Shown: one piece after another, positions 1 to 60,421 of the stretch
Position numbering within the stretch: the first letter of the stretch is position 1
Layout of the letters: the number at the start of each line of letters is the position of its first letter
Source: Streptomyces coryli
GTDB taxonomy: Bacteria > Actinomycetota > Actinomycetes > Streptomycetales > Streptomycetaceae
Assembly (NCBI RefSeq): GCF_011044975.1
Contig: NZ_JAAKZV010000021.1
Location: 1-60,421 of the forward strand
Direction: 5' to 3'
Length of the DNA stretch: 60,421 nt
Translations under genes and position numbers: made by a program
Notes under the pieces: model-generated
Told to the model about the DNA's origin: nothing
The model's database searches: none
The model's input: only the letters and a program-made list of their open reading frames with translations

Positions 1-97
1 CCCGCAGCCCGGCAGCCCAAGGCCCCCCGCCTCACCCTCTCCCGTAGCCAGCCAACCAACCGGCACCGAGCCCATCCGCAGCCCGGCGACGCGAAGC

Positions 98-595
98 TCA
101 CCCCGCCGCGGTGAACCGCACTACATCGCCGCCCGTGCCCTTCAGCGTCAGCTCGTTCCCATCACCGGCGATCTCGAGCTTCCCCTTCAGCACCTTGTGC
201 AGCGTGCTCTCCAGCCGGTCCGCGGTCCCCCCGCAGGCCATCTTGGTCGACATCCAATTCCCGTCGAAGTCGACCGAGTCCGGGCCGACCTTCACCGCCG
301 AGCCGGCGCCATTGCACACCCGCAGGCTGGCCTGGTCGCCCTTGATCTCGAGGGTCGCCGGCTTGCCCCGTACGGGCTCCGCCTTGAGCTCCTTGCCGCC
401 GGCCGCCGTGACGCTCTGGATCTCCCATACGGTCCCGGCCACCGGCCGGGCCGGCTTCTCGCTCGCCGCGCCGACCGCGCCCTTGTCCTTGCCGCCGCTG
501 CCGGCGCCGCCATCCACCTTCTCGTCCCCGCACCCGGCCAGCGACAGGGTCACCGCGCCGACGGCCGCGAGAACTGCACATGTCATCTTCCGCAT
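98..595 (-). CDS. META-domain (HslJ-like) lipoprotein
   Basis: A predicted exported lipoprotein of 165 residues. From the chosen ATG it begins with basic residues, then a hydrophobic stretch and a lipobox ending LSLAGC, so the mature protein would start at that cysteine and be lipid-anchored outside the membrane. The remaining sequence (about residues 50-165), with WEIQSV near the start, ASLRVCNG in the middle and a WMSTKMACGG segment, resembles the META/HslJ fold. That family has no catalytic role and is linked loosely to heat-shock or envelope stress. An in-frame upstream ATG at 631 would add 12 residues ahead of the signal peptide, so 595 is preferred; no strong ribosome binding site decides it. 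It follows acpS on the same strand after 42 bp and may be the last gene of a glmS-acpS transcript. Family assignment is moderately sure; the cellular role is unknown. Confidence 0.75.
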   Translation of the reverse strand: MRKMTCAVLAAVGAVTLSLAGCGDEKVDGGAGSGGKDKGAVGAASEKPARPVAGTVWEIQSVTAAGGKELKAEPVRGKPATLEIKGDQASLRVCNGAGSAVKVGPDSVDFDGNWMSTKMACGGTADRLESTLHKVLKGKLEIAGDGNELTLKGTGGDVVRFTAAG

Positions 596-637
596 GCCGC
601 TGTGACGTACGCGCCCCGCTGCGGGTTCCACCCGGAC

Positions 638-1006
638 TCAGCCTTCCGCGATGACCACCGCGGAGGCGATCCCCGCGTCATGACTCAACGACACATGCCA
701 CGCCCGCACCCCGAGCTCCGCCGCCCGCGCGGCCACCGTCCCGCGCACCCGCAGATACGGCCGGCCCCCGGCCTCCGAGCACACCTCGGCGTCATGCCAG
801 TGCAGCCCGGCCGGCGCCCCCAGCGCCTTGGCCAGGGCCTCCTTCGCCGCGAATCGCACCGCCAGCGACGCGACCCCGCGCCGCTCCCCGCTCGGCAGCA
901 CCTGCTCCGAGGGCAGGAACAGCCGCTCGAGCAGCTCCGGCGTGCGCTCCAGCGCCGCGCCGAAGCGCTCGACCTCGGCGACGTCGATCCCCACCCCGAT
1001 GATCAC
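638..1006 (-). CDS. acpS: Holo-[acyl-carrier-protein] synthase
   Basis: Transfers the 4'-phosphopantetheine arm of coenzyme A to the serine of acyl carrier protein, activating fatty-acid synthase. At 122 residues it has the usual AcpS length. The two family signatures are present: [12 protein letters not shown] at the N-terminus with the metal-binding Asp8, and [13 protein letters not shown] with Glu56. The start is GTG at 1006, 15 bp after the glmS stop on the same strand, so the two are probably co-transcribed. coaA, which begins CoA synthesis, lies 2 kb away on the opposite strand, a suggestive but not operonic link. Identification is firm. Confidence 0.96.
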
Positions 1007-1021
1007 AGCTACGGCTCCAGC

Positions 1022-2869
1022 TCACTCCACCGTCACGGACTTGGCCAGATTACGCGGCTGATCAACCTCGTTCCCCCGAGCGGTGGCGAGCTCGCACGCG
1101 AACACCTGCAACGGCACCGCCGCCACCATCGGCTGCAGCAGCGTCGGCGTGCGCGGCACCCGCACCAGGTGATCGGCGTACGGCACCACCGCCTCGTCGC
1201 CCTCCTCCGCGATGACGATCGTCATGGCGCCCCGGGCCCGGATCTCCTGGATGTTCGACACGATCTTGTCGTGCAGCACCGACCGCCCGCGCGGCGACGG
1301 TACGACCACCACCACCGGCAGCCCGTCCTCGATCAGCGCGATCGGCCCGTGCTTCAGCTCCCCGGCCGCGAATCCCTCGGCGTGCATGTACGCCAGCTCC
1401 TTGAGCTTCAGCGCACCCTCCAGCGCTACGGGGTACCCCACGTGCCGCCCCAGGAACAGCACCGTCCCCTTGTCCGCCAAGCCCCGCGCCAGCTCCCGTA
1501 CCGGCTCCATCGTCGCCAGCACCTCGTCGACCTGCTCGCCGATCCGCGCCAGCTCCCCGACGACCTCGCCGATCTCGTCGCCCCACTTGGTGCCGCGCAC
1601 CTGCCCCAGATACAGCGCCACCAGATAGCAGGCCACCAGCTGCGTCAGAAACGCCTTCGTCGACGCGACCGCGACCTCCGGCCCGGCATGCGTGTACAGC
1701 ACCGCATCCGACTCCCGGGGGATCGTCGACCCGTTCGTATTGCAGATCGCCAGCACCTTCGCGCCCTGCTCGCGCGCATGCCGTAGCGCCATCAGGGTGT
1801 CCATCGTCTCGCCGGACTGGCTGATGGCCACCACCAGCGTCCGCCCGTCCAGGATCGGATCCCGGTACCGGAACTCCGACGCCAGCTCGGTCTCGCACGG
1901 AATCCGGGTCCAGTGCTCGATGGCGTACTTCGCGATCATCCCCGCGTGATACGCGGTCCCGCACGCCACCATCACGATCTTGTCGACCTCGCGCAGCTCC
2001 GCGTCGTCGATCCGCAGCTCGTCCAGCGTGAGCTGCCCCTCGGCGTCGATACGGCCGAGCAGCGTGTCGGCGACCGCCTTCGGCTGCTCGGCGATCTCCT
2101 TGAGCATGAAGTAGTCGTAGCCGCCCTTCTCGGCGGCCGAGGCGTCCCAGTCGACGTGGTACGCCCGCACCTCGGCCGGCTCCCCGTCGAAGCCGGTGAC
2201 CGAGACACCCGCCCGGGTCAGCTCGACGACCTGGTCCTGCCCGAGCTCGATGGCCTCCCGGGTGTGCGCGATGAAGGCCGCCACGTCGGACGCGAGGAAG
2301 GCTTCCCCCTCCCCGACGCCCACCACCAGCGGTGAGTTACGGCGCGCCCCCACGACCACGTCCGGCTGGTCGGCATGCACCGCGACCAGCGTAAAAGCGC
2401 CTTCGAGCCGCCCGCACACCTCCCGCATCGCCGCCGCGAGATCGCCGCACTCGCCGTACGACTCGCTCAGCAGATGCGCGACCACCTCGGTGTCGGTCTG
2501 CGAGCTCAGCTCGTGGCCGCGGTCGGTGAGTTCGGCCCGCAGCCGGGCGAAGTTCTCGATGATGCCGTTGTGCACGACCGCGACCCGCCCGGGGTTGTCC
2601 AGGTGCGGGTGGGCGTTGGCGTCGGTGGGCGGGCCGTGGGTGGCCCAGCGGGTATGGCCGAGGCCGCACGACGACTCCGGGAGCGGGCGCTCGCCGAGCT
2701 CCTTCTCCAGGTTGGCGAGCTTTCCGGCCTTCTTCTCCGCGGCCAGGCCGCCGTCCGCGAGGACGGCGACGCCCGCCGAGTCGTAACCGCGGTACTCCAG
2801 CCTGCGCAGCCCGTTCAGGACGACATCAAGGGCATCCTGATTTCCGACATACCCCACAATTCCGCACAT
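1022..2869 (-). CDS. glmS: Glutamine--fructose-6-phosphate aminotransferase (isomerizing)
   Basis: Makes glucosamine-6-phosphate from fructose-6-phosphate and glutamine, the first committed step toward UDP-GlcNAc and peptidoglycan. At 615 residues it is full length. It begins MCGIVGYVG, giving the N-terminal nucleophile cysteine of the glutaminase domain (about 1-230). Two SIS sugar-binding domains follow, with AISQSGETMDTL in the first, and the C-terminus ends in the conserved NLAKSVTVE. There is no ribosome binding site before the ATG, and a promoter-like -10 lies six bases upstream, so the mRNA may be leaderless. I saw no sign of a glmS ribozyme in the short upstream gap. glmM, the next enzyme, is 4.5 kb away on the same strand. 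Confidence 0.97.
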   Translation of the reverse strand: MCGIVGYVGNQDALDVVLNGLRRLEYRGYDSAGVAVLADGGLAAEKKAGKLANLEKELGERPLPESSCGLGHTRWATHGPPTDANAHPHLDNPGRVAVVHNGIIENFARLRAELTDRGHELSSQTDTEVVAHLLSESYGECGDLAAAMREVCGRLEGAFTLVAVHADQPDVVVGARRNSPLVVGVGEGEAFLASDVAAFIAHTREAIELGQDQVVELTRAGVSVTGFDGEPAEVRAYHVDWDASAAEKGGYDYFMLKEIAEQPKAVADTLLGRIDAEGQLTLDELRIDDAELREVDKIVMVACGTAYHAGMIAKYAIEHWTRIPCETELASEFRYRDPILDGRTLVVAISQSGETMDTLMALRHAREQGAKVLAICNTNGSTIPRESDAVLYTHAGPEVAVASTKAFLTQLVACYLVALYLGQVRGTKWGDEIGEVVGELARIGEQVDEVLATMEPVRELARGLADKGTVLFLGRHVGYPVALEGALKLKELAYMHAEGFAAGELKHGPIALIEDGLPVVVVVPSPRGRSVLHDKIVSNIQEIRARGAMTIVIAEEGDEAVVPYADHLVRVPRTPTLLQPMVAAVPLQVFACELATARGNEVDQPRNLAKSVTVE

Positions 2870-2875
2870 AAAGTG

Positions 2876-2903
2876 AGGGTACGACGCACGTCCCGCAAGT
2901 CAG
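2876..2903 (-). promoter_or_regulatory. Candidate promoter of glmS giving a leaderless mRNA
   Basis: Reading the minus strand, CTGACT is followed after 16 bases by TACCCT, and the glmS ATG begins six bases after that. This resembles the vegetative actinobacterial pattern (TTGACN, 16-18, TANNNT) and would place the start of transcription at or next to the A of ATG. The -35 overlaps the stop of the small upstream gene. The match is partial, so this is a hypothesis. Confidence 0.35.
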
Positions 2904-3076
2904 CGGCCCCACGCCAGACGCTCTATCGCGTCCTCGACGAGCTCGAGGTATTCCACCTCCTCGCAGCGCGGCTTGCTCCCCATCTCGTAGAGATCGAGCG
3001 ACTCGACGAGGTTCTCCTCCAGGTCCTCGTCCGGCAGCTCGCCGGCGAGATCCTCCAGTACGTCGTGACCTGACAT
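2900..3076 (-). CDS. Small acidic hypothetical protein
   Basis: A 58-residue protein starting [18 protein letters not shown]. It is rich in Asp and Glu ([18 protein letters not shown]), has one cysteine, no signal peptide and no membrane segment. The ATG at 3076 is chosen because a run of purines (AGGGGGGC on the coding strand) lies just upstream; an earlier in-frame ATG at 3124 lacks this. It sits 30 bp before glmS on the same strand and is divergent from coaA. I do not recognise a characterised family. Codon use is typical of the genome and the position next to glmS suggests a conserved small gene, but the function is unknown. Confidence 0.7.
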
Positions 3077-3131
3077 AAGCGCCCCCCTGGCGATTTTTCG
3101 GTGAGGGGAACGTATACGGAACAACCCCGGC

Positions 3132-3143
3132 AGGTATATACCT
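3132..3143. promoter_or_regulatory. AT-rich perfect palindrome in the coaA divergent region
   Basis: AGGTATATACCT is a perfect 12-bp palindrome in the roughly 150-bp gap between the small minus-strand gene and coaA. A run of six A/T bases is rare in this G+C-rich sequence, so it may be an operator or part of a promoter. A second short palindrome, GTATAC, lies about 20 bp to the left. No regulator is recognisable nearby. Confidence 0.3.
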
Positions 3144-3226
3144 CCGGGACCATCGCTTCCCCTGCACCCCGTCCGGGCCGGGTACCCGAAGTGAGGTCGC
3201 TGATCGCCTCAGGCAGACTGGAGGCC

Positions 3227-4234
3227 GTGACCTCGCCCCCCACCGCCGCGTCCGCCGGGCATGCGCACCACCGCCGCCGGTCCGCAGAGACCACGCCGTA
3301 CGTCGACCTCTCCCGCGCGGAGTGGAGCGCCCTGCGCGAGAAGACGCCGCTGCCGCTGACGGCGGAGGAGGTCGAGCGGCTGCGCGGCCTCGGCGACGTC
3401 ATCGACCTGGACGAGGTCCGGGACGTCTACCTCCCGCTCTCCCGCCTCCTCAACCTCTACGTCGGCGCCACCCACGGCCTCCGGCACGCGGTGAACACCT
3501 TCCTCGGCGACACCGCGGGCGGCCGCGCCCAGTCCGGCACCCCCTTCGTGATCGGCATCGCGGGCAGCGTGGCGGTCGGCAAGTCCACCACCGCCCGCCT
3601 GCTGAAGGCCCTGCTGGCCCGCTGGCCCGAGCACCCGCGGGTGGAGCTGATCACCACCGACGGCTTCCTGCATCCCAACGCCGAGCTGCACCGCCGCGGC
3701 CTGATGTCGCGGAAAGGTTTCCCCGAGTCGTACGACCGGCGCGCCCTCACCCGCTTCGTGGCGGACGTGAAGGCGGGCAAGGAGGAGGTCACCGCCCCGG
3801 TCTACTCGCACCTGATCTACGACATCGTCCCCGGCGAGCGGCTGACGGTGCACCGCCCCGACATCCTGATCGTCGAGGGCCTGAACGTCCTGCAGCCCGC
3901 CCTCCCCGGCAAGGACGGCCGCACCCGGGTGGCCCTCGCCGACTTCTTCGACTTCTCGGTGTACGTGGACGCGCGGGCCGAGGACATCGAGACCTGGTAT
4001 CTGCAGCGCTTCAAGAAGCTGCGGGAGACCGCCTTCCAGAACCCCTTCTCGTACTTCAGGAAGTACACCCAGGTCTCCGAGGAGGAGGCGCTGGCGTACG
4101 CCCGTAACATCTGGCGCACGGTGAACGAGCCGAATCTCCGCGAGAACGTCGCGCCGACGCGCGGCCGGGCGACGCTCGTACTCCGCAAGGGGCCGGACCA
4201 CAAGGTCCAGCGGCTCTCCCTGCGCAAACTCTGA
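3227..4234 (+). CDS. coaA: Pantothenate kinase, type I
   Basis: Phosphorylates pantothenate with ATP, the first and usually rate-setting step of coenzyme A synthesis, in the cytoplasm. The 335-residue protein has the type I (CoaA/PanK-I) features: the early [14 protein letters not shown] segment, the P-loop GSVAVGKST at about residues 113-121, then TTDGFLHPN and RKGFPESYD, and a C-terminal [15 protein letters not shown] block. I start it at GTG 3227 because GGAGG lies directly upstream (with a short two-base spacer) and the residues encoded further upstream look non-conserved; an ATG 126 bp earlier is open but unlikely. It is transcribed away from the small acidic gene. Identification is firm, the exact start less so. 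Confidence 0.95.
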
Positions 4235-4263
4235 GGACCGCCGGGGCGGCTACGCTCGGCCGC

Positions 4264-5244
4264 ATGCTGCACGTCCGTATCCAGACGCCGTCCGAGCGCA
4301 CCGAGGAAGTCCTCGGCCTCATCCAGAAGACCGTGGGCACCACGCACGTGGGCCTGCTGCCCGGCGCCTCCCTCGACCCCGAGGGCGACATCGTCATGTG
4401 CGACATCGCCCGCGAGGCCGCGGACGTGCTGCTGCACCAGCTGCGCGAGCGCGGCCTGTGCGACGAGGGCGCGGTGATGGTGGACCACGTCGACCTCAGC
4501 CTGTCCAAGCGCGCCGACCAGGCGGAGAAGGACGCCCCCGGCGAGGGCGCGGACGCGGTGGTGTGGGAGTCGCTGGTCGAGGAGACGCACGAGGAGTCGA
4601 CGCTCTCGGTCACCTTCGTCGCGATGCTGACGCTCGCCACGCTGCTGGCGGCGTGCGGCGTGATGATCGACAGCGCGATTCTGATCGTGGGCGCGATGGC
4701 GGTGGGTCCGGAGTTCGGGCCGGTGGCCGGGATGTGCGTGGCGCTGGTGCAGCGGCGGCCGCGGCTGGTGGGGCGGTCGCTGCTGGCGTTGCTGGTGGGG
4801 TTCGCGGCGGCGATGGTGCTGGCGATCGGCTTCAGTCAACTGATGGACGCCTTCGGGTACTTCACCGAGACAAGGCTGGACGGCAAGCGCCCGCAGACGG
4901 AGTTCATCTGGCACGCCGACGCCTTCTCCTTCATCGTCGCCCTCCTGGCCGGCGCCGCCGGCACCCTCTCCCTCACCTCGTCGAAGTCCGGCGCCCTGGT
5001 CGGCGTAGCGATCTCGGTGACCACGGTCCCGGCGGCCGCGAACGCGGCCATCGCCCTGAGCTACGGCGACTTCAGCCAGGCCCAGGGCTCCACCGAACAG
5101 CTCCTGCTCAACCTGCTCGGCATCGTGGTCGCGGGCACGCTCACGCTCCTGATCCAGAAGGCCTACTGGTCCTTCCAGCACGAGACGGTGGTCCAGCACC
5201 TGCGCAAGGCCGCCGTGCACCGCAAGTCCCACGGTCACCTCTAG
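4264..5244 (+). CDS. DUF389 family membrane protein
   Basis: A 326-residue protein of the DUF389 family. The first 110 residues are soluble and ferredoxin-like in length (MLHVRIQTPSERTEEVL at the start). After residue about 115 there are several hydrophobic segments, including SVTFVAMLTLATLLAACGVM, then SAILIVGAMAVGPEFGPVAG with the family's conserved AMxVGPEFGP block, and later AFSFIVALLAGAAGTLSL and LLLNLLGIVVAGTLTLL. The family is common in actinobacteria and cyanobacteria and has no established biochemical role. It follows coaA after 29 bp and could share its transcript. The family call is sure, the function unknown. Confidence 0.85.
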   Translation: MLHVRIQTPSERTEEVLGLIQKTVGTTHVGLLPGASLDPEGDIVMCDIAREAADVLLHQLRERGLCDEGAVMVDHVDLSLSKRADQAEKDAPGEGADAVVWESLVEETHEESTLSVTFVAMLTLATLLAACGVMIDSAILIVGAMAVGPEFGPVAGMCVALVQRRPRLVGRSLLALLVGFAAAMVLAIGFSQLMDAFGYFTETRLDGKRPQTEFIWHADAFSFIVALLAGAAGTLSLTSSKSGALVGVAISVTTVPAAANAAIALSYGDFSQAQGSTEQLLLNLLGIVVAGTLTLLIQKAYWSFQHETVVQHLRKAAVHRKSHGHL

Positions 5245-5345
5245 CCACGAAAGTCCAACCCCCGCCCGCCTCCGGTGCATGGCCCCCGCGCCAACCCCCC
5301 TGATAATCCTGGTCGTTGCCGTGTCCACGACACCGGGAGCAGCCC

Positions 5346-7319
5346 ATGCCCGCCGTACGCCTCGCCCTCGCCGCCGGCGCTCTGCTGGCCACCGCCGTCA
5401 TCGCGCCGCCCGCACAGGCGGAGCCGGCCGCGTCACCCGCTCCCGTCACGGTCCCCGCCGTACGCCACTGGGAAGCCGCCGCGGGCACCTGGGAGTTGAC
5501 CCCCGGCAGCCGGATCGTGGTGGCCGACCGGGCCCTCACCGGCGTGGCCGAGCAGCTCTCCGGCGAGCTTGCCGACCAAGAAGGAGTACGCCCCCGGATA
5601 GCGACCGGCGCCGCGCCCCGCCCCCACGACATCGCCCTGGCCCTCGGGGGCAAGGCCCCCGGCGACAGCCCCGAGGGCTACGAGTTGCGGCTCGCCGACG
5701 CCGCCCGCATCTCCGCCGCCGACCGCCGCGGCGTCCTCTACGGCACCCGCACCCTGCTCCAGGCGCTGCGCACGGCCAAGACCCCGCACACCGTCGCCCG
5801 CGGCACCATCCGCGACTGGCCCACCCAGGGCTCCCGCGGCCAGATGCTCGACGTGGGCCGCCGCTATTTCCCGGTCAGCTATCTGAAGCAGCAGATCCGC
5901 CAACTCGCCTGGTACAAGCTCAACACCTTCCACCTGCACCTCAGCGACTGGAACGGCTACCGCGTCGAGAGCGCCGAGCACCCGGAGATCGTCGCCGCCG
6001 AGCACTACACCAAGGCGGAGCTCCGCGACCTGGAGGCGTACGCCGCCCGCTACGGCATCACGATCGTCCCGGAGATCGACCTCCCCGGCCACGCCGTAGC
6101 CATCGGCGACGCCCGCCCCGACCTGGCCTTCGGCTGCGAGTCGATGTCCCGCCCCAACAACAGCTGGGAGGGCTCCGACCGCGGCCACTGGACCCTCGAC
6201 TACACCAAGCAGGAGACCCGGGCCTTCGCCCGCGACCTGGTCGGCGAGGTCGCGGACATCTTCACCGACAGCCCGTACGTCCACATCGGCACCGACGAAA
6301 TCCCGCTGACCGACGCGCAGAACACATGCCCGGAGCTGGTCGCATACCAGAAGCGGCAGGGCTATCCGCACCCCGGCGACGTCCTCGTCGAGTTCATCAA
6401 CGACCTCGACGCCGCCGTCCGCGCCCAGGGCAAGACCACCCAGATCTGGCAGTGGTGGGACTACCAGCAGACCACCAGCATCGACCCCGACAAGCGCATC
6501 GTCGTCAACGAATGGCTGTCCCCGCCGGAGGAGCGCGCCAAGCAGGGCTATCCGACCATCGGCACCCAGGACGGCCAGCTCTACGTCTCCCCCGGCTTCG
6601 GCGCCAAGCCCGGCGACTACGGCTTCTTCGACATCCGCACCACCTACCGCGACTACGCCTTCACCGCCGCCCCCGGCATCCTCGGCTACCGCGTCTCCCG
6701 CTGGTCGGACCGCACCCAGACGCTGCCGCTGACCTGGGTGGACTACTTCGCCCGCCGCCCCGTGGCCGTCGTCGCCGACCGCACCTGGGCGACTCCGGCG
6801 GGCTCGGACGTACGCCCCTTCCTCGACCGCTACGACCAGGTCGGCGACGCGGGCCCGGTGGACGTCCACGCGGCGACCGGCGCCAATCCGGGCATGCTCT
6901 CCCAGGACGGCTGGGGCGCGAGTGCTACGAGCGAGGAGTCCGCCGCCGAGCCGGGCCAGGCGGCCCGCGCGCTCGACAACGCCCCGTACACCCACTGGCA
7001 CAGCGCCTACGGCGCGAAGCTGCCGCAGCAGTTGAGCGTCGACCTGGGAGCCGGGCAACGTATCGCGGGCGTGCGCTACATGCCGCGCCAGGACGGCGGG
7101 ATCAACGGCCGGGTGAAGGACTACGAGATCCTCGTCTCGGACGACGGCAAACAGTGGCGCAAGGTCGCCGCGGGCGCCTTCCCGGAGGAGCGGACGGAGC
7201 ATCAGGTGCCGTTCGCGGCGACCGCGGCCCGACATGTGGCGCTGCGCGTGCTCAGCGAGCACGGCTCCTCGGGGACTTTTGCCTCGGTGGCAGAGCTCGA
7301 TGTGATCCGCGCCCGCTGA
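5346..7319 (+). CDS. Secreted beta-N-acetylhexosaminidase, GH20, with F5/8-type C domain
   Basis: Predicted to remove terminal GlcNAc or GalNAc from chitooligosaccharides and glycans outside the cell. The start at 5346 gives a Sec signal peptide ending near AQA-EPAAS; GGGAG lies just upstream. Residues about 40-140 match the GH20b N-terminal domain and about 145-490 the catalytic barrel, with LNTFHLHLSDWNGYR and the active-site pair Asp317-Glu318 in HIGTDEIP. Residues about 520-657 look like a discoidin (F5/8 type C) carbohydrate-binding module: ALDNAPYTHWHSAYG, then LPQQLSVDLG and IAGVRYMPRQDGGINGR. It is convergent with glmM, whose stop is 5 bp away. GlcNAc released outside could feed the same amino-sugar pool made by GlmS and GlmM. 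Confidence 0.93.
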   Translation: MPAVRLALAAGALLATAVIAPPAQAEPAASPAPVTVPAVRHWEAAAGTWELTPGSRIVVADRALTGVAEQLSGELADQEGVRPRIATGAAPRPHDIALALGGKAPGDSPEGYELRLADAARISAADRRGVLYGTRTLLQALRTAKTPHTVARGTIRDWPTQGSRGQMLDVGRRYFPVSYLKQQIRQLAWYKLNTFHLHLSDWNGYRVESAEHPEIVAAEHYTKAELRDLEAYAARYGITIVPEIDLPGHAVAIGDARPDLAFGCESMSRPNNSWEGSDRGHWTLDYTKQETRAFARDLVGEVADIFTDSPYVHIGTDEIPLTDAQNTCPELVAYQKRQGYPHPGDVLVEFINDLDAAVRAQGKTTQIWQWWDYQQTTSIDPDKRIVVNEWLSPPEERAKQGYPTIGTQDGQLYVSPGFGAKPGDYGFFDIRTTYRDYAFTAAPGILGYRVSRWSDRTQTLPLTWVDYFARRPVAVVADRTWATPAGSDVRPFLDRYDQVGDAGPVDVHAATGANPGMLSQDGWGASATSEESAAEPGQAARALDNAPYTHWHSAYGAKLPQQLSVDLGAGQRIAGVRYMPRQDGGINGRVKDYEILVSDDGKQWRKVAAGAFPEERTEHQVPFAATAARHVALRVLSEHGSSGTFASVAELDVIRAR

Positions 7320-7323
7320 CGTA

Positions 7324-8682
7324 CTAGCCGAGCGCGGACTTCACCACGTCGGCGAGCCGACCGGCGACCGACCGCGCCTGATCGATGTCGGCAGCCTCGA
7401 CCATCACCCGTACCAGCGGCTCGGTCCCGCTGGACCGCAGCAGCACCCGCCCGGTCTCCCCGAGCTCCCGCTCCGCCTCCGCGACCGCCGCGCCCACCTC
7501 GGGCGAGGAGCCGACGCGCGACTTGTCCACGTCGGGGACGTTCACCAGCACCTGCGGCAGTCGCTCCATCACCCCGGCCAGCTCGGCCAGCGACCGTCCG
7601 GTCGCGGCCACCCGGGCCGCCAGCAGCAGCCCGGTCAGCGTCCCGTCGCCGGTCGTGGCGTGGTCGAGGACGATGACGTGCCCCGACTGCTCGCCGCCCA
7701 GCGCGTAGCCGCCGCGCTTCATCTCCTCCAGCACATAGCGGTCGCCGACCGCGGTCTGCAGGATCTCCACGCCCTCCCGCTCCAGCGCCAGCTTGAAGCC
7801 GAGGTTCGACATCACGGTCGCGACCACGGTGTTCTTACGGAGGGTGCCGGCGTCGCGCATCGCCAGGGCCAGTACGGCCATGATCTGGTCGCCGTCGATC
7901 TCCTGACCGGCGGCGTCCACGGCCAGGCACCGGTCGGCGTCGCCGTCGTGGGCGATGCCCAGGTCCGCACCGTTCTCGACCACGGCGGCCTGCAGCTTCT
8001 CCAGGTGCGTGGACCCGTACCCGTCGTTGATGTTGAGCCCGGTCGGATCCGTCCCGATGGTGATGACCTCGGCCCCGGCCCGCTGGAACGCCTCCGGCGA
8101 CACCCGCGCCGCCGCGCCGTGCGCGCCGTCGATGACGATCTTCAGCCCGTCCAGCCGGTTCGGCATGACCCCGAGCAGGTGGGCCACGTACCGGTCGAAG
8201 CCCTCGTCGTACTTCCGCACCCGCCCCACACCCGCGCCGGTCGGCCGCGCCCACGGCTCGCCGTGCTCGTGCTTGTGGTACAGCTCCTCGATCCGGTCCT
8301 CGAGGTCGTCGGACAGCTTGTGCCCGCCGCGCGCGATGAACTTGATGCCGTTGTCGGGCATCGGGTTGTGCGAGGCGGACAGCATCACGCCCAGGTCCGC
8401 GCCCAGCGCGCCCGTCAGATACGCCACCGCCGGCGTGGGCAGCACGCCCACCCGCAGCACGTCGACACCGGCGCTCGCCAGACCCGCGACGACGGCCGAC
8501 TCCAGGAACTCTCCGGACGCCCGCGGGTCGCGACCGACCACCGCCTTCGGGCGGTGATCGCCCTGCGCGTCGCTCTTGCCGAGCACATGCGCCGCGGCGA
8601 CCGACAGGCCGAGCGCCATCTCGGCGGTCAGGTCGGCATTGGCGACCCCGCGCACGCCGTCGGTTCCGAAGAGTCGAGCCAC
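7324..8682 (-). CDS. glmM: Phosphoglucosamine mutase
   Basis: Converts glucosamine-6-phosphate to glucosamine-1-phosphate on the way to UDP-GlcNAc. The 452-residue protein begins [14 protein letters not shown] after the start, carries the phosphoserine loop LSASHNP with the catalytic Ser104, the metal loop AHDGDADRC, the sugar loop GGEQSGHVI and the phosphate-binding [15 protein letters not shown] at 8682 is chosen because GGAGGA stands just upstream and the family sequence begins exactly there; the reading frame is open for 77 further codons upstream but these match nothing. It is downstream of rpsI on the same strand, with a terminator-like hairpin between them. Confidence 0.97.
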
Positions 8683-8761
8683 TGGTGTTCCTCCGAGATC
8701 AGCTCGCGACAGGTTTTGATTACCTTCTGACAGATATACGCCCTTGAAGACCATACGCGAA

Positions 8762-8795
8762 CGCCCCGGCGGCACTGAGGAGTGCCACCGGGGCG
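8762..8795 (-). terminator. Hairpin after rpsI
   Basis: An eight-base stem CGCCCCGG / CCGGGGCG encloses a second stem GGCACT / AGTGCC with a four-base loop. It lies 42 bp after the rpsI stop and before glmM, so it probably ends or attenuates the rplM-rpsI transcript. No long U-tract follows, as is common in streptomycetes. Confidence 0.7.
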
Positions 8796-8836
8796 GTACG
8801 CGATAGGGACGCGCCTGATACAGCCAGTCGCTGGAA

Positions 8837-9355
8837 TTAGCGCTTGCTGTACTGCGTGCCCTTACGGGCCTTCTTGAGACCGGCCTTCTTCCGCTCCACC
8901 GCACGGGCGTCACGGGTCAGGAAGCCGGCCTTCTTCAGCGGGCCGCGGTTGTTGTCGACGTCCGCCTCGTTCAGCGCACGGGCAACGCCCAGGCGCAGCG
9001 CGCCGGCCTGGCCGGAGATGCCGCCGCCGGAGATGCGGGCGACGACGTCGTAACGGCCGTCGAGCTCGAGCACCTTGAAGGGCTCGTTGACTTCCTGCTG
9101 GTGCACCTTGTTCGGGAAGTAGCCGTCCAGCGTACGGCCGTTGACCTTCCACTTGCCGGTGCCCGGGATGATCCGGACGCGGGCGATGGCGTTCTTACGA
9201 CGGCCGGTGCCGGCGGCGGGCTGCGGGTCGCCGAAGCGGCCCGCGAGGGACTCGGACGTGTAGTCCGTAGCGGCCTCGGCCGGGGTCTCGGTCGTGTACT
9301 CCTCGGGAGCCTCGACGGGCTCCTCGATGGTCTCCTCGGCAGTGGTCTCAGCCAC
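8837..9355 (-). CDS. rpsI: 30S ribosomal protein S9 (uS9)
   Basis: Small-subunit protein whose C-terminal tail reaches the tRNA in the P site. The conserved core runs from about residue 52 ([12 protein letters not shown]) to the end, which is the typical [12 protein letters not shown]. The first 45-50 residues are an acidic, Thr- and Glu-rich extension ([18 protein letters not shown]) absent from E. coli S9 but familiar in actinobacteria. It follows rplM by 41 bp, the usual L13-S9 pair. Confidence 0.98.
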
Positions 9356-9396
9356 GAATGCTCCTCAGATTCTTTTCGTCTAGGGGGTGGCCGGAC

Positions 9397-9840
9397 TTAC
9401 TGCGCGACCTGGGTGATCTCGAACGGAACCGGCTTCTGAGCACCGTGCGGGTGCTCGGAGCCGCGGTAGACCTTCAGCTTCGAGAGCATCTGACGGCCCA
9501 GGGTGTTCTTCGGGAGCATGCCCTTGACGGCCTTCTCGATGGCCTTCTCCGGGGACTTCTCCAGCAGCTCCTCGTAGCGCATGGAGCGCAGACCACCCGG
9601 GTAACCGGAGTGGCGGTAGGCGAGCTTCTGGGTCCGCTTGTTGCCGGAGAGGTGCACCTTGTCGGCGTTGATGATGATGACGAAGTCACCAGCGTCGATG
9701 TGGGGCGCATACACCGGCTTGTGCTTGCCGCGGAGAAGCGTGGCGGCCTGGGTGGCCAGGCGGCCGAGGACAACGTCCTCGGCATCGATGACGTGCCACT
9801 GGCGCTCGACGTCGCCGGGCTTGGGGCTGTACGTACGCAC
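9397..9840 (-). CDS. rplM: 50S ribosomal protein L13 (uL13)
   Basis: Early-assembly protein of the large subunit. From GTG 9840 the protein is 147 residues, starting [19 protein letters not shown] after the initiator, as in other streptomycetes, and containing [18 protein letters not shown] and the [13 protein letters not shown] motif. An upstream in-frame GTG at 9855 would add five residues; the GAAGG eight bases before 9840 favours the shorter form. It is first in the rplM-rpsI operon and has a promoter-like sequence about 130 bp upstream. Confidence 0.97.
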
Positions 9841-9966
9841 GGTCGTAGCCTTCACTTCTTCAATGAATGGGTCCTGACAAGGCCACCAGGTGATCGAGAC
9901 AGCCGTGGCGGCACGCGCGGGTGACGCAACCCGGGTGCACGCGGCTGTGATCAGCTGGTGAGCCGG

Positions 9967-9995
9967 TGTAAGGGCCCCTCACGTGAGAATGACAA
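9967..9995 (-). promoter_or_regulatory. Candidate rplM promoter with internal palindrome
   Basis: On the minus strand TTGTCA is followed after 17 bases by CTTACA. The spacer holds a perfect 10-bp palindrome, CTCACGTGAG (9978-9987), between the two promoter boxes, where a bound protein would block polymerase. The -35 is good and the -10 only fair. The transcript would have a leader of about 120 bases before rplM. Confidence 0.4.
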
Positions 9996-10054
9996 GCCAA
10001 TACACACAACGAACTGGCAGGATACCGGCTGTCCGCCAGGCAGGTCAAAACCGG

Positions 10055-11674
10055 TCAGCGGGACCGGGCCACCCGCCCCTCGTCCCACACCGCCTCGGAC
10101 GTCTCGCGCACCTTCCCATCAGCCCCGAAGACCAGGAACCGGTCAAAACTGCGGGCGAACCACCGGTCATGTGTGACGGCGAGCACAGTCCCCTCGTACG
10201 CCTCAAGACCCTCTTGCAGCGCCTCGGCGCTCTCCAGGTCCAGGTTGTCCGTCGGCTCGTCCAGCAGCAGCGCCGTCGTGCCCTGCAGCTCCAGCAGCAG
10301 GATCTGGAACCGGGCCTGCTGGCCGCCCGACAGGCGGTCGAAGCGCTGCTCTGCCTGCTTGGTCAGCTCGTAGCGGCGCAGCGCGCTCATCGCGGCGCCC
10401 CGGTCCTTGGCGTGCTCCTTCCACAGGATGTCGAGCAGCGTCCGCCCCATCAACTCCGGATGGGCATGCGTCTGCGCGAAGTGCCCGGGCACCACCCGCG
10501 CCCCCAGCTTCCAGGCCCCGGTGTGAGCGACGTCATCGCCGGCCAGCAGGCGCAGGAAGTGTGACTTCCCCGACCCATTGCTCCCGAGGACGGCGACCCG
10601 CTCCCCGTAGAAGACCTCCAGCGAGAAGGGCTTCATCAGCCCGCTCAGCTCAAGGTTCTCGCAGGTCACCGCCCGTACGCCGGTGCGTCCGCCGCGCAGC
10701 CGCATCTTGATGTCCTGCTCGCGCGGGGGCTGCTGCGGCGGGCCCGCCTCCTCGAATTTCTTCAGCCGGGTACGGGCGGCCTGCAGCCGCGAGGCCATGT
10801 CGGAGTTGAAGGCGGCCTTCTGCTTGTACATCAGCACGAGCCGCTTCAGCTTCGCGTGCTCCTCGTCCCACCGCTTCCGCAGCTCCTCGAAGCGCTCGAA
10901 GCGCTCCTTGCGGGCCTCGTGGTACGTGTCGAAGCCCCCGCCGTGCACCCACACATCGCTGCCCGCGGCCCCCGGCTCCACACTCACGATCTTCTCCGCC
11001 GACCGCGCCAGCAGCTCCCGGTCGTGCGAGACGAAGAGCACGGTCTTCGGCGTCTCCCGCAGCCGCTCCTCCAGCCACCGCTTGCCGGGGACATCCAGAT
11101 AGTTGTCCGGCTCGTCGAGCAGCAGCGTCTCGTCGGTCCCCCGCAGCAGCGCCTCCAGCACGAGCCGCTTCTGCTCGCCCCCGGACAGCGTGGACACCTC
11201 GCGCCACTGCGCCCGCTCGTACGGGGTCCCGAGCGCGGCCATCGTGCACTTGTCCCACAGCGTCTCGGCCTCGTACCCGCCGACCTCGGCCCAGTCCGCG
11301 AGCGCCTGCGCGTATTGCATCTGCGCGGCTTCGTCATCGCGGGTCATGATCCCGTGCTCGGCGTCGTCGACCGCCTTCGCCGCCACCTGGATCCGCGGCT
11401 GCGATACGGAGACCAGCAGGTCCCGCACCGTCCGCTCATCCCGTACGGACCCCACGAACTGCGGCATCACCCCGAGCCCGCCGCTCGCGGTCACGGTCCC
11501 GCCGTGCGGCTCCAGCTCCCCGCTGAGCAGCCGCAGCAGCGTGGTCTTCCCGGCACCGTTCGCCCCGACCAGGGCATACGCGGCACCCTCCCCGACCCGG
11601 AAGGAGACGTCGGCGAGCAGCGGCCTGCCGTCGGGCAGGTAGTACTCGAGGTGCGCGGCTTCCAGGTGACCCAT
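10055..11674 (-). CDS. ABC-F family ATPase
   Basis: A soluble protein with two ATP-binding cassettes and no membrane segment, as in ribosome-acting ABC-F proteins. The first cassette has Walker A GANGAGKTTLL, signature LSGGEQKRL and Walker B LLLDEPDNYLDV. The second has GSNGSGKSHFL, LSGGQQARF and LLLDEPTDNLDL. Between them (about residues 250-320) is a charged linker, HEARKERFERFEELRKRWDE, that would enter the ribosomal E site. Members either protect ribosomes from antibiotics or act in translation (EttA-like). The final residues do not allow a choice between them. It stands alone, 200 bp from rplM, with a promoter region shared or divergent from a membrane-protein gene on the other side. Confidence 0.92.
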   Translation of the reverse strand: MGHLEAAHLEYYLPDGRPLLADVSFRVGEGAAYALVGANGAGKTTLLRLLSGELEPHGGTVTASGGLGVMPQFVGSVRDERTVRDLLVSVSQPRIQVAAKAVDDAEHGIMTRDDEAAQMQYAQALADWAEVGGYEAETLWDKCTMAALGTPYERAQWREVSTLSGGEQKRLVLEALLRGTDETLLLDEPDNYLDVPGKRWLEERLRETPKTVLFVSHDRELLARSAEKIVSVEPGAAGSDVWVHGGGFDTYHEARKERFERFEELRKRWDEEHAKLKRLVLMYKQKAAFNSDMASRLQAARTRLKKFEEAGPPQQPPREQDIKMRLRGGRTGVRAVTCENLELSGLMKPFSLEVFYGERVAVLGSNGSGKSHFLRLLAGDDVAHTGAWKLGARVVPGHFAQTHAHPELMGRTLLDILWKEHAKDRGAAMSALRRYELTKQAEQRFDRLSGGQQARFQILLLELQGTTALLLDEPTDNLDLESAEALQEGLEAYEGTVLAVTHDRWFARSFDRFLVFGADGKVRETSEAVWDEGRVARSR

Positions 11675-11752
11675 GGGCGCGATTCTCCAGGGGGCGGATG
11701 CTCACGGCCACCGAATTCCGGGCGCCTCGGCCCAGCCGCTACAGTTCCGCCC

Positions 11753-12562
11753 ATGAGTTTCGGGTACGGCGGGGGCCCGGCCCCCGACTGGGAGCAGCTG
11801 GCCTCGCAGGCCGAGGCCGCGCGCAAGCGCAAGCGCGCGATCCTCCTCATCGTCTCCGCCGTCGTCGCCACCCTCGTGGTCGCCGGCGTCGTCGCCGCCG
11901 CCGTGGTCACCTCGGGCGACGGCAGCCCGTCCGCCGACGACAGCAGCCTGCCGTCGCCGCAGAAGCTGGACGACAAGGACGCGGATCCGACGTTCTCCGA
12001 CGTGAAGCCGCCGCCCGACCCGATGGACTTCATCTCCACCGCGAAGAACGACAAGGCGCCGCTCTCCGTCGGCAGCCTCTTCCCGGACAAGAAGGCCGAC
12101 ATCGCGGGCCGCGGCTACACCCGCGGCGCCACGTCCACCAGCAAGGACTGCGCGAAGGCCGGCCAGGAGGGCCTCGGCCCCGTACTCAAGAAGAACGGCT
12201 GCGACACCGTCTACCGCGTCACCTACACCCGCTCCGGCGTCGCCGTCACCATCGGCGTCGCGGTCTTCGACGACGCGACCAAGGCGGGCGCCGCCGCGAA
12301 GCAGGCGAAGGGCAACATCACCCCGCTCTCCGGCTCCGGCGTCCCGCAGTTCTGCCGCGGCACCGCCTGCCGGCTGACCGGCAACTCCCTCGGCCGGTAC
12401 GCGTACTTCACCATCGCCGGCTACACCAACGGGAAGTCCGTCGTCGTCGGCGAGACCAAGTCCAAGACCGCGGTCAAGGACGCCGGCGAGCTGGTCAACG
12501 AGCGGCTGATGGACCGCGGCCGCACCCAGGCGAGCGCGGCCGCCGAGGCCGAGGACCAGTAG
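11753..12562 (+). CDS. Single-pass membrane-anchored protein of unknown function
   Basis: A 269-residue protein starting MSFGYGGGPAPDWEQLA. After a short cytoplasmic part with a basic RKRKR cluster, one transmembrane helix (about residues 30-53, ILLIVSAVVATLVVAGVV) leads to an external domain. That domain starts with a Ser/Asp/Pro-rich linker and continues with a mixed region containing cysteines (SKDCAKAGQEG, KKNGCDTVYRVTY, FCRGTACRLTG) that may form disulfides. I do not recognise the family; such proteins are frequent in streptomycetes. It is convergent with the padR gene, their stops only 4 bp apart, and divergent from the ABC-F gene. Confidence 0.75.
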   Translation: MSFGYGGGPAPDWEQLASQAEAARKRKRAILLIVSAVVATLVVAGVVAAAVVTSGDGSPSADDSSLPSPQKLDDKDADPTFSDVKPPPDPMDFISTAKNDKAPLSVGSLFPDKKADIAGRGYTRGATSTSKDCAKAGQEGLGPVLKKNGCDTVYRVTYTRSGVAVTIGVAVFDDATKAGAAAKQAKGNITPLSGSGVPQFCRGTACRLTGNSLGRYAYFTIAGYTNGKSVVVGETKSKTAVKDAGELVNERLMDRGRTQASAAAEAEDQ

Positions 12563-12566
12563 GCGC

Positions 12567-13082
12567 TCAGCGCTCCTCGAGGATCGCGGGCAGCTCGTCC
12601 ATCCAGGCCAGGACCCCTTCCTCGTAACGGATGCCGAACGCGAGCGTGGCCTCCGTGAAGCGGTCGGGGCAGCCCGCGGCCCGCTGCTCCCGGTAGCCCG
12701 CGAGCCGCTTCTCGTGCACCGTGCGGTGCTCCGCGATGAACCCCATCAGCCGGTCCCGGTCCAGGGCCGAGCCGAAGGCGAGGGTGAGCAGCAGCGGGTA
12801 GCGGATCTGCTCGGTGCCGGGCGGCTCGGCGAGCCAGGCGCCGAAGGCGGCCCGGCCCTCGTCGGTGAGCCGGTACGGCTGCCGCGACCGGGGCCCGGCG
12901 GGTCCGGCCTCGACGAGGCCGCGCCGGTCGAGTGCGGCGAGCTCCCGGTAGACCTGGCTCCTGGTGAGGCTCCAGAAGTCGCCGATGAGCTGCTGCGCGG
13001 TGTGCACCAGCTCGTATCCGCTGGCCTCCCCGGCGTGCAGGAAGCCGAGCAGCGAGGCCGCGGTGGGGTTGAGGTCTGCCAT
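12567..13082 (-). CDS. PadR family transcriptional regulator
   Basis: A 171-residue winged-helix repressor. The N-terminal part has the PadR pattern: TAASLLGFLHAGEASGYEL, then FWSLTRSQVYRELAALDRRG and a wing around PRSRQPYRLTDEGRAAF. The C-terminal half is helical (AEHRTVHEKRLAGYREQ) as in the dimerising Vir_act_alpha_C domain. ATG 13082 is preferred over an ATG at 13181 because the domain begins right after it. It is divergent from a carotenoid oxygenase across about 90 bp containing repeated operator-like sequence. Control of itself and that enzyme is the natural inference. The inducer is unknown. Confidence 0.9.
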   Translation of the reverse strand: MADLNPTAASLLGFLHAGEASGYELVHTAQQLIGDFWSLTRSQVYRELAALDRRGLVEAGPAGPRSRQPYRLTDEGRAAFGAWLAEPPGTEQIRYPLLLTLAFGSALDRDRLMGFIAEHRTVHEKRLAGYREQRAAGCPDRFTEATLAFGIRYEEGVLAWMDELPAILEER

Positions 13083-13095
13083 CAGGTTCTTTCGC

Positions 13096-13144
13096 TTGAC
13101 ATTCCACTGTGGACGGTGTGCCATGAAAAGCACAGTCCACTGTG
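13096..13144. promoter_or_regulatory. Candidate PadR operator and promoter between padR and oxygenase
   Basis: TTGACA at 13096-13101 reads as a plus-strand -35 toward the oxygenase, though no good -10 follows at 17-18 bases. The sequence TCCACTGTG occurs twice in direct orientation, at 13103-13111 and 13136-13144, 33 bp apart, about three helical turns. GTGGAC at the left site and GTCCAC at the right also form an imperfect dyad spanning the whole region. This is where a PadR dimer pair would be expected to bind. Confidence 0.5.
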
Positions 13145-13171
13145 TCATGTCGACACAAGGAGGCGAAGACC

Positions 13172-14584
13172 ATGAGCCCACCGGATCACGGCATCGGGTT
13201 CCGCACCCTGGACGCCGAGACCACCGTCGCGGAGCTGCCGGTCAAGGGCGCGCTCCCCGGCTGGCTGGAGGGCAGCCTGCTGCGCAACGGCCCGGCGCGC
13301 TACGACGCGGGGGACCGCTCCGTGCGGCACTGGTTCGACGGCCAGGCGATGCTGCACCGCTTCACCCTCGCCGACGGCAAGGTCTCCTACGCGAACCGGT
13401 TCCTCGACACCCCCGCCAACCGCGCCATCGCGGCGGGACGGATCTCCTACCCCGAGTTCGCCACCGACCCGTGCCGCTCGCTGTTCGCCCGCTTCTTCAC
13501 CCGCTTCACGCGCAAGCCCAACGCGAACGCGAACGTCAACGTCACCCGCTTCGGCGACCGTTACGTCGCCCTGACCGAGACGCCGCTGCCGGTCGCGTTC
13601 GACCCGGACACGCTGGCGACGGCTGGAGTGGTCGGCTACGAGGACTCGCTGAGCGGCCAGTTGACCACCGCGCATCCGCACCAGGACCCCGCCACCGGCG
13701 ACCTGGTGAACTACCTGCTGCATTTCTCGCGCACCAGCGAGTACCGCGTCTACCGGCAGCCGGCCGCCGGCACCACCCGCGAGCTGATCGGCAGCCACCA
13801 GGTCGCCCGCCCGTCGTACATGCACAGCTTCGCGATCACCCGGCGGCACGTCGTCCTGGCCGAGTTCCCGCTCGTGGTGAACCCGCTGAGCATCGTCCTC
13901 AGCGGCCGCCCGTTCATCGAGAACTACCGCTGGGAGCCGGAGCGCGGCACCCGCTTCACGGTCATGGACGCGCGCGACGGCACCGTGCGCGGCACGTACG
14001 AAGGGCCCGCCTTCTTCGCCTTCCACCACATCAACGCCTTCGACGACGGCGACGACGTGGTGCTCGACATCTGCTCGTACGAGGACGCCTCGGTCATCGA
14101 CGCCCTGTACCTGGACCGGCTGCGCGCGGGCGGCGGCATCCCGGTCGCGCTCCCCACCCGCTACCGGATCAGCCTCGGCAGCGGCGAGGTCGGGGTGGAG
14201 CGGCTGGCGGAGGAGCCGCTGGAGCTGCCGCGCATCGCCTACGAGCGGCACAACGGCTCCCCGTATCGCTACGCGTACGGCGTGGGCGCCGGCGACCGCG
14301 ACGGCGGCGGCTTCATCGACCGGCTCGTGAAGCTCGATGTGACCACCGGGGACACCCTGCTCTGGTCCGGGGAGGGCTGCTATCCGGGCGAGCCGGTCTT
14401 CGTGGCGGCGCCGGACGCCGCGGGCGAGGACGACGGCGTCGTGCTGTCGGTGGTCCTCGACGCGGCGGCGGACTCGTCGTTCCTGCTGGTGCTGGACGCG
14501 CGGACGTACGAGATGCTGGCGCGGGCGGAGGTGCCGCACGCGGTCCCGTTCGGCTTCCACGGGATGTTCAGCGGCCGCTCGTAG
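13172..14584 (+). CDS. Carotenoid oxygenase (carotenoid/stilbenoid cleavage dioxygenase family)
   Basis: A 470-residue member of the non-haem iron(II) family that splits a double bond in carotenoids, apocarotenoids or stilbenes. The four iron-binding histidines are visible: AHPHQD (about 168), YMHSF (about 218), FAFHHINAFDD (about 285) and GFHGMF near the C-terminus (about 463). Early motifs LRNGPARYD and HWFDGQAMLHRF fit the family. Start at 13172 is supported by AAGGAGG with an eight-base spacer. No phytoene synthase or desaturase lies nearby, so the substrate must come from elsewhere or be environmental. It is divergent from a PadR regulator. The stop lies in a 26-bp tandem duplication shared with the convergent GH3 gene. 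Confidence 0.92.
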   Translation: MSPPDHGIGFRTLDAETTVAELPVKGALPGWLEGSLLRNGPARYDAGDRSVRHWFDGQAMLHRFTLADGKVSYANRFLDTPANRAIAAGRISYPEFATDPCRSLFARFFTRFTRKPNANANVNVTRFGDRYVALTETPLPVAFDPDTLATAGVVGYEDSLSGQLTTAHPHQDPATGDLVNYLLHFSRTSEYRVYRQPAAGTTRELIGSHQVARPSYMHSFAITRRHVVLAEFPLVVNPLSIVLSGRPFIENYRWEPERGTRFTVMDARDGTVRGTYEGPAFFAFHHINAFDDGDDVVLDICSYEDASVIDALYLDRLRAGGGIPVALPTRYRISLGSGEVGVERLAEEPLELPRIAYERHNGSPYRYAYGVGAGDRDGGGFIDRLVKLDVTTGDTLLWSGEGCYPGEPVFVAAPDAAGEDDGVVLSVVLDAAADSSFLLVLDARTYEMLARAEVPHAVPFGFHGMFSGRS

Positions 14585-14633
14585 CGGATCAGTACGGCTG
14601 CCGCCCGTAGCGGATCAGTACGGCTGCCGCCCG
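14582..14633. repeat. 26-bp perfect tandem duplication at a convergent gene junction
   Basis: The unit TAGCGGATCAGTACGGCTGC plus CGCCCG occurs twice head to tail. The first copy starts with the TAG stop of the oxygenase gene; the second contains the stop and last codons (GRQPY) of the GH3 gene on the other strand. One copy would suffice for both genes, so this looks like a recent slippage duplication. Confidence 0.95.
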
Positions 14634-16447
14634 TGCCCGTACTTGAACAGCGGCTCGCCCTCGCCGGTGCCGGCCTGAGCCTGCGCCACCGGCCCCGCCG
14701 CCGCCGTCCGCGGCCACGCCACCGGCAGCCGCCCGCTGAACCCGGCGCCGAAGAGCGCGTCCGTGATCCCCTGCCCCTCGGTGCCGGGCAGCCAGGAGGC
14801 CACAAAGGCGTCCGTCTGCTTCAGCTGCTCCCCGACCGCCAGCGGCCGCCCGGAGTACAGCACCCCGACGCACTTCTCCGCCCGCTCGCAGACTCCCGCC
14901 AGATCCCGCTCGTTCTCCGCCCCCAGCGACAGATCCTTCGCGTCGCCGAACCACTCCGCGTACGGCTTCTCCCCGCCGACCCAGATCCCGACGTCACCCC
15001 GCCCCTTGGTGACGACCTCGATCCCGGTCCCCCTGGTGGCCTTCCGCAGCGCCTCCAGGAAGGTCGTCCCCTCGGTGGTGTCGCCCTTGCCGCCCTGCCA
15101 CCCCATTGACCATCCGCCGAGCTGCCGCCCGAGATCATCGGCGCCATTGCCGCCCACGACGATCCGGTACGACCCGCGCTTCTTCAGCGGCAGCACCCCG
15201 TCGTTCTCCAGCAGCACCTGCGACCGCCGCACCGCCTCCCTGGCCACCTTGCGATGCCCGGCCGAGCCCACCGCGCGGGTCAGCTTCCGGTCGGCGACGG
15301 GCTGCTCGAAGAGCCCCATCCGCTCCTTTACGGAGAGAATCCGCCGCACCGCGTCGTCGACCCGCTTCTCGGGGATGCTGCCGTCCTTCACCCCGCCGAC
15401 GATGGCGTCCCGCACCCCGCGGTAGTCCTTGGACACCATCACCATGTCGATCCCGGCGTTGACCGCCCGGGCCACCTGCTCGGGCAGCCCGTTGCCGGGC
15501 AGCTGCTGCACGGCGTCGTAATCGCTGACCACGAAGCCCTTGAAGCCGAGCTCCCCCTTCAGCACCCCGCTGATCAGCTTCTTGTCCCCGTGCGTCTTCA
15601 CCCCGTCCACGCTCGAATACGAGGCCATCACCGACCCGACCCCGGCCTCGACCGCCTCCCGGTACGGCGCCAGGTGGACGTCCCGCAGCTCCTTCTCCCC
15701 CACCCGCACATCACCCTGGTCGATGATCTTGTCGCCCTCGGCCGACCCGTACGCGGTCGCCCCGTCACCCACGAAATGCTTGGCGGTGGCCAGCACGGAC
15801 CCGCGCCACAGCCGCTCCCCCTGCGTCGCCTTCACCGACGCCGCCCCGAGCTTCCCGACGACCGCCGGGTCCTGCGCGTATCCCTCGTACGTCCGCCCCC
15901 ACCGCACATCGCGCGGCACGCACAGGCAGGGCGTGAAGTTCCAGTTCACCCCGGACCCGAGCACCTCGTCGCGGGTGACCCGCTCGGCCCGTGCGACCAG
16001 CCCGGCGTCCCGGGTGGCCCCCATCCCGATCCGGTGCGGGAAGATCACGGCACCCTTGACCCCGCTCATGCCGTGCACGGCATCGGCCCCGTAAAGGAGC
16101 GGAATCCGCAGCCGGCTCCGCATGGCCGCCCGCTGATATCCCTCGACCATCCCGGCCCACTCGGCCGCGGTCCCGCGCTTGCCCATGGGCCCGCCGTCAT
16201 CGCCCCCGCTGAGCATGGCCCCGATGCCGAGCCGCCCCAGATCCTGCTCGTCCTCGAGGAAGGCGTTCTGCAGCTGGATCATCTGCCCGGCCTTCTCGCC
16301 GAGCGTCATCCGCTCCAGGCAGTCGTCGGCATCGGAGCAGCGGGACCGGGGAGCGGTGGTCCGCTCCCCGTCCGGCTCGGGGGTCCCGGCGCAGCCGCCG
16401 GCGACGAGAGCGAGCAGAACGGCACCAAATACGGATGGGACGCGCAT
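14615..16447 (-). CDS. Glycoside hydrolase family 3 lipoprotein
   Basis: A predicted surface-anchored beta-glycosidase (beta-glucosidase, beta-xylosidase or beta-N-acetylglucosaminidase type). From ATG 16447 the 610-residue protein starts MRVPSVFGAVLLALVAGGC, a lipoprotein signal with lipobox VAGGC. The GH3 N-terminal barrel follows: MTLGEKAGQMIQLQ, then CLCVPRDVRWGRTYE, ATAKHFVGDGAT and the nucleophile Asp in GFKGFVVSDYDAVQQL. The C-terminal GH3 domain (about 390 onward) has VLLENDGVLPLKK and ends LPVAWPRTAAAG. The family covers several sugars and the sequence alone does not fix the substrate. It stands alone, convergent with the oxygenase gene. Confidence 0.93.
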   Translation of the reverse strand: MRVPSVFGAVLLALVAGGCAGTPEPDGERTTAPRSRCSDADDCLERMTLGEKAGQMIQLQNAFLEDEQDLGRLGIGAMLSGGDDGGPMGKRGTAAEWAGMVEGYQRAAMRSRLRIPLLYGADAVHGMSGVKGAVIFPHRIGMGATRDAGLVARAERVTRDEVLGSGVNWNFTPCLCVPRDVRWGRTYEGYAQDPAVVGKLGAASVKATQGERLWRGSVLATAKHFVGDGATAYGSAEGDKIIDQGDVRVGEKELRDVHLAPYREAVEAGVGSVMASYSSVDGVKTHGDKKLISGVLKGELGFKGFVVSDYDAVQQLPGNGLPEQVARAVNAGIDMVMVSKDYRGVRDAIVGGVKDGSIPEKRVDDAVRRILSVKERMGLFEQPVADRKLTRAVGSAGHRKVAREAVRRSQVLLENDGVLPLKKRGSYRIVVGGNGADDLGRQLGGWSMGWQGGKGDTTEGTTFLEALRKATRGTGIEVVTKGRGDVGIWVGGEKPYAEWFGDAKDLSLGAENERDLAGVCERAEKCVGVLYSGRPLAVGEQLKQTDAFVASWLPGTEGQGITDALFGAGFSGRLPVAWPRTAAAGPVAQAQAGTGEGEPLFKYGHGRQPY

Positions 16448-16548
16448 ATCACCATGGAACCGCCCCGCCGCGCCCGAGCGGCCGCGGCGCGCGGGGGGCA
16501 TATGCCCGTCGTTGCCAAGCCGTCAAATTTTGAACAGAACCCTGTGAC

Positions 16549-16662
16549 GTGTCCACCGCAACCCACTCGACCGCCGCCGGTGTCTCTATCCCCGTCCGCA
16601 CCACCGCGGCCAAGCCGTACGGGGACTGGCTGACGAACTACTCCAGGCACCTCCCCGGCTGA
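16549..16662 (+). CDS. Possible 37-residue peptide gene
   Basis: An open frame from GTG 16549 to TGA 16662 encodes a peptide starting STATHSTAAGVSIPV and ending YGDWLTNYSRHLPG. It has about 33 of 37 third positions G or C, as real genes here do, and stops just before a strong hairpin that could terminate transcription from either side. It is basic, with Trp and Tyr near the C-terminus and no signal peptide. There is no convincing ribosome binding site, so start and reality are uncertain. I recognise no family. It is divergent from the GH3 gene and convergent with truA. Confidence 0.4.
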   Translation: MSTATHSTAAGVSIPVRTTAAKPYGDWLTNYSRHLPG

Positions 16663-16689
16663 TCCGGCCGCACCGGCCGCGTAAAAGCC

Positions 16690-16727
16690 GACGGGCCCGC
16701 TCTCCCCGGGGGAAGAGCGGGCCCGTC
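16690..16727. terminator. Perfect 14-bp hairpin between truA and the small ORF
   Basis: GACGGGCCCGCTCT pairs exactly with AGAGCGGGCCCGTC across a ten-base loop. It lies 16 bp after the truA stop on the minus strand and 27 bp after the small plus-strand frame, so it may act in both directions. Confidence 0.8.
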
Positions 16728-16743
16728 ACCTGTGCGGCCCCGG

Positions 16744-17589
16744 TCAGTCGCGCGGCAGCGTCCGCAGATTCCGGGCCTCGGCGTTACGGGCCGCCAGCTG
16801 CTCGTCCGCCGGGTAGCCGACCTCCTCGAGCGTCAGCCCGTGCGGCCGTACGACCTGCACCGACGAATCCCGCACCGCCGCCACCAGCACCTTCCCCGCC
16901 CACTCCGGCGGCCGGTGCCCGTCGCCGACGAAGAGCATCGCGCCGACCAGCGCCCGCACCATGTTGTGGCAGAAGGCGTCCGCCTTCACCGTGGCCTCGA
17001 GGATCCCGTCGGGGCGGCGCTCCCAGCGCAGCTCCTGCAGCGTGCGGATGGTGGTCGCGCCCTCGCGCTTCTTGCAGAAGGCGGCGAAATCGTGCTCGCC
17101 GAGCAGCCGGTCGGCCGCGGCGTTCATGGCCTCGAGGTCCAGCGTCCAGTTGTGCCAGAGGACGTGGTTGCGCAGCAGCGGATCCACCCCGCCGGGGTGA
17201 TCGCTGACCCGGTACGCGTACCGCCGCCAGATCGCCGAGAACCGCGCGTTGAAGTGCGCCGGCGCCTCGCTGATCCGCCAGATCCGGATGTCCTGCGGCA
17301 GCTTCCCCGCCAGCCGCCGCAACAGATGCGGCCCGTGCTCGTCCCACAGCTCCCGCGGCAGATCCACATGGGCGACCTGCCCACGGGCGTGCACCCCGGC
17401 ATCGGTCCGCCCCGCGACCGTCAGCTCAAAGCTCCGCTGCTCCCGCATCACCACCGGCAGCGCGGCCTCGATCTCCCCCTGCACGGTCCGCTGCCCGCGA
17501 TTCTGCTTGGCCCACCCGGAAAACCCGCCCCCGTCATACGCCAGATCCAGCCGCACCCGCACAAACCCGGGCTCCACCTCGTCACTCAC
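16744..17589 (-). CDS. truA: tRNA pseudouridine(38-40) synthase
   Basis: Isomerises uridines 38-40 in the anticodon stem-loop of tRNAs. The 281-residue protein has [21 protein letters not shown] near the start, and the catalytic aspartate in [17 protein letters not shown], followed by [10 protein letters not shown] and the later [18 protein letters not shown] block. It is the gene after rplQ, its usual neighbour in many bacteria, but a good terminator separates the two here. Identification is firm. Confidence 0.96.
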
Positions 17590-17620
17590 GCTGGCGATCC
17601 TCTCACTGCCGGCATACGCA

Positions 17621-17658
17621 AAAGGGCGGACCCGGCTCGTAATGAACCGGATCCGCCC
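17621..17658 (-). terminator. Terminator of the alpha operon after rplQ
   Basis: On the minus strand GGGCGGA.CCGG and CCGG.TCCGCCC form an interrupted 11-bp stem, followed by TTTT. It begins 11 bp after the rplQ stop. truA would then need read-through or its own promoter in the remaining 31 bp or inside rplQ. Confidence 0.8.
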
Positions 17659-17668
17659 CTGCGAAGGA

Positions 17669-18175
17669 CTACGCGTCCTTGGACTCCTCGGCCGGGGCCT
17701 CGGCGGCGTCCGCCGGGGTCTCGTCCTTGGTGAGGTCGGCCTTGGGGGCCTCCTCGGCGTCCTTGGCAGCCCGCTTGGTCGCAGCGCTGGCCTCGGCCAC
17801 CGTCTCCGACTTGGCGGTCATCGCCTCGACCAGCTCGATCACGGCCATCGGCGCGTTGTCGCCGCGGCGACCGCCGATCTTGGTGATCCGGGTGTAGCCA
17901 CCCGGGCGGTTCTCGTACCGCGGGCCGATCTCGGTGAACAGGGTGTGCACGACACCCTTGTCCGAGATCAGCTGCATGACCTGACGGCGGTTGTGAAGGT
18001 CGCCCTTCTTCGCCTTGGTCACCAGACGCTCGGCGTACGGACGCAGACGGCGGGCCTTGGCCTCGGTCGTCGTGATGCGGCCGTGCTCGAAGAGCGCGGT
18101 GGCCAGGTTACGCAGCATGAGGCGCTCGTGTGCAGCGCCGCCGCCCAGACGGGGGCCCTTGGCGGGCTTCGGCAT
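17669..18175 (-). CDS. rplQ: 50S ribosomal protein L17 (bL17)
   Basis: Large-subunit protein near the exit tunnel. The core (residues 1 to about 115) has [20 protein letters not shown] and the [20 protein letters not shown] motif. Residues about 120-168 form an Ala/Glu/Lys-rich tail ([19 protein letters not shown] type) usual in actinobacteria. It is the last gene of the alpha cluster, 177 bp after rpoA; that gap holds several hairpins. Confidence 0.97.
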
Positions 18176-18245
18176 GATCTTTCTCCTCTGTCTCCGTACG
18201 CGGCCGTATGAGGTACCGGTACGGTCCTGCGGGAATCCGGGGATT

Positions 18246-18327
18246 CCCGTCGCGGACCCTGGAGGCGGTCGCCTCCCAGGGGATCCTCCGGCCTGCGGCC
18301 GGGGGGTTCCGGGGCGGCAGCCCCGGA
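18246..18327. repeat. Cluster of GC-rich stem-loops between rpoA and rplQ
   Basis: The gap contains TCCGGGGC / GCCCCGGA (18308-18327), CGGCC..GGCCG-type and CCCTGGAGGC..GCCTCCCAGGG-type hairpins. Similar dispersed GC-rich hairpins are common between streptomycete genes; others in this window are at 21068 and 48299. They could stabilise mRNA ends or lower expression of rplQ. Confidence 0.55.
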
Positions 18328-18352
18328 CGTTTTCTCACCTCACCGGAGGTGA

Positions 18353-19375
18353 TCAGTACTGCTCGGTCTCCACGAAACCGGCGTCCGCGTCGTCGTCGGC
18401 GCCGAAGGCGTCGGCGGCGGCGGTCGGGTCGAAGCCGGGAGGCGAGTCCTTCAGCGCCAGGCCCATGCCGGCCAGCTTCGCCTTGACCTCGTCGATCGAC
18501 TTCGCACCGAAGTTACGGATGTCGAGCAGGTCCGCCTCGGAGCGCGCCACGAGCTCACCCACGGAGTGGATGCCCTCACGCTTGAGGCAGTTGTAGGAAC
18601 GGACCGTGAGCTCCAGCTCCTCGATCGGCAGCGCCAGATCGGCGGCGAGCGCGGCGTCCGTCGGGGACGGACCCATGTCGATGCCCTCGGCGTCGATGTT
18701 CAGCTCACGCGCGAGACCGAACAGCTCGACGAGCGTCTTACCGGCGGACGCCATCGCGTCACGCGGACGCATGGCCTCCTTGGTCTCGACATCGACGATC
18801 AGCTTGTCGAAGTCGGTGCGCTGCTCGACACGGGTCGCCTCGACCTTGTACGTGACCTTGAGCACCGGCGAGTAGATCGAGTCGACCGGAATCCGGCCGA
18901 TCTCCTGGCCCACCTGCTTGTTCTGCACCGCGGAGACGTAGCCGCGACCGCGCTCGACGGTCAGCTCCATCTCCAGCTTGCCCTTGCCGTTCAGCGTGGC
19001 CAGGACCAGGTCCGGGTTGTGGACCTCGACACCGGCCGGCGGGGCGATGTCAGCAGCGGTGACCACGCCGGGGCCCTGCTTGCGCAAGTACATCACGACG
19101 GGCTCGTCGTGCTCGGACGAGACGACCAGCTGCTTGATGTTCAGGATGAGGTCGGTCACATCCTCCTTGACGCCCGGCACGGTGGTGAACTCGTGCAGCA
19201 CGCCGTCGATCCGGATGGACGTCACAGCGGCGCCCGGGATCGAGGAGAGAAGGGTCCGACGCAGGGAGTTGCCGAGGGTGTAGCCGAAGCCCGGCTCCAG
19301 CGGCTCGATGACGAACCGGGACCGGTATTCCTCGACGACCTCTTCGGTCAGAGAGGGGCGCTGAGCAATCAGCAT
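18353..19375 (-). CDS. rpoA: DNA-directed RNA polymerase subunit alpha
   Basis: The alpha subunit (340 residues) dimerises to nucleate polymerase assembly and contacts upstream promoter DNA and activators. The N-terminal domain (about 1-230) has [20 protein letters not shown] and the [19 protein letters not shown] region. The C-terminal domain (about 245-315) has [20 protein letters not shown] and [17 protein letters not shown], the DNA-binding helix-hairpin-helix pair, then an acidic tail. It lies after rpsD. A 123-bp gap before it contains no clear terminator. Confidence 0.99.
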
Positions 19376-19498
19376 GAGGTGTAGTCCTCCAGTTTTGGGC
19401 GACCGCTATTTGACGCCCTAGACACTGCAAGGGTACGGGCGGAGACGTGCTGATCGCACGCCCCCGCCCGTATCCGTAATACCCGCAGGCCCTACCTA

Positions 19499-20125
19499 CT
19501 ACTTGGAGTAGAGCTCAACGATCAGCTGCTCCTGCACCTGGGTGTCGATCACCTGGCGCTCGGGCAGCGAGTGCACGAGGATCCGGAGCGAACCGGGGAT
19601 GGCCTCGAGCCACGCCGGAACGGTCTTGTCGCCGGCCTCGCCCTGCGCCACCGCGAACGGGGTCAGGTTCTTCGAGCCGTCGCGGACCTCGATGATGTCG
19701 TTCGGAACGACACGGGCCGAGGGGATGTCGGTCTTGCGACCGTTCACCTGGATGTGGCCGTGCCGGACCAGCTGACGGGCGTGGTCGCGGGACTTGGCGA
19801 AGCCGGCCCGGTAAACCACGTTGTCGAGACGGGACTCGAGGATGCGCAGCAGGTTCTCACCGGTCTTGCCGGACTGCCGGTTGGCCTCGTTGTAGTACCC
19901 GCGGAACTGCTTCTCGAGAATGCCGTAGATGCGCGCGCACTTCTGCTTCTCGCGCTTCTGCAGCAGGTACTCGGAGTCCTTCGTGCGCCCGCGACCGTGC
20001 TCACCCGGGGGGTAAGGACGGATCTCGATCGGGCACTTTGCGCTCTCGCACTTAGCTCCCTTGAGAAAGAGCTTCTGCTTCTCCCGACGGCAACGCTTGC
20101 AGTCGGCCCCGGTGTAACGCGCCAT
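19499..20125 (-). CDS. rpsD: 30S ribosomal protein S4 (uS4), zinc-type (four-cysteine)
   Basis: Primary 16S-binding assembly protein (208 residues). The N-terminus has four cysteines, Cys9, Cys12, Cys26 and Cys31 (CKRC and CESAKC), the zinc-binding C+ form known from Thermus S4. The rest is standard: RPYPPGEHGRGR, EKQFRGYYNEANRQ, ESRLDNVVYRAGFAKSR and QLVRHGHIQVNGR in the S4 RNA-binding domain, ending IVELYSK. It lies between rpsK and rpoA, the ancestral position kept in mycobacteria. As I recall, Streptomyces coelicolor lacks rpsD here and has a cysteine-free S4 elsewhere, so this genome may hold one or both types. Confidence 0.96.
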   Translation of the reverse strand: MARYTGADCKRCRREKQKLFLKGAKCESAKCPIEIRPYPPGEHGRGRTKDSEYLLQKREKQKCARIYGILEKQFRGYYNEANRQSGKTGENLLRILESRLDNVVYRAGFAKSRDHARQLVRHGHIQVNGRKTDIPSARVVPNDIIEVRDGSKNLTPFAVAQGEAGDKTVPAWLEAIPGSLRILVHSLPERQVIDTQVQEQLIVELYSK

Positions 20126-20155
20126 TGTCTTTACTCTCCTACTTCAGCTGGGTCG

Positions 20156-20560
20156 TCAGACGCGGCGGCGCTTGGGCGGGCGGCATCCGTTGTGCGGGGT
20201 GGGGGTGACGTCCTGGATCGAACCCACCTCGAGGCCGGTGGCCTGGAGGGAGCGGATCGCGGTCTCGCGGCCGGAGCCGGGACCCTTGACGAAGACGTCA
20301 ACCTTGCGCATGCCGTGCTCCTGCGCCCGGCGGGCGGCGGACTCGGCGGCCATCTGCGCCGCGAACGGCGTGGACTTACGCGAGCCCTTGAAGCCCACGT
20401 GCCCGGCCGAGGCCCAGCTGATCACGTTCCCGGTCGGGTCAGTGATCGAGATGATCGTGTTGTTGAACGTGCTCTTGATGTGGGCGTGCCCATGAGCGAC
20501 GTTCTTCTTCTCCTTGCGGCGCACCTTCTTGGCGCCGGCCGTACGGCTCTTCGGAGGCAT
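20156..20560 (-). CDS. rpsK: 30S ribosomal protein S11 (uS11)
   Basis: Platform protein of the small subunit near the Shine-Dalgarno helix. It is 134 residues, with [20 protein letters not shown], then [17 protein letters not shown] and the C-terminal [13 protein letters not shown]-like end ([15 protein letters not shown]). It follows rpsM by 62 bp and precedes rpsD by 30 bp. Confidence 0.98.
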
Positions 20561-20622
20561 TCGGTATTAACTCCCGTGGAGGTGGTCGGTCCTACAACAG
20601 CAAGTGGGACCGCTGCTGTGGA

Positions 20623-21003
20623 CTACTTCTTGCCCGGCTTCTTCTTGCCGGCGATCGCGCGACGCGGGCCCTTGCGGGTGCGAGCGTTCGTCGAGGTGCG
20701 CTGGCCGTGGACCGGCAGCCCGCGACGGTGGCGGAGACCCTGGTAGCAGCCGATCTCGACCTTGCGGCGGATGTCGGCCTGGATCTCGCGGCGAAGGTCA
20801 CCCTCGACCTGCAGCTGGTTGTCCACGTAGTCGCGGATCTTGACGAGGTCCTCCTCCGCCAGGTCGCGGACCCGGGTGTCCGGGTTCACGCCGGTGGCGG
20901 CGAGGGTCTTCTGAGAGAGGGTGCGCCCAATGCCGAAGACGTAGGTGAGGGCGACCTCCACGCGCTTTTCGCGCGGGATGTCGACACCTGCAACGCGTGC
21001 CAT
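20623..21003 (-). CDS. rpsM: 30S ribosomal protein S13 (uS13)
   Basis: Head protein of the small subunit that forms bridges to L5 and contacts P-site tRNA. From ATG 21003 it is 126 residues and starts [19 protein letters not shown], the conserved beginning; the frame is open 50 codons further upstream but that part is non-coding. [13 protein letters not shown] and a lysine-rich tail close it. It lies 241 bp after rpmJ, a long gap for this cluster, containing hairpins. Confidence 0.97.
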
Positions 21004-21067
21004 GGGATGTGGCTCCTGATTGCTATGTCGGAGGTCTGACGCAGCACCATTCCCGTAACTGGATCCT

Positions 21068-21084
21068 CTGGGGCTTCGCCCCAG
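21068..21084. repeat. Stem-loop CTGGGGC-ttc-GCCCCAG upstream of rpsM
   Basis: A perfect seven-base stem with a three-base loop lies in the 241-bp rpmJ-rpsM gap, followed by a CCCCGGGCCC run. It belongs to the GC-rich hairpin type common in streptomycete intergenic DNA. I see no promoter of clear quality in this gap. Confidence 0.6.
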
Positions 21085-21244
21085 ACCCCGGGCCCTGTGT
21101 GGAGCCTTACGAGTCGGGTCCCCAGCCTCCGAGCCGGGGGTGTCGTCCCACACACACGTGCACTGTGGGGGTCGGGTGTCTGCGTATCTGTCGTATTCGC
21201 TTATGCGTCGCGCGAGATCTGCGAAGAGTGCAGGTCGGCGTGCG

Positions 21245-21358
21245 TCAGCCCTGGCGCTGCTTGTGGCGCAGGTTGTCGCAGATGACCATGACCCGGCCGT
21301 GACGGCGGATCACCTTGCACTTGTCGCAGATCTTCTTGACGCTCGGCTTGACCTTCAT
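21245..21358 (-). CDS. rpmJ: 50S ribosomal protein L36 (bL36), zinc-type
   Basis: A 37-residue protein found by reading the gap between infA and rpsM. It begins [19 protein letters not shown] and ends LRHKQRQG. Cys11, Cys14, Cys27 and His32 form the zinc site of the C+ form. Order infA-rpmJ-rpsM is the standard one. Zinc-free paralogues, where they exist, are usually elsewhere in the genome. Confidence 0.97.
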
Positions 21359-21415
21359 TGGTTCGGAGGTCCTCCGGGTCAGTGCCCACCCCACGGGAGC
21401 GGGGTGGAGCAAGAT

Positions 21416-21637
21416 CTACTTGTAGCGGTAGACGATCCGTCCGCGCGTCAGGTCGTAAGGAGAGAGCTCCACCACGACCCGGTCGTCGGGAAGGATACGG
21501 ATGTAGTGCATCCGCATCTTGCCGCTGATGTGCGCGAGGACCTGGTGCCCGTTCTGGAGCTCCACCTTGAACATGGCGTTCGGCAGAGACTCGACGACGG
21601 TGCCCTCGATCTCGATGGCCCCTTGTTTTTTGGCCAT
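21416..21637 (-). CDS. infA: Translation initiation factor IF-1
   Basis: A 73-residue OB-fold protein that occupies the ribosomal A site during initiation. It has [20 protein letters not shown], then [19 protein letters not shown] and ends [10 protein letters not shown]. It precedes rpmJ by 57 bp and is separated from map by about 150 bp. Confidence 0.98.
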
Positions 21638-21786
21638 ACCTGAGTGCTACACCTTCCGGATTGGCTACCTGGATGGTCCGTGAGCGCGCCTGAACGCACA
21701 CATGGACCGACGAGCCAGTCTAAGCCACGCGGGGTGAAAAGGGGAAATCGTGATACTGCCCCGAGATCAAGATCATTATGCCCGGG

Positions 21787-22623
21787 TTAGGCCAGCGGGT
21801 CCGGAGCGGCCGTAATGCCCAGCTCAGCCAGCTTTGCCTTGCCGCCGTCCGGAGCGGTCAGGACCAGCGGGCCCTGCTCGGTGAGCGCCACCGAGTGCTC
21901 CCAGTGCGACGACCAGGTGCCGTCGTCGGTCTTCACCGTCCACTCGTCCTCGAGGACGTGGGTCTTCGGTGTGCCGAGGCTCACCATCGGCTCGATCGCC
22001 AGGCAGAAGCCGGGCACCAGCTTCGGGCCCTTGCCGCGGCGCCGCTCGACGTAGTTCAGCAGGTGCGGCTCCATGTGCATCTGCGAGCCGATGCCGTGGC
22101 CGCCGTAGTCCTCGATGATCCCGTACTTGCCGGAGGCGGGCCGGGGCTGGCGGCGGATGTAGCCCTCGATGGCCTTGGAGACATCGACCAGCCGGGCGCC
22201 CTTGCGGACGGCGGCGAGGCCGGCCCACATGGACTCCTCGGTGACCCGGCTGAGCTCGATCAGCTCGGGCGCGTGGCCCGTACCGACGAAGACGGTGAGC
22301 GCCGCGTCACCGTGCCAGCCGTCGACGATCGCGCCGGCGTCGATGGAGATGATGTCGCCGGACTTCAGGACGGTCTCGCGGTCCGGGATGCCGTGCACGA
22401 CGACGTCGTTCACCGAGGTGCAGATGTTGCCGGGGAAGCCGCCGTAGCCCAGGAAATTCGGCTTGGCGTTGTGCTCGGCGAGCACTTTTGCCGCGATCTC
22501 GTCCAGATCCTTGGTCGAGGCTCCGGGGACGGCCGCTTCGGCGCAGGCCTTGTGCATGGCGGCGACGACAAGCCCGGCCTCCCGCATCTTCGCGATCTGC
22601 TCGGGGGTCTTGATCTCCACCAT
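21787..22623 (-). CDS. map: Methionine aminopeptidase, type I
   Basis: Removes the initiator methionine from nascent proteins. The 278-residue form starts MVEIKTPEQIAKMREAGLV at ATG 22623; an open extension of 89 codons upstream runs over the adk end and is not coding. Metal ligands are in SIDAGAIVDGWHGDAALTV (two Asp), GGHGIG (His), EPMVSLG (Glu) and WEHSVAL (Glu). It follows adk after 74 bp; the preceding GAGG-like purines are weak. Confidence 0.97.
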   Translation of the reverse strand: MVEIKTPEQIAKMREAGLVVAAMHKACAEAAVPGASTKDLDEIAAKVLAEHNAKPNFLGYGGFPGNICTSVNDVVVHGIPDRETVLKSGDIISIDAGAIVDGWHGDAALTVFVGTGHAPELIELSRVTEESMWAGLAAVRKGARLVDVSKAIEGYIRRQPRPASGKYGIIEDYGGHGIGSQMHMEPHLLNYVERRRGKGPKLVPGFCLAIEPMVSLGTPKTHVLEDEWTVKTDDGTWSSHWEHSVALTEQGPLVLTAPDGGKAKLAELGITAAPDPLA

Positions 22624-22697
22624 GGCGGGGTGCGCCTCCTGGTCTGCTTCGTGGGTTCCAGCAGACCAGGATACGCGCACACCGAGCCCGCCCGGGC

Positions 22698-23348
22698 TCA
22701 GCGCGAGGGCAGCGCCTCCATGGCCCGCTGGGTGACCTCGGCCACCGGGCCCATCGCGGAGATGGTGGTGACCAGGCCCTGCGCCTTGTAGTAATCGATG
22801 ATCGGCTCGGTCTGCTGGTGGTAGACCTCGAGCCGGCGCCGGACAGTGTCCTCGCTGTCGTCGTCGCGCTGGTACAGCTCGCCGCCGCACTGGTCGCAGA
22901 CGCCGTCCTTGACCGGCGGGCTGTACGTGACGTGGAACACGTGCGACGAGTCGTTACGGCAGATGCGCCGGCCGGCGATCCGCTTCACGACCTCGTCCTC
23001 GGGGACCTCCAGGTCCAGCACCGCGTCGAGCTCCATCGACGCGGCCTGCAGCATCTCGTCCAGCGCCACGGCCTGCGAGACATTCCGCGGGAAGCCGTCC
23101 AGCAGGAAGCCGTTCGCGGCGTCCTCCTGCTCCATGCGGTCCTTCGCCATGCCGATCGTGATCTCGTCGGGCACGAGCTGGCCGGCGTCCATGTACGACT
23201 TGGCCTCGAGCCCGAGCTCCGTCTCCTGGCTGATGTTCGCGCGGAACAGATCGCCGGTGGAGATGTGCGGGATCGACAGGTTCTTGGCGAGGTACGCGGC
23301 CTGCGTGCCCTTGCCCGCACCGGGCGGCCCGACGAGGACGATTCGCAT
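22698..23348 (-). CDS. adk: Adenylate kinase
   Basis: Interconverts AMP, ADP and ATP. The 216-residue long-type enzyme has the P-loop GPPGAGKGTQ (residues 7-16), the AMP-binding STGDLFRANI, DGFPRNVSQA, and a long LID (about 126-163) containing RRICRNDSS and GVCDQCGG. The three cysteines there suggest a zinc-binding lid as in Gram-positive enzymes. Its ATG overlaps the secY stop by one base (TGATG), implying coupled translation. Confidence 0.98.
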   Translation of the reverse strand: MRIVLVGPPGAGKGTQAAYLAKNLSIPHISTGDLFRANISQETELGLEAKSYMDAGQLVPDEITIGMAKDRMEQEDAANGFLLDGFPRNVSQAVALDEMLQAASMELDAVLDLEVPEDEVVKRIAGRRICRNDSSHVFHVTYSPPVKDGVCDQCGGELYQRDDDSEDTVRRRLEVYHQQTEPIIDYYKAQGLVTTISAMGPVAEVTQRAMEALPSR

Positions 23349-24661
23349 CAGCGGAGGAACCCTTCGTAATTACGCTGCTGAAGCTGACTCTCGATCTGCT
23401 TCACAGTCTCAAGACCGACACCCACGATGATCAGGATGCTCGTGCCACCGAACGGGAAGTTCTGATTGGCATTGAAGAGCACCAGGGCCACCGTTGGCAC
23501 CAGCGCGATGAGTCCCAGGTACATCGCTCCCGGCCACGTGATCCGGTTCAGCACGTAGCTCAGGTATTCCGCCGTAGGACGCCCCGCCCGGATGCCAGGG
23601 ATGAAGCCACCATACTTCTTCATGTTGTCGGCGACTTCCTCGGGGTTGAACGTGATCGCCACGTAGAAGAAGGCGAAGAACACGATGAGGAGGAAGTACG
23701 TGATGATGTAGTACGGGTGGTCGCCCTTGACGAAGTTCTTCGAAATCCACTGTGCCCAGCCGGACTGCGAGTTCGTGAACTGCACGATGAGCGCCGGGAT
23801 ATACAGCAGCGAGGACGCGAAGATGACGGGAATCACACCCGCCTGGTTGACCTTCAGCGGGATGTAGGTCGACGTACCGCCGTACGACCGGCGGCCGATC
23901 TGGCGCTTCGCGTACTGCACCGGAATGCGCCGCTGCGCCTGCTCGACGAAGACGACCAGGCCGACCATCGCCAGGCCGAGCGCGATGACGATCGCGAACT
24001 CGCCCCAGCCGCTCATGATCTCGCCGCCGGTCTTGATGGCCCACAGCGAGCCCGGAAAGCCGGCCGCGATCGACACGAACATCATCATCGACATGCCGTT
24101 GCCGATGCCGCGGTCGGTGATGAGCTCACCGAACCACATGATCACGGCACAGCCGGCGGTCATGGTGATGACCATCGTGATGATGGTGAAGATCGAGTCG
24201 TTCGGAATGATCTGGTTGTTGACGGTGCACTGCGGGAAGAGCGAGCCGCTGCGCGCCGTGGCCACCAGGCCGGTGCCCTGCAGCACGGCGAGGGCGACCG
24301 TCAGGTAACGGGTGTACTGCGTGATCTTCGCGGTGCCCGACTGGCCTTCCTTCTTCAGCTGTTCCAGTCGTGGGATCACAACGGTCAGCAGCTGCAGGAT
24401 GATGCTCGCCGTGATGTACGGCATGATCCCGAGCGCAAAGATGGTGAGCTGCAGCAGGGCTCCGCCGCTGAACATGTTGACGAGCCCGAACAGCCCCTGC
24501 TGGCTGCTGGCCTGGTCCATACACGTCTGGACGGCCTCGTAGCTGACTCCGGGGAGCGGCACATGCGCACCGAGCCGGTAGATGACGATGATGCCCAGTA
24601 CGAAGAGCAGCTTCTTGCGCAGGTCGGGTGTCTGGAACGCCCGGGCGAACGCGGTGAGCAC
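23348..24661 (-). CDS. secY: Protein translocase subunit SecY
   Basis: The channel-forming subunit of the Sec translocon, with ten membrane helices expected over 437 residues. Visible marks are LTAFARAFQTPDLRKKLLFV at the N-terminus, RLGAHVPLPGV, DRGIGNGMSMMMFVSIAAG and QIGRRSYGGTSTYIPLKVNQ, the cytoplasmic loop that binds the ribosome and SecA. GTG 24661 is chosen because GGAGG lies just before it and the family starts there; seven extra codons upstream are open. secE, its partner, is at 54.9 kb. It follows rplO after a hairpin, so it may have its own promoter in the 220-bp gap. Confidence 0.98.
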   Translation of the reverse strand: MLTAFARAFQTPDLRKKLLFVLGIIVIYRLGAHVPLPGVSYEAVQTCMDQASSQQGLFGLVNMFSGGALLQLTIFALGIMPYITASIILQLLTVVIPRLEQLKKEGQSGTAKITQYTRYLTVALAVLQGTGLVATARSGSLFPQCTVNNQIIPNDSIFTIITMVITMTAGCAVIMWFGELITDRGIGNGMSMMMFVSIAAGFPGSLWAIKTGGEIMSGWGEFAIVIALGLAMVGLVVFVEQAQRRIPVQYAKRQIGRRSYGGTSTYIPLKVNQAGVIPVIFASSLLYIPALIVQFTNSQSGWAQWISKNFVKGDHPYYIITYFLLIVFFAFFYVAITFNPEEVADNMKKYGGFIPGIRAGRPTAEYLSYVLNRITWPGAMYLGLIALVPTVALVLFNANQNFPFGGTSILIIVGVGLETVKQIESQLQQRNYEGFLR

Positions 24662-24833
24662 GGTGCCTCCTGCGACCCTCACGCAGCCGCGCGAGAGGTG
24701 ACGGTCTCAATGATCAACGGATAAGTACGGTCAAAGCCCGGCAGATCGGCTCGTCCAACTCGTCGAACCTGCCCACCCGGAAGTCAACAGTGCCAGCCAC
24801 CTTACCGGCGACCTGGCCCCCCGTGGAACGACC

Positions 24834-24866
24834 AACCGGGGATGCCCATGTCGAGCATCCCCGGTT
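24834..24866 (-). terminator. Hairpin between rplO and secY
   Basis: AACCGGGGATGC pairs perfectly with GCATCCCCGGTT over a nine-base loop. It lies 15 bp after the rplO stop. No clear T-run follows, so it may weaken rather than stop transcription into secY-adk-map. Confidence 0.7.
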
Positions 24867-24880
24867 GTTCGTCACACTGC

Positions 24881-25339
24881 TCAGACAAGCTCCGTGACGG
24901 AGCCGCCCGCAGCGGCAATCTTCTCCTTGGCGGAGCCCGAGACCTTGTCCACGGTCACGGTCAGCGCCACGGTGATCTCGCCCTGGCCAAGGACCTTGAC
25001 GAGGCTGTTCTTGCGAACGGCACCCTTCGCGACCAGGTCCGCCACCGTGACCTCGCCACCCTCGGGGTAGAGGGAGGCGAGCTTGTCCAGGTTCACGACC
25101 TGGTACTCGGTGCGGAACGGGTTCGTGAAGCCCTTCAGCTTCGGGAGACGCATGTGGAGGGGCATCTGCCCGCCCTCGAAGCGCTCCGGAACCTGGTAAC
25201 GGGCCTTGGTGCCCTTGGTACCACGACCGGCCGTCTTACCCTTCGACGCCTCACCACGACCCACACGGGTCTTGGCGGTCTTGGCGCCCGGAGCCGGACG
25301 GAGGTTGTGGACCTTCAGCGGCTTGTTCTCTTCCGCCAT
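24881..25339 (-). CDS. rplO: 50S ribosomal protein L15 (uL15)
   Basis: Late-assembly large-subunit protein, 152 residues. It has the glycine- and lysine-rich N-terminal part, [20 protein letters not shown] and [10 protein letters not shown], then [18 protein letters not shown], and a globular C-terminal half with [14 protein letters not shown]. The start codon follows the rpmD stop by one base. Confidence 0.98.
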
Positions 25340-25340
25340 G

Positions 25341-25523
25341 TCAGTCGACCTCCTCGACGCTCACGAGGTGGCGGATGGACTGAATCTGTCCACGCACCAC
25401 GGGAGAGTCCTCACGGGTGACGCTGTCGTGCAGCCGGCGCAGGCCGAGCGTACGGAGCGTCTCCCGGTGGTTCTGCTTGCTCCCGATGTAGGACTTGGTC
25501 TGGGTGATCTTGAGCTGCGCCAT
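25341..25523 (-). CDS. rpmD: 50S ribosomal protein L30 (uL30)
   Basis: A 60-residue protein, [20 protein letters not shown] to the end LVSVEEVD. It has the short bacterial L30 length and the conserved [15 protein letters not shown] motif. The ATG overlaps the rpsE stop by one base (TAATG). The longer upstream open frame is not coding. Confidence 0.97.
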
Positions 25524-26128
25524 TACGCGTTCACCCCAGCCCGCGCCCGCAGCAGAGCGGCGGGAGCAACGTCCTCCAGCGGCAGGCCACGGCGGGCGGC
25601 GATCTCCTCGGGGCGCTGCAGGCCCTGAAGAGCGGCCACCGTGGCGTGCACGATGTTGATCGGGTTCGAGGAACCGAGCGACTTGCTCAGCACGTCGTGG
25701 ATGCCGGCGCACTCGAGCACGGCACGCACGGGACCACCGGCGATAACACCGGTACCCGGCGAAGCCGGCTTGAGCAGGACGACGCCCGCGGCCTCTTCAC
25801 CCTGGATCGGGTGCGGAATGGTGCCCTGGATACGCGGGACCTTGAAGAAGTTGCGCTTGGCCTGCTCAACGCCCTTGGCGATGGCGGCCGGCACCTCCTT
25901 GGCCTTGCCGTATCCGACACCCACGGTGCCGTCACCATCGCCCACTACGACCAGCGCAGTGAAGCTGAAGCGACGACCACCCTTCACAACCTTGGCGACA
26001 CGGTTGATCGCGACAACGCGCTCAACGTATGCGGTCTTGTCGGCGCCGGCGTTGGCACCGTCACGGCCCTTCCGGTCCCGCCGCTCGCCGCCGCCGGCGC
26101 CGCCACCGCGGCGCTGGGGTCCAGCCAT
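25523..26128 (-). CDS. rpsE: 30S ribosomal protein S5 (uS5)
   Basis: Small-subunit protein involved in decoding accuracy and the mRNA entry helicase. It is 201 residues with a basic, glycine-rich N-terminal tail ([20 protein letters not shown]), the double-stranded RNA-binding part [19 protein letters not shown], and the C-terminal [15 protein letters not shown]-like segment ([15 protein letters not shown]). It follows rplR by 14 bp. Confidence 0.98.
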
Positions 26129-26142
26129 TGGTCTACCCTCTC

Positions 26143-26526
26143 TCAGAACTTGAGCCCGGCTTCGCGGGCCGCGTCGGCCAGAGCAGCGATGCGCCCGGCG
26201 TACTTGTTGCCGCCGCGGTCGAACACGACGGCCTCAACGCCCGCCGACTTCGCCCGCTCGGCGACCAGCGCGCCGACGGCCTTGGCCTGAGCGCTCTTGT
26301 CGCCCTCGGCGCCACGGATGGACGTGTCCAGCGACGACGCCGAGGCCAGCGTGTGGCCCTTGAGGTCGTCGATGACCTGCGCCACCATGTGGCGGTTCGA
26401 GCGCGTCACGACGAGGCGCGGACGCTCCGCCGTACCGGAGACCTTCTTACGGACCCGGATGTGGCGGCGCTTCGTGGCGGCACGCTTGTACGCGTCACCC
26501 TTGGCGATCTTCACACCGTATGTCAT
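26143..26526 (-). CDS. rplR: 50S ribosomal protein L18 (uL18)
   Basis: Binds 5S rRNA with L5. The 127-residue protein has [33 protein letters not shown] and the C-terminal [20 protein letters not shown]. It is separated from rplF by 3 bp. Confidence 0.98.
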
Positions 26527-26529
26527 GGC

Positions 26530-27069
26530 TTACTTACCAGCCTTTCCGACCTTGCGGCGGATGACTTCGCCCTCGTACTTGACGCCCTTGGCCTTGTACG
26601 GGTCGGGCTTGCGCAGCTTGCGGATGTTCGCGGCGACCTCGCCGACCTTCTGCTTGTCGATGCCCTCGACGCTGAAGTGCGTCGGGTTCTCGACCTTGAA
26701 GGTGATGCCCTCGGGGGCCTCGATGAGGATCGGGTGGCTGTATCCCAGCGAGAACTCCAGGTTGGAGCCCTTCGCCAGCACGCGGTAGCCGACGCCGCTG
26801 ATCTCGAGCTTCTTGACGTAGCCCTGGGTCACGCCGGTGACCATGTTCGCCACCAGCGTGCGGGACAGGCCGTGCAGGGCCTTGTTCTTGCGCTCGTCGT
26901 TCGGGCGGGAGACGACGATGGAGCCGTCCTCACCCTTGGCGACGTCGATGGGCGCAGCGACGGTGTGCGAGAGGGAGCCCTTGGGGCCCTTCACCGCGAC
27001 CGTACGGCCATCGATGGTGACGTCCACACCGGCGGGAACCTGAACGGGCAGCTTGCCAATACGCGACAT
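26530..27069 (-). CDS. rplF: 50S ribosomal protein L6 (uL6)
   Basis: Large-subunit protein near the factor-binding site, 179 residues with two similar domains. It starts [19 protein letters not shown], has [17 protein letters not shown] and the conserved C-terminal [16 protein letters not shown]. It follows rpsH by 21 bp with a GGAGGA-type site. Confidence 0.98.
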
Positions 27070-27090
27070 TGCTATTTCCTCCGTTCCCGG

Positions 27091-27489
27091 TTACCAGACG
27101 TAGGCGAGGACTTCCCCACCCACGCCCTTCTTCTGTGCCTGCTGACCGGTGAGGAGACCGTGGGACGTGGAGATGATCGCCACGCCCAGGCCGCCCAGCA
27201 CGCGGGGCAGGTTGGTGGACTTTGCGTAGACCCGCAGACCCGGCTTCGAAATCCGCTTGATGCCGGCGATCGAGCGCTCACGGTTCGGGCCGAACTTCAG
27301 CTCGAGGATGAGGTTCTTGCCGACCTCGGCGTCCTCGGTGCGGTAGCCGGTGATGTAACCCTCCTGCTGGAGGATTTCCGCGATGTGCGACTTGATCTTG
27401 CTGTGCGGCATGGCGACGGTGTCGTGGTACGCCGAGTTAGCGTTCCGCAGACGAGTCAGCATGTCTGCGATCGGATCGGTCATGGTCAT
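27091..27489 (-). CDS. rpsH: 30S ribosomal protein S8 (uS8)
   Basis: Primary 16S-binding protein, 132 residues. It has [20 protein letters not shown] and ends [11 protein letters not shown], with [20 protein letters not shown] carrying the RNA-binding motif. In E. coli S8 represses the spc operon by binding the rplE mRNA; here the gap of 154 bp between rpsN and rpsH is unusually long and holds a hairpin around AGTAGTTC / GAACTACT. Confidence 0.98.
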
Positions 27490-27643
27490 GTGATGGCCTT
27501 CGGCCTCTCTCGCCGCGGTTTCCTGATGCTCCGTCCCTCTCCCCTTACTCCTCTTATGACAAGAGAGAGGGGCGGGTGTGGTGCGGTGGACCTACGGCGT
27601 AGTAGTTCGGTCTTTGCCGAGAACTACTAGTAAGCGGTGATGC

Positions 27644-27829
27644 TTACCAGGAGCTCTTGGTCACGCCCGGCAGCTCGCCACGGTGCGCCATCTCACGGAG
27701 GCACACGCGGCACAGGCCGAACTTGCGGTACACGGAGTGCGGCCGGCCGCAGCGCTGGCAGCGCGTGTAGCCACGCACCCCAAACTTGGGCTTGCGGTTG
27801 GCCTTAGCGATCAGAGCCTTCTTCGCCAC
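27644..27829 (-). CDS. rpsN: 30S ribosomal protein S14, zinc-type (uS14)
   Basis: The 61-residue short form of S14. It starts [20 protein letters not shown] after a GTG and has Cys24, Cys27, Cys40 and Cys43 (RCQRCG and LCRVCL), the zinc site of the C+ type. GTG 27829 is the first base after rplE's stop by 2 bp. Longer open frame upstream overlaps rplE and is not coding. Confidence 0.97.
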
Positions 27830-27831
27830 GG

Positions 27832-28392
27832 TCAGTTCTCCTTGAACGGGAAGCCGAGGTGACGAAGGAGAGCACGGCCCTCGTCGTCGTTGGACGCCGT
27901 GGTCACCACGGTGATGTCCATGCCCCGCGTCCGGTCGATCTTGTCCTGGTCGATCTCGTGGAACATGACCTGCTCCGTGAGACCGAAGGTGTAGTTGCCA
28001 CGGCCGTCGAACTGCTTCGGCGACAGACCGCGGAAGTCGCGGATGCGCGGCAGCGCGAGCGACAGCAGCCGGTCCAGGAACTCCCACATGCGGTCACCAC
28101 GGAGGGTGACGTGGGCGCCGATCGGCTGACCCTCACGCAGCTTGAACTGCGCGATGGACTTCCGGGCCTTGGTCACGGACGGCTTCTGGCCGGTGATCGT
28201 GGCGAGGTCCTTGATGGCACCGTCGATCAGCTTGGAGTCGCGGGCGGCGTCGCCCACACCCATGTTGACCACGATCTTGGTCAGGCCGGGAATCTGCATG
28301 ACGTTCTCGTACGAGAACTCGTCCTTCAGCTTGCCGGCGATCTCTTCGCGGTAGCGCTGCTTGAGCCGCGGCGCGTTGGTGGTGGCAGTCAT
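27832..28392 (-). CDS. rplE: 50S ribosomal protein L5 (uL5)
   Basis: Binds 5S rRNA and contacts P-site tRNA. The 186-residue protein has [37 protein letters not shown] and [20 protein letters not shown]. Its ATG overlaps the rplX stop by one base (TGATG). Confidence 0.98.
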
Positions 28393-28715
28393 CAGATGTC
28401 CTCACCCGTCCGCTTGGCAACGCGAACCTTGTTGCCTTCGTCGTCGAAGCGGTAGCCGACACGGGTCACGACCTTGTTCCCGTCCTTCTCCACGACCAGC
28501 TGGACGTTGGAGACGTGGATCGGGGCCTCGGTGGTGATGATGCCGCCGGTCTTCGAACCGCGGGCGGTCTGGCCGGCCTTGGTGTGCTTCTTGACCCGGT
28601 TGACACCCTCGACCAGGACGCGCTCATCGCTGGGGTAGGCCTGAATGACCTTGCCCTGCTTGCCGCGGTCCTTGCCGGTGATGACCTGAACCAGGTCGCC
28701 CTTCTTGATCTTCAT
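28392..28715 (-). CDS. rplX: 50S ribosomal protein L24 (uL24)
   Basis: An early assembly protein of the large subunit, 107 residues. It starts [20 protein letters not shown], the KOW motif, and has [20 protein letters not shown]. Only 2 bp separate it from rplN. Confidence 0.98.
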
Positions 28716-28717
28716 GC

Positions 28718-29086
28718 TTACAGCACCTCCGGCGCGAGCGAGATGATCTTCATGAACTTCTTCTCGCGCAGCTCACGGCCGACCGGGCCGAAGATACGGG
28801 TGCCACGGGGGTCGCCGTCGTTCTTCAGAATGACGGCGGCGTTCTCGTCGAAGCGGATGTACGAACCGTCGGGACGCCGGCGCTCCTTCACGGCGCGCAC
28901 GATGACGGCCTTGACGATGTCGCCCTTCTTCACGTTGCCACCGGGGATCGCATCCTTGACGGTGGCGACGATGACGTCACCGATGCCCGCGTAGCGACGG
29001 CCGGAGCCACCGAGAACACGGATGCAAAGGATTTCCTTCGCACCGGTGTTGTCGGCGACCTTGAGCCGCGACTCCTGCTGGATCAC
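28718..29086 (-). CDS. rplN: 50S ribosomal protein L14 (uL14)
   Basis: Interface protein of the large subunit, 122 residues. It begins [20 protein letters not shown] after the initiator and has [20 protein letters not shown] and [20 protein letters not shown]. It opens the second part of the spc region after a 94-bp gap with two hairpins. Confidence 0.98.
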
Positions 29087-29115
29087 GTCTATCTCCTGGA
29101 TTGTCTGCCGGTTCC

Positions 29116-29178
29116 CGGCAGGGGTCTTGCGAACCCCTGCCGAGCCTGGCGGAACGAACCTGAGGGAATGCCCTCAGG
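29116..29178 (-). terminator. Two hairpins between rpsQ and rplN
   Basis: The first met after rpsQ is CCTGAGGG / CCCTCAGG with a four-base loop (29159-29178), two bases past the rpsQ stop. The second is CGGCAGGGGT / ACCCCTGCCG with a seven-base loop (29116-29142). They mark the S10-to-spc boundary and may allow separate control, perhaps partial termination. I found no clear promoter in the remaining bases. Confidence 0.65.
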
Positions 29179-29180
29179 AA

Positions 29181-29468
29181 TTACTTGGCCTTCTCGAGGA
29201 TCTCGACGACGCGCCAGCGCTTCGTCGCGGACAGCGGCCGGGTCTCCATGATGAGGACACGGTCGCCGACACCCGCGGCGTTCTGCTCGTCGTGCGCCTT
29301 GAGCTTGTTGGTACGGCGGATGACCTTGCCGTACAGCGCGTGCTTCACCCGGTCCTCAACGGCGACGACGACGGTCTTGTCCATCTTGTCGCTGACGACC
29401 AGACCCTCGCGGGTCTTGCGGAAGCCACGGGCCTCGGTCTTCTCTGCAGTCACATTCGTCTCGCTCAT
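29181..29468 (-). CDS. rpsQ: 30S ribosomal protein S17 (uS17)
   Basis: Primary 16S-binding OB-fold protein. It is 95 residues, with [20 protein letters not shown] and [19 protein letters not shown]. The last gene of the S10 cluster; its ATG overlaps the rpmC stop by one base (TGATG). Confidence 0.98.
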
Positions 29469-29692
29469 CAGGCGCTCTCCACCGTCTCGATGCCCAGCTC
29501 ACGCTCGCGCATCAGGGTGTAGATCCGGGCGATGTCCTTACGGACCGCCTTCAGACGGCCGTGGTTCTCCAGCTGCCCGGTCGCCGCCTGGAAGCGGAGG
29601 TTGAACAGCTCTTCTTTGGCCTCACGCAGCTTGCCGACGAGGTCCTCGTCGTTCAGCTGGCGCAGCTCGCTCGGCTTCGTGCCGGCAGCCAT
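29468..29692 (-). CDS. rpmC: 50S ribosomal protein L29 (uL29)
   Basis: Exit-tunnel rim protein, near the site for trigger factor and SRP. It is 74 residues, two helices: [20 protein letters not shown] and [19 protein letters not shown]. Its ATG overlaps the rplP stop by one base (TAATG). Confidence 0.98.
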
Positions 29693-30111
29693 TACGACTC
29701 ACCGCCTTCGCGCCGCACGATGCGGCACTTCATCGGAAGCTTGTGAGCAGCGCGGGTGAGCGCCTCACGCGCAGTCTTCTCATTCGGGTAGGACAGCTCG
29801 AACATCACGCGTCCGGGCTTAACGTTCGCAACCCACCACTCCGGCGAACCCTTACCGGAACCCATGCGGGTCTCAGCAGGCTTCTTCGTCAGCGGACGGT
29901 CCGGGTAGATGTTGATCCACACCTTGCCGCCACGCTTGATGTGACGCGTCATGGCGATACGAGCTGCCTCGATCTGCCGGTTCGTCACGTACGCCGGGGT
30001 CAGGGCCTGGATGCCGTACTCGCCGAAAGCGAGCTCGGTGCCACCCTTGGCCATGCCCGAGCGTCCCGGGTGGTGCTGCTTGCGGTGCTTGACCCGCCTA
30101 GGGATCAGCAT
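29692..30111 (-). CDS. rplP: 50S ribosomal protein L16 (uL16)
   Basis: Positions A-site tRNA and is needed for late assembly. The 139-residue protein starts [20 protein letters not shown] and has [20 protein letters not shown] and [13 protein letters not shown]. It follows rpsC by 5 bp. Confidence 0.98.
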
Positions 30112-30116
30112 GTCGG

Positions 30117-30968
30117 TCAGGCCTCCGTTCCGGTGCTCTCAGCAGCGGGAGCGGCGGCGGGAGCCTCGGCCTTGGGGGCCTCGGCAGCCGGAGCCGACTG
30201 CTGCTGCGGACGACGGCCACCACCGCGGCCACCACGCTCGCCGCCCCGGCCGCCACCGCGGCCGCCCGGACGGTCGTTGCCGCCACCGCGCGCCGGGCGG
30301 TTACCCGCACGGGCGGCAGCGTTCTCAGCGCGGACCTCGGCGATGTTCTTCACGTCGCCCTTGTAGATCCAGACCTTCACACCGATGCGGCCGAAGGTCG
30401 TACGGGCCTCGAAGAAGCCGTAGTCGACGTTCGCGCGGAGCGTGTGCAGGGGCACACGGCCCTCGCGGTAGAACTCCGAGCGCGACATCTCGGCACCGCC
30501 GAGACGCCCGCCGCACTGGATCTTGATGCCCTTGGCGCCGGCCTTCATGGCGGACTGCATGCTCTTGCGCATGGCCCGACGGAAGGAGACGCGGGAGGAG
30601 AGCTGCTCGGCGACGGCCTGCGCGACGAGCTGAGCATCGGTCTCGGGGTTCTTCACCTCGAGGATGTTCAGCTGCACCTGCTTGCCGGTGAGCTTCTCCA
30701 GCTCGCCACGGATACGGTCGGCCTCCGCACCACGGCGGCCGATGACGATGCCCGGCCGGGCGGTGTGGATGTCCACGCGGACGCGGTCACGGGTGCGCTC
30801 GATCTCCACCTTCGAGATGCCGGCGCGCTCCATGCCCTTCGTCATCATGCGACGAATGGCGACGTCTTCCTTGACGTAGTCCTTGTACAGCTTGTCGGCG
30901 TACCAACGCGACTTGAAGTCGGTGGTGACACCCAGCCGGAACCCGTGCGGGTTTACCTTCTGGCCCAT
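30117..30968 (-). CDS. rpsC: 30S ribosomal protein S3 (uS3) with RG-rich tail
   Basis: Small-subunit protein forming part of the mRNA entry channel. Residues 1 to about 215 match S3 ([20 protein letters not shown], the KH-type [20 protein letters not shown], and [20 protein letters not shown]). About 65 further residues form an arginine/glycine-rich then Pro/Ala/Glu-rich tail, common in streptomycetes. The ATG overlaps the rplV stop by one base (TAATG). Confidence 0.98.
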
Positions 30969-31315
30969 TACCGGGTTCCTTCCTTGCTGCCGAGAACCAC
31001 GGTGATGTGGCTGGTGCGCTTACGGATCCGGTAGGCCCGGCCCTGGGCACGCGGACGGAACCGCTTCAGGGTCGGACCCTCGTCGACGTAGGCCTCCTTG
31101 ATGAAGAGGTCGTCGACGTCGGTCATCTCGTAGTTGTGGGCGGCGTTGGCAATGGCGCTGTCCAGCACCTTGCCGACAGGCTCACTCGCGGCCTGCGGGG
31201 CGAAACGCAGGACGGCCTGAGCCTCCGTGGCATCCATGCCACGGATAAGGTCCACCACCCGGCGGGCCTTCATGGGCGTGACGCGGATGTACCGCGCCCG
31301 TGCCATGGCTTCCAT
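30968..31315 (-). CDS. rplV: 50S ribosomal protein L22 (uL22)
   Basis: Lines the exit tunnel. I start it at ATG 31315 (115 residues, beginning [20 protein letters not shown]) because AAGGGA lies five bases before it and streptomycete L22 begins this way. The frame is open to 31420, with another ATG at 31339. The conserved beta-hairpin region is [18 protein letters not shown]. Confidence 0.97.
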
Positions 31316-31358
31316 GGTTGTCCCTTCGGAATTAGTCATAGTCTTCGCACCCCGCTCG

Positions 31359-31640
31359 TCAGCGACGCTTCGACTTGCGGTCGTCCTTGACGTGGCCGCG
31401 GAAGGTGCGGGTCGGCGCAAACTCGCCGAGCTTGTGGCCGACCATCGACTCAGTGACGAACACCGGGACGTGCTTACGGCCGTCGTGCACCGCGATGGTG
31501 TGACCCAGCATCGCCGGGACGATCATCGAGCGGCGGGACCAGGTCTTGATGACGTTCTTGGTGCCTGCATCGTTCTGAACGTCCACCTTCTTGGAAAGGT
31601 GGTCGTCGACGAAGGGCCCCTTCTTGAGACTGCGCGGCAT
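31359..31640 (-). CDS. rpsS: 30S ribosomal protein S19 (uS19)
   Basis: Head protein contacting A-site tRNA. It is 93 residues, starting [20 protein letters not shown] and including [19 protein letters not shown]. It is between rplB and rplV, in standard order. Confidence 0.98.
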
Positions 31641-31652
31641 CTAAACCCGCTC

Positions 31653-32489
31653 CTAGCGCTTCTTGTTCGTCTTGCGGCGGCGGACGATGTACTTGTTGCT
31701 CGCCTTCTTCGGCGAACGCGTACGACCTTCCTTCTGACCCCAGGGGGACACCGGGTGGCGACCACCCGAGGTCCGGCCCTCGCCACCACCGTGGGGGTGG
31801 TCGACCGGGTTCATGACGACACCACGCACGGTCGGGCGGACGCCCTTCCAGCGCATACGGCCGGCCTTACCCCAGTTGATGTTCGACTGCTCGGCGTTGC
31901 CGACCTCGCCAACGGTGGCGCGGCAGCGGACGTCGACCAGGCGGATCTCACCGGACGGCATACGCAGGTGGGCCATCTGGCCCTCCTTCGCCAGCAGCTG
32001 CACGGAGGCACCCGCGGAGCGGGCGAACTTCGCGCCGCCGCCGGGCCGCAGCTCGATGGCGTGGATGGTCGTACCCACCGGGATGTTGCGCAGCTGCAGG
32101 TTGTTGCCCGGCTTGATGTCGGCCCCAGGGCCGTTCTCGACGCGGGCACCCTGCGACAGCCCGGCCGGAGCCAGGATGTAGCGCTTCTCGCCGTCTGCGT
32201 AGTGCAGCAGCGCGATGCGCGCGGTGCGGTTCGGGTCGTACTCGATGTGCGCGACCTTGGCCGGCACGCCGTCCTTGTCGTGCCGACGGAAGTCGATCAC
32301 GCGGTAGGCGCGCTTGTGGCCACCGCCCTGGTGGCGGGCAGTCACACGACCGGCGTTGTTACGGCCGCCCTTGCTGTGCAGCGGGCGAACCAGCGACTTC
32401 TCCGGCGTGGACCGCGTGACCTCGACGAAGTCGGCGACCGAAGAGCCACGACGGCCCGGGGTCGTCGGCTTGTACTTGCGGATTCCCAT
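31653..32489 (-). CDS. rplB: 50S ribosomal protein L2 (uL2)
   Basis: Large-subunit protein near the peptidyl transferase centre, required for subunit association. The 278-residue protein has [33 protein letters not shown], and the conserved [19 protein letters not shown] carrying the functional histidine. It follows rplW by 39 bp. Confidence 0.99.
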
Positions 32490-32528
32490 TTCTCAGTCCT
32501 CGTCCGTATCCGGACGATCCCGTCTCCG

Positions 32529-32948
32529 TTAGGAGACCGGACCGCCGAAGATGTCGATGCGGTCGCCTTCAGCGAGGGTCACGATGGCGCGCTTGGTGTC
32601 CGCGCGCTTCCCGAAACCGGTGCGGGTGCGCTTGCGCTTGCCCTGCCGGTTGATCGTGTTGACCCCGGTGACCTTGACCGTGAAGACCGTCTCGACGGCC
32701 TGCTTGATCTGGGTCTTGTTCGCACGCGGGTCGACGATGAACGTGTACTTGTTGTCGTCGAGCAGCGCGTAGCTCTTCTCCGAGACGACCGGCTTGAGCA
32801 GCACGTCACGGAGATCCGTGAAGGACTTGCTCAGCGGGGTCTCGACGGTGACCTTGCCGTCCGCGGCGTGCCGCGCGGCCTTGGCCTTACGAGCAGCCTT
32901 GGCGGCCTTGGCGGCCTTCGAGGCGATGCTCGGGTGACGCGTAGCCAT
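32529..32948 (-). CDS. rplW: 50S ribosomal protein L23 (uL23)
   Basis: Docking site for trigger factor and SRP at the tunnel exit. The conserved domain (about residues 48-139) has [20 protein letters not shown], followed by [17 protein letters not shown]. The first 45 residues are an Ala/Lys-rich extension ([20 protein letters not shown]), longer than in E. coli. ATG overlaps the rplD stop by one base (TGATG). Confidence 0.97.
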
Positions 32949-33625
32949 CAGGCCTCGCTCCCTTCGAGCTCGCTCTCGCTCGCGACAGCCTTGCCGGCCT
33001 TGGCCGGACCGGTCACGAAGGACTCGAAGGCGGCCTGAGTGAAGACCACGTCGTCGGAGACGAGCACGTCGTAGGTGTTCAGCTGACCCGGCTCCAGGAT
33101 GTGCACCTGGGGCAGGTTGCGGGCGGAGAACACCGCGGCCTCGTCGGCCCGGTCCACGACCAGGAGCACGTTCTTGCGCTCGCTGACCTTGGCCAGCAGG
33201 GCCTTGGCGGCCTTGGTGGACGGCGTCTCACCCTCGACCACGCCGGTGACGACGTGGATGCGGTTGTTGCGGGCCCGGTCGGTGAGGGCGGCGCGCAGGG
33301 CGGCGGCCTTCATCTTCTTGGGCGTCCGCTGCGAGTAGTCGCGCGGCACGGGACCGTGCACGACGCCACCACCGGCGAACTGCGGAGCGCGGGTCGAGCC
33401 CTGGCGGGCGCGGCCGGTGCCCTTCTGGCGGTACGGCTTCTTGCCACCGCCGCGGACCTCGCCGCGCGTCTTCGTCTTGTGCGTGCCCTGGCGGGCAGCG
33501 GCCAGCTGGGCGACGACGACCTGGTGGATCAGCGGGATGCTGACCTTGGCGTCGAAGATCTCCGCGGGGAGCTCGACGCTACCGGTCTTGTCGCCGGCCG
33601 GCGAAAGAATGTCAATGGTGCTCAT
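32948..33625 (-). CDS. rplD: 50S ribosomal protein L4 (uL4)
   Basis: Exit-tunnel protein of 225 residues. It has [20 protein letters not shown] in the tunnel loop, [20 protein letters not shown] and [15 protein letters not shown]. In E. coli L4 represses the S10 operon by binding its leader; whether it does so here is unknown. It follows rplC by 8 bp. Confidence 0.98.
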
Positions 33626-33633
33626 CGGTTACC

Positions 33634-34278
33634 TCAGGCCCCCTTGGCCGCGGTACGGACCAGGACGAGGCCGCCGTTCGGACCGGGAACCGCGCCCTTG
33701 ATGAGCAGCAGACCCTTCTCCGCGTCAACGGCGTGGACGGTCAGGTTCTGGGTGGTCACGCGCTCGTTGCCCATCCGGCCGGCCATGCGCATGCCCTTGA
33801 AGACACGACCCGGGGTGGCGCAGCCACCGATCGAGCCGGGCTTGCGGTGCACGCGGTGGGCACCGTGGGATGCCTTGCCGCCGTGGAAGCCGTGGCGCTT
33901 CATGACGCCGGCGAAGCCCTTGCCCTTGCTCTTGCCGGTGACGTCGACCTTGACGCCGCCCTCGAAGGTCTCCGCGGTGAGCTCCTGGCCGAGGGTGTAC
34001 TCGGAGGAGTCCGGGGTGCGGACCTCGACGAGGTGGCGGCGGGGGGTGACGTCGGCCTTGGCGAAGTGGCCCTTGAGGGGCTTGTTCACCTTGCGCGGGT
34101 CAATTTCGCCGAACGCGATCTGGACGGAGTCGTAACCGTCCTGGTCGTTGGTGCGGACCTGGGTAACAACGCAGGGCCCGGCCTTGACGACGGTCACCGG
34201 AACGATGCGGTTGTTCTCGTCCCAGACCTGCGTCATGCCGAGCTTCTCGCCCAGGAGGCCCTTGATCTGCTTAGCCAT
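33634..34278 (-). CDS. rplC: 50S ribosomal protein L3 (uL3)
   Basis: Primary 23S-binding protein reaching the peptidyl transferase centre. The 214-residue protein has [40 protein letters not shown] and [20 protein letters not shown]. It follows rpsJ by 18 bp. Confidence 0.98.
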
Positions 34279-34296
34279 CTCTCAGATCACCGGCCT

Positions 34297-34605
34297 TCAG
34301 AGCTTGATCTCGATGTCGACACCGGCCGGGAGGTCGAGTCGCATCAGAGAGTCAACGGTCTTGGGGGTCGGGTCGAGGATGTCGATGAGGCGCTTGTGCG
34401 TGCGCATCTCGAAGTGCTCGCGAGCATCCTTGTACTTGTGCGGCGACTTGATGACGCAGTACACGTTCTTCTCAGTGGGCAGCGGCACCGGGCCCGCGAC
34501 CGACGCACCAGTACGCGTCACCGTCTCGACGATCTTCTTCGCCGAGGAGTCGATGACCTCGTGGTCGTAGGCCTTGAGCCGGATGCGGATCTTCTGTCCC
34601 GCCAT
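34297..34605 (-). CDS. rpsJ: 30S ribosomal protein S10 (uS10, NusE)
   Basis: A 102-residue protein that works in the ribosome and, with NusB and NusG, in antitermination. It starts [20 protein letters not shown] and has [20 protein letters not shown]. It is the first gene of the S10 cluster and is preceded by a leader of about 250 bases with several hairpins and the element shared with the str operon. Confidence 0.98.
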
Positions 34606-34650
34606 GGCTTCTCAGCAGTCCTGTTCTCTCATTACGCTCTGGCTTCCCCT

Positions 34651-34678
34651 CCGACCCACGCGGTCGGGCGTGTCGCAA
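34651..34678 (-). promoter_or_regulatory. 28-bp leader element, S10 copy
   Basis: On the minus strand this reads TTGCGACACGCCCGACC then GCGTGGGTCGG. The last 17 bases form a dyad CCGACC / GGTCGG with a five-base loop. It ends 45 bases before the rpsJ start. The str operon leader carries the same sequence with one mismatch at 39411-39438. Confidence 0.85.
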
Positions 34679-34864
34679 CCCTTCCCGCAATAAGCTGCGG
34701 AATTTTCCTGCTGGAGGGAGTGCCGTGGCTGGCGCCCCGCATACGCTTCCCGGAAGATTCCCGTACTTCCGTCCCTGATGAGGGACGACGAATACCTGGG
34801 ACTCGCTTCCAGTCCTCCCGGCGGGAGGCGCGCAGCATCGGCTACACAACCGAGCAACCCCGAC

Positions 34865-34895
34865 AGTCTGCCATATCAGGACGGGCCGACGCCAA
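34865..34895 (-). promoter_or_regulatory. Weak candidate promoter of the S10 operon
   Basis: Minus strand TTGGCG followed after 19 bases by CAGACT. The spacing is long and the boxes only partly match the vegetative consensus. It is the best candidate I see in the gap and would give a leader of about 250 bases. Confidence 0.3.
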
Positions 34896-34924
34896 TCGAG
34901 GCCGGGGCCCCCTAAACGCCCCCG

Positions 34925-34970
34925 GAAAAACGTGAGCGGCCTCACCCCGAAACGGGGTGAGGCCGCTCAC
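34925..34970 (-). terminator. Strong terminator of the str operon after tuf
   Basis: An exact 18-bp stem, GTGAGCGGCCTCACCCCG against CGGGGTGAGGCCGCTCAC, has a three-base loop and on the minus strand is followed by GTTTTT. It lies 16 bp past the tuf stop. It is the best intrinsic terminator in the window and separates str from S10. Confidence 0.95.
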
Positions 34971-34986
34971 AGAGCGATTGCTCAGG

Positions 34987-36180
<1,194 letters not shown>

Positions 36181-36341
36181 GGGATCCTCCTGTGGAGTGG
36201 TTCTGTACGCCTTTACTCATCGGCGCCAGGTGAACTTTTGCTTGGGGCCGGCCGCGGGGGCCCCGCCGCATCCCCTCTGGCATGAGACCGGAGGATATGC
36301 GACGGGATGCCCCGTAAGCCCTTTGTGCTACAGCCTACGGG

Positions 36342-38465
<2,124 letters not shown>

Positions 38466-38503
38466 GTTGGCTCAGTCTTCTCTCTCGTTAACGGGGGTGT
38501 CGA

Positions 38504-38974
38504 CTACCAGCGGTAGTGCGCGAACGCCTTGTTCGCCTCGGCCATCTTGTGGGTGTCCTCGCGTCGCTTGACGGAGGCGCCCAGGCCGTTCGAGGCGTCC
38601 AGCAGTTCGTTCATGAGCCGCTCGGTCATGGTCTTCTCGCGACGGGCGCGCGAGTAGCCCACGAGCCAGCGCAGCGCCAGCGTGGAGGAGCGGCCGGGCT
38701 TGACCTCGACCGGGACCTGGTAGGTCGCGCCACCGACACGGCGGGACTTGACCTCGATGGCCGGCTTGACGTTCTCGAGGGCGCGCTTGAGGGTGATGAC
38801 CGGGTCGTTGCCGGTCTTCTCGCGCAGGCCTTCCATGGCGCCGTACACGATGCGCTCAGCGGTGGAGCGCTTGCCGTGCAGGAGCACCTTGTTGATGAGG
38901 GACGTCACCAGAGGAGAGCTGTAGACCGGGTCGATGATGACCGGGCGCTTCGGGGCGGGGCCCTTACGAGGCAT
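38504..38974 (-). CDS. rpsG: 30S ribosomal protein S7 (uS7)
   Basis: Primary 16S-binding protein of the head, at the E site. It is 156 residues: [40 protein letters not shown] and the [18 protein letters not shown] motif. In E. coli S7 binds the rpsL-rpsG spacer to repress the operon, but here that spacer is only 2 bp, so the same mechanism is not possible in that form. Confidence 0.98.
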
Positions 38975-38976
38975 GC

Positions 38977-39348
38977 TTACTTCTCCTTCTTGGCGCCGTA
39001 GCGGCTGCGAGCCTGCTTACGGTTCTTGACGCCCTGCGTGTCCAGGGAACCGCGGATGATCTTGTAACGAACACCCGGCAGGTCCTTCACTCGGCCACCA
39101 CGCACGAGCACGATGGAGTGCTCCTGCAGGTTGTGGCCCTCACCCGGGATGTAAGCGGTGACCTCGATGCCGGAGGTCAGGCGAACACGCGCGACCTTCC
39201 GCAGCGCCGAGTTCGGCTTCTTCGGGGTGGTGGTGAAGACACGCGTGCAGACGCCGCGGCGCTGGGGGGAACCCTCGAGCGCGGGCGTCTTGTTCTTCTC
39301 GACCTTGTCCTGCCGGCCCTTACGGACCAGCTGCTGGATCGTAGGCAC
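38977..39348 (-). CDS. rpsL: 30S ribosomal protein S12 (uS12)
   Basis: Decoding-centre protein, 123 residues, started by GTG with GGAGAAGTA just before. [19 protein letters not shown] opens it. The streptomycin-critical residues are wild type: Lys43 in [12 protein letters not shown] and Lys88 in [12 protein letters not shown]. It is first of the str operon. Confidence 0.98.
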
Positions 39349-39410
39349 TACTTCTCCGGTTTCTGTGTGCCGATCTCGATACTTCTAACCTGGGGTTCCT
39401 GCGACGGTCC

Positions 39411-39438
39411 CCGACCCACGCGGTCGGGTGTGTCGCAA
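39411..39438 (-). promoter_or_regulatory. 28-bp leader element, str copy
   Basis: Minus strand TTGCGACACACCCGACC then GCGTGGGTCGG, with the dyad CCGACC / GGTCGG. It ends 62 bases before the rpsL start and lies about 100 bases after the predicted transcription start. It differs from the S10 copy (34651-34678) at one base. A GC-rich hairpin, roughly CCCGCTGCG..CGCGCGGG, precedes it, as a different hairpin precedes the S10 copy. Confidence 0.85.
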
Positions 39439-39547
39439 GCCCTGGAAATCTCCCGCGCGATTTGCTTCGCAGCGGGGGAATGTGCTCCAGCGTGGCGGAG
39501 ACTTCCGCGCACACGGGAACCCGGGGACACCCCAGGCACAAGGTCAG

Positions 39548-39576
39548 AGCCTACCTATAGCATTCGCTCCGGTCAA
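39548..39576 (-). promoter_or_regulatory. Promoter of the str operon
   Basis: Minus strand TTGACC and TAGGCT are separated by exactly 17 bases, a close match to the streptomycete vegetative consensus (TTGACR, TAGRRT). Transcription would start near 39541, giving a leader of about 190 bases that includes the shared element. Confidence 0.75.
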
Positions 39577-39584
39577 AACAAGCC

Positions 39585-40100
39585 CTAAGCCGACGAGGAC
39601 GCGACCATCGCCACGATCAGCAGGATGAAGGCCACCGTGCCGATCGCCAGATAGCCGATCACCATGCCGGCCACGGCCATGCCGTCGCCGCTCTCCCCCG
39701 TGCGCTTGATCTCGGCCCGCGCCTTATGGCCCAGGATCACCGCCGGAATGCAGGTGATGCCCACCATGGGCACCAGCGCCCCGCAGACGAGCGAAGCCAC
39801 CGCCGAGCTATTGGTGGGCGGGGCCGGGGTCGGCAGGAAGGTCTGAGGCACGGCAGGGGCCATCGGCGGGCCGAAGCCGCGCGGCGTCTGCGGGTGGTGA
39901 ATGCCCTGTGGCAGATCTCCCACGAGCAGGTGCAGCTCGCCATACGTCTGGGCCTTGTACGCACGCGTCATCCGCGTCTCGTACTCCGGCTGGGTGAGCC
40001 GCCCCTCAGCGAACCCGGCCTTGAGCACATCCACCGCCCGCTCGCGGTCCGCATGAGACACACGCATGGTGGGCGGACGCCCCTGATCCCACGGCTGCAT
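39585..40100 (-). CDS. DUF1707 and DUF4190 domain membrane protein
   Basis: A 171-residue protein. Residues about 12-64 match DUF1707 (MRVSHADRERAVDVLKAGFA, then QPEYETRMTRAYKAQTYGEL), a short domain of unknown role found at the N-terminus of many actinobacterial membrane proteins. A Pro-rich linker follows, then two hydrophobic segments (VASLVCGALVPMVGITCIPA and VAGMVIGYLAIGTVAFILLI) in the DUF4190 pattern. The start is uncertain: ATG 40100 is used here, but TTG 40106 sits eight bases after GGAGG, and ATG 40067 begins the domain. It lies alone between rpoC and the str promoter. Confidence 0.82.
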   Translation of the reverse strand: MQPWDQGRPPTMRVSHADRERAVDVLKAGFAEGRLTQPEYETRMTRAYKAQTYGELHLLVGDLPQGIHHPQTPRGFGPPMAPAVPQTFLPTPAPPTNSSAVASLVCGALVPMVGITCIPAVILGHKARAEIKRTGESGDGMAVAGMVIGYLAIGTVAFILLIVAMVASSSA

Positions 40101-40218
40101 GGACAAAGCAAGCACCTCCCCACCGAACGGCGCAGCAACGCACCTACACCATTGTGCTTGACGCGTGGCGCTTACGCCGAGTTCCCGGCCGTTACGGACC
40201 GGTGTAGCCCAGGAAACG

Positions 40219-40258
40219 CCGCAGGGCGGCCCTCCCGTACGGGAAGACCGCCCTGCGG
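40219..40258 (-). terminator. Terminator after rpoC
   Basis: CCGCAGGGCGG and CCGCCCTGCGG form an exact 11-bp stem; within the loop CCCGTACGGG is itself a palindrome. It begins 15 bp after the rpoC stop and marks the end of the rpoBC transcript. Confidence 0.85.
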
Positions 40259-40273
40259 TGCGTTCTGGACGCC

Positions 40274-44173
<3,900 letters not shown>

Positions 44174-44265
44174 TGTGTCGTCAATCCCTCTCAGGGTTGT
44201 GTCTAGATGGTCTGAACGGGGTCCGGGGGACGGGGGCTGCCGCTAGGGGCAACCCCCGAACCACG

Positions 44266-47751
<3,486 letters not shown>

Positions 47752-48240
47752 GAGGGGGTCCTTCCGAGGGCTCGGACTCACTACGCGCGTACCGGTCCCC
47801 CGGGCCGTACACACCGGACATCAGCCCTGGTCAGGGCGGACGCGACGGCAATGCATGACCTTGGGTATGCCCCTGGTGACGGGCAGGAGGCAGCTAACAG
47901 GCAGCGCAAAGGGTCAGTGTAGCCACTCGCCACACTGATGTCCAGAGCGGATTCTCGAGATCGGCTTCGGCAGAGCCAACCTCTCCCCTCTTCTGCTTCT
48001 ACGGCCCCTCTGCGGCCGGGCTGCGCCGCCGGGGCGGCCTGTTCGTACAAGGCCTTCCCACTCATCCATCGATCCATGCCTCGGATCCGGACCGATGTGA
48101 CGACCTGAGAATTGCGCGCTGCGTGCGGTTCGTCAAGGCCCCCCACTCCGGACAGGGTCTCCCGGAACGGCGAAGATCACCATACCTGTCGGGCCACACG
48201 GGGCAAGGAGCCCTGCTCGGCCGCGTTGCCGATACGCCGA
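47752..48240 (-). promoter_or_regulatory. rplL-rpoB intergenic region with rpoB promoter
   Basis: About 490 bp between the rplL terminator and rpoB with no gene that I can support. A candidate promoter is at 47916-47944: minus strand TGGACA, 17 bases, TACACT. It would give a leader of about 160 bases before the TTG start. The presence of its own promoter after a terminator suggests rpoBC can be made independently of rplJL, as is known in streptomycetes. Confidence 0.6.
47916..47944 (-). promoter_or_regulatory. Candidate rpoB promoter
   Basis: Minus strand TGGACA at 47944-47939 and TACACT at 47921-47916, with 17 bases between. Both boxes differ from consensus at few positions. The TACACT box is AT-richer than its surroundings. 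Confidence 0.6.
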
Positions 48241-48270
48241 AGGGCGACCACCCGGCTGGGTGATCGCCCT
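48241..48270 (-). terminator. Hairpin after rplL
   Basis: AGGGCGA.CACCC pairs with GGGTG.TCGCCCT, a 13-bp stem with one mismatch and a four-base loop, 85 bp after the rplL stop. Nearer to rplL, a CCGGGGGC / GCCCCCGG hairpin (48299-48316) adds another barrier. Confidence 0.8.
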
Positions 48271-48298
48271 GTGACGCTGTGCCCCCGACAGTGTTCTT

Positions 48299-48316
48299 CC
48301 GGGGGCGTGCCCCCGG
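48299..48316. repeat. GC-rich stem-loop downstream of rplL
   Basis: CCGGGGGC-gt-GCCCCCGG, an eight-base perfect stem with a two-base loop, followed on the plus strand by another C/G run. It belongs to the same type of dispersed hairpin as those at 18308 and 21068. Confidence 0.6.
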
Positions 48317-48354
48317 ACCCCCGGGGGCTCAGGAAGTGCTCAGGAGAGCTGAGG

Positions 48355-48741
48355 TCACTTGACCTCGACGGAGGCGCCGGCGCCCTCGAGGGACTCCTTG
48401 GCCTTCTCCGCGGCCTCCTTGGCAACCTTCTCCAGGACCGGCTTCGGGGTGCCGTCGACGAGGTCCTTGGCCTCCTTCAGACCCAGGGAGGTCAGCTCAC
48501 GCACGACCTTAATGACCTGGATCTTCTTGTCGCCGGCGCCGGTGAGGATGACGTCGAACTCGTCCTGCTCCTCGGCGGCCTCGGGGGCAGCGGCGCCACC
48601 GGCCGGGCCGGCGACGACGGCGGCCGGGGCGGCGGCCTCGACGTCGAACTTCTCCTCGAAGAGCTTCACGAACTCGGAGAGCTCGATGAGGGTCATCTCC
48701 TCGAACTGCGCGAGCAGGTCTTCCTGGCTGAGCTTCGCCAT
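48355..48741 (-). CDS. rplL: 50S ribosomal protein L7/L12 (bL12)
   Basis: The stalk protein that recruits translation factors, 128 residues. The N-terminal dimerisation part has [20 protein letters not shown], then an Ala/Pro/Gly-rich hinge (about 38-55), then the C-terminal domain [20 protein letters not shown] with the factor-binding [17 protein letters not shown]. It follows rplJ by 96 bp. Confidence 0.99.
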
Positions 48742-48837
48742 GATGGGCGTCCTTCCATTAAGTCGGCTGGGGTGCCGGATGTGTGGTTCGGCGGGCTGAC
48801 TGTCCGGCCCGCTGGGTTGAGCGCGGAGTAGTGGGGA

Positions 48838-49368
48838 TTACTCCCCGGCACCGCCCTGCTCGACCTTGCTGCGAAGAGCGTCCGCGGTGCGGACCATCTT
48901 CGTGAGCGGGGCCTGGAAGGTCGCCGCGGCCTTGGCCATGGACGCCTTCATGCCACCTGCCAGCTTGGCCAGCAGCACCTCGCGGGACTCGAGGTCCGCA
49001 AGCTTCTTGATCTCGTCGGCGGACAGCGCCTTGCCGTCAAGGACACCGCCCTTGATGACGAGAGCGGGGTTGTCCTTGGCGAAGTCACGAAGACCCTTGG
49101 CCGCCGTAACCGGGTCACCGGTCACAAAGGCGACAGCGGTCGAGCCGATGAGGTGCTCGTCCAGCTCGTTGACCCCGGCCTCCTTGGCCGCGATCTTGGT
49201 CAGCGTGTTCTTCACCACACGGTACTGAGCGTTGTCGCCGAGCGAACGGCGCAGCTCCTTGAGCTGCGCAACGGACAGTCCGGTGTAAGCGGTCACGACA
49301 GCCGCGTTGGAGTTACGGAACTTCTCCGTGATCTCCTCGACTGCGTCGACCTTGTCGGGCGTCGCCAT
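48838..49368 (-). CDS. rplJ: 50S ribosomal protein L10 (uL10)
   Basis: Base of the L12 stalk, 176 residues. It has [40 protein letters not shown] and a C-terminal helix that binds L12 dimers ([20 protein letters not shown]). The ATG is preceded by GGAAGGAGG. L10-L12 is known in other bacteria to repress its own operon by binding the leader, and a matching leader is present here. Confidence 0.98.
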
Positions 49369-49369
49369 G

Positions 49370-49597
49370 AGCCTCGGCCTCCTTCCGGTGATGAGGACCG
49401 CTCGGAAGGGGCTGAAAAACGAAACGCCCCGGGCGCAGGCGCACGGGGCTGAACTCGGCCGTCATATCCGTAAAGACATGAGCCGGAAAGCTCTTCCACA
49501 GTCACCTGCGCGGGCCGTCCGCCTATAAGCGGATCCTTCGGCCGCCACGCCCGGGAGGGCAGGCAGCAACCAGCGGTCTTTGGCTTCTGTGGAAGAG
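49370..49597 (-). ncRNA. L10 (rplJ) leader, autoregulatory RNA
   Basis: On the minus strand CTCTTCCACAG-type arms (49587-49597 and 49491-49501) form an exact 11-bp outer stem that closes about 85 bases, within which lie shorter paired parts such as CCGCTTATAGGCGG (near 49530) and the segment GACCGCTGGTTGCTGCC. This architecture, an outer stem closing a domain with internal loops just upstream of rplJ, is that of the L10 leader known in Gram-positive and Gram-negative bacteria. I identified it from base pairing and position; the kink-turn itself I did not verify. A -10-like TACTCT (49594-49599) overlaps the outer stem, so the true promoter must lie further upstream. Confidence 0.75.
49415..49449 (-). 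terminator. Attenuator-like hairpin in the L10 leader
   Basis: GCCCCG and CGGGGC (49444-49449 and 49426-49431) enclose a 12-base loop and on the minus strand the sequence continues GTTTCGTTTTTC. It sits between the closed leader domain and the rplJ ribosome binding site, about 47 bases before the ATG, as expected for transcription attenuation. Confidence 0.7.
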
Positions 49598-49642
49598 TAC
49601 GCGAACTCCCCCCGGCCGGGCAAATTCACCCCGGGGCCGGAA

Positions 49643-50551
49643 TCAGCCCTGGCCCTGCAGCTCCGTGAAGTCCACGGTCTCGGCGGCCGGCGGCTCCTCG
49701 GCCGACACCTTGGTGCCGTAATCCGAGTAGTACGCCTCCATCCGGTACGGGCCCTGCTTGGTCTCGCCGGACTCCAGGCGCTTGATCATCAGGTCCTTGC
49801 CGTCCACCCAGATGTCGACCTTCTGCGTGGTGATGCCGGCGGACTTCAGCTGCCGCTCGACGGCCCGCAGCTGCTCCTCGGTGAGCTCCTTGGAGGACTT
49901 GCGGGTCATGTCGGCGACGTCCACGGTGCCCGCGTAATGCGTGGTCTTCACGCCCCGCACGGTCTCGGTGCCGACCCGCTTGACGTCCTTGGAGGCCAGC
50001 AGCAGCTTCACCGCCTGACCGGGGGTGGAGTTCTGCATCTGGTCCTTCATGTAGTCCCCGGAGGGGCCCATGAACTTCGACAGGTCGTCGTAGCCGTAGC
50101 GGATCCAGCTCTTGTCCGGGAAGCGGCTCTGGAAGGCGCCCTCGACCTGCGCGTAGTACGCGTCCGGGAGATAGCGGGCCGGCAGCACGCCGTCCGCGTC
50201 GATCGCCTTCGTCGCCTGGGCCATGCTGCCGCCGGTGTACGTCACCGTGGCGGTGCCGGTGGTGCCGTCCGACCAGTCCAGGGCGCCGTCGTTCTTCGTG
50301 GCCAGGGCGCTGCCCATGGTCATGGTGGAGGTGAACTTCGAGGAGTTCGCGCCCGCGGTCTTCTCGTCCACCGTCTTCAGCGCGGCGATCGGGCTCAGCT
50401 TCTGGGCGCCCTCGCCGATGCCCTTGGCGCCCCGGTCCTTCTTCCCGGAGCCGCCGCCGACGCCGTCGCCACCGCAGGCCGCCGCCCCGGCGAGCAGCGC
50501 CGCCATCGCTATCGCGACGCCGGTGCGCCGTGCCATCCGCTGCACTGTCAT
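49643..50551 (-). CDS. LppX/LprG-like (LolA-fold) lipoprotein, paralogue 1
   Basis: A 302-residue predicted lipoprotein. The signal peptide MARRTGVAIAMAALLAGAAAC ends in a lipobox cysteine. After a Gly/Lys linker, the domain (about 60-300) matches the LppX_LprAFG pattern seen in actinobacterial proteins that bind or move lipids between membrane and cell wall: TASLALATKNDG-like strand region, VRGVKTTHYAGTVDVADM, KVDIWVDGKDLMIKRLESGE and MEAYYSDYGTKVSAEEPPAA. The start ATG 50551 overlaps the stop of the preceding gene by one base. It is the last of three paralogues in a row before rplJ. Confidence 0.82.
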   Translation of the reverse strand: MTVQRMARRTGVAIAMAALLAGAAACGGDGVGGGSGKKDRGAKGIGEGAQKLSPIAALKTVDEKTAGANSSKFTSTMTMGSALATKNDGALDWSDGTTGTATVTYTGGSMAQATKAIDADGVLPARYLPDAYYAQVEGAFQSRFPDKSWIRYGYDDLSKFMGPSGDYMKDQMQNSTPGQAVKLLLASKDVKRVGTETVRGVKTTHYAGTVDVADMTRKSSKELTEEQLRAVERQLKSAGITTQKVDIWVDGKDLMIKRLESGETKQGPYRMEAYYSDYGTKVSAEEPPAAETVDFTELQGQG

Positions 50552-51438
50552 CAGCTCTCGCCGCCCATTTCCTTGCTCAGGTCCATGACCTCGGCGGCGG
50601 GCGGGGCCGTGATGCTCACCGGCTTGTTGATCTCGCCGAAGGTCATCGTGACGTCCATCGGGCCCTTGTTCGTCTTGCCGGAGGTGCGGAACTGCTTGGT
50701 CATGTCGTTCTCGTCGATCCACATGTCCATCGACAGCTGGTCGAGGCCGAGCTCGCGGAATTCCTTGAGCTTCTTCTTCTTGCGCTCGCGCTCGGCCGCG
50801 TCCGCTTCCTTGATGCTGTCCTCGAGCTGGTCGAGCGTGAGGGTGCCGGAGTAGTGCGTGGTGGCGACGCCGTCGATCTTCTCTTCGCCGACCTTCTTCA
50901 GGCCCTCGGCCTGGAGCATGTCCTCGACGTCCTTGCTCGGGTCCTCCTGGGCGGCGCTGCCGCCGAGGGCCGAGCCCGCGCCCGGCTTGCCGCCGTCCGC
51001 GCCCAGCTCCGAGAGGTCGAACTTCATCCAGCGCTTGCCGTCCATCTCGGCGGCCGCCGCTTCGCCGCTGCTCATGTACATGGCCTCATCGACCATCCGC
51101 AGCTCGAACCTGCCGCCCTCCGCACCCCCGCTGATCTGCATCTTCATCCGCATCGCGGCGGGCTTGCGGGTCATCGCGGCATCGCCGGTGAAGGTGCCCT
51201 CGCCGGGCGCGGTGCCGCGCATCCGGAAGGTCATCGAGTCGATCTTCCGCTGCTTCGTCACCGCCTTCTTGATGGCCACGGCGGGCGTCACCTCGGCAGG
51301 CTTGCCGCCCGTCCCGCCCGCTTTCGAGCCGCCGGAGCCGGACCCCGTACCACCGTCGGAGCCGCAGGCGACGGCGCCGCCGAGCAGCACGGCGCTGAGC
51401 AGCGCCGCGGACGCGCGGACGCGCAGGGCGTTGGACAT
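50551..51438 (-). CDS. LppX/LprG-like lipoprotein, paralogue 2
   Basis: A 295-residue predicted lipoprotein, start ATG 51438 after GGGGGGA. The signal peptide ends VLLGGAVAC. It shares with its neighbours the order TASLF-like strands, KIDGVATTHYSGTLTLDQLE, LSMDMWIDENDMTKQFRTSG and MTFGEINKPVSITAPPAAEV. An unusual basic helix, KEADAAERERKKKKLKEFRE, lies in the middle, absent from paralogues 1 and 3. Its stop overlaps the start of paralogue 1 (TGATG), so the two are translated together. Confidence 0.82.
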   Translation of the reverse strand: MSNALRVRASAALLSAVLLGGAVACGSDGGTGSGSGGSKAGGTGGKPAEVTPAVAIKKAVTKQRKIDSMTFRMRGTAPGEGTFTGDAAMTRKPAAMRMKMQISGGAEGGRFELRMVDEAMYMSSGEAAAAEMDGKRWMKFDLSELGADGGKPGAGSALGGSAAQEDPSKDVEDMLQAEGLKKVGEEKIDGVATTHYSGTLTLDQLEDSIKEADAAERERKKKKLKEFRELGLDQLSMDMWIDENDMTKQFRTSGKTNKGPMDVTMTFGEINKPVSITAPPAAEVMDLSKEMGGES

Positions 51439-51517
51439 GATCCCCCCACAGGAACGTATGAACGAGTGAGAAAAGACCATATCCCACGCCCCGCGCGGCG
51501 CAGCGGGACTCAGCGGC

Positions 51518-52444
51518 TCAGCCGCCCTGCTGCTGGGCCTTCTTCAGCATCTCCATGAGGTCGACGGTGTCGGTCGCCGCCGGCGCCTGGGCGTTCACCT
51601 TCGCGCCCCAGTCGGAGAAGCGCATCTGGACCGAGGTGGGGCCCTGGGTGGTGTTGTACGACTGCTTGAACTGGACCGGGTACTGGTCGCCGTCCACCCA
51701 CACGTCGACGTTGTACTTCTCGACGCCCTGCTTCTTCATGGCGTCGACCAGCTGCTTGCGCTCGGCCTTGCTGAGGTACTCCAGGCTGCCGTTCTGCTTC
51801 GCGGCCTGCTCCAGCGAGACGGTGCCCTTGTAGTGGGTGGCCTGGACTCCGGCGACCTCGCCGGAGCCGACCTTCTTGATGTCCGGGGAGTCCAGGAACA
51901 TCGCCATCTGCTTGGCCGGGTCCTGGTTCTTGCCCTGCTCGTCCAGGCCGCCGGTGATCGCGTCGGCCATGGACTTGTCGCCGGACTGCTCGGCGACCGC
52001 CTTCGGATCGATCTTGATCCAGTGCTTGCCGTCCAGCTGCTTGGCGGCTTCCGCGCCGCCGTTCATGTACATCACGTCGTCGACCATGACCATCCGGGCC
52101 GACTTCAGGCCGCCGGAGCCGCCGCCCATGGCGGAGCCGCTGAGGGTCATGTCCATCTCCAGCGGGTCCCAGCTCATCACGCCGGAGGACTTCATGCTGC
52201 CGCCCGCGCCCGCGGCGCTGGGGACCTTCATGGTCATCTCGAACTTGGCCGACTTGGCCTCGGTCGTCTTCTTCGCGGCGGCCTCGATCGCGGCGGCCGG
52301 GGCGACCTTGGCCGCTCCCCCGCCGGCCTTGGACCCGCCATTGGCGTCGTCCTTCTTGTCGTCGCCGCCGCAGCCCGCCACGGCGGCCAGGGCGAACGCG
52401 ACCGCGCCGAGGGCGGCTCCGCCACGTATGAATTTGGTGCGCAT
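51518..52444 (-). CDS. LppX/LprG-like lipoprotein, paralogue 3
   Basis: A 308-residue predicted lipoprotein with signal peptide MRTKFIRGGAALGAVAFALA ending AVAGC. It has VAGVQATHYKGTVSLEQAAK, KYNVDVWVDGDQYPVQFKQS and MRFSDWGAKVNAQAPAATDT, aligned with the other two. It is first in the row, 79 bp upstream of paralogue 2. Conserved Asp-Gly in the VDGD segment and the APPA/APAA C-terminal motif are common to all three, which strongly suggests local gene duplication. Confidence 0.82.
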   Translation of the reverse strand: MRTKFIRGGAALGAVAFALAAVAGCGGDDKKDDANGGSKAGGGAAKVAPAAAIEAAAKKTTEAKSAKFEMTMKVPSAAGAGGSMKSSGVMSWDPLEMDMTLSGSAMGGGSGGLKSARMVMVDDVMYMNGGAEAAKQLDGKHWIKIDPKAVAEQSGDKSMADAITGGLDEQGKNQDPAKQMAMFLDSPDIKKVGSGEVAGVQATHYKGTVSLEQAAKQNGSLEYLSKAERKQLVDAMKKQGVEKYNVDVWVDGDQYPVQFKQSYNTTQGPTSVQMRFSDWGAKVNAQAPAATDTVDLMEMLKKAQQQGG

Positions 52445-52513
52445 GGTGTCCCTTCCCCCCGCTTCGGTTACGGGAAAGGCCCCACGCTAATGCACTGCCC
52501 GCACACCCGAAAC

Positions 52514-52560
52514 GACCGGACCCGGCAACCCCTGCCGAAGCAGGGTTGCCGGGTCCGGTC
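52514..52560 (-). terminator. Terminator after rplA
   Basis: A 21-bp stem, GACCGGACCCGGCAACCC.TGC against its complement with a single bulged C, closes a four-base loop. It lies 17 bp after the rplA stop and ends the rplK-rplA transcript before the lipoprotein genes. Confidence 0.9.
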
Positions 52561-52577
52561 GCGAAATCTGGCGTCCG

Positions 52578-53294
52578 TCAGACCGCCGCGTCCTCGTTGA
52601 GGAGGTTGCGGGTGCGGTTGGCGTCCAGCGGAATGCCGGGGCCCATCGTGGTGGTGATGGTGGCCTTCTTGATGTACCGGCCCTTCGCCGCAGACGGCTT
52701 CAGACGGTTGATCTCCTCCAGCGCTGCCGCGTAGTTCTCCACCAGCTTGGTCTCGTCGAAGGAGACCTTGCCGATGATGAAGTGCAGGTTGGAGTGCTTG
52801 TCGGTACGGAACTCGATCTTGCCGCCCTTGATCTCGGTCACGGCCTTGGCCACGTCCGGGGTCACGGTGCCGGTCTTCGGGTTCGGCATCAGACCACGCG
52901 GACCGAGCACGCGGCCGAGGCGGCCGACCTTGCCCATCAGGTCCGGGGTGGCGACGACGGCGTCGAAGTCCAGACGGCCCTTGGAAACCTCGTCGATGAG
53001 CTCGTCGGCGCCGACGATGTCGGCTCCGGCGGCCTCCGCGGCCGCAGCACGGTCGCCGGTCGCGAAGACCAGGACCCGGGCGGTCTTACCGGTGCCGTGC
53101 GGAAGGTTCACGGTGCCGCGGACCATCTGGTCGGCCTTGCGCGGGTCGATGCCCAGGCGGAAGGCGACCTCGACGGTGCCGTCGAACTTCGTGGCGGAGG
53201 TTTCCTTGGCGAGGCGGATGGCCTCGAGGGGGGCGTACTGCCGCTCCCGGTCGATCTTTGCGTCGCCGGTGCGGAGAGTCTTGCTGCGCTTCAC
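52578..53294 (-). CDS. rplA: 50S ribosomal protein L1 (uL1)
   Basis: Forms the mobile L1 stalk by the E site. The 238-residue protein has [40 protein letters not shown] and the [20 protein letters not shown] motif. In other bacteria L1 represses its own rplK-rplA operon by binding an mRNA site before rplK. It follows rplK by 92 bp. Confidence 0.98.
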
Positions 53295-53386
53295 TGCAGT
53301 CTCCTGTGTCGTGTGGAGTCGTGGTGCGGGCCAGCGCGTGGCCCTTCCACGGGGTGTGGCGTGAGGGGGTCAGCCCTCGGGGGGCG

Positions 53387-53821
53387 TCAGCCCTCGACCG
53401 TGATGCCCATGGAGCGGGCGGTGCCAGCGATGATCTTCGACGCGGCGTCGATGTCGTTGGCGTTCAGGTCGGGCATCTTGGTCTCGGCGATCTCCTTGAC
53501 CTGGGCAGCCGTGATCTTGGCGACCTTGGTCTTGTGCGGCTCGCCGGAGCCCTTGTCCACACCAGCGGCCTTGAGGATCATCCGCGAGGCCGGCGGAGTC
53601 TTGGTGATGAAGGTGAAGGAACGGTCCTCGTAGACCGTGATCTCCACCGGGATCACCCAGCCACGCTGCGACTCGGTCGCGGCGTTGTAGGCCTTGCAGA
53701 ACTCCATGATGTTGACGCCGTGCTGACCCAGCGCCGGGCCGACCGGCGGAGCCGGGTTGGCGGCGCCGGCCTGGATCTGGAGCTTGATCAGCCCCGTGAC
53801 CTTCTTCTTCTTGGGAGGCAT
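53387..53821 (-). CDS. rplK: 50S ribosomal protein L11 (uL11)
   Basis: GTPase-centre protein, target site of thiostrepton together with 23S rRNA. It is 144 residues with [37 protein letters not shown] and [18 protein letters not shown]. It follows nusG after a strong hairpin, so it may have its own promoter. Confidence 0.98.
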
Positions 53822-53928
53822 GCTCTCTCCGGGTCCTTGAATAGAGAGGGTTTCGGCCTCGATCCGTCATCCGGATGGAGGCATACCGCACCACGATAGC
53901 TGTTCATGGTGCGAGTCCTGAAACCGCG

Positions 53929-53963
53929 CAGGTCAGGAGGGCTGCAGCAGCCCGCCTGACCTG
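53929..53963 (-). terminator. Terminator after nusG
   Basis: CAGGTCAGG and CCTGACCTG form a nine-base stem with a further GGCTG / CAGCC stem inside. It starts 19 bp after the nusG stop and separates secE-nusG from rplK-rplA. Confidence 0.8.
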
Positions 53964-53982
53964 GTCGGAAGTGTGTGTTCGA

Positions 53983-54843
53983 TCAGTTCTTCTGGATCTG
54001 GTCGAAGCTCAGCTCGACCGGGGTCTCCCGGCCGAAGATCTCGACGAGGCCCTTGACCTTCTTCGAGTCGGCGTTGATCTCGTTGATCGTGGCCTGGAGG
54101 GTGGCGAACGGGCCGTCCGTGACCGTGACCGAGTCGCCGACCTCGAAGTCCAGCACCTGGACCTCGACCTTGCGGGCCGGAGCCGGCTTGCCCTCGGCCT
54201 CGGCGGCCTCGCGGGCGGCCTTCTCCTCGGCCTCCGGGGCGAGCATCTTGACGATCTCGTCCAGGGTCAGCGGGTACGGGTCGTAGGCATTGCCGACGAA
54301 GCCGGTGACGCCCGGGGTGTTGCGGACGACGCCCCACGACTCGTTCGTCAGGTCCATGCGGACGAGGACGTAGCCGGGGAGCTTGTTCTGCCGGACGTTC
54401 TTGCGCTCGCCGTTCTTGATGACGGCGATCTCTTCCTCGGGGACCTCGGCCTGGTAGATGAAGTCCTCGACGTTGAGCGAGACGGCGCGCTGCTCGAGGT
54501 TGGCCTTCACGCGCTTCTCGTAGCCCGCGTACGTGTGGATCACGTACCAGTCGCCGGGCAGCCCGCGCAGCTCATTGCGGAGCGCGGCGATCGGGTCGAC
54601 CTGCTCCTCAGTGGCTTCCTCGGCCTCGATCTCGGCTTCTACGGCCTCGTCCTCGGCGTCGTCGACGTCATTGCCGCCGTCGGCCTCGACCTGGACGGCG
54701 GCCTCCTCGGCAGCCTCGCCGGCCTCGAGGTCGGCAGCCTCAGCCTCATCCGGCTCCTCGGCGTCCGCCGCCTCGACGATGTCCAGCTCGTCCTCAGTGG
54801 ACTCGGCCGGCTCGATCGCCTCGTTCAGGTTCGGGTCAGACAC
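53983..54843 (-). CDS. nusG: Transcription elongation/termination factor NusG
   Basis: Couples RNA polymerase to ribosome or Rho. The NGN domain (about residues 95-205) has [20 protein letters not shown] and [20 protein letters not shown], and the KOW domain (about 230-286) has [20 protein letters not shown]. The first roughly 90 residues are a very acidic, Ala-rich extension ([20 protein letters not shown]) of the kind seen in streptomycete NusG. It follows secE by 68 bp. Confidence 0.98.
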
Positions 54844-54911
54844 GGTGGCTGCTTCTTCCTGCGCTTCTCAAATGGGGTCCGTACGCGCGGGGCGAACCGG
54901 TCGAAACCGGC

Positions 54912-55190
54912 TCAGCCGAAGACGTACTTCATAGCTTCGGTGAAACCGTAGTCAATCACGGTCACAATGCCGATGACGATGACGACGAAGATGATCACCA
55001 CGGTCGTGTACGTGGACAGCTGGTGCCGGGTCGGCCAGACGACCTTCCGCAGCTCCGCGATGATCTGGCGGTAGAAGAGCCCGAGGCGGCCGAGCGGGCC
55101 TTTCTTGCCGCGCTTACCGCCGCGGCGGGCCTGCTTGCTATCGCCGTCAGGGCGCTCAGGCGTTGCGGTGGAGCCGATGGCTTCCGTCAC
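54912..55190 (-). CDS. secE: Protein translocase subunit SecE
   Basis: Small Sec channel subunit, 92 residues. The basic N-terminal part (SKQARRGGKRGKKGPLGRLG) is followed by the conserved cytoplasmic helix FYRQIIAELRKVVWPTRHQL and one membrane helix, TTVVIIFVVIVIGIVTVIDY. It lies 92 bp after the tRNA-Trp gene on the same strand. Confidence 0.97.
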   Translation of the reverse strand: MTEAIGSTATPERPDGDSKQARRGGKRGKKGPLGRLGLFYRQIIAELRKVVWPTRHQLSTYTTVVIIFVVIVIGIVTVIDYGFTEAMKYVFG

Positions 55191-55282
55191 TCGTCCTCAC
55201 CTGAAATCCCGGGTCGTGGCCGTGCCGCGCCCGGTACGAGCCGCACGGCGCATCGCTTCATCATCTGCATCTACGTGTGTAG

Positions 55283-55355
55283 CAGGGCCGGAGGGACTTG
55301 AACCCCCAACCGCTGGTTTTGGAGACCAGTGCTCTACCAATTGAGCTACGACCCT
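55283..55355 (-). tRNA. tRNA-Trp (CCA)
   Basis: A 73-base gene read on the minus strand. The acceptor stem AGGGTCG / CGGCCCT (with one G-U pair) and discriminator G close the molecule. The D arm contains AGCTCAATTGGTAGAGC, the anticodon arm CTGGTCTCCAAAACCAG has anticodon CCA, and the T arm is GGGGGTTCAAGTCCCTC. No CCA is encoded at the 3' end directly after the discriminator. Its place just before secE-nusG is standard in actinobacteria. A -10-like TAGGTT lies about 20 bases upstream. Confidence 0.98.
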
Positions 55356-55524
55356 TTGAGCTCCCCAACCTACCGCATCCCGCCGTATGTGCAGTTGAGC
55401 ACGCAAGCGAAGCCCGGTGGTGAGGGCACGAGGGAAGAGTGTACGTGCTGCGTGGGCCCGCGTCGAACGCATCCCCCGGTAACTGGTGTGCCAGGCCCCG
55501 CACGGGTCTGAAACGATGGGCCCC

Positions 55525-56763
55525 ATGACCGCTGCAACTCCACCCGCACAGTCCCCGACCGAGCGCAGGGTGTCGGCCCGCGTCGGTTCCATCTCCGAGT
55601 CCGCGACGCTGGCCGTCGACGCCAAGGCGAAGGCGCTCAAGGCGGCCGGCCGCCCGGTGATCGGCTTCGGCGCCGGCGAGCCCGACTTCCCCACGCCCGA
55701 CTACATCGTCGAGGCCGCGGTCGAGGCCTGCCGCAACCCGAAGTTCCACCGCTACACCCCCGCCGGCGGGCTGCCCGAGCTCAAGGCCGCGCTCGTGGAG
55801 AAGACGAAGCGCGACTCCGGGTACGAGGTCGAGGCCGCGAACGTCCTCGTCACCAACGGCGGCAAGCAGGCCATCTACCAGGCCTTCGCCGCGATCCTCG
55901 ACCCGGGCGACGAGGTCATCGTCCCGACGCCGTACTGGACCACCTACCCCGAGTCGATCCGGCTGGCCGGCGGCGTCCCCGTGGACGTGGTGGCCGACGA
56001 GACGACCGGCTACCGGGTCACGGTCGAGCAGCTCGAGGCGGCCCGTACGCCCAACACGAAGGTGCTGCTCTTCGTCTCCCCCTCGAACCCGACCGGCGCC
56101 GTGTACAGCCGCGCCCAGGTCGAGGAGATCGGCCGCTGGGCCGCCGAGCACGGGCTGTGGGTGCTGACGGACGAGATCTACGAGCACCTGGTCTACGGAG
56201 ACGCCGAGTTCACCTCGCTGCCGGTGGTCGTGCCCGAGCTGCGCGACAAGTGCATCGTGGTGAACGGCGTGGCCAAGACGTACGCGATGACCGGCTGGCG
56301 GGTCGGCTGGGTGATCGGCCCGAAGGACGTCGTCAAGGCGGCGACGAACCTGCAGTCGCACGCGACGTCGAATGTGTCGAATGTGGCGCAGGCCGCGGCC
56401 ATCGCCGCCGTCTCCGGCGACCTGTCGGCGGTGGCGAAGATGCGCGAGGCCTTCGACCGGCGCCGTAAGACGATCGTGCGGATGCTGAACGAGATCGACG
56501 GCTTCGTCTGCCCGGAGCCGGAGGGCGCCTTCTACGCGTACCCGTCGGTCAAGGGCGTGCTCGGCAAGGAGATCCGCGGGCGGCGTCCGGCCAGCTCGGT
56601 GGAGCTGGCGGAGATCATCCTGGAGGAGGCCGAGGTCGCGGTCGTCCCGGGTGAGGCCTTCGGGACGCCGGGCTATCTGCGGCTGTCGTACGCGCTGGGC
56701 GACGAGGACCTGGTCGAGGGTGTCTCGCGGATCCAGAAGCTGCTGGCGGAAGCGCAGGACTGA
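55525..56763 (+). CDS. Aspartate aminotransferase (class I, PLP-dependent)
   Basis: Transfers the amino group between aspartate or related amino acids and 2-oxoglutarate. The 412-residue protein has [17 protein letters not shown], the PLP-phosphate-binding [28 protein letters not shown], and the PLP lysine in [17 protein letters not shown]. The C-terminal [20 protein letters not shown] carries the substrate-binding arginine. Start 55525 (ATG) is used; an ATG three codons earlier (55516) is possible. No clear ribosome binding site is seen. In the family it could also be an alanine or prephenate transaminase. It stands alone between tRNA-Trp and add. Confidence 0.93.
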
Positions 56764-56864
56764 CTCCCTTTTCCCGGCGGGGGCTTGTCCGGATCTTCTT
56801 TCGGGCAAGCCCCCGTTCAGGGAAGCGGTACCGCGCGGCCCCGCCGGTGCGGCAGGATCTACGG

Positions 56865-57884
56865 ATGGCTCGCGATGTCCATCTGCTCCCTAAAGCCCAT
56901 CTCCACCTGCACTTCACCGGCTCCATGCGCCCCAGCACCCTGCTGGAGCTGGCCGACCGGTACGGCGTCCATCTCCCCGACGCACTGAAGGGCGGCGAGC
57001 CGCCCAGGCTGCGCGCCACCGACGAGCGCGGCTGGTTCCGCTTCCAGCGGCTCTACGACATCGCCCGTTCGTGCCTGCGCACTCCCGAGGACATCCACCG
57101 GCTGCTGCTGGAGTCCGCACAGGAGGACGCCGCCGACGGCTCCGGCTGGCTGGAGATCCAGGTCGACCCGACCTCGTACGCGCCCCGTCTCGGCGGCCTC
57201 ATCCCGGCCCTGGAGACGATCCTCGACTCCGCCGACGACGCCGCGCGGGCGACGGGCGTCGGCATCCGCGTGCTGGTCGCCGCGAACCGCACCAAGCACC
57301 CTCTCGATGCCCGCACCCTGGCGCGACTTGCGGTGCGTTATGCCGACCGCGGGGTCGTCGGCTTCGGGCTGTCGAACGACGAGCGCCGCGGCTTCGCCCG
57401 GGACTTCGACCGGGCCTTTCACATCGCCCGCGAGGGCGGTCTGATCTCCGCGCCGCACGGCGGCGAGCTCACCGGTCCGGCGAGCGTGCGCGACTGCCTC
57501 GACGACCTGGACGCGGCCCGTATCGGCCACGGCATCCGCTCCGCGGAGTCGCCCGCGCTGCTGCGGCGGCTCGCGGACGAGGGGGTGACCTGCGAGGTGT
57601 GCCCGGCGTCGAATGTGGCGCTGGGCGTCTACGACAAGCCGGAGGACGTGCCGCTGCGGACGCTGTGGGAGGCGGGCGTGCCGATGGCGCTGAGCGCCGA
57701 TGACCCGCTGCTGTTCGGGTCGCGGCTGGCGGCGCAATATGCGCTGGTGCGCGAGCATCACGGCTTTACGGACGAGGAGTTGGCGGAGCTGGCGCGGCAG
57801 TCGGTGCGGGGGTCGGTGGCGCCGGAGGATGTGCGCGGGCGGCTGCTGGCGGGGATCGACGAGTGGGTGGCGGCGCCGGCTTAG
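56865..57884 (+). CDS. Adenosine deaminase family protein
   Basis: A 339-residue zinc hydrolase that should remove the 6-amino group of adenosine or a related purine. PKAHLHLHFTGSMRPSTLLE gives the first zinc histidines, SAPHGGELTGPASVRDCLDD the third His and catalytic Glu, IGHGIRSAESP and SNVALGVYDKPEDVPLRTLW follow, and LSADDPLLFG gives the Asp pair. The usual HLDG is HFTG here, a variant seen in a subgroup, so the substrate may not be adenosine itself. It lies 100 bp after the aminotransferase gene, and its end enters a short tandem array. Confidence 0.88.
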   Translation: MARDVHLLPKAHLHLHFTGSMRPSTLLELADRYGVHLPDALKGGEPPRLRATDERGWFRFQRLYDIARSCLRTPEDIHRLLLESAQEDAADGSGWLEIQVDPTSYAPRLGGLIPALETILDSADDAARATGVGIRVLVAANRTKHPLDARTLARLAVRYADRGVVGFGLSNDERRGFARDFDRAFHIAREGGLISAPHGGELTGPASVRDCLDDLDAARIGHGIRSAESPALLRRLADEGVTCEVCPASNVALGVYDKPEDVPLRTLWEAGVPMALSADDPLLFGSRLAAQYALVREHHGFTDEELAELARQSVRGSVAPEDVRGRLLAGIDEWVAAPA

Positions 57885-58001
57885 CGCGGCGGTGGAGCGG
57901 GCGCCGGCGTAGCGCGTCGGTGAGCGGGCCGGCGTAGCGCGTCGGTGAGCGGGCCGGCCTAGCGCGTCGGTGAGCGTGCCGGCCTGGCGCGTCGCTACGG
58001 G
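57875..58001. repeat. Tandem array of about five 25-bp units between convergent stops
   Basis: The unit GCCGGCGTAGCGCGTCGGTG plus AGCGG repeats at about 57875 (26 bp), 57903, 57928, 57953 and, degenerate, 57978. Each of the first four units contains TAG. The first copy supplies the stop of the adenosine deaminase gene. The last copy covers the stop and final codons of the TetR gene on the other strand. Confidence 0.93.
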
Positions 58002-58624
58002 CGGACGGCCTCCCAGGTCGTGCGGGCCACCGCCGGGGCGAAATCGGCCACCGGCTGCACCGTCTCCTCGCCCGAGAAGTGCAGGAAGAACGCCCGCTGG
58101 AAGCACGCCCCCAGCAGCAGCGCGGCGGCCGCGCGCGGGTCGGCGTCGGCGCGGATGCGGCCGCGGGTGCGCTCGGTCTCGAAGTAGCGGGTGAGCACCT
58201 CCACGACCTTGTGCGGCCCGAGGCCGAGCTCGCGCAGGCCGGCCCGGTGCCGTTCCAGCAGCTTGGGTTCGGCGAAGAGGGACGCGGCCATCGGCATCGC
58301 GTCCGCGTAGAAGAGCGATGCCTGGGTCGCGAGCTCGCGCAGGCAGGTCAGGACGTCGCGCTCCCCCGGGTCCGCCGTCAACTCGGCGAGCAGCGGGCCG
58401 ATCTTCGTGGGCAGCCGCTCGGTGAGCACGCGCACGAACAGCTCTTCCTTGTTCGCGAAGTGCTTGTAGAGCGCGGCCTCCGAGCAGCCGGCCTCCTTGG
58501 CGATGGCCTTGGTGGTCGTACGGGCCAGGCCGACGGTGCGCATCAGCTTCTCGGCGGCGTCCAGCAGCCGGTCCGGGGTGCGCCGGCCGGCGCTGCCTGC
58601 GCCGCTTGACGGGTGGGTGAGCAT
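57995..58624 (-). CDS. TetR family transcriptional regulator
   Basis: A 209-residue repressor. The DNA-binding helix-turn-helix is in residues about 17-62: PDRLLDAAEKLMRTVGLART, then TTKAIAKEAGCSEAALYKHF and ANKEELFVRVLTERL. The C-terminal ligand-binding part is helical with several aromatic residues (ASLFYADAMPMAASLFAEPK). It is divergent from an NAD(P)-binding oxidoreductase across 71 bp that carry two copies of a palindromic site, one of which overlaps this gene's start codon. Repression of both genes is the natural inference; the ligand is unknown. Confidence 0.92.
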   Translation of the reverse strand: MLTHPSSGAGSAGRRTPDRLLDAAEKLMRTVGLARTTTKAIAKEAGCSEAALYKHFANKEELFVRVLTERLPTKIGPLLAELTADPGERDVLTCLRELATQASLFYADAMPMAASLFAEPKLLERHRAGLRELGLGPHKVVEVLTRYFETERTRGRIRADADPRAAAALLLGACFQRAFFLHFSGEETVQPVADFAPAVARTTWEAVRP

Positions 58625-58665
58625 TCACTCACCATAGCGGAGTGTGGGGGTGAGTGAATACTCAC
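58617..58665. promoter_or_regulatory. Twin operator for the TetR regulator
   Basis: Two 16-bp palindromes, GTGAGCATTCACTCAC at 58617-58632 and GTGAGTGAATACTCAC at 58650-58665, are 33 bp apart. The second has perfect half-sites GTGAGT and ACTCAC around a four-base centre; the first has one changed base. The first includes the TetR start codon, so autorepression is likely. Confidence 0.8.
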
Positions 58666-58695
58666 CCACCTCTTGCCCGCCCTCTTGGAGGAGAC

Positions 58696-59346
58696 ATGAA
58701 GCTCACCGTTTTCGGCGCCACCGGCGGCGTGGGCCGCGAGGTCGTACGGCAGGCGCTGGACGCCGGCCACGAGGTCACCGCGGTGGTACGGGACGCCACC
58801 CGGCTCGGCGTACCCGAGCATCCGCGGCTCGGCGTCGTCGAGGTGCGGGACGTCACCGACGCCGAGGTGCTGACGGAGTTTGTCGCGGGTCGCGACGCGG
58901 TGATCTCCGCGATCGGCGCCCCCAGCAACGCGGCCGCGAAGGCCGCCCCCATCGCGGGCCCGGCGCTGCGCGCGATCACGACGGCGATGGCGGCGGCGGG
59001 CGTGCGCCGGCTGGCCGCGGTGAGCGCGGCGCCGGTGGGTCCGGTGCCGGAGGGGGAAGGGGTCTTCACGCGCGGCGTGGTGCTGCCGATCGTGCGGTGG
59101 GCGTTCCGGTACGCCTACGTCGACCTGGCGGACATGGAGCGGGTGCTGGCGGCGAGCGATACGGACTGGACGGTGGTCCGGCCGCCGCAGCTCACGGACA
59201 AGGCGCGCACGGGCGCGTACCGGAGCGTCATCGGCGGGAACGTGCGCGGCGGGCGCTCGATCAGCCGCGCGGACGTGGCGGACGCGCTGCTGGCCGCTGT
59301 CGCCGATCCGGCGACGGTGGGACGGGCGGTGGGGGTGGCGGCGTAG
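58696..59346 (+). CDS. NmrA-like NAD(P)-binding oxidoreductase
   Basis: A 216-residue atypical short-chain dehydrogenase. It begins MKLTVFGATGGVGREVVRQA, a Rossmann NAD(P) motif GATGGVG, and continues with RDVTDAEVLTEFVAGRDAVI and the KAAPIAGPALRAITTAMAAA region; the C-terminal part DWTVVRPPQLTDKARTGAYR is typical of NmrA/YwnB-type proteins. The GGAGG six bases before ATG 58696 fixes the start. These proteins act as NAD(P)H-dependent reductases or redox sensors. The divergent TetR gene and operator suggest it is induced by some small molecule. Confidence 0.87.
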   Translation: MKLTVFGATGGVGREVVRQALDAGHEVTAVVRDATRLGVPEHPRLGVVEVRDVTDAEVLTEFVAGRDAVISAIGAPSNAAAKAAPIAGPALRAITTAMAAAGVRRLAAVSAAPVGPVPEGEGVFTRGVVLPIVRWAFRYAYVDLADMERVLAASDTDWTVVRPPQLTDKARTGAYRSVIGGNVRGGRSISRADVADALLAAVADPATVGRAVGVAA

Positions 59347-59382
59347 GGCTTTCTGCCTGCGCTTTTACAGGCTCTCGCGCCT

Positions 59383-60421
59383 TTACAGGCTCACACCCAC
59401 CGTCACCGGCTCGTTCACCAGCGTCACCCCGAAGGCCTCCCGCACGCCGTCCCGCACCTCGCGGGCGAGGGCGAGGAGGTCTTCCGTCGTGGCGGAGCCG
59501 CGGTTGGTGAGGGCGAGGGTGTGCTTGGTGGAGATCCGGGCGGGGCCGGTGCCGTAGCCCTTGGTGAAGCCCGCCTTGTCGATCAGCCAGGCGGCGGAGG
59601 TCTTCACGCGGTCGTCGCCTTCTCCGGCTCCGGCCGGGAAGGCCGGGGGCGGCGGGGCGTCCGGGCCGAGGCGCTCGCGGACGCGGGCGAGGAAGGCCTC
59701 GTACTGCTCCTGCTCCAGGATCGGATTGGTGAAGAACGAGCCCGCCGACCAGGTGTCGTGATCCTCGGGGTCCAGCACCATGCCCTTCCCGGCGCGCAGC
59801 GCGAGGACGGCCTTACGGGCCTCGACGAGGTCGGCGCGCCCGCCCTGCTCGACGCCGAGGCGGCGGGCGGTCTCGGCGTAACCGATGGGCGCGGAACGCC
59901 CGTCGGCGTCCTCGAGCCGGAAGCGGACGCGCAGGACGACGTGCCGGGTGGGGTCGGACTTGAAGCGGCTGTGGCGGTAGGAGAAGCCGCAGTCGGGGTT
60001 GGGGATGGCGACGGTCTCGCCGGCGTGGCGGTCGTACGCGATCACCTCGGTGATGGTGGTGGCGACCTCCTGCCCGTACGCGCCGACATTCTGGATCGGG
60101 GTGGCACCGGCGGAGCCGGGGATCCCGGCGAGGCATTCGACGCCCGCGAGACCGGCGTCGACGGTGCGGGCGACGGCGTCGGACCAGTTCTCGCCGGCGG
60201 CGAGCTCTAGGGCGGTCCCGTCGAGCTCGAATCCGGTGGTGGCGATGCGCAGGGCGGTGCCCTCGAAGCCCTTGTCGGAGATCACGAGATTGGACCCGCC
60301 ACCGATGATGAGCAGCGGCTCGCCGTCGGCGTCGGCCTTGCGAACGACGTCGATGACTTCGTCGTCGGTCGTCGCGGTCACGAGGCGGGCGGCGGGGCCG
60401 CCGAGGCGGAAGGTGGTGAGG
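59383..60421 (-). CDS. murB: UDP-N-acetylenolpyruvoylglucosamine reductase, 5' end outside the window
   Basis: Reduces UDP-GlcNAc-enolpyruvate to UDP-MurNAc, the second step of peptidoglycan precursor synthesis. The frame continues to the window edge without a start: residues LTTFRLGGPAARLVTATTDD run across it, matching the N-terminus of MurB, so only about 10 residues plus the start codon are missing. Motifs are GGGSNLV (FAD), GIPGSAGATPIQNVGAYGQE, YRHSRFKSDPTRHVVLRVRF and the catalytic SAGSFFTNPI. A GTG at 60381 is within the gene and is not the start. It is convergent with the NmrA-like gene, 36 bp apart. Confidence 0.96.
   Translation of the reverse strand, partial: LTTFRLGGPAARLVTATTDDEVIDVVRKADADGEPLLIIGGGSNLVISDKGFEGTALRIATTGFELDGTALELAAGENWSDAVARTVDAGLAGVECLAGIPGSAGATPIQNVGAYGQEVATTITEVIAYDRHAGETVAIPNPDCGFSYRHSRFKSDPTRHVVLRVRFRLEDADGRSAPIGYAETARRLGVEQGGRADLVEARKAVLALRAGKGMVLDPEDHDTWSAGSFFTNPILEQEQYEAFLARVRERLGPDAPPPPAFPAGAGEGDDRVKTSAAWLIDKAGFTKGYGTGPARISTKHTLALTNRGSATTEDLLALAREVRDGVREAFGVTLVNEPVTVGVSL

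Follow-up and report, generated by a model that had tools for sequence, protein, structure and literature searches.

The leaders of the str (rpsL) and S10 (rpsJ) operons of actinobacteria share a conserved 25-nt core, CGACACRCCCGACCKCGKGGGTCGG, which was found with up to three mismatches in 135 of the 148 genomes sampled from one class (that of G007, the source genome of the Frankia locus L025), against five for the reversed pattern. We tentatively read the element, from its sequence and distribution, as a sequence-specific site in leader RNA that would be recognised by one trans-acting factor, probably in feedback by a protein of the S10 operon, and hold this reading with somewhat less than even confidence. 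A 25-nt word present in about nine of ten class genomes, at one or both operons, offers a direct experimental handle, as a single mutation can be placed in two leaders and a single RNA bait can serve to capture the factor that would bind it. Its relevance could extend to growth control, production strains and the biology of this large bacterial phylum.

The window, i.e. the whole stretch of 60,421 nt of Streptomyces coryli DNA analysed here, was originally predicted to carry two 28-nt copies on the minus strand, differing at one base, before rpsL and rpsJ. Both copies are exactly where they had been placed (Table 1), and a single A/G difference separates them. The element had been placed 62 nt ahead of the rpsL GTG (39348) and 45 nt ahead of the rpsJ ATG (34605); these distances were reproduced, and so were the dyad CCGACC/GGTCGG in both copies, the differing hairpin ahead of each and the 2-bp spacer between rpsL and rpsG (ORF ends at 38977 and 38974). 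Pfam confirmed S12, S7, S10, EF-Tu and L4 in the window, and an Rfam 15 scan of the window gave no credible match at either leader, with no family's gathering score reached. Searching the 60-kb window for a 17-mer with up to three mismatches returned two matches against 0.99 expected, both without a mismatch, and we estimate the chance of a 28-mer recurring with at most one mismatch in 60 kb at about 4e-6. The element goes far beyond chance because it is conserved in other genomes.

Table 1. Coordinates of the leader elements, genes and neighbouring features of the str and S10 operons in the window
Feature	Position	Strand	Details
Shared element, str (rpsL) leader copy	39411..39438	minus	read 39438..39411 = TTGCGACACACCCGACCGCGTGGGTCGG; conserved 25-nt core 39435..39411
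Shared element, S10 (rpsJ) leader copy	34651..34678	minus	read 34678..34651 = TTGCGACACGCCCGACCGCGTGGGTCGG; conserved 25-nt core 34675..34651
rpsL (S12), str operon gene 1	38977..39348	minus	ORF and Pfam
rpsJ (S10), S10 operon gene 1	34297..34605	minus	ORF and Pfam
Predicted str operon promoter	39548..39576	minus	TTGACC, 17 nt, TAGGCT; start predicted at about 39541; matrix score 14.0 (strong)
Weak predicted S10 operon promoter	34865..34895	minus	TTGGCG, 19 nt, CAGACT; start predicted at about 34858; same simple matrix, score 6.0
Hairpin immediately ahead of the str copy	39439..39490	minus	-22.2 kcal/mol; sequence varies between genomes
Hairpin region immediately ahead of the S10 copy	34679..34720	minus	-12.6 kcal/mol
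Terminator-like hairpin plus T-run in the tuf-rpsJ gap	34926..34970	minus	separates str from S10 in the window; read from the sequence
5′-terminal YGUG and hairpin	39520..39542	minus	GUGCCUGGGG...CCCCGGG; second conserved str-leader feature

The position of the element is tied to the two operons. A scan of a genome collection (84,980 species) with the exact pattern returned 35 stretches, the majority from Streptomyces and the others from Actinomadura, Spirillospora, Actinoplanes, Frankia, Brevibacterium, Arthrobacter, Sinomonas, Phytoactinopolyspora and four MAGs; rpsJ or rpsL lies downstream of 33 of them, 83-280 nt from first base to gene start. One of the remaining two is 8 nt away from the end of its contig, and the other is in a Chloroflexi MAG, where none of the 12 query genes was found nearby. 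The 28-mer with up to three mismatches occurs in 13 of the 198 genomes of the phylum sample, at 19 places, all 19 before rpsJ or rpsL. In the class sample there are at least 150 places of the core, and 133 of the 150 listed have a located rpsL or rpsJ within the next 320 nt. By mismatch, the fractions before these genes among the listed places are 56/58 (none), 49/50 (one), 24/26 (two) and 4/16 (three), so that 129 of the 134 listed places with up to two mismatches precede a located rpsL or rpsJ. Three more are at contig ends: these listed places, with zero or one mismatch, are no more than 200 nt from the end, which lies in the direction of the expected gene. Fourteen listed places are elsewhere, two with two and twelve with three mismatches, which exceeds the five of the reversed control.

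The same result was obtained when the leaders were collected irrespective of the element. Of the 148 class genomes, 134 had a located S12 and 132 a located S10, and up to 420 nt upstream were cut from 133 rpsL and 115 rpsJ genes; with the G284 rpsL leader excluded, which has only 12 nt upstream, 132 rpsL leaders were counted. The 14-nt half of the core, CGACACRCCCGACC, is present with up to three mismatches in 120 of 132 rpsL leaders (113 of them at zero or one) and in 62 of 115 rpsJ leaders (58 at zero or one), compared to 12 and 9 in shuffled leaders, none of which reached zero or one. It is also fixed in orientation, as the 247 leaders gave 171 sense matches at zero or one mismatch, compared to two antisense matches at one and none at zero. 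The core at up to two mismatches is 53-250 nt from the start codon of rpsL and 67-253 nt from that of rpsJ. Examining the upstream regions of many actinobacteria, which the original prediction had proposed as its check, thus shows an element conserved far beyond Streptomyces and mostly before rpsL or rpsJ (133 of the 150 listed places). The prediction had also named what would speak against it, namely absence from both leaders of other streptomycetes, wide occurrence outside r-protein leaders, or transcription beginning downstream of it; in the tests made, no such evidence was seen, with the upstream position of the starts judged from predicted promoters.

Promoters scoring at least 11 were predicted in 103 of 180 element-bearing leaders, compared to 12 when shuffled; the S10 promoter of the window (score 6.0) is below the thresholds applied in this survey. 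The predicted start is upstream of the element in 100 of the 103 strong-promoter leaders, at a median of 115 nt, from which we infer that the element is inside the transcript. The spacing from predicted promoter to element runs from about 46 to 264 nt (5th to 95th percentile), and spacing that varies so widely fits an RNA better than a DNA-bound factor. When structure was averaged over leaders by position, hairpins tended to sit just before the element, and the stretch after it was weakly structured, T-poor and more A-rich. T-runs after the element are rare, with TTTT in 7 of 120 rpsL and 5 of 60 rpsJ leaders. A dip in structure at -60 to -21 relative to the core, between two structured zones, was also seen in rpsL and rpsJ leaders alike, suggesting a layout common to both leader types without a common sequence. 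Ahead of the str promoter of the window, between rpoC and rpsL, there is a gene for a DUF1707/DUF4190 protein (39585-40115, minus strand).

What is conserved in the element is its sequence and not the dyad. Across 179 distinct windows around the core, the best-kept positions are 3-6 and 8-11 (ACAC and CCCG, separated by A or G), 16, 17 and 19, giving the pattern ACACRCCCGACC.CG.GG, and the flanks outside the 25 nt carry no more than about 0.7 bit. The flanking TTG that had been considered part of the element is not conserved, as the core starts at CGACAC. The 6-bp dyad had been put forward as a functional feature, and this did not survive the comparison of genomes. Among 82 distinct 25-mers the pairs 9-25 and 11-23 each fail in 25 (for 11-23, 18 cases are G-G), 12-22 fails in 33 and 13-21 in 27, mostly without compensation. 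In an alignment of 87 sequences (77 of the 82 distinct in-class 25-mers and 10 others; each of the five in-class 25-mers excluded differs at one or more columns that the alignment gives as invariant), covariation in the dyad was 0.066 compared to 0.070 when shuffled, and 77.4% of the dyad cells were paired compared to 77.7% when shuffled, with slid registers reaching at most 63.0%. The dyad hairpin can therefore form in many genomes, but it is not what selection visibly holds.

Other structures were considered for the core. An alternative hairpin, 8-11 with 16-19, occupies nearly invariant columns: three of its four pairs are the same in all 87 rows, and 35 of the 87 have C-U at the remaining pair, 9-18. 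Long-range pairing between the element and other parts of the leader did not exceed that in shuffles, and neither mimicry of rRNA nor complementarity to it rose above shuffles. Imitation of the protein's rRNA site is frequent among r-leaders, though not universal. In a comparison with the 16S rRNA of three genomes, the same hairpin, CGACCCCGTGAAGTCGG (loci L301 and L302), was the best local match in two of the three, with scores within the eight shuffles made for each. We take this hairpin to be h42. Around the 16S genes (eight loci of five genomes, with a sixth genome yielding no locus) the best sense match to the 14-nt half had 9-11 letters, compared to 10-11 when shuffled; one locus had two antisense matches of 12 letters.

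Not every genome carries the element at both operons. Counting it as present up to 260 nt ahead of the start codon, the 113 genomes with both leaders comprise 51 with a copy before rpsL only, 50 with both, 10 with a copy before rpsJ only and two with neither; these two (G304 and G335) have partial copies 353 and 347 nt before rpsJ, past the cut-off. The absence of an rpsJ copy goes together with a neighbouring tuf: tuf is within 420 nt of rpsJ in 53 of the 55 leaders without the copy (the 51, G304 and G335, and two from genomes without a readable rpsL leader), compared to 16 of the 60 with it (Fisher p=8e-16). The 60 include one leader, G307_rpsJ, whose match has three mismatches and is probably due to chance. 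The distance from tuf to rpsJ is 74-326 nt in the 51 rpsL-only genomes; G304 and G335 have no tuf within 420 nt, and p becomes 6e-18 when they are excluded. Since tuf adjoins rpsJ where the rpsJ copy is absent, a copy-less S10 operon is probably transcribed from str, riding on its transcript. Here tuf adjacency serves as a proxy for co-transcription, and 16 genomes have both an rpsJ copy and an adjoining tuf. The element thus seems to head transcripts rather than genes, one per transcript. The window itself has a tuf-rpsJ gap of 381 nt containing a terminator-like hairpin and T-run, so its S10 operon probably has a separate leader of its own. In C. diphtheriae, the accessible part of one study describes rpsJ-rpsQ as a primary operon of eleven genes with a detected start (PMC5784534).

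The two copies of a genome also agree with each other at particular positions. Core position 18, which is T or G, is the same in both copies in 45 of the 50 two-copy genomes, compared to 29.4 expected, and in 31 of 35 when repeats are removed (p about 0.001). Twelve positions were compared in the 50 genomes; agreement exceeds expectation at 18, 21 and 22, slightly at 15, and at none of the remaining eight. Flank similarity within a genome (0.284) does not exceed that between genomes (0.286). On a tree of S12-S7-EF-G, position 18 changes about four times per copy, and by our reading of this tree three changes are common to both copies (a Streptomyces-like clade, G325 and G264), with one private to each. 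An independent-pairs sign test on the tree had too few pairs to reach significance. The agreement at position 18 hints at one reader for both copies.

Taken together, the part of the original prediction that stands is an element common to the str and S10 leaders, conserved far beyond Streptomyces and inside the predicted transcript; the part that does not is the dyad as its feature. On the reading that we favour, one trans-acting RNA-binding factor would read both copies, and its binding during transcription would set the extent of transcription or translation of the operons. The S10 operon is covered by a copy in its own or the upstream str leader in 111 of 113 genomes and the str copy is missing in 10, which favours a protein of the S10 operon as the factor; such a ribosomal protein would feed back on its own synthesis. 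L4 would be the first suspect by E. coli precedent, and L4 itself may take perhaps half of the confidence given to the whole reading. Against a feedback leader counts that ribosomal leaders usually show covarying structure, and the core shows none. We also consider it possible, though rather doubtful, that the element is an undescribed linear RNA word present phylum-wide, and not a folded leader, which would define a two-operon regulon with an actinobacterial elongation or RNA-binding factor as its reader and not a separate repressor for each operon.

The main rival is processive antitermination or elongation control, in which the nascent RNA would load an elongation complex (NusA/NusG/NusB with S10, i.e. 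NusE) and polymerase would be kept going through both long operons. That the element heads long operons, at a median of 115 nt after the predicted start, is consistent with such a role, as are its linear form without covariation and the fact that S10/NusE is the first gene of one target. The element is like the boxA sites of NusB-S10 in being a linear RNA word in a leader, but its sequence is unlike E. coli boxA, no clear copy was found around the 16S genes (the eight loci above), and the places away from rpsL and rpsJ are few and weak (14 among the 150 listed, with two or three mismatches). Binding of boxA by NusB-S10 is described in the accessible text of PMC10931766. On balance we regard antitermination as unlikely.

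Distinctly less probable is a site of RNA processing or stability, where an endonuclease or a protecting protein would recognise the word and set the half-life of the message. The hairpins just before the element and the weakly structured, T-poor, A-richer stretch after it would suit this, and there is a precedent in smegmatis, where such sites are enriched in 5′ UTRs and have a cytidine at +1; but the element is found mostly at two operons, though every mRNA needs decay, and it is much longer and more fixed than a cleavage consensus. We give a similarly low probability to a DNA site, bound by a transcription factor or a roadblock protein or acting as a polymerase pause sequence. The absence of RNA covariation and the very high conservation at the level of bases are what such a site would show, but the variable distance from the promoter (about 46 to 264 nt) and the orientation fixed to the gene are easier to reconcile with RNA or polymerase than with a repressor bound to DNA. 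That the element is part of a short upstream frame for a leader peptide is highly improbable: core positions 15 and 18 do vary like third codon positions in one frame, but the third positions 3, 6 and 9 of that frame show little or no variation, variation at position 7 alters an amino acid, and T at position 1 turns the first codon into TGA in six of 179 sequences. The coding frame was accordingly rejected.

For comparison with known systems, the element resembles the L4-S10 leader of E. coli in being a 5′ leader element before rpsJ; we know of no sharing of that leader with the str operon. It differs from the E. coli leader, which has an intrinsic terminator, in that TTTT follows it in only 5 of 60 rpsJ leaders, and no Rfam match was obtained. 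The E. coli S7 site is the rpsL-rpsG spacer, which is reduced to 2 bp in the window. As far as the accessible portion of PMC2704228 describes them, the E. coli S10 leader mediates L4 feedback before rpsJ on an eleven-gene S10 operon, S7 control covers the genes for S12, S7, EF-G and EF-Tu, and a Pelagibacter rpsL motif forms the leader of a fused str/S10/spc string. The Pelagibacter motif is a three-stem junction with some covariation, confined to Pelagibacter and marine metagenomes, whereas the element, found in Actinomycetota, is linear and shows no covariation. The element shares its leader position at rpsL with the attenuators of Naville and Gautheret (2010), which, in the accessible text, are intrinsic terminators in Listeria, Xanthomonas, Pseudomonas and Rickettsia, and before fusA in streptococci, without a globally conserved rpsL-leader sequence or structure (PMC2965389). 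The rpsJ motif of the Peptostreptococcaceae, first found in Clostridioides difficile and covering three genera of this one family, is likewise an r-leader candidate before rpsJ, and the accessible part of its description mentions no actinobacterial member (PMC11109978).

Of the features expected of an r-leader, a conserved element in the 5′ UTR of r-protein genes was found, with the 5′ UTR assigned from predicted promoters, and covarying structure was not found in the core (0.066 against 0.070 shuffled). The element would work like a ribosomal-operon leader element; because of the missing covariation, we do not claim membership of an r-leader family. In the literature searched, mostly without subscription papers and supplements, no earlier description of the element was found, and a search with the letters of the core led only to seemingly unrelated papers. 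Control of the str and S10 operons of actinobacteria appears undescribed in that literature. The accessible text of Eckert and Weinberg (2020) reports actinobacterial leaders for L17 and L31 and none for the S10 or S12 operons (PMC7247131), and the accessible portions of PMC2864571 and PMC6429828 hold other leader motifs and not this one. End mapping in Streptomyces clavuligerus, in the part of the paper accessible, gave 150 premature transcripts, 37 of them known earlier, including an unnamed ribosomal-protein leader (PMC8269248).

Outside the class sample the element becomes harder to recognise. The core was found in 21 of the 198 phylum-sample genomes, and 17 of these belong to the class sample as well. 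A diverged form, CGRAACGCCCGRCYSCGTGRRYCGG, precedes rpsL at zero to two mismatches in eleven phylum-sample genomes outside the class sample, six assigned by coordinates (G025, G067, G091, G113, G134 and G178; 124-218 nt) and five by reading the loci (L404-L408; 45-179 nt). The other 11 of the 16 loci read have no r-protein gene nearby and look like chance matches, and the reversed control of this looser, diverged pattern also matches many genomes. In 30 genomes outside the class sample, the 14-nt half with up to three mismatches was found in seven rpsL and three rpsJ leaders, compared to four and two when shuffled; with counts so near those of shuffles, there is no clear element in most of these genomes.

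The str leaders have a second conserved feature at their predicted 5′ end. YGTGYY occurs 2-16 nt downstream of the -10 box in 77 of 103 strong-promoter rpsL leaders (of 132), compared to three when shuffled, and a stem follows it directly in 60 of the 77, compared to 96 of 385 shuffled. The stem varies with compensation (CCTGG/CCAGG, CCCGT/ACGGG and CCCAT/GTGGG), and a stricter pattern of YGUG and hairpin matches 63 of 132 rpsL compared to 4 of 114 rpsJ leaders. This separate 5′-terminal hairpin is the only compensatorily varying structure in the str leaders. No description of str transcripts starting with YGUG and a hairpin was found in the literature searched. Pairing of YGUG with CACR of the element was considered and rejected, as Y and R do not covary.

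Two class genomes have a second rpsL-like gene (L207, G285:C13:800-1350, and G228:C140:32188-32556, 56% identical), and that of G285 also carries the element in its leader. In four genomes of 1.3-1.4 Mb (G235, G251, G290 and G332), a variant of the element, CAACACACCC, is found before rpsL, with additional CGACACGCC-like words farther upstream, ahead of the promoter.
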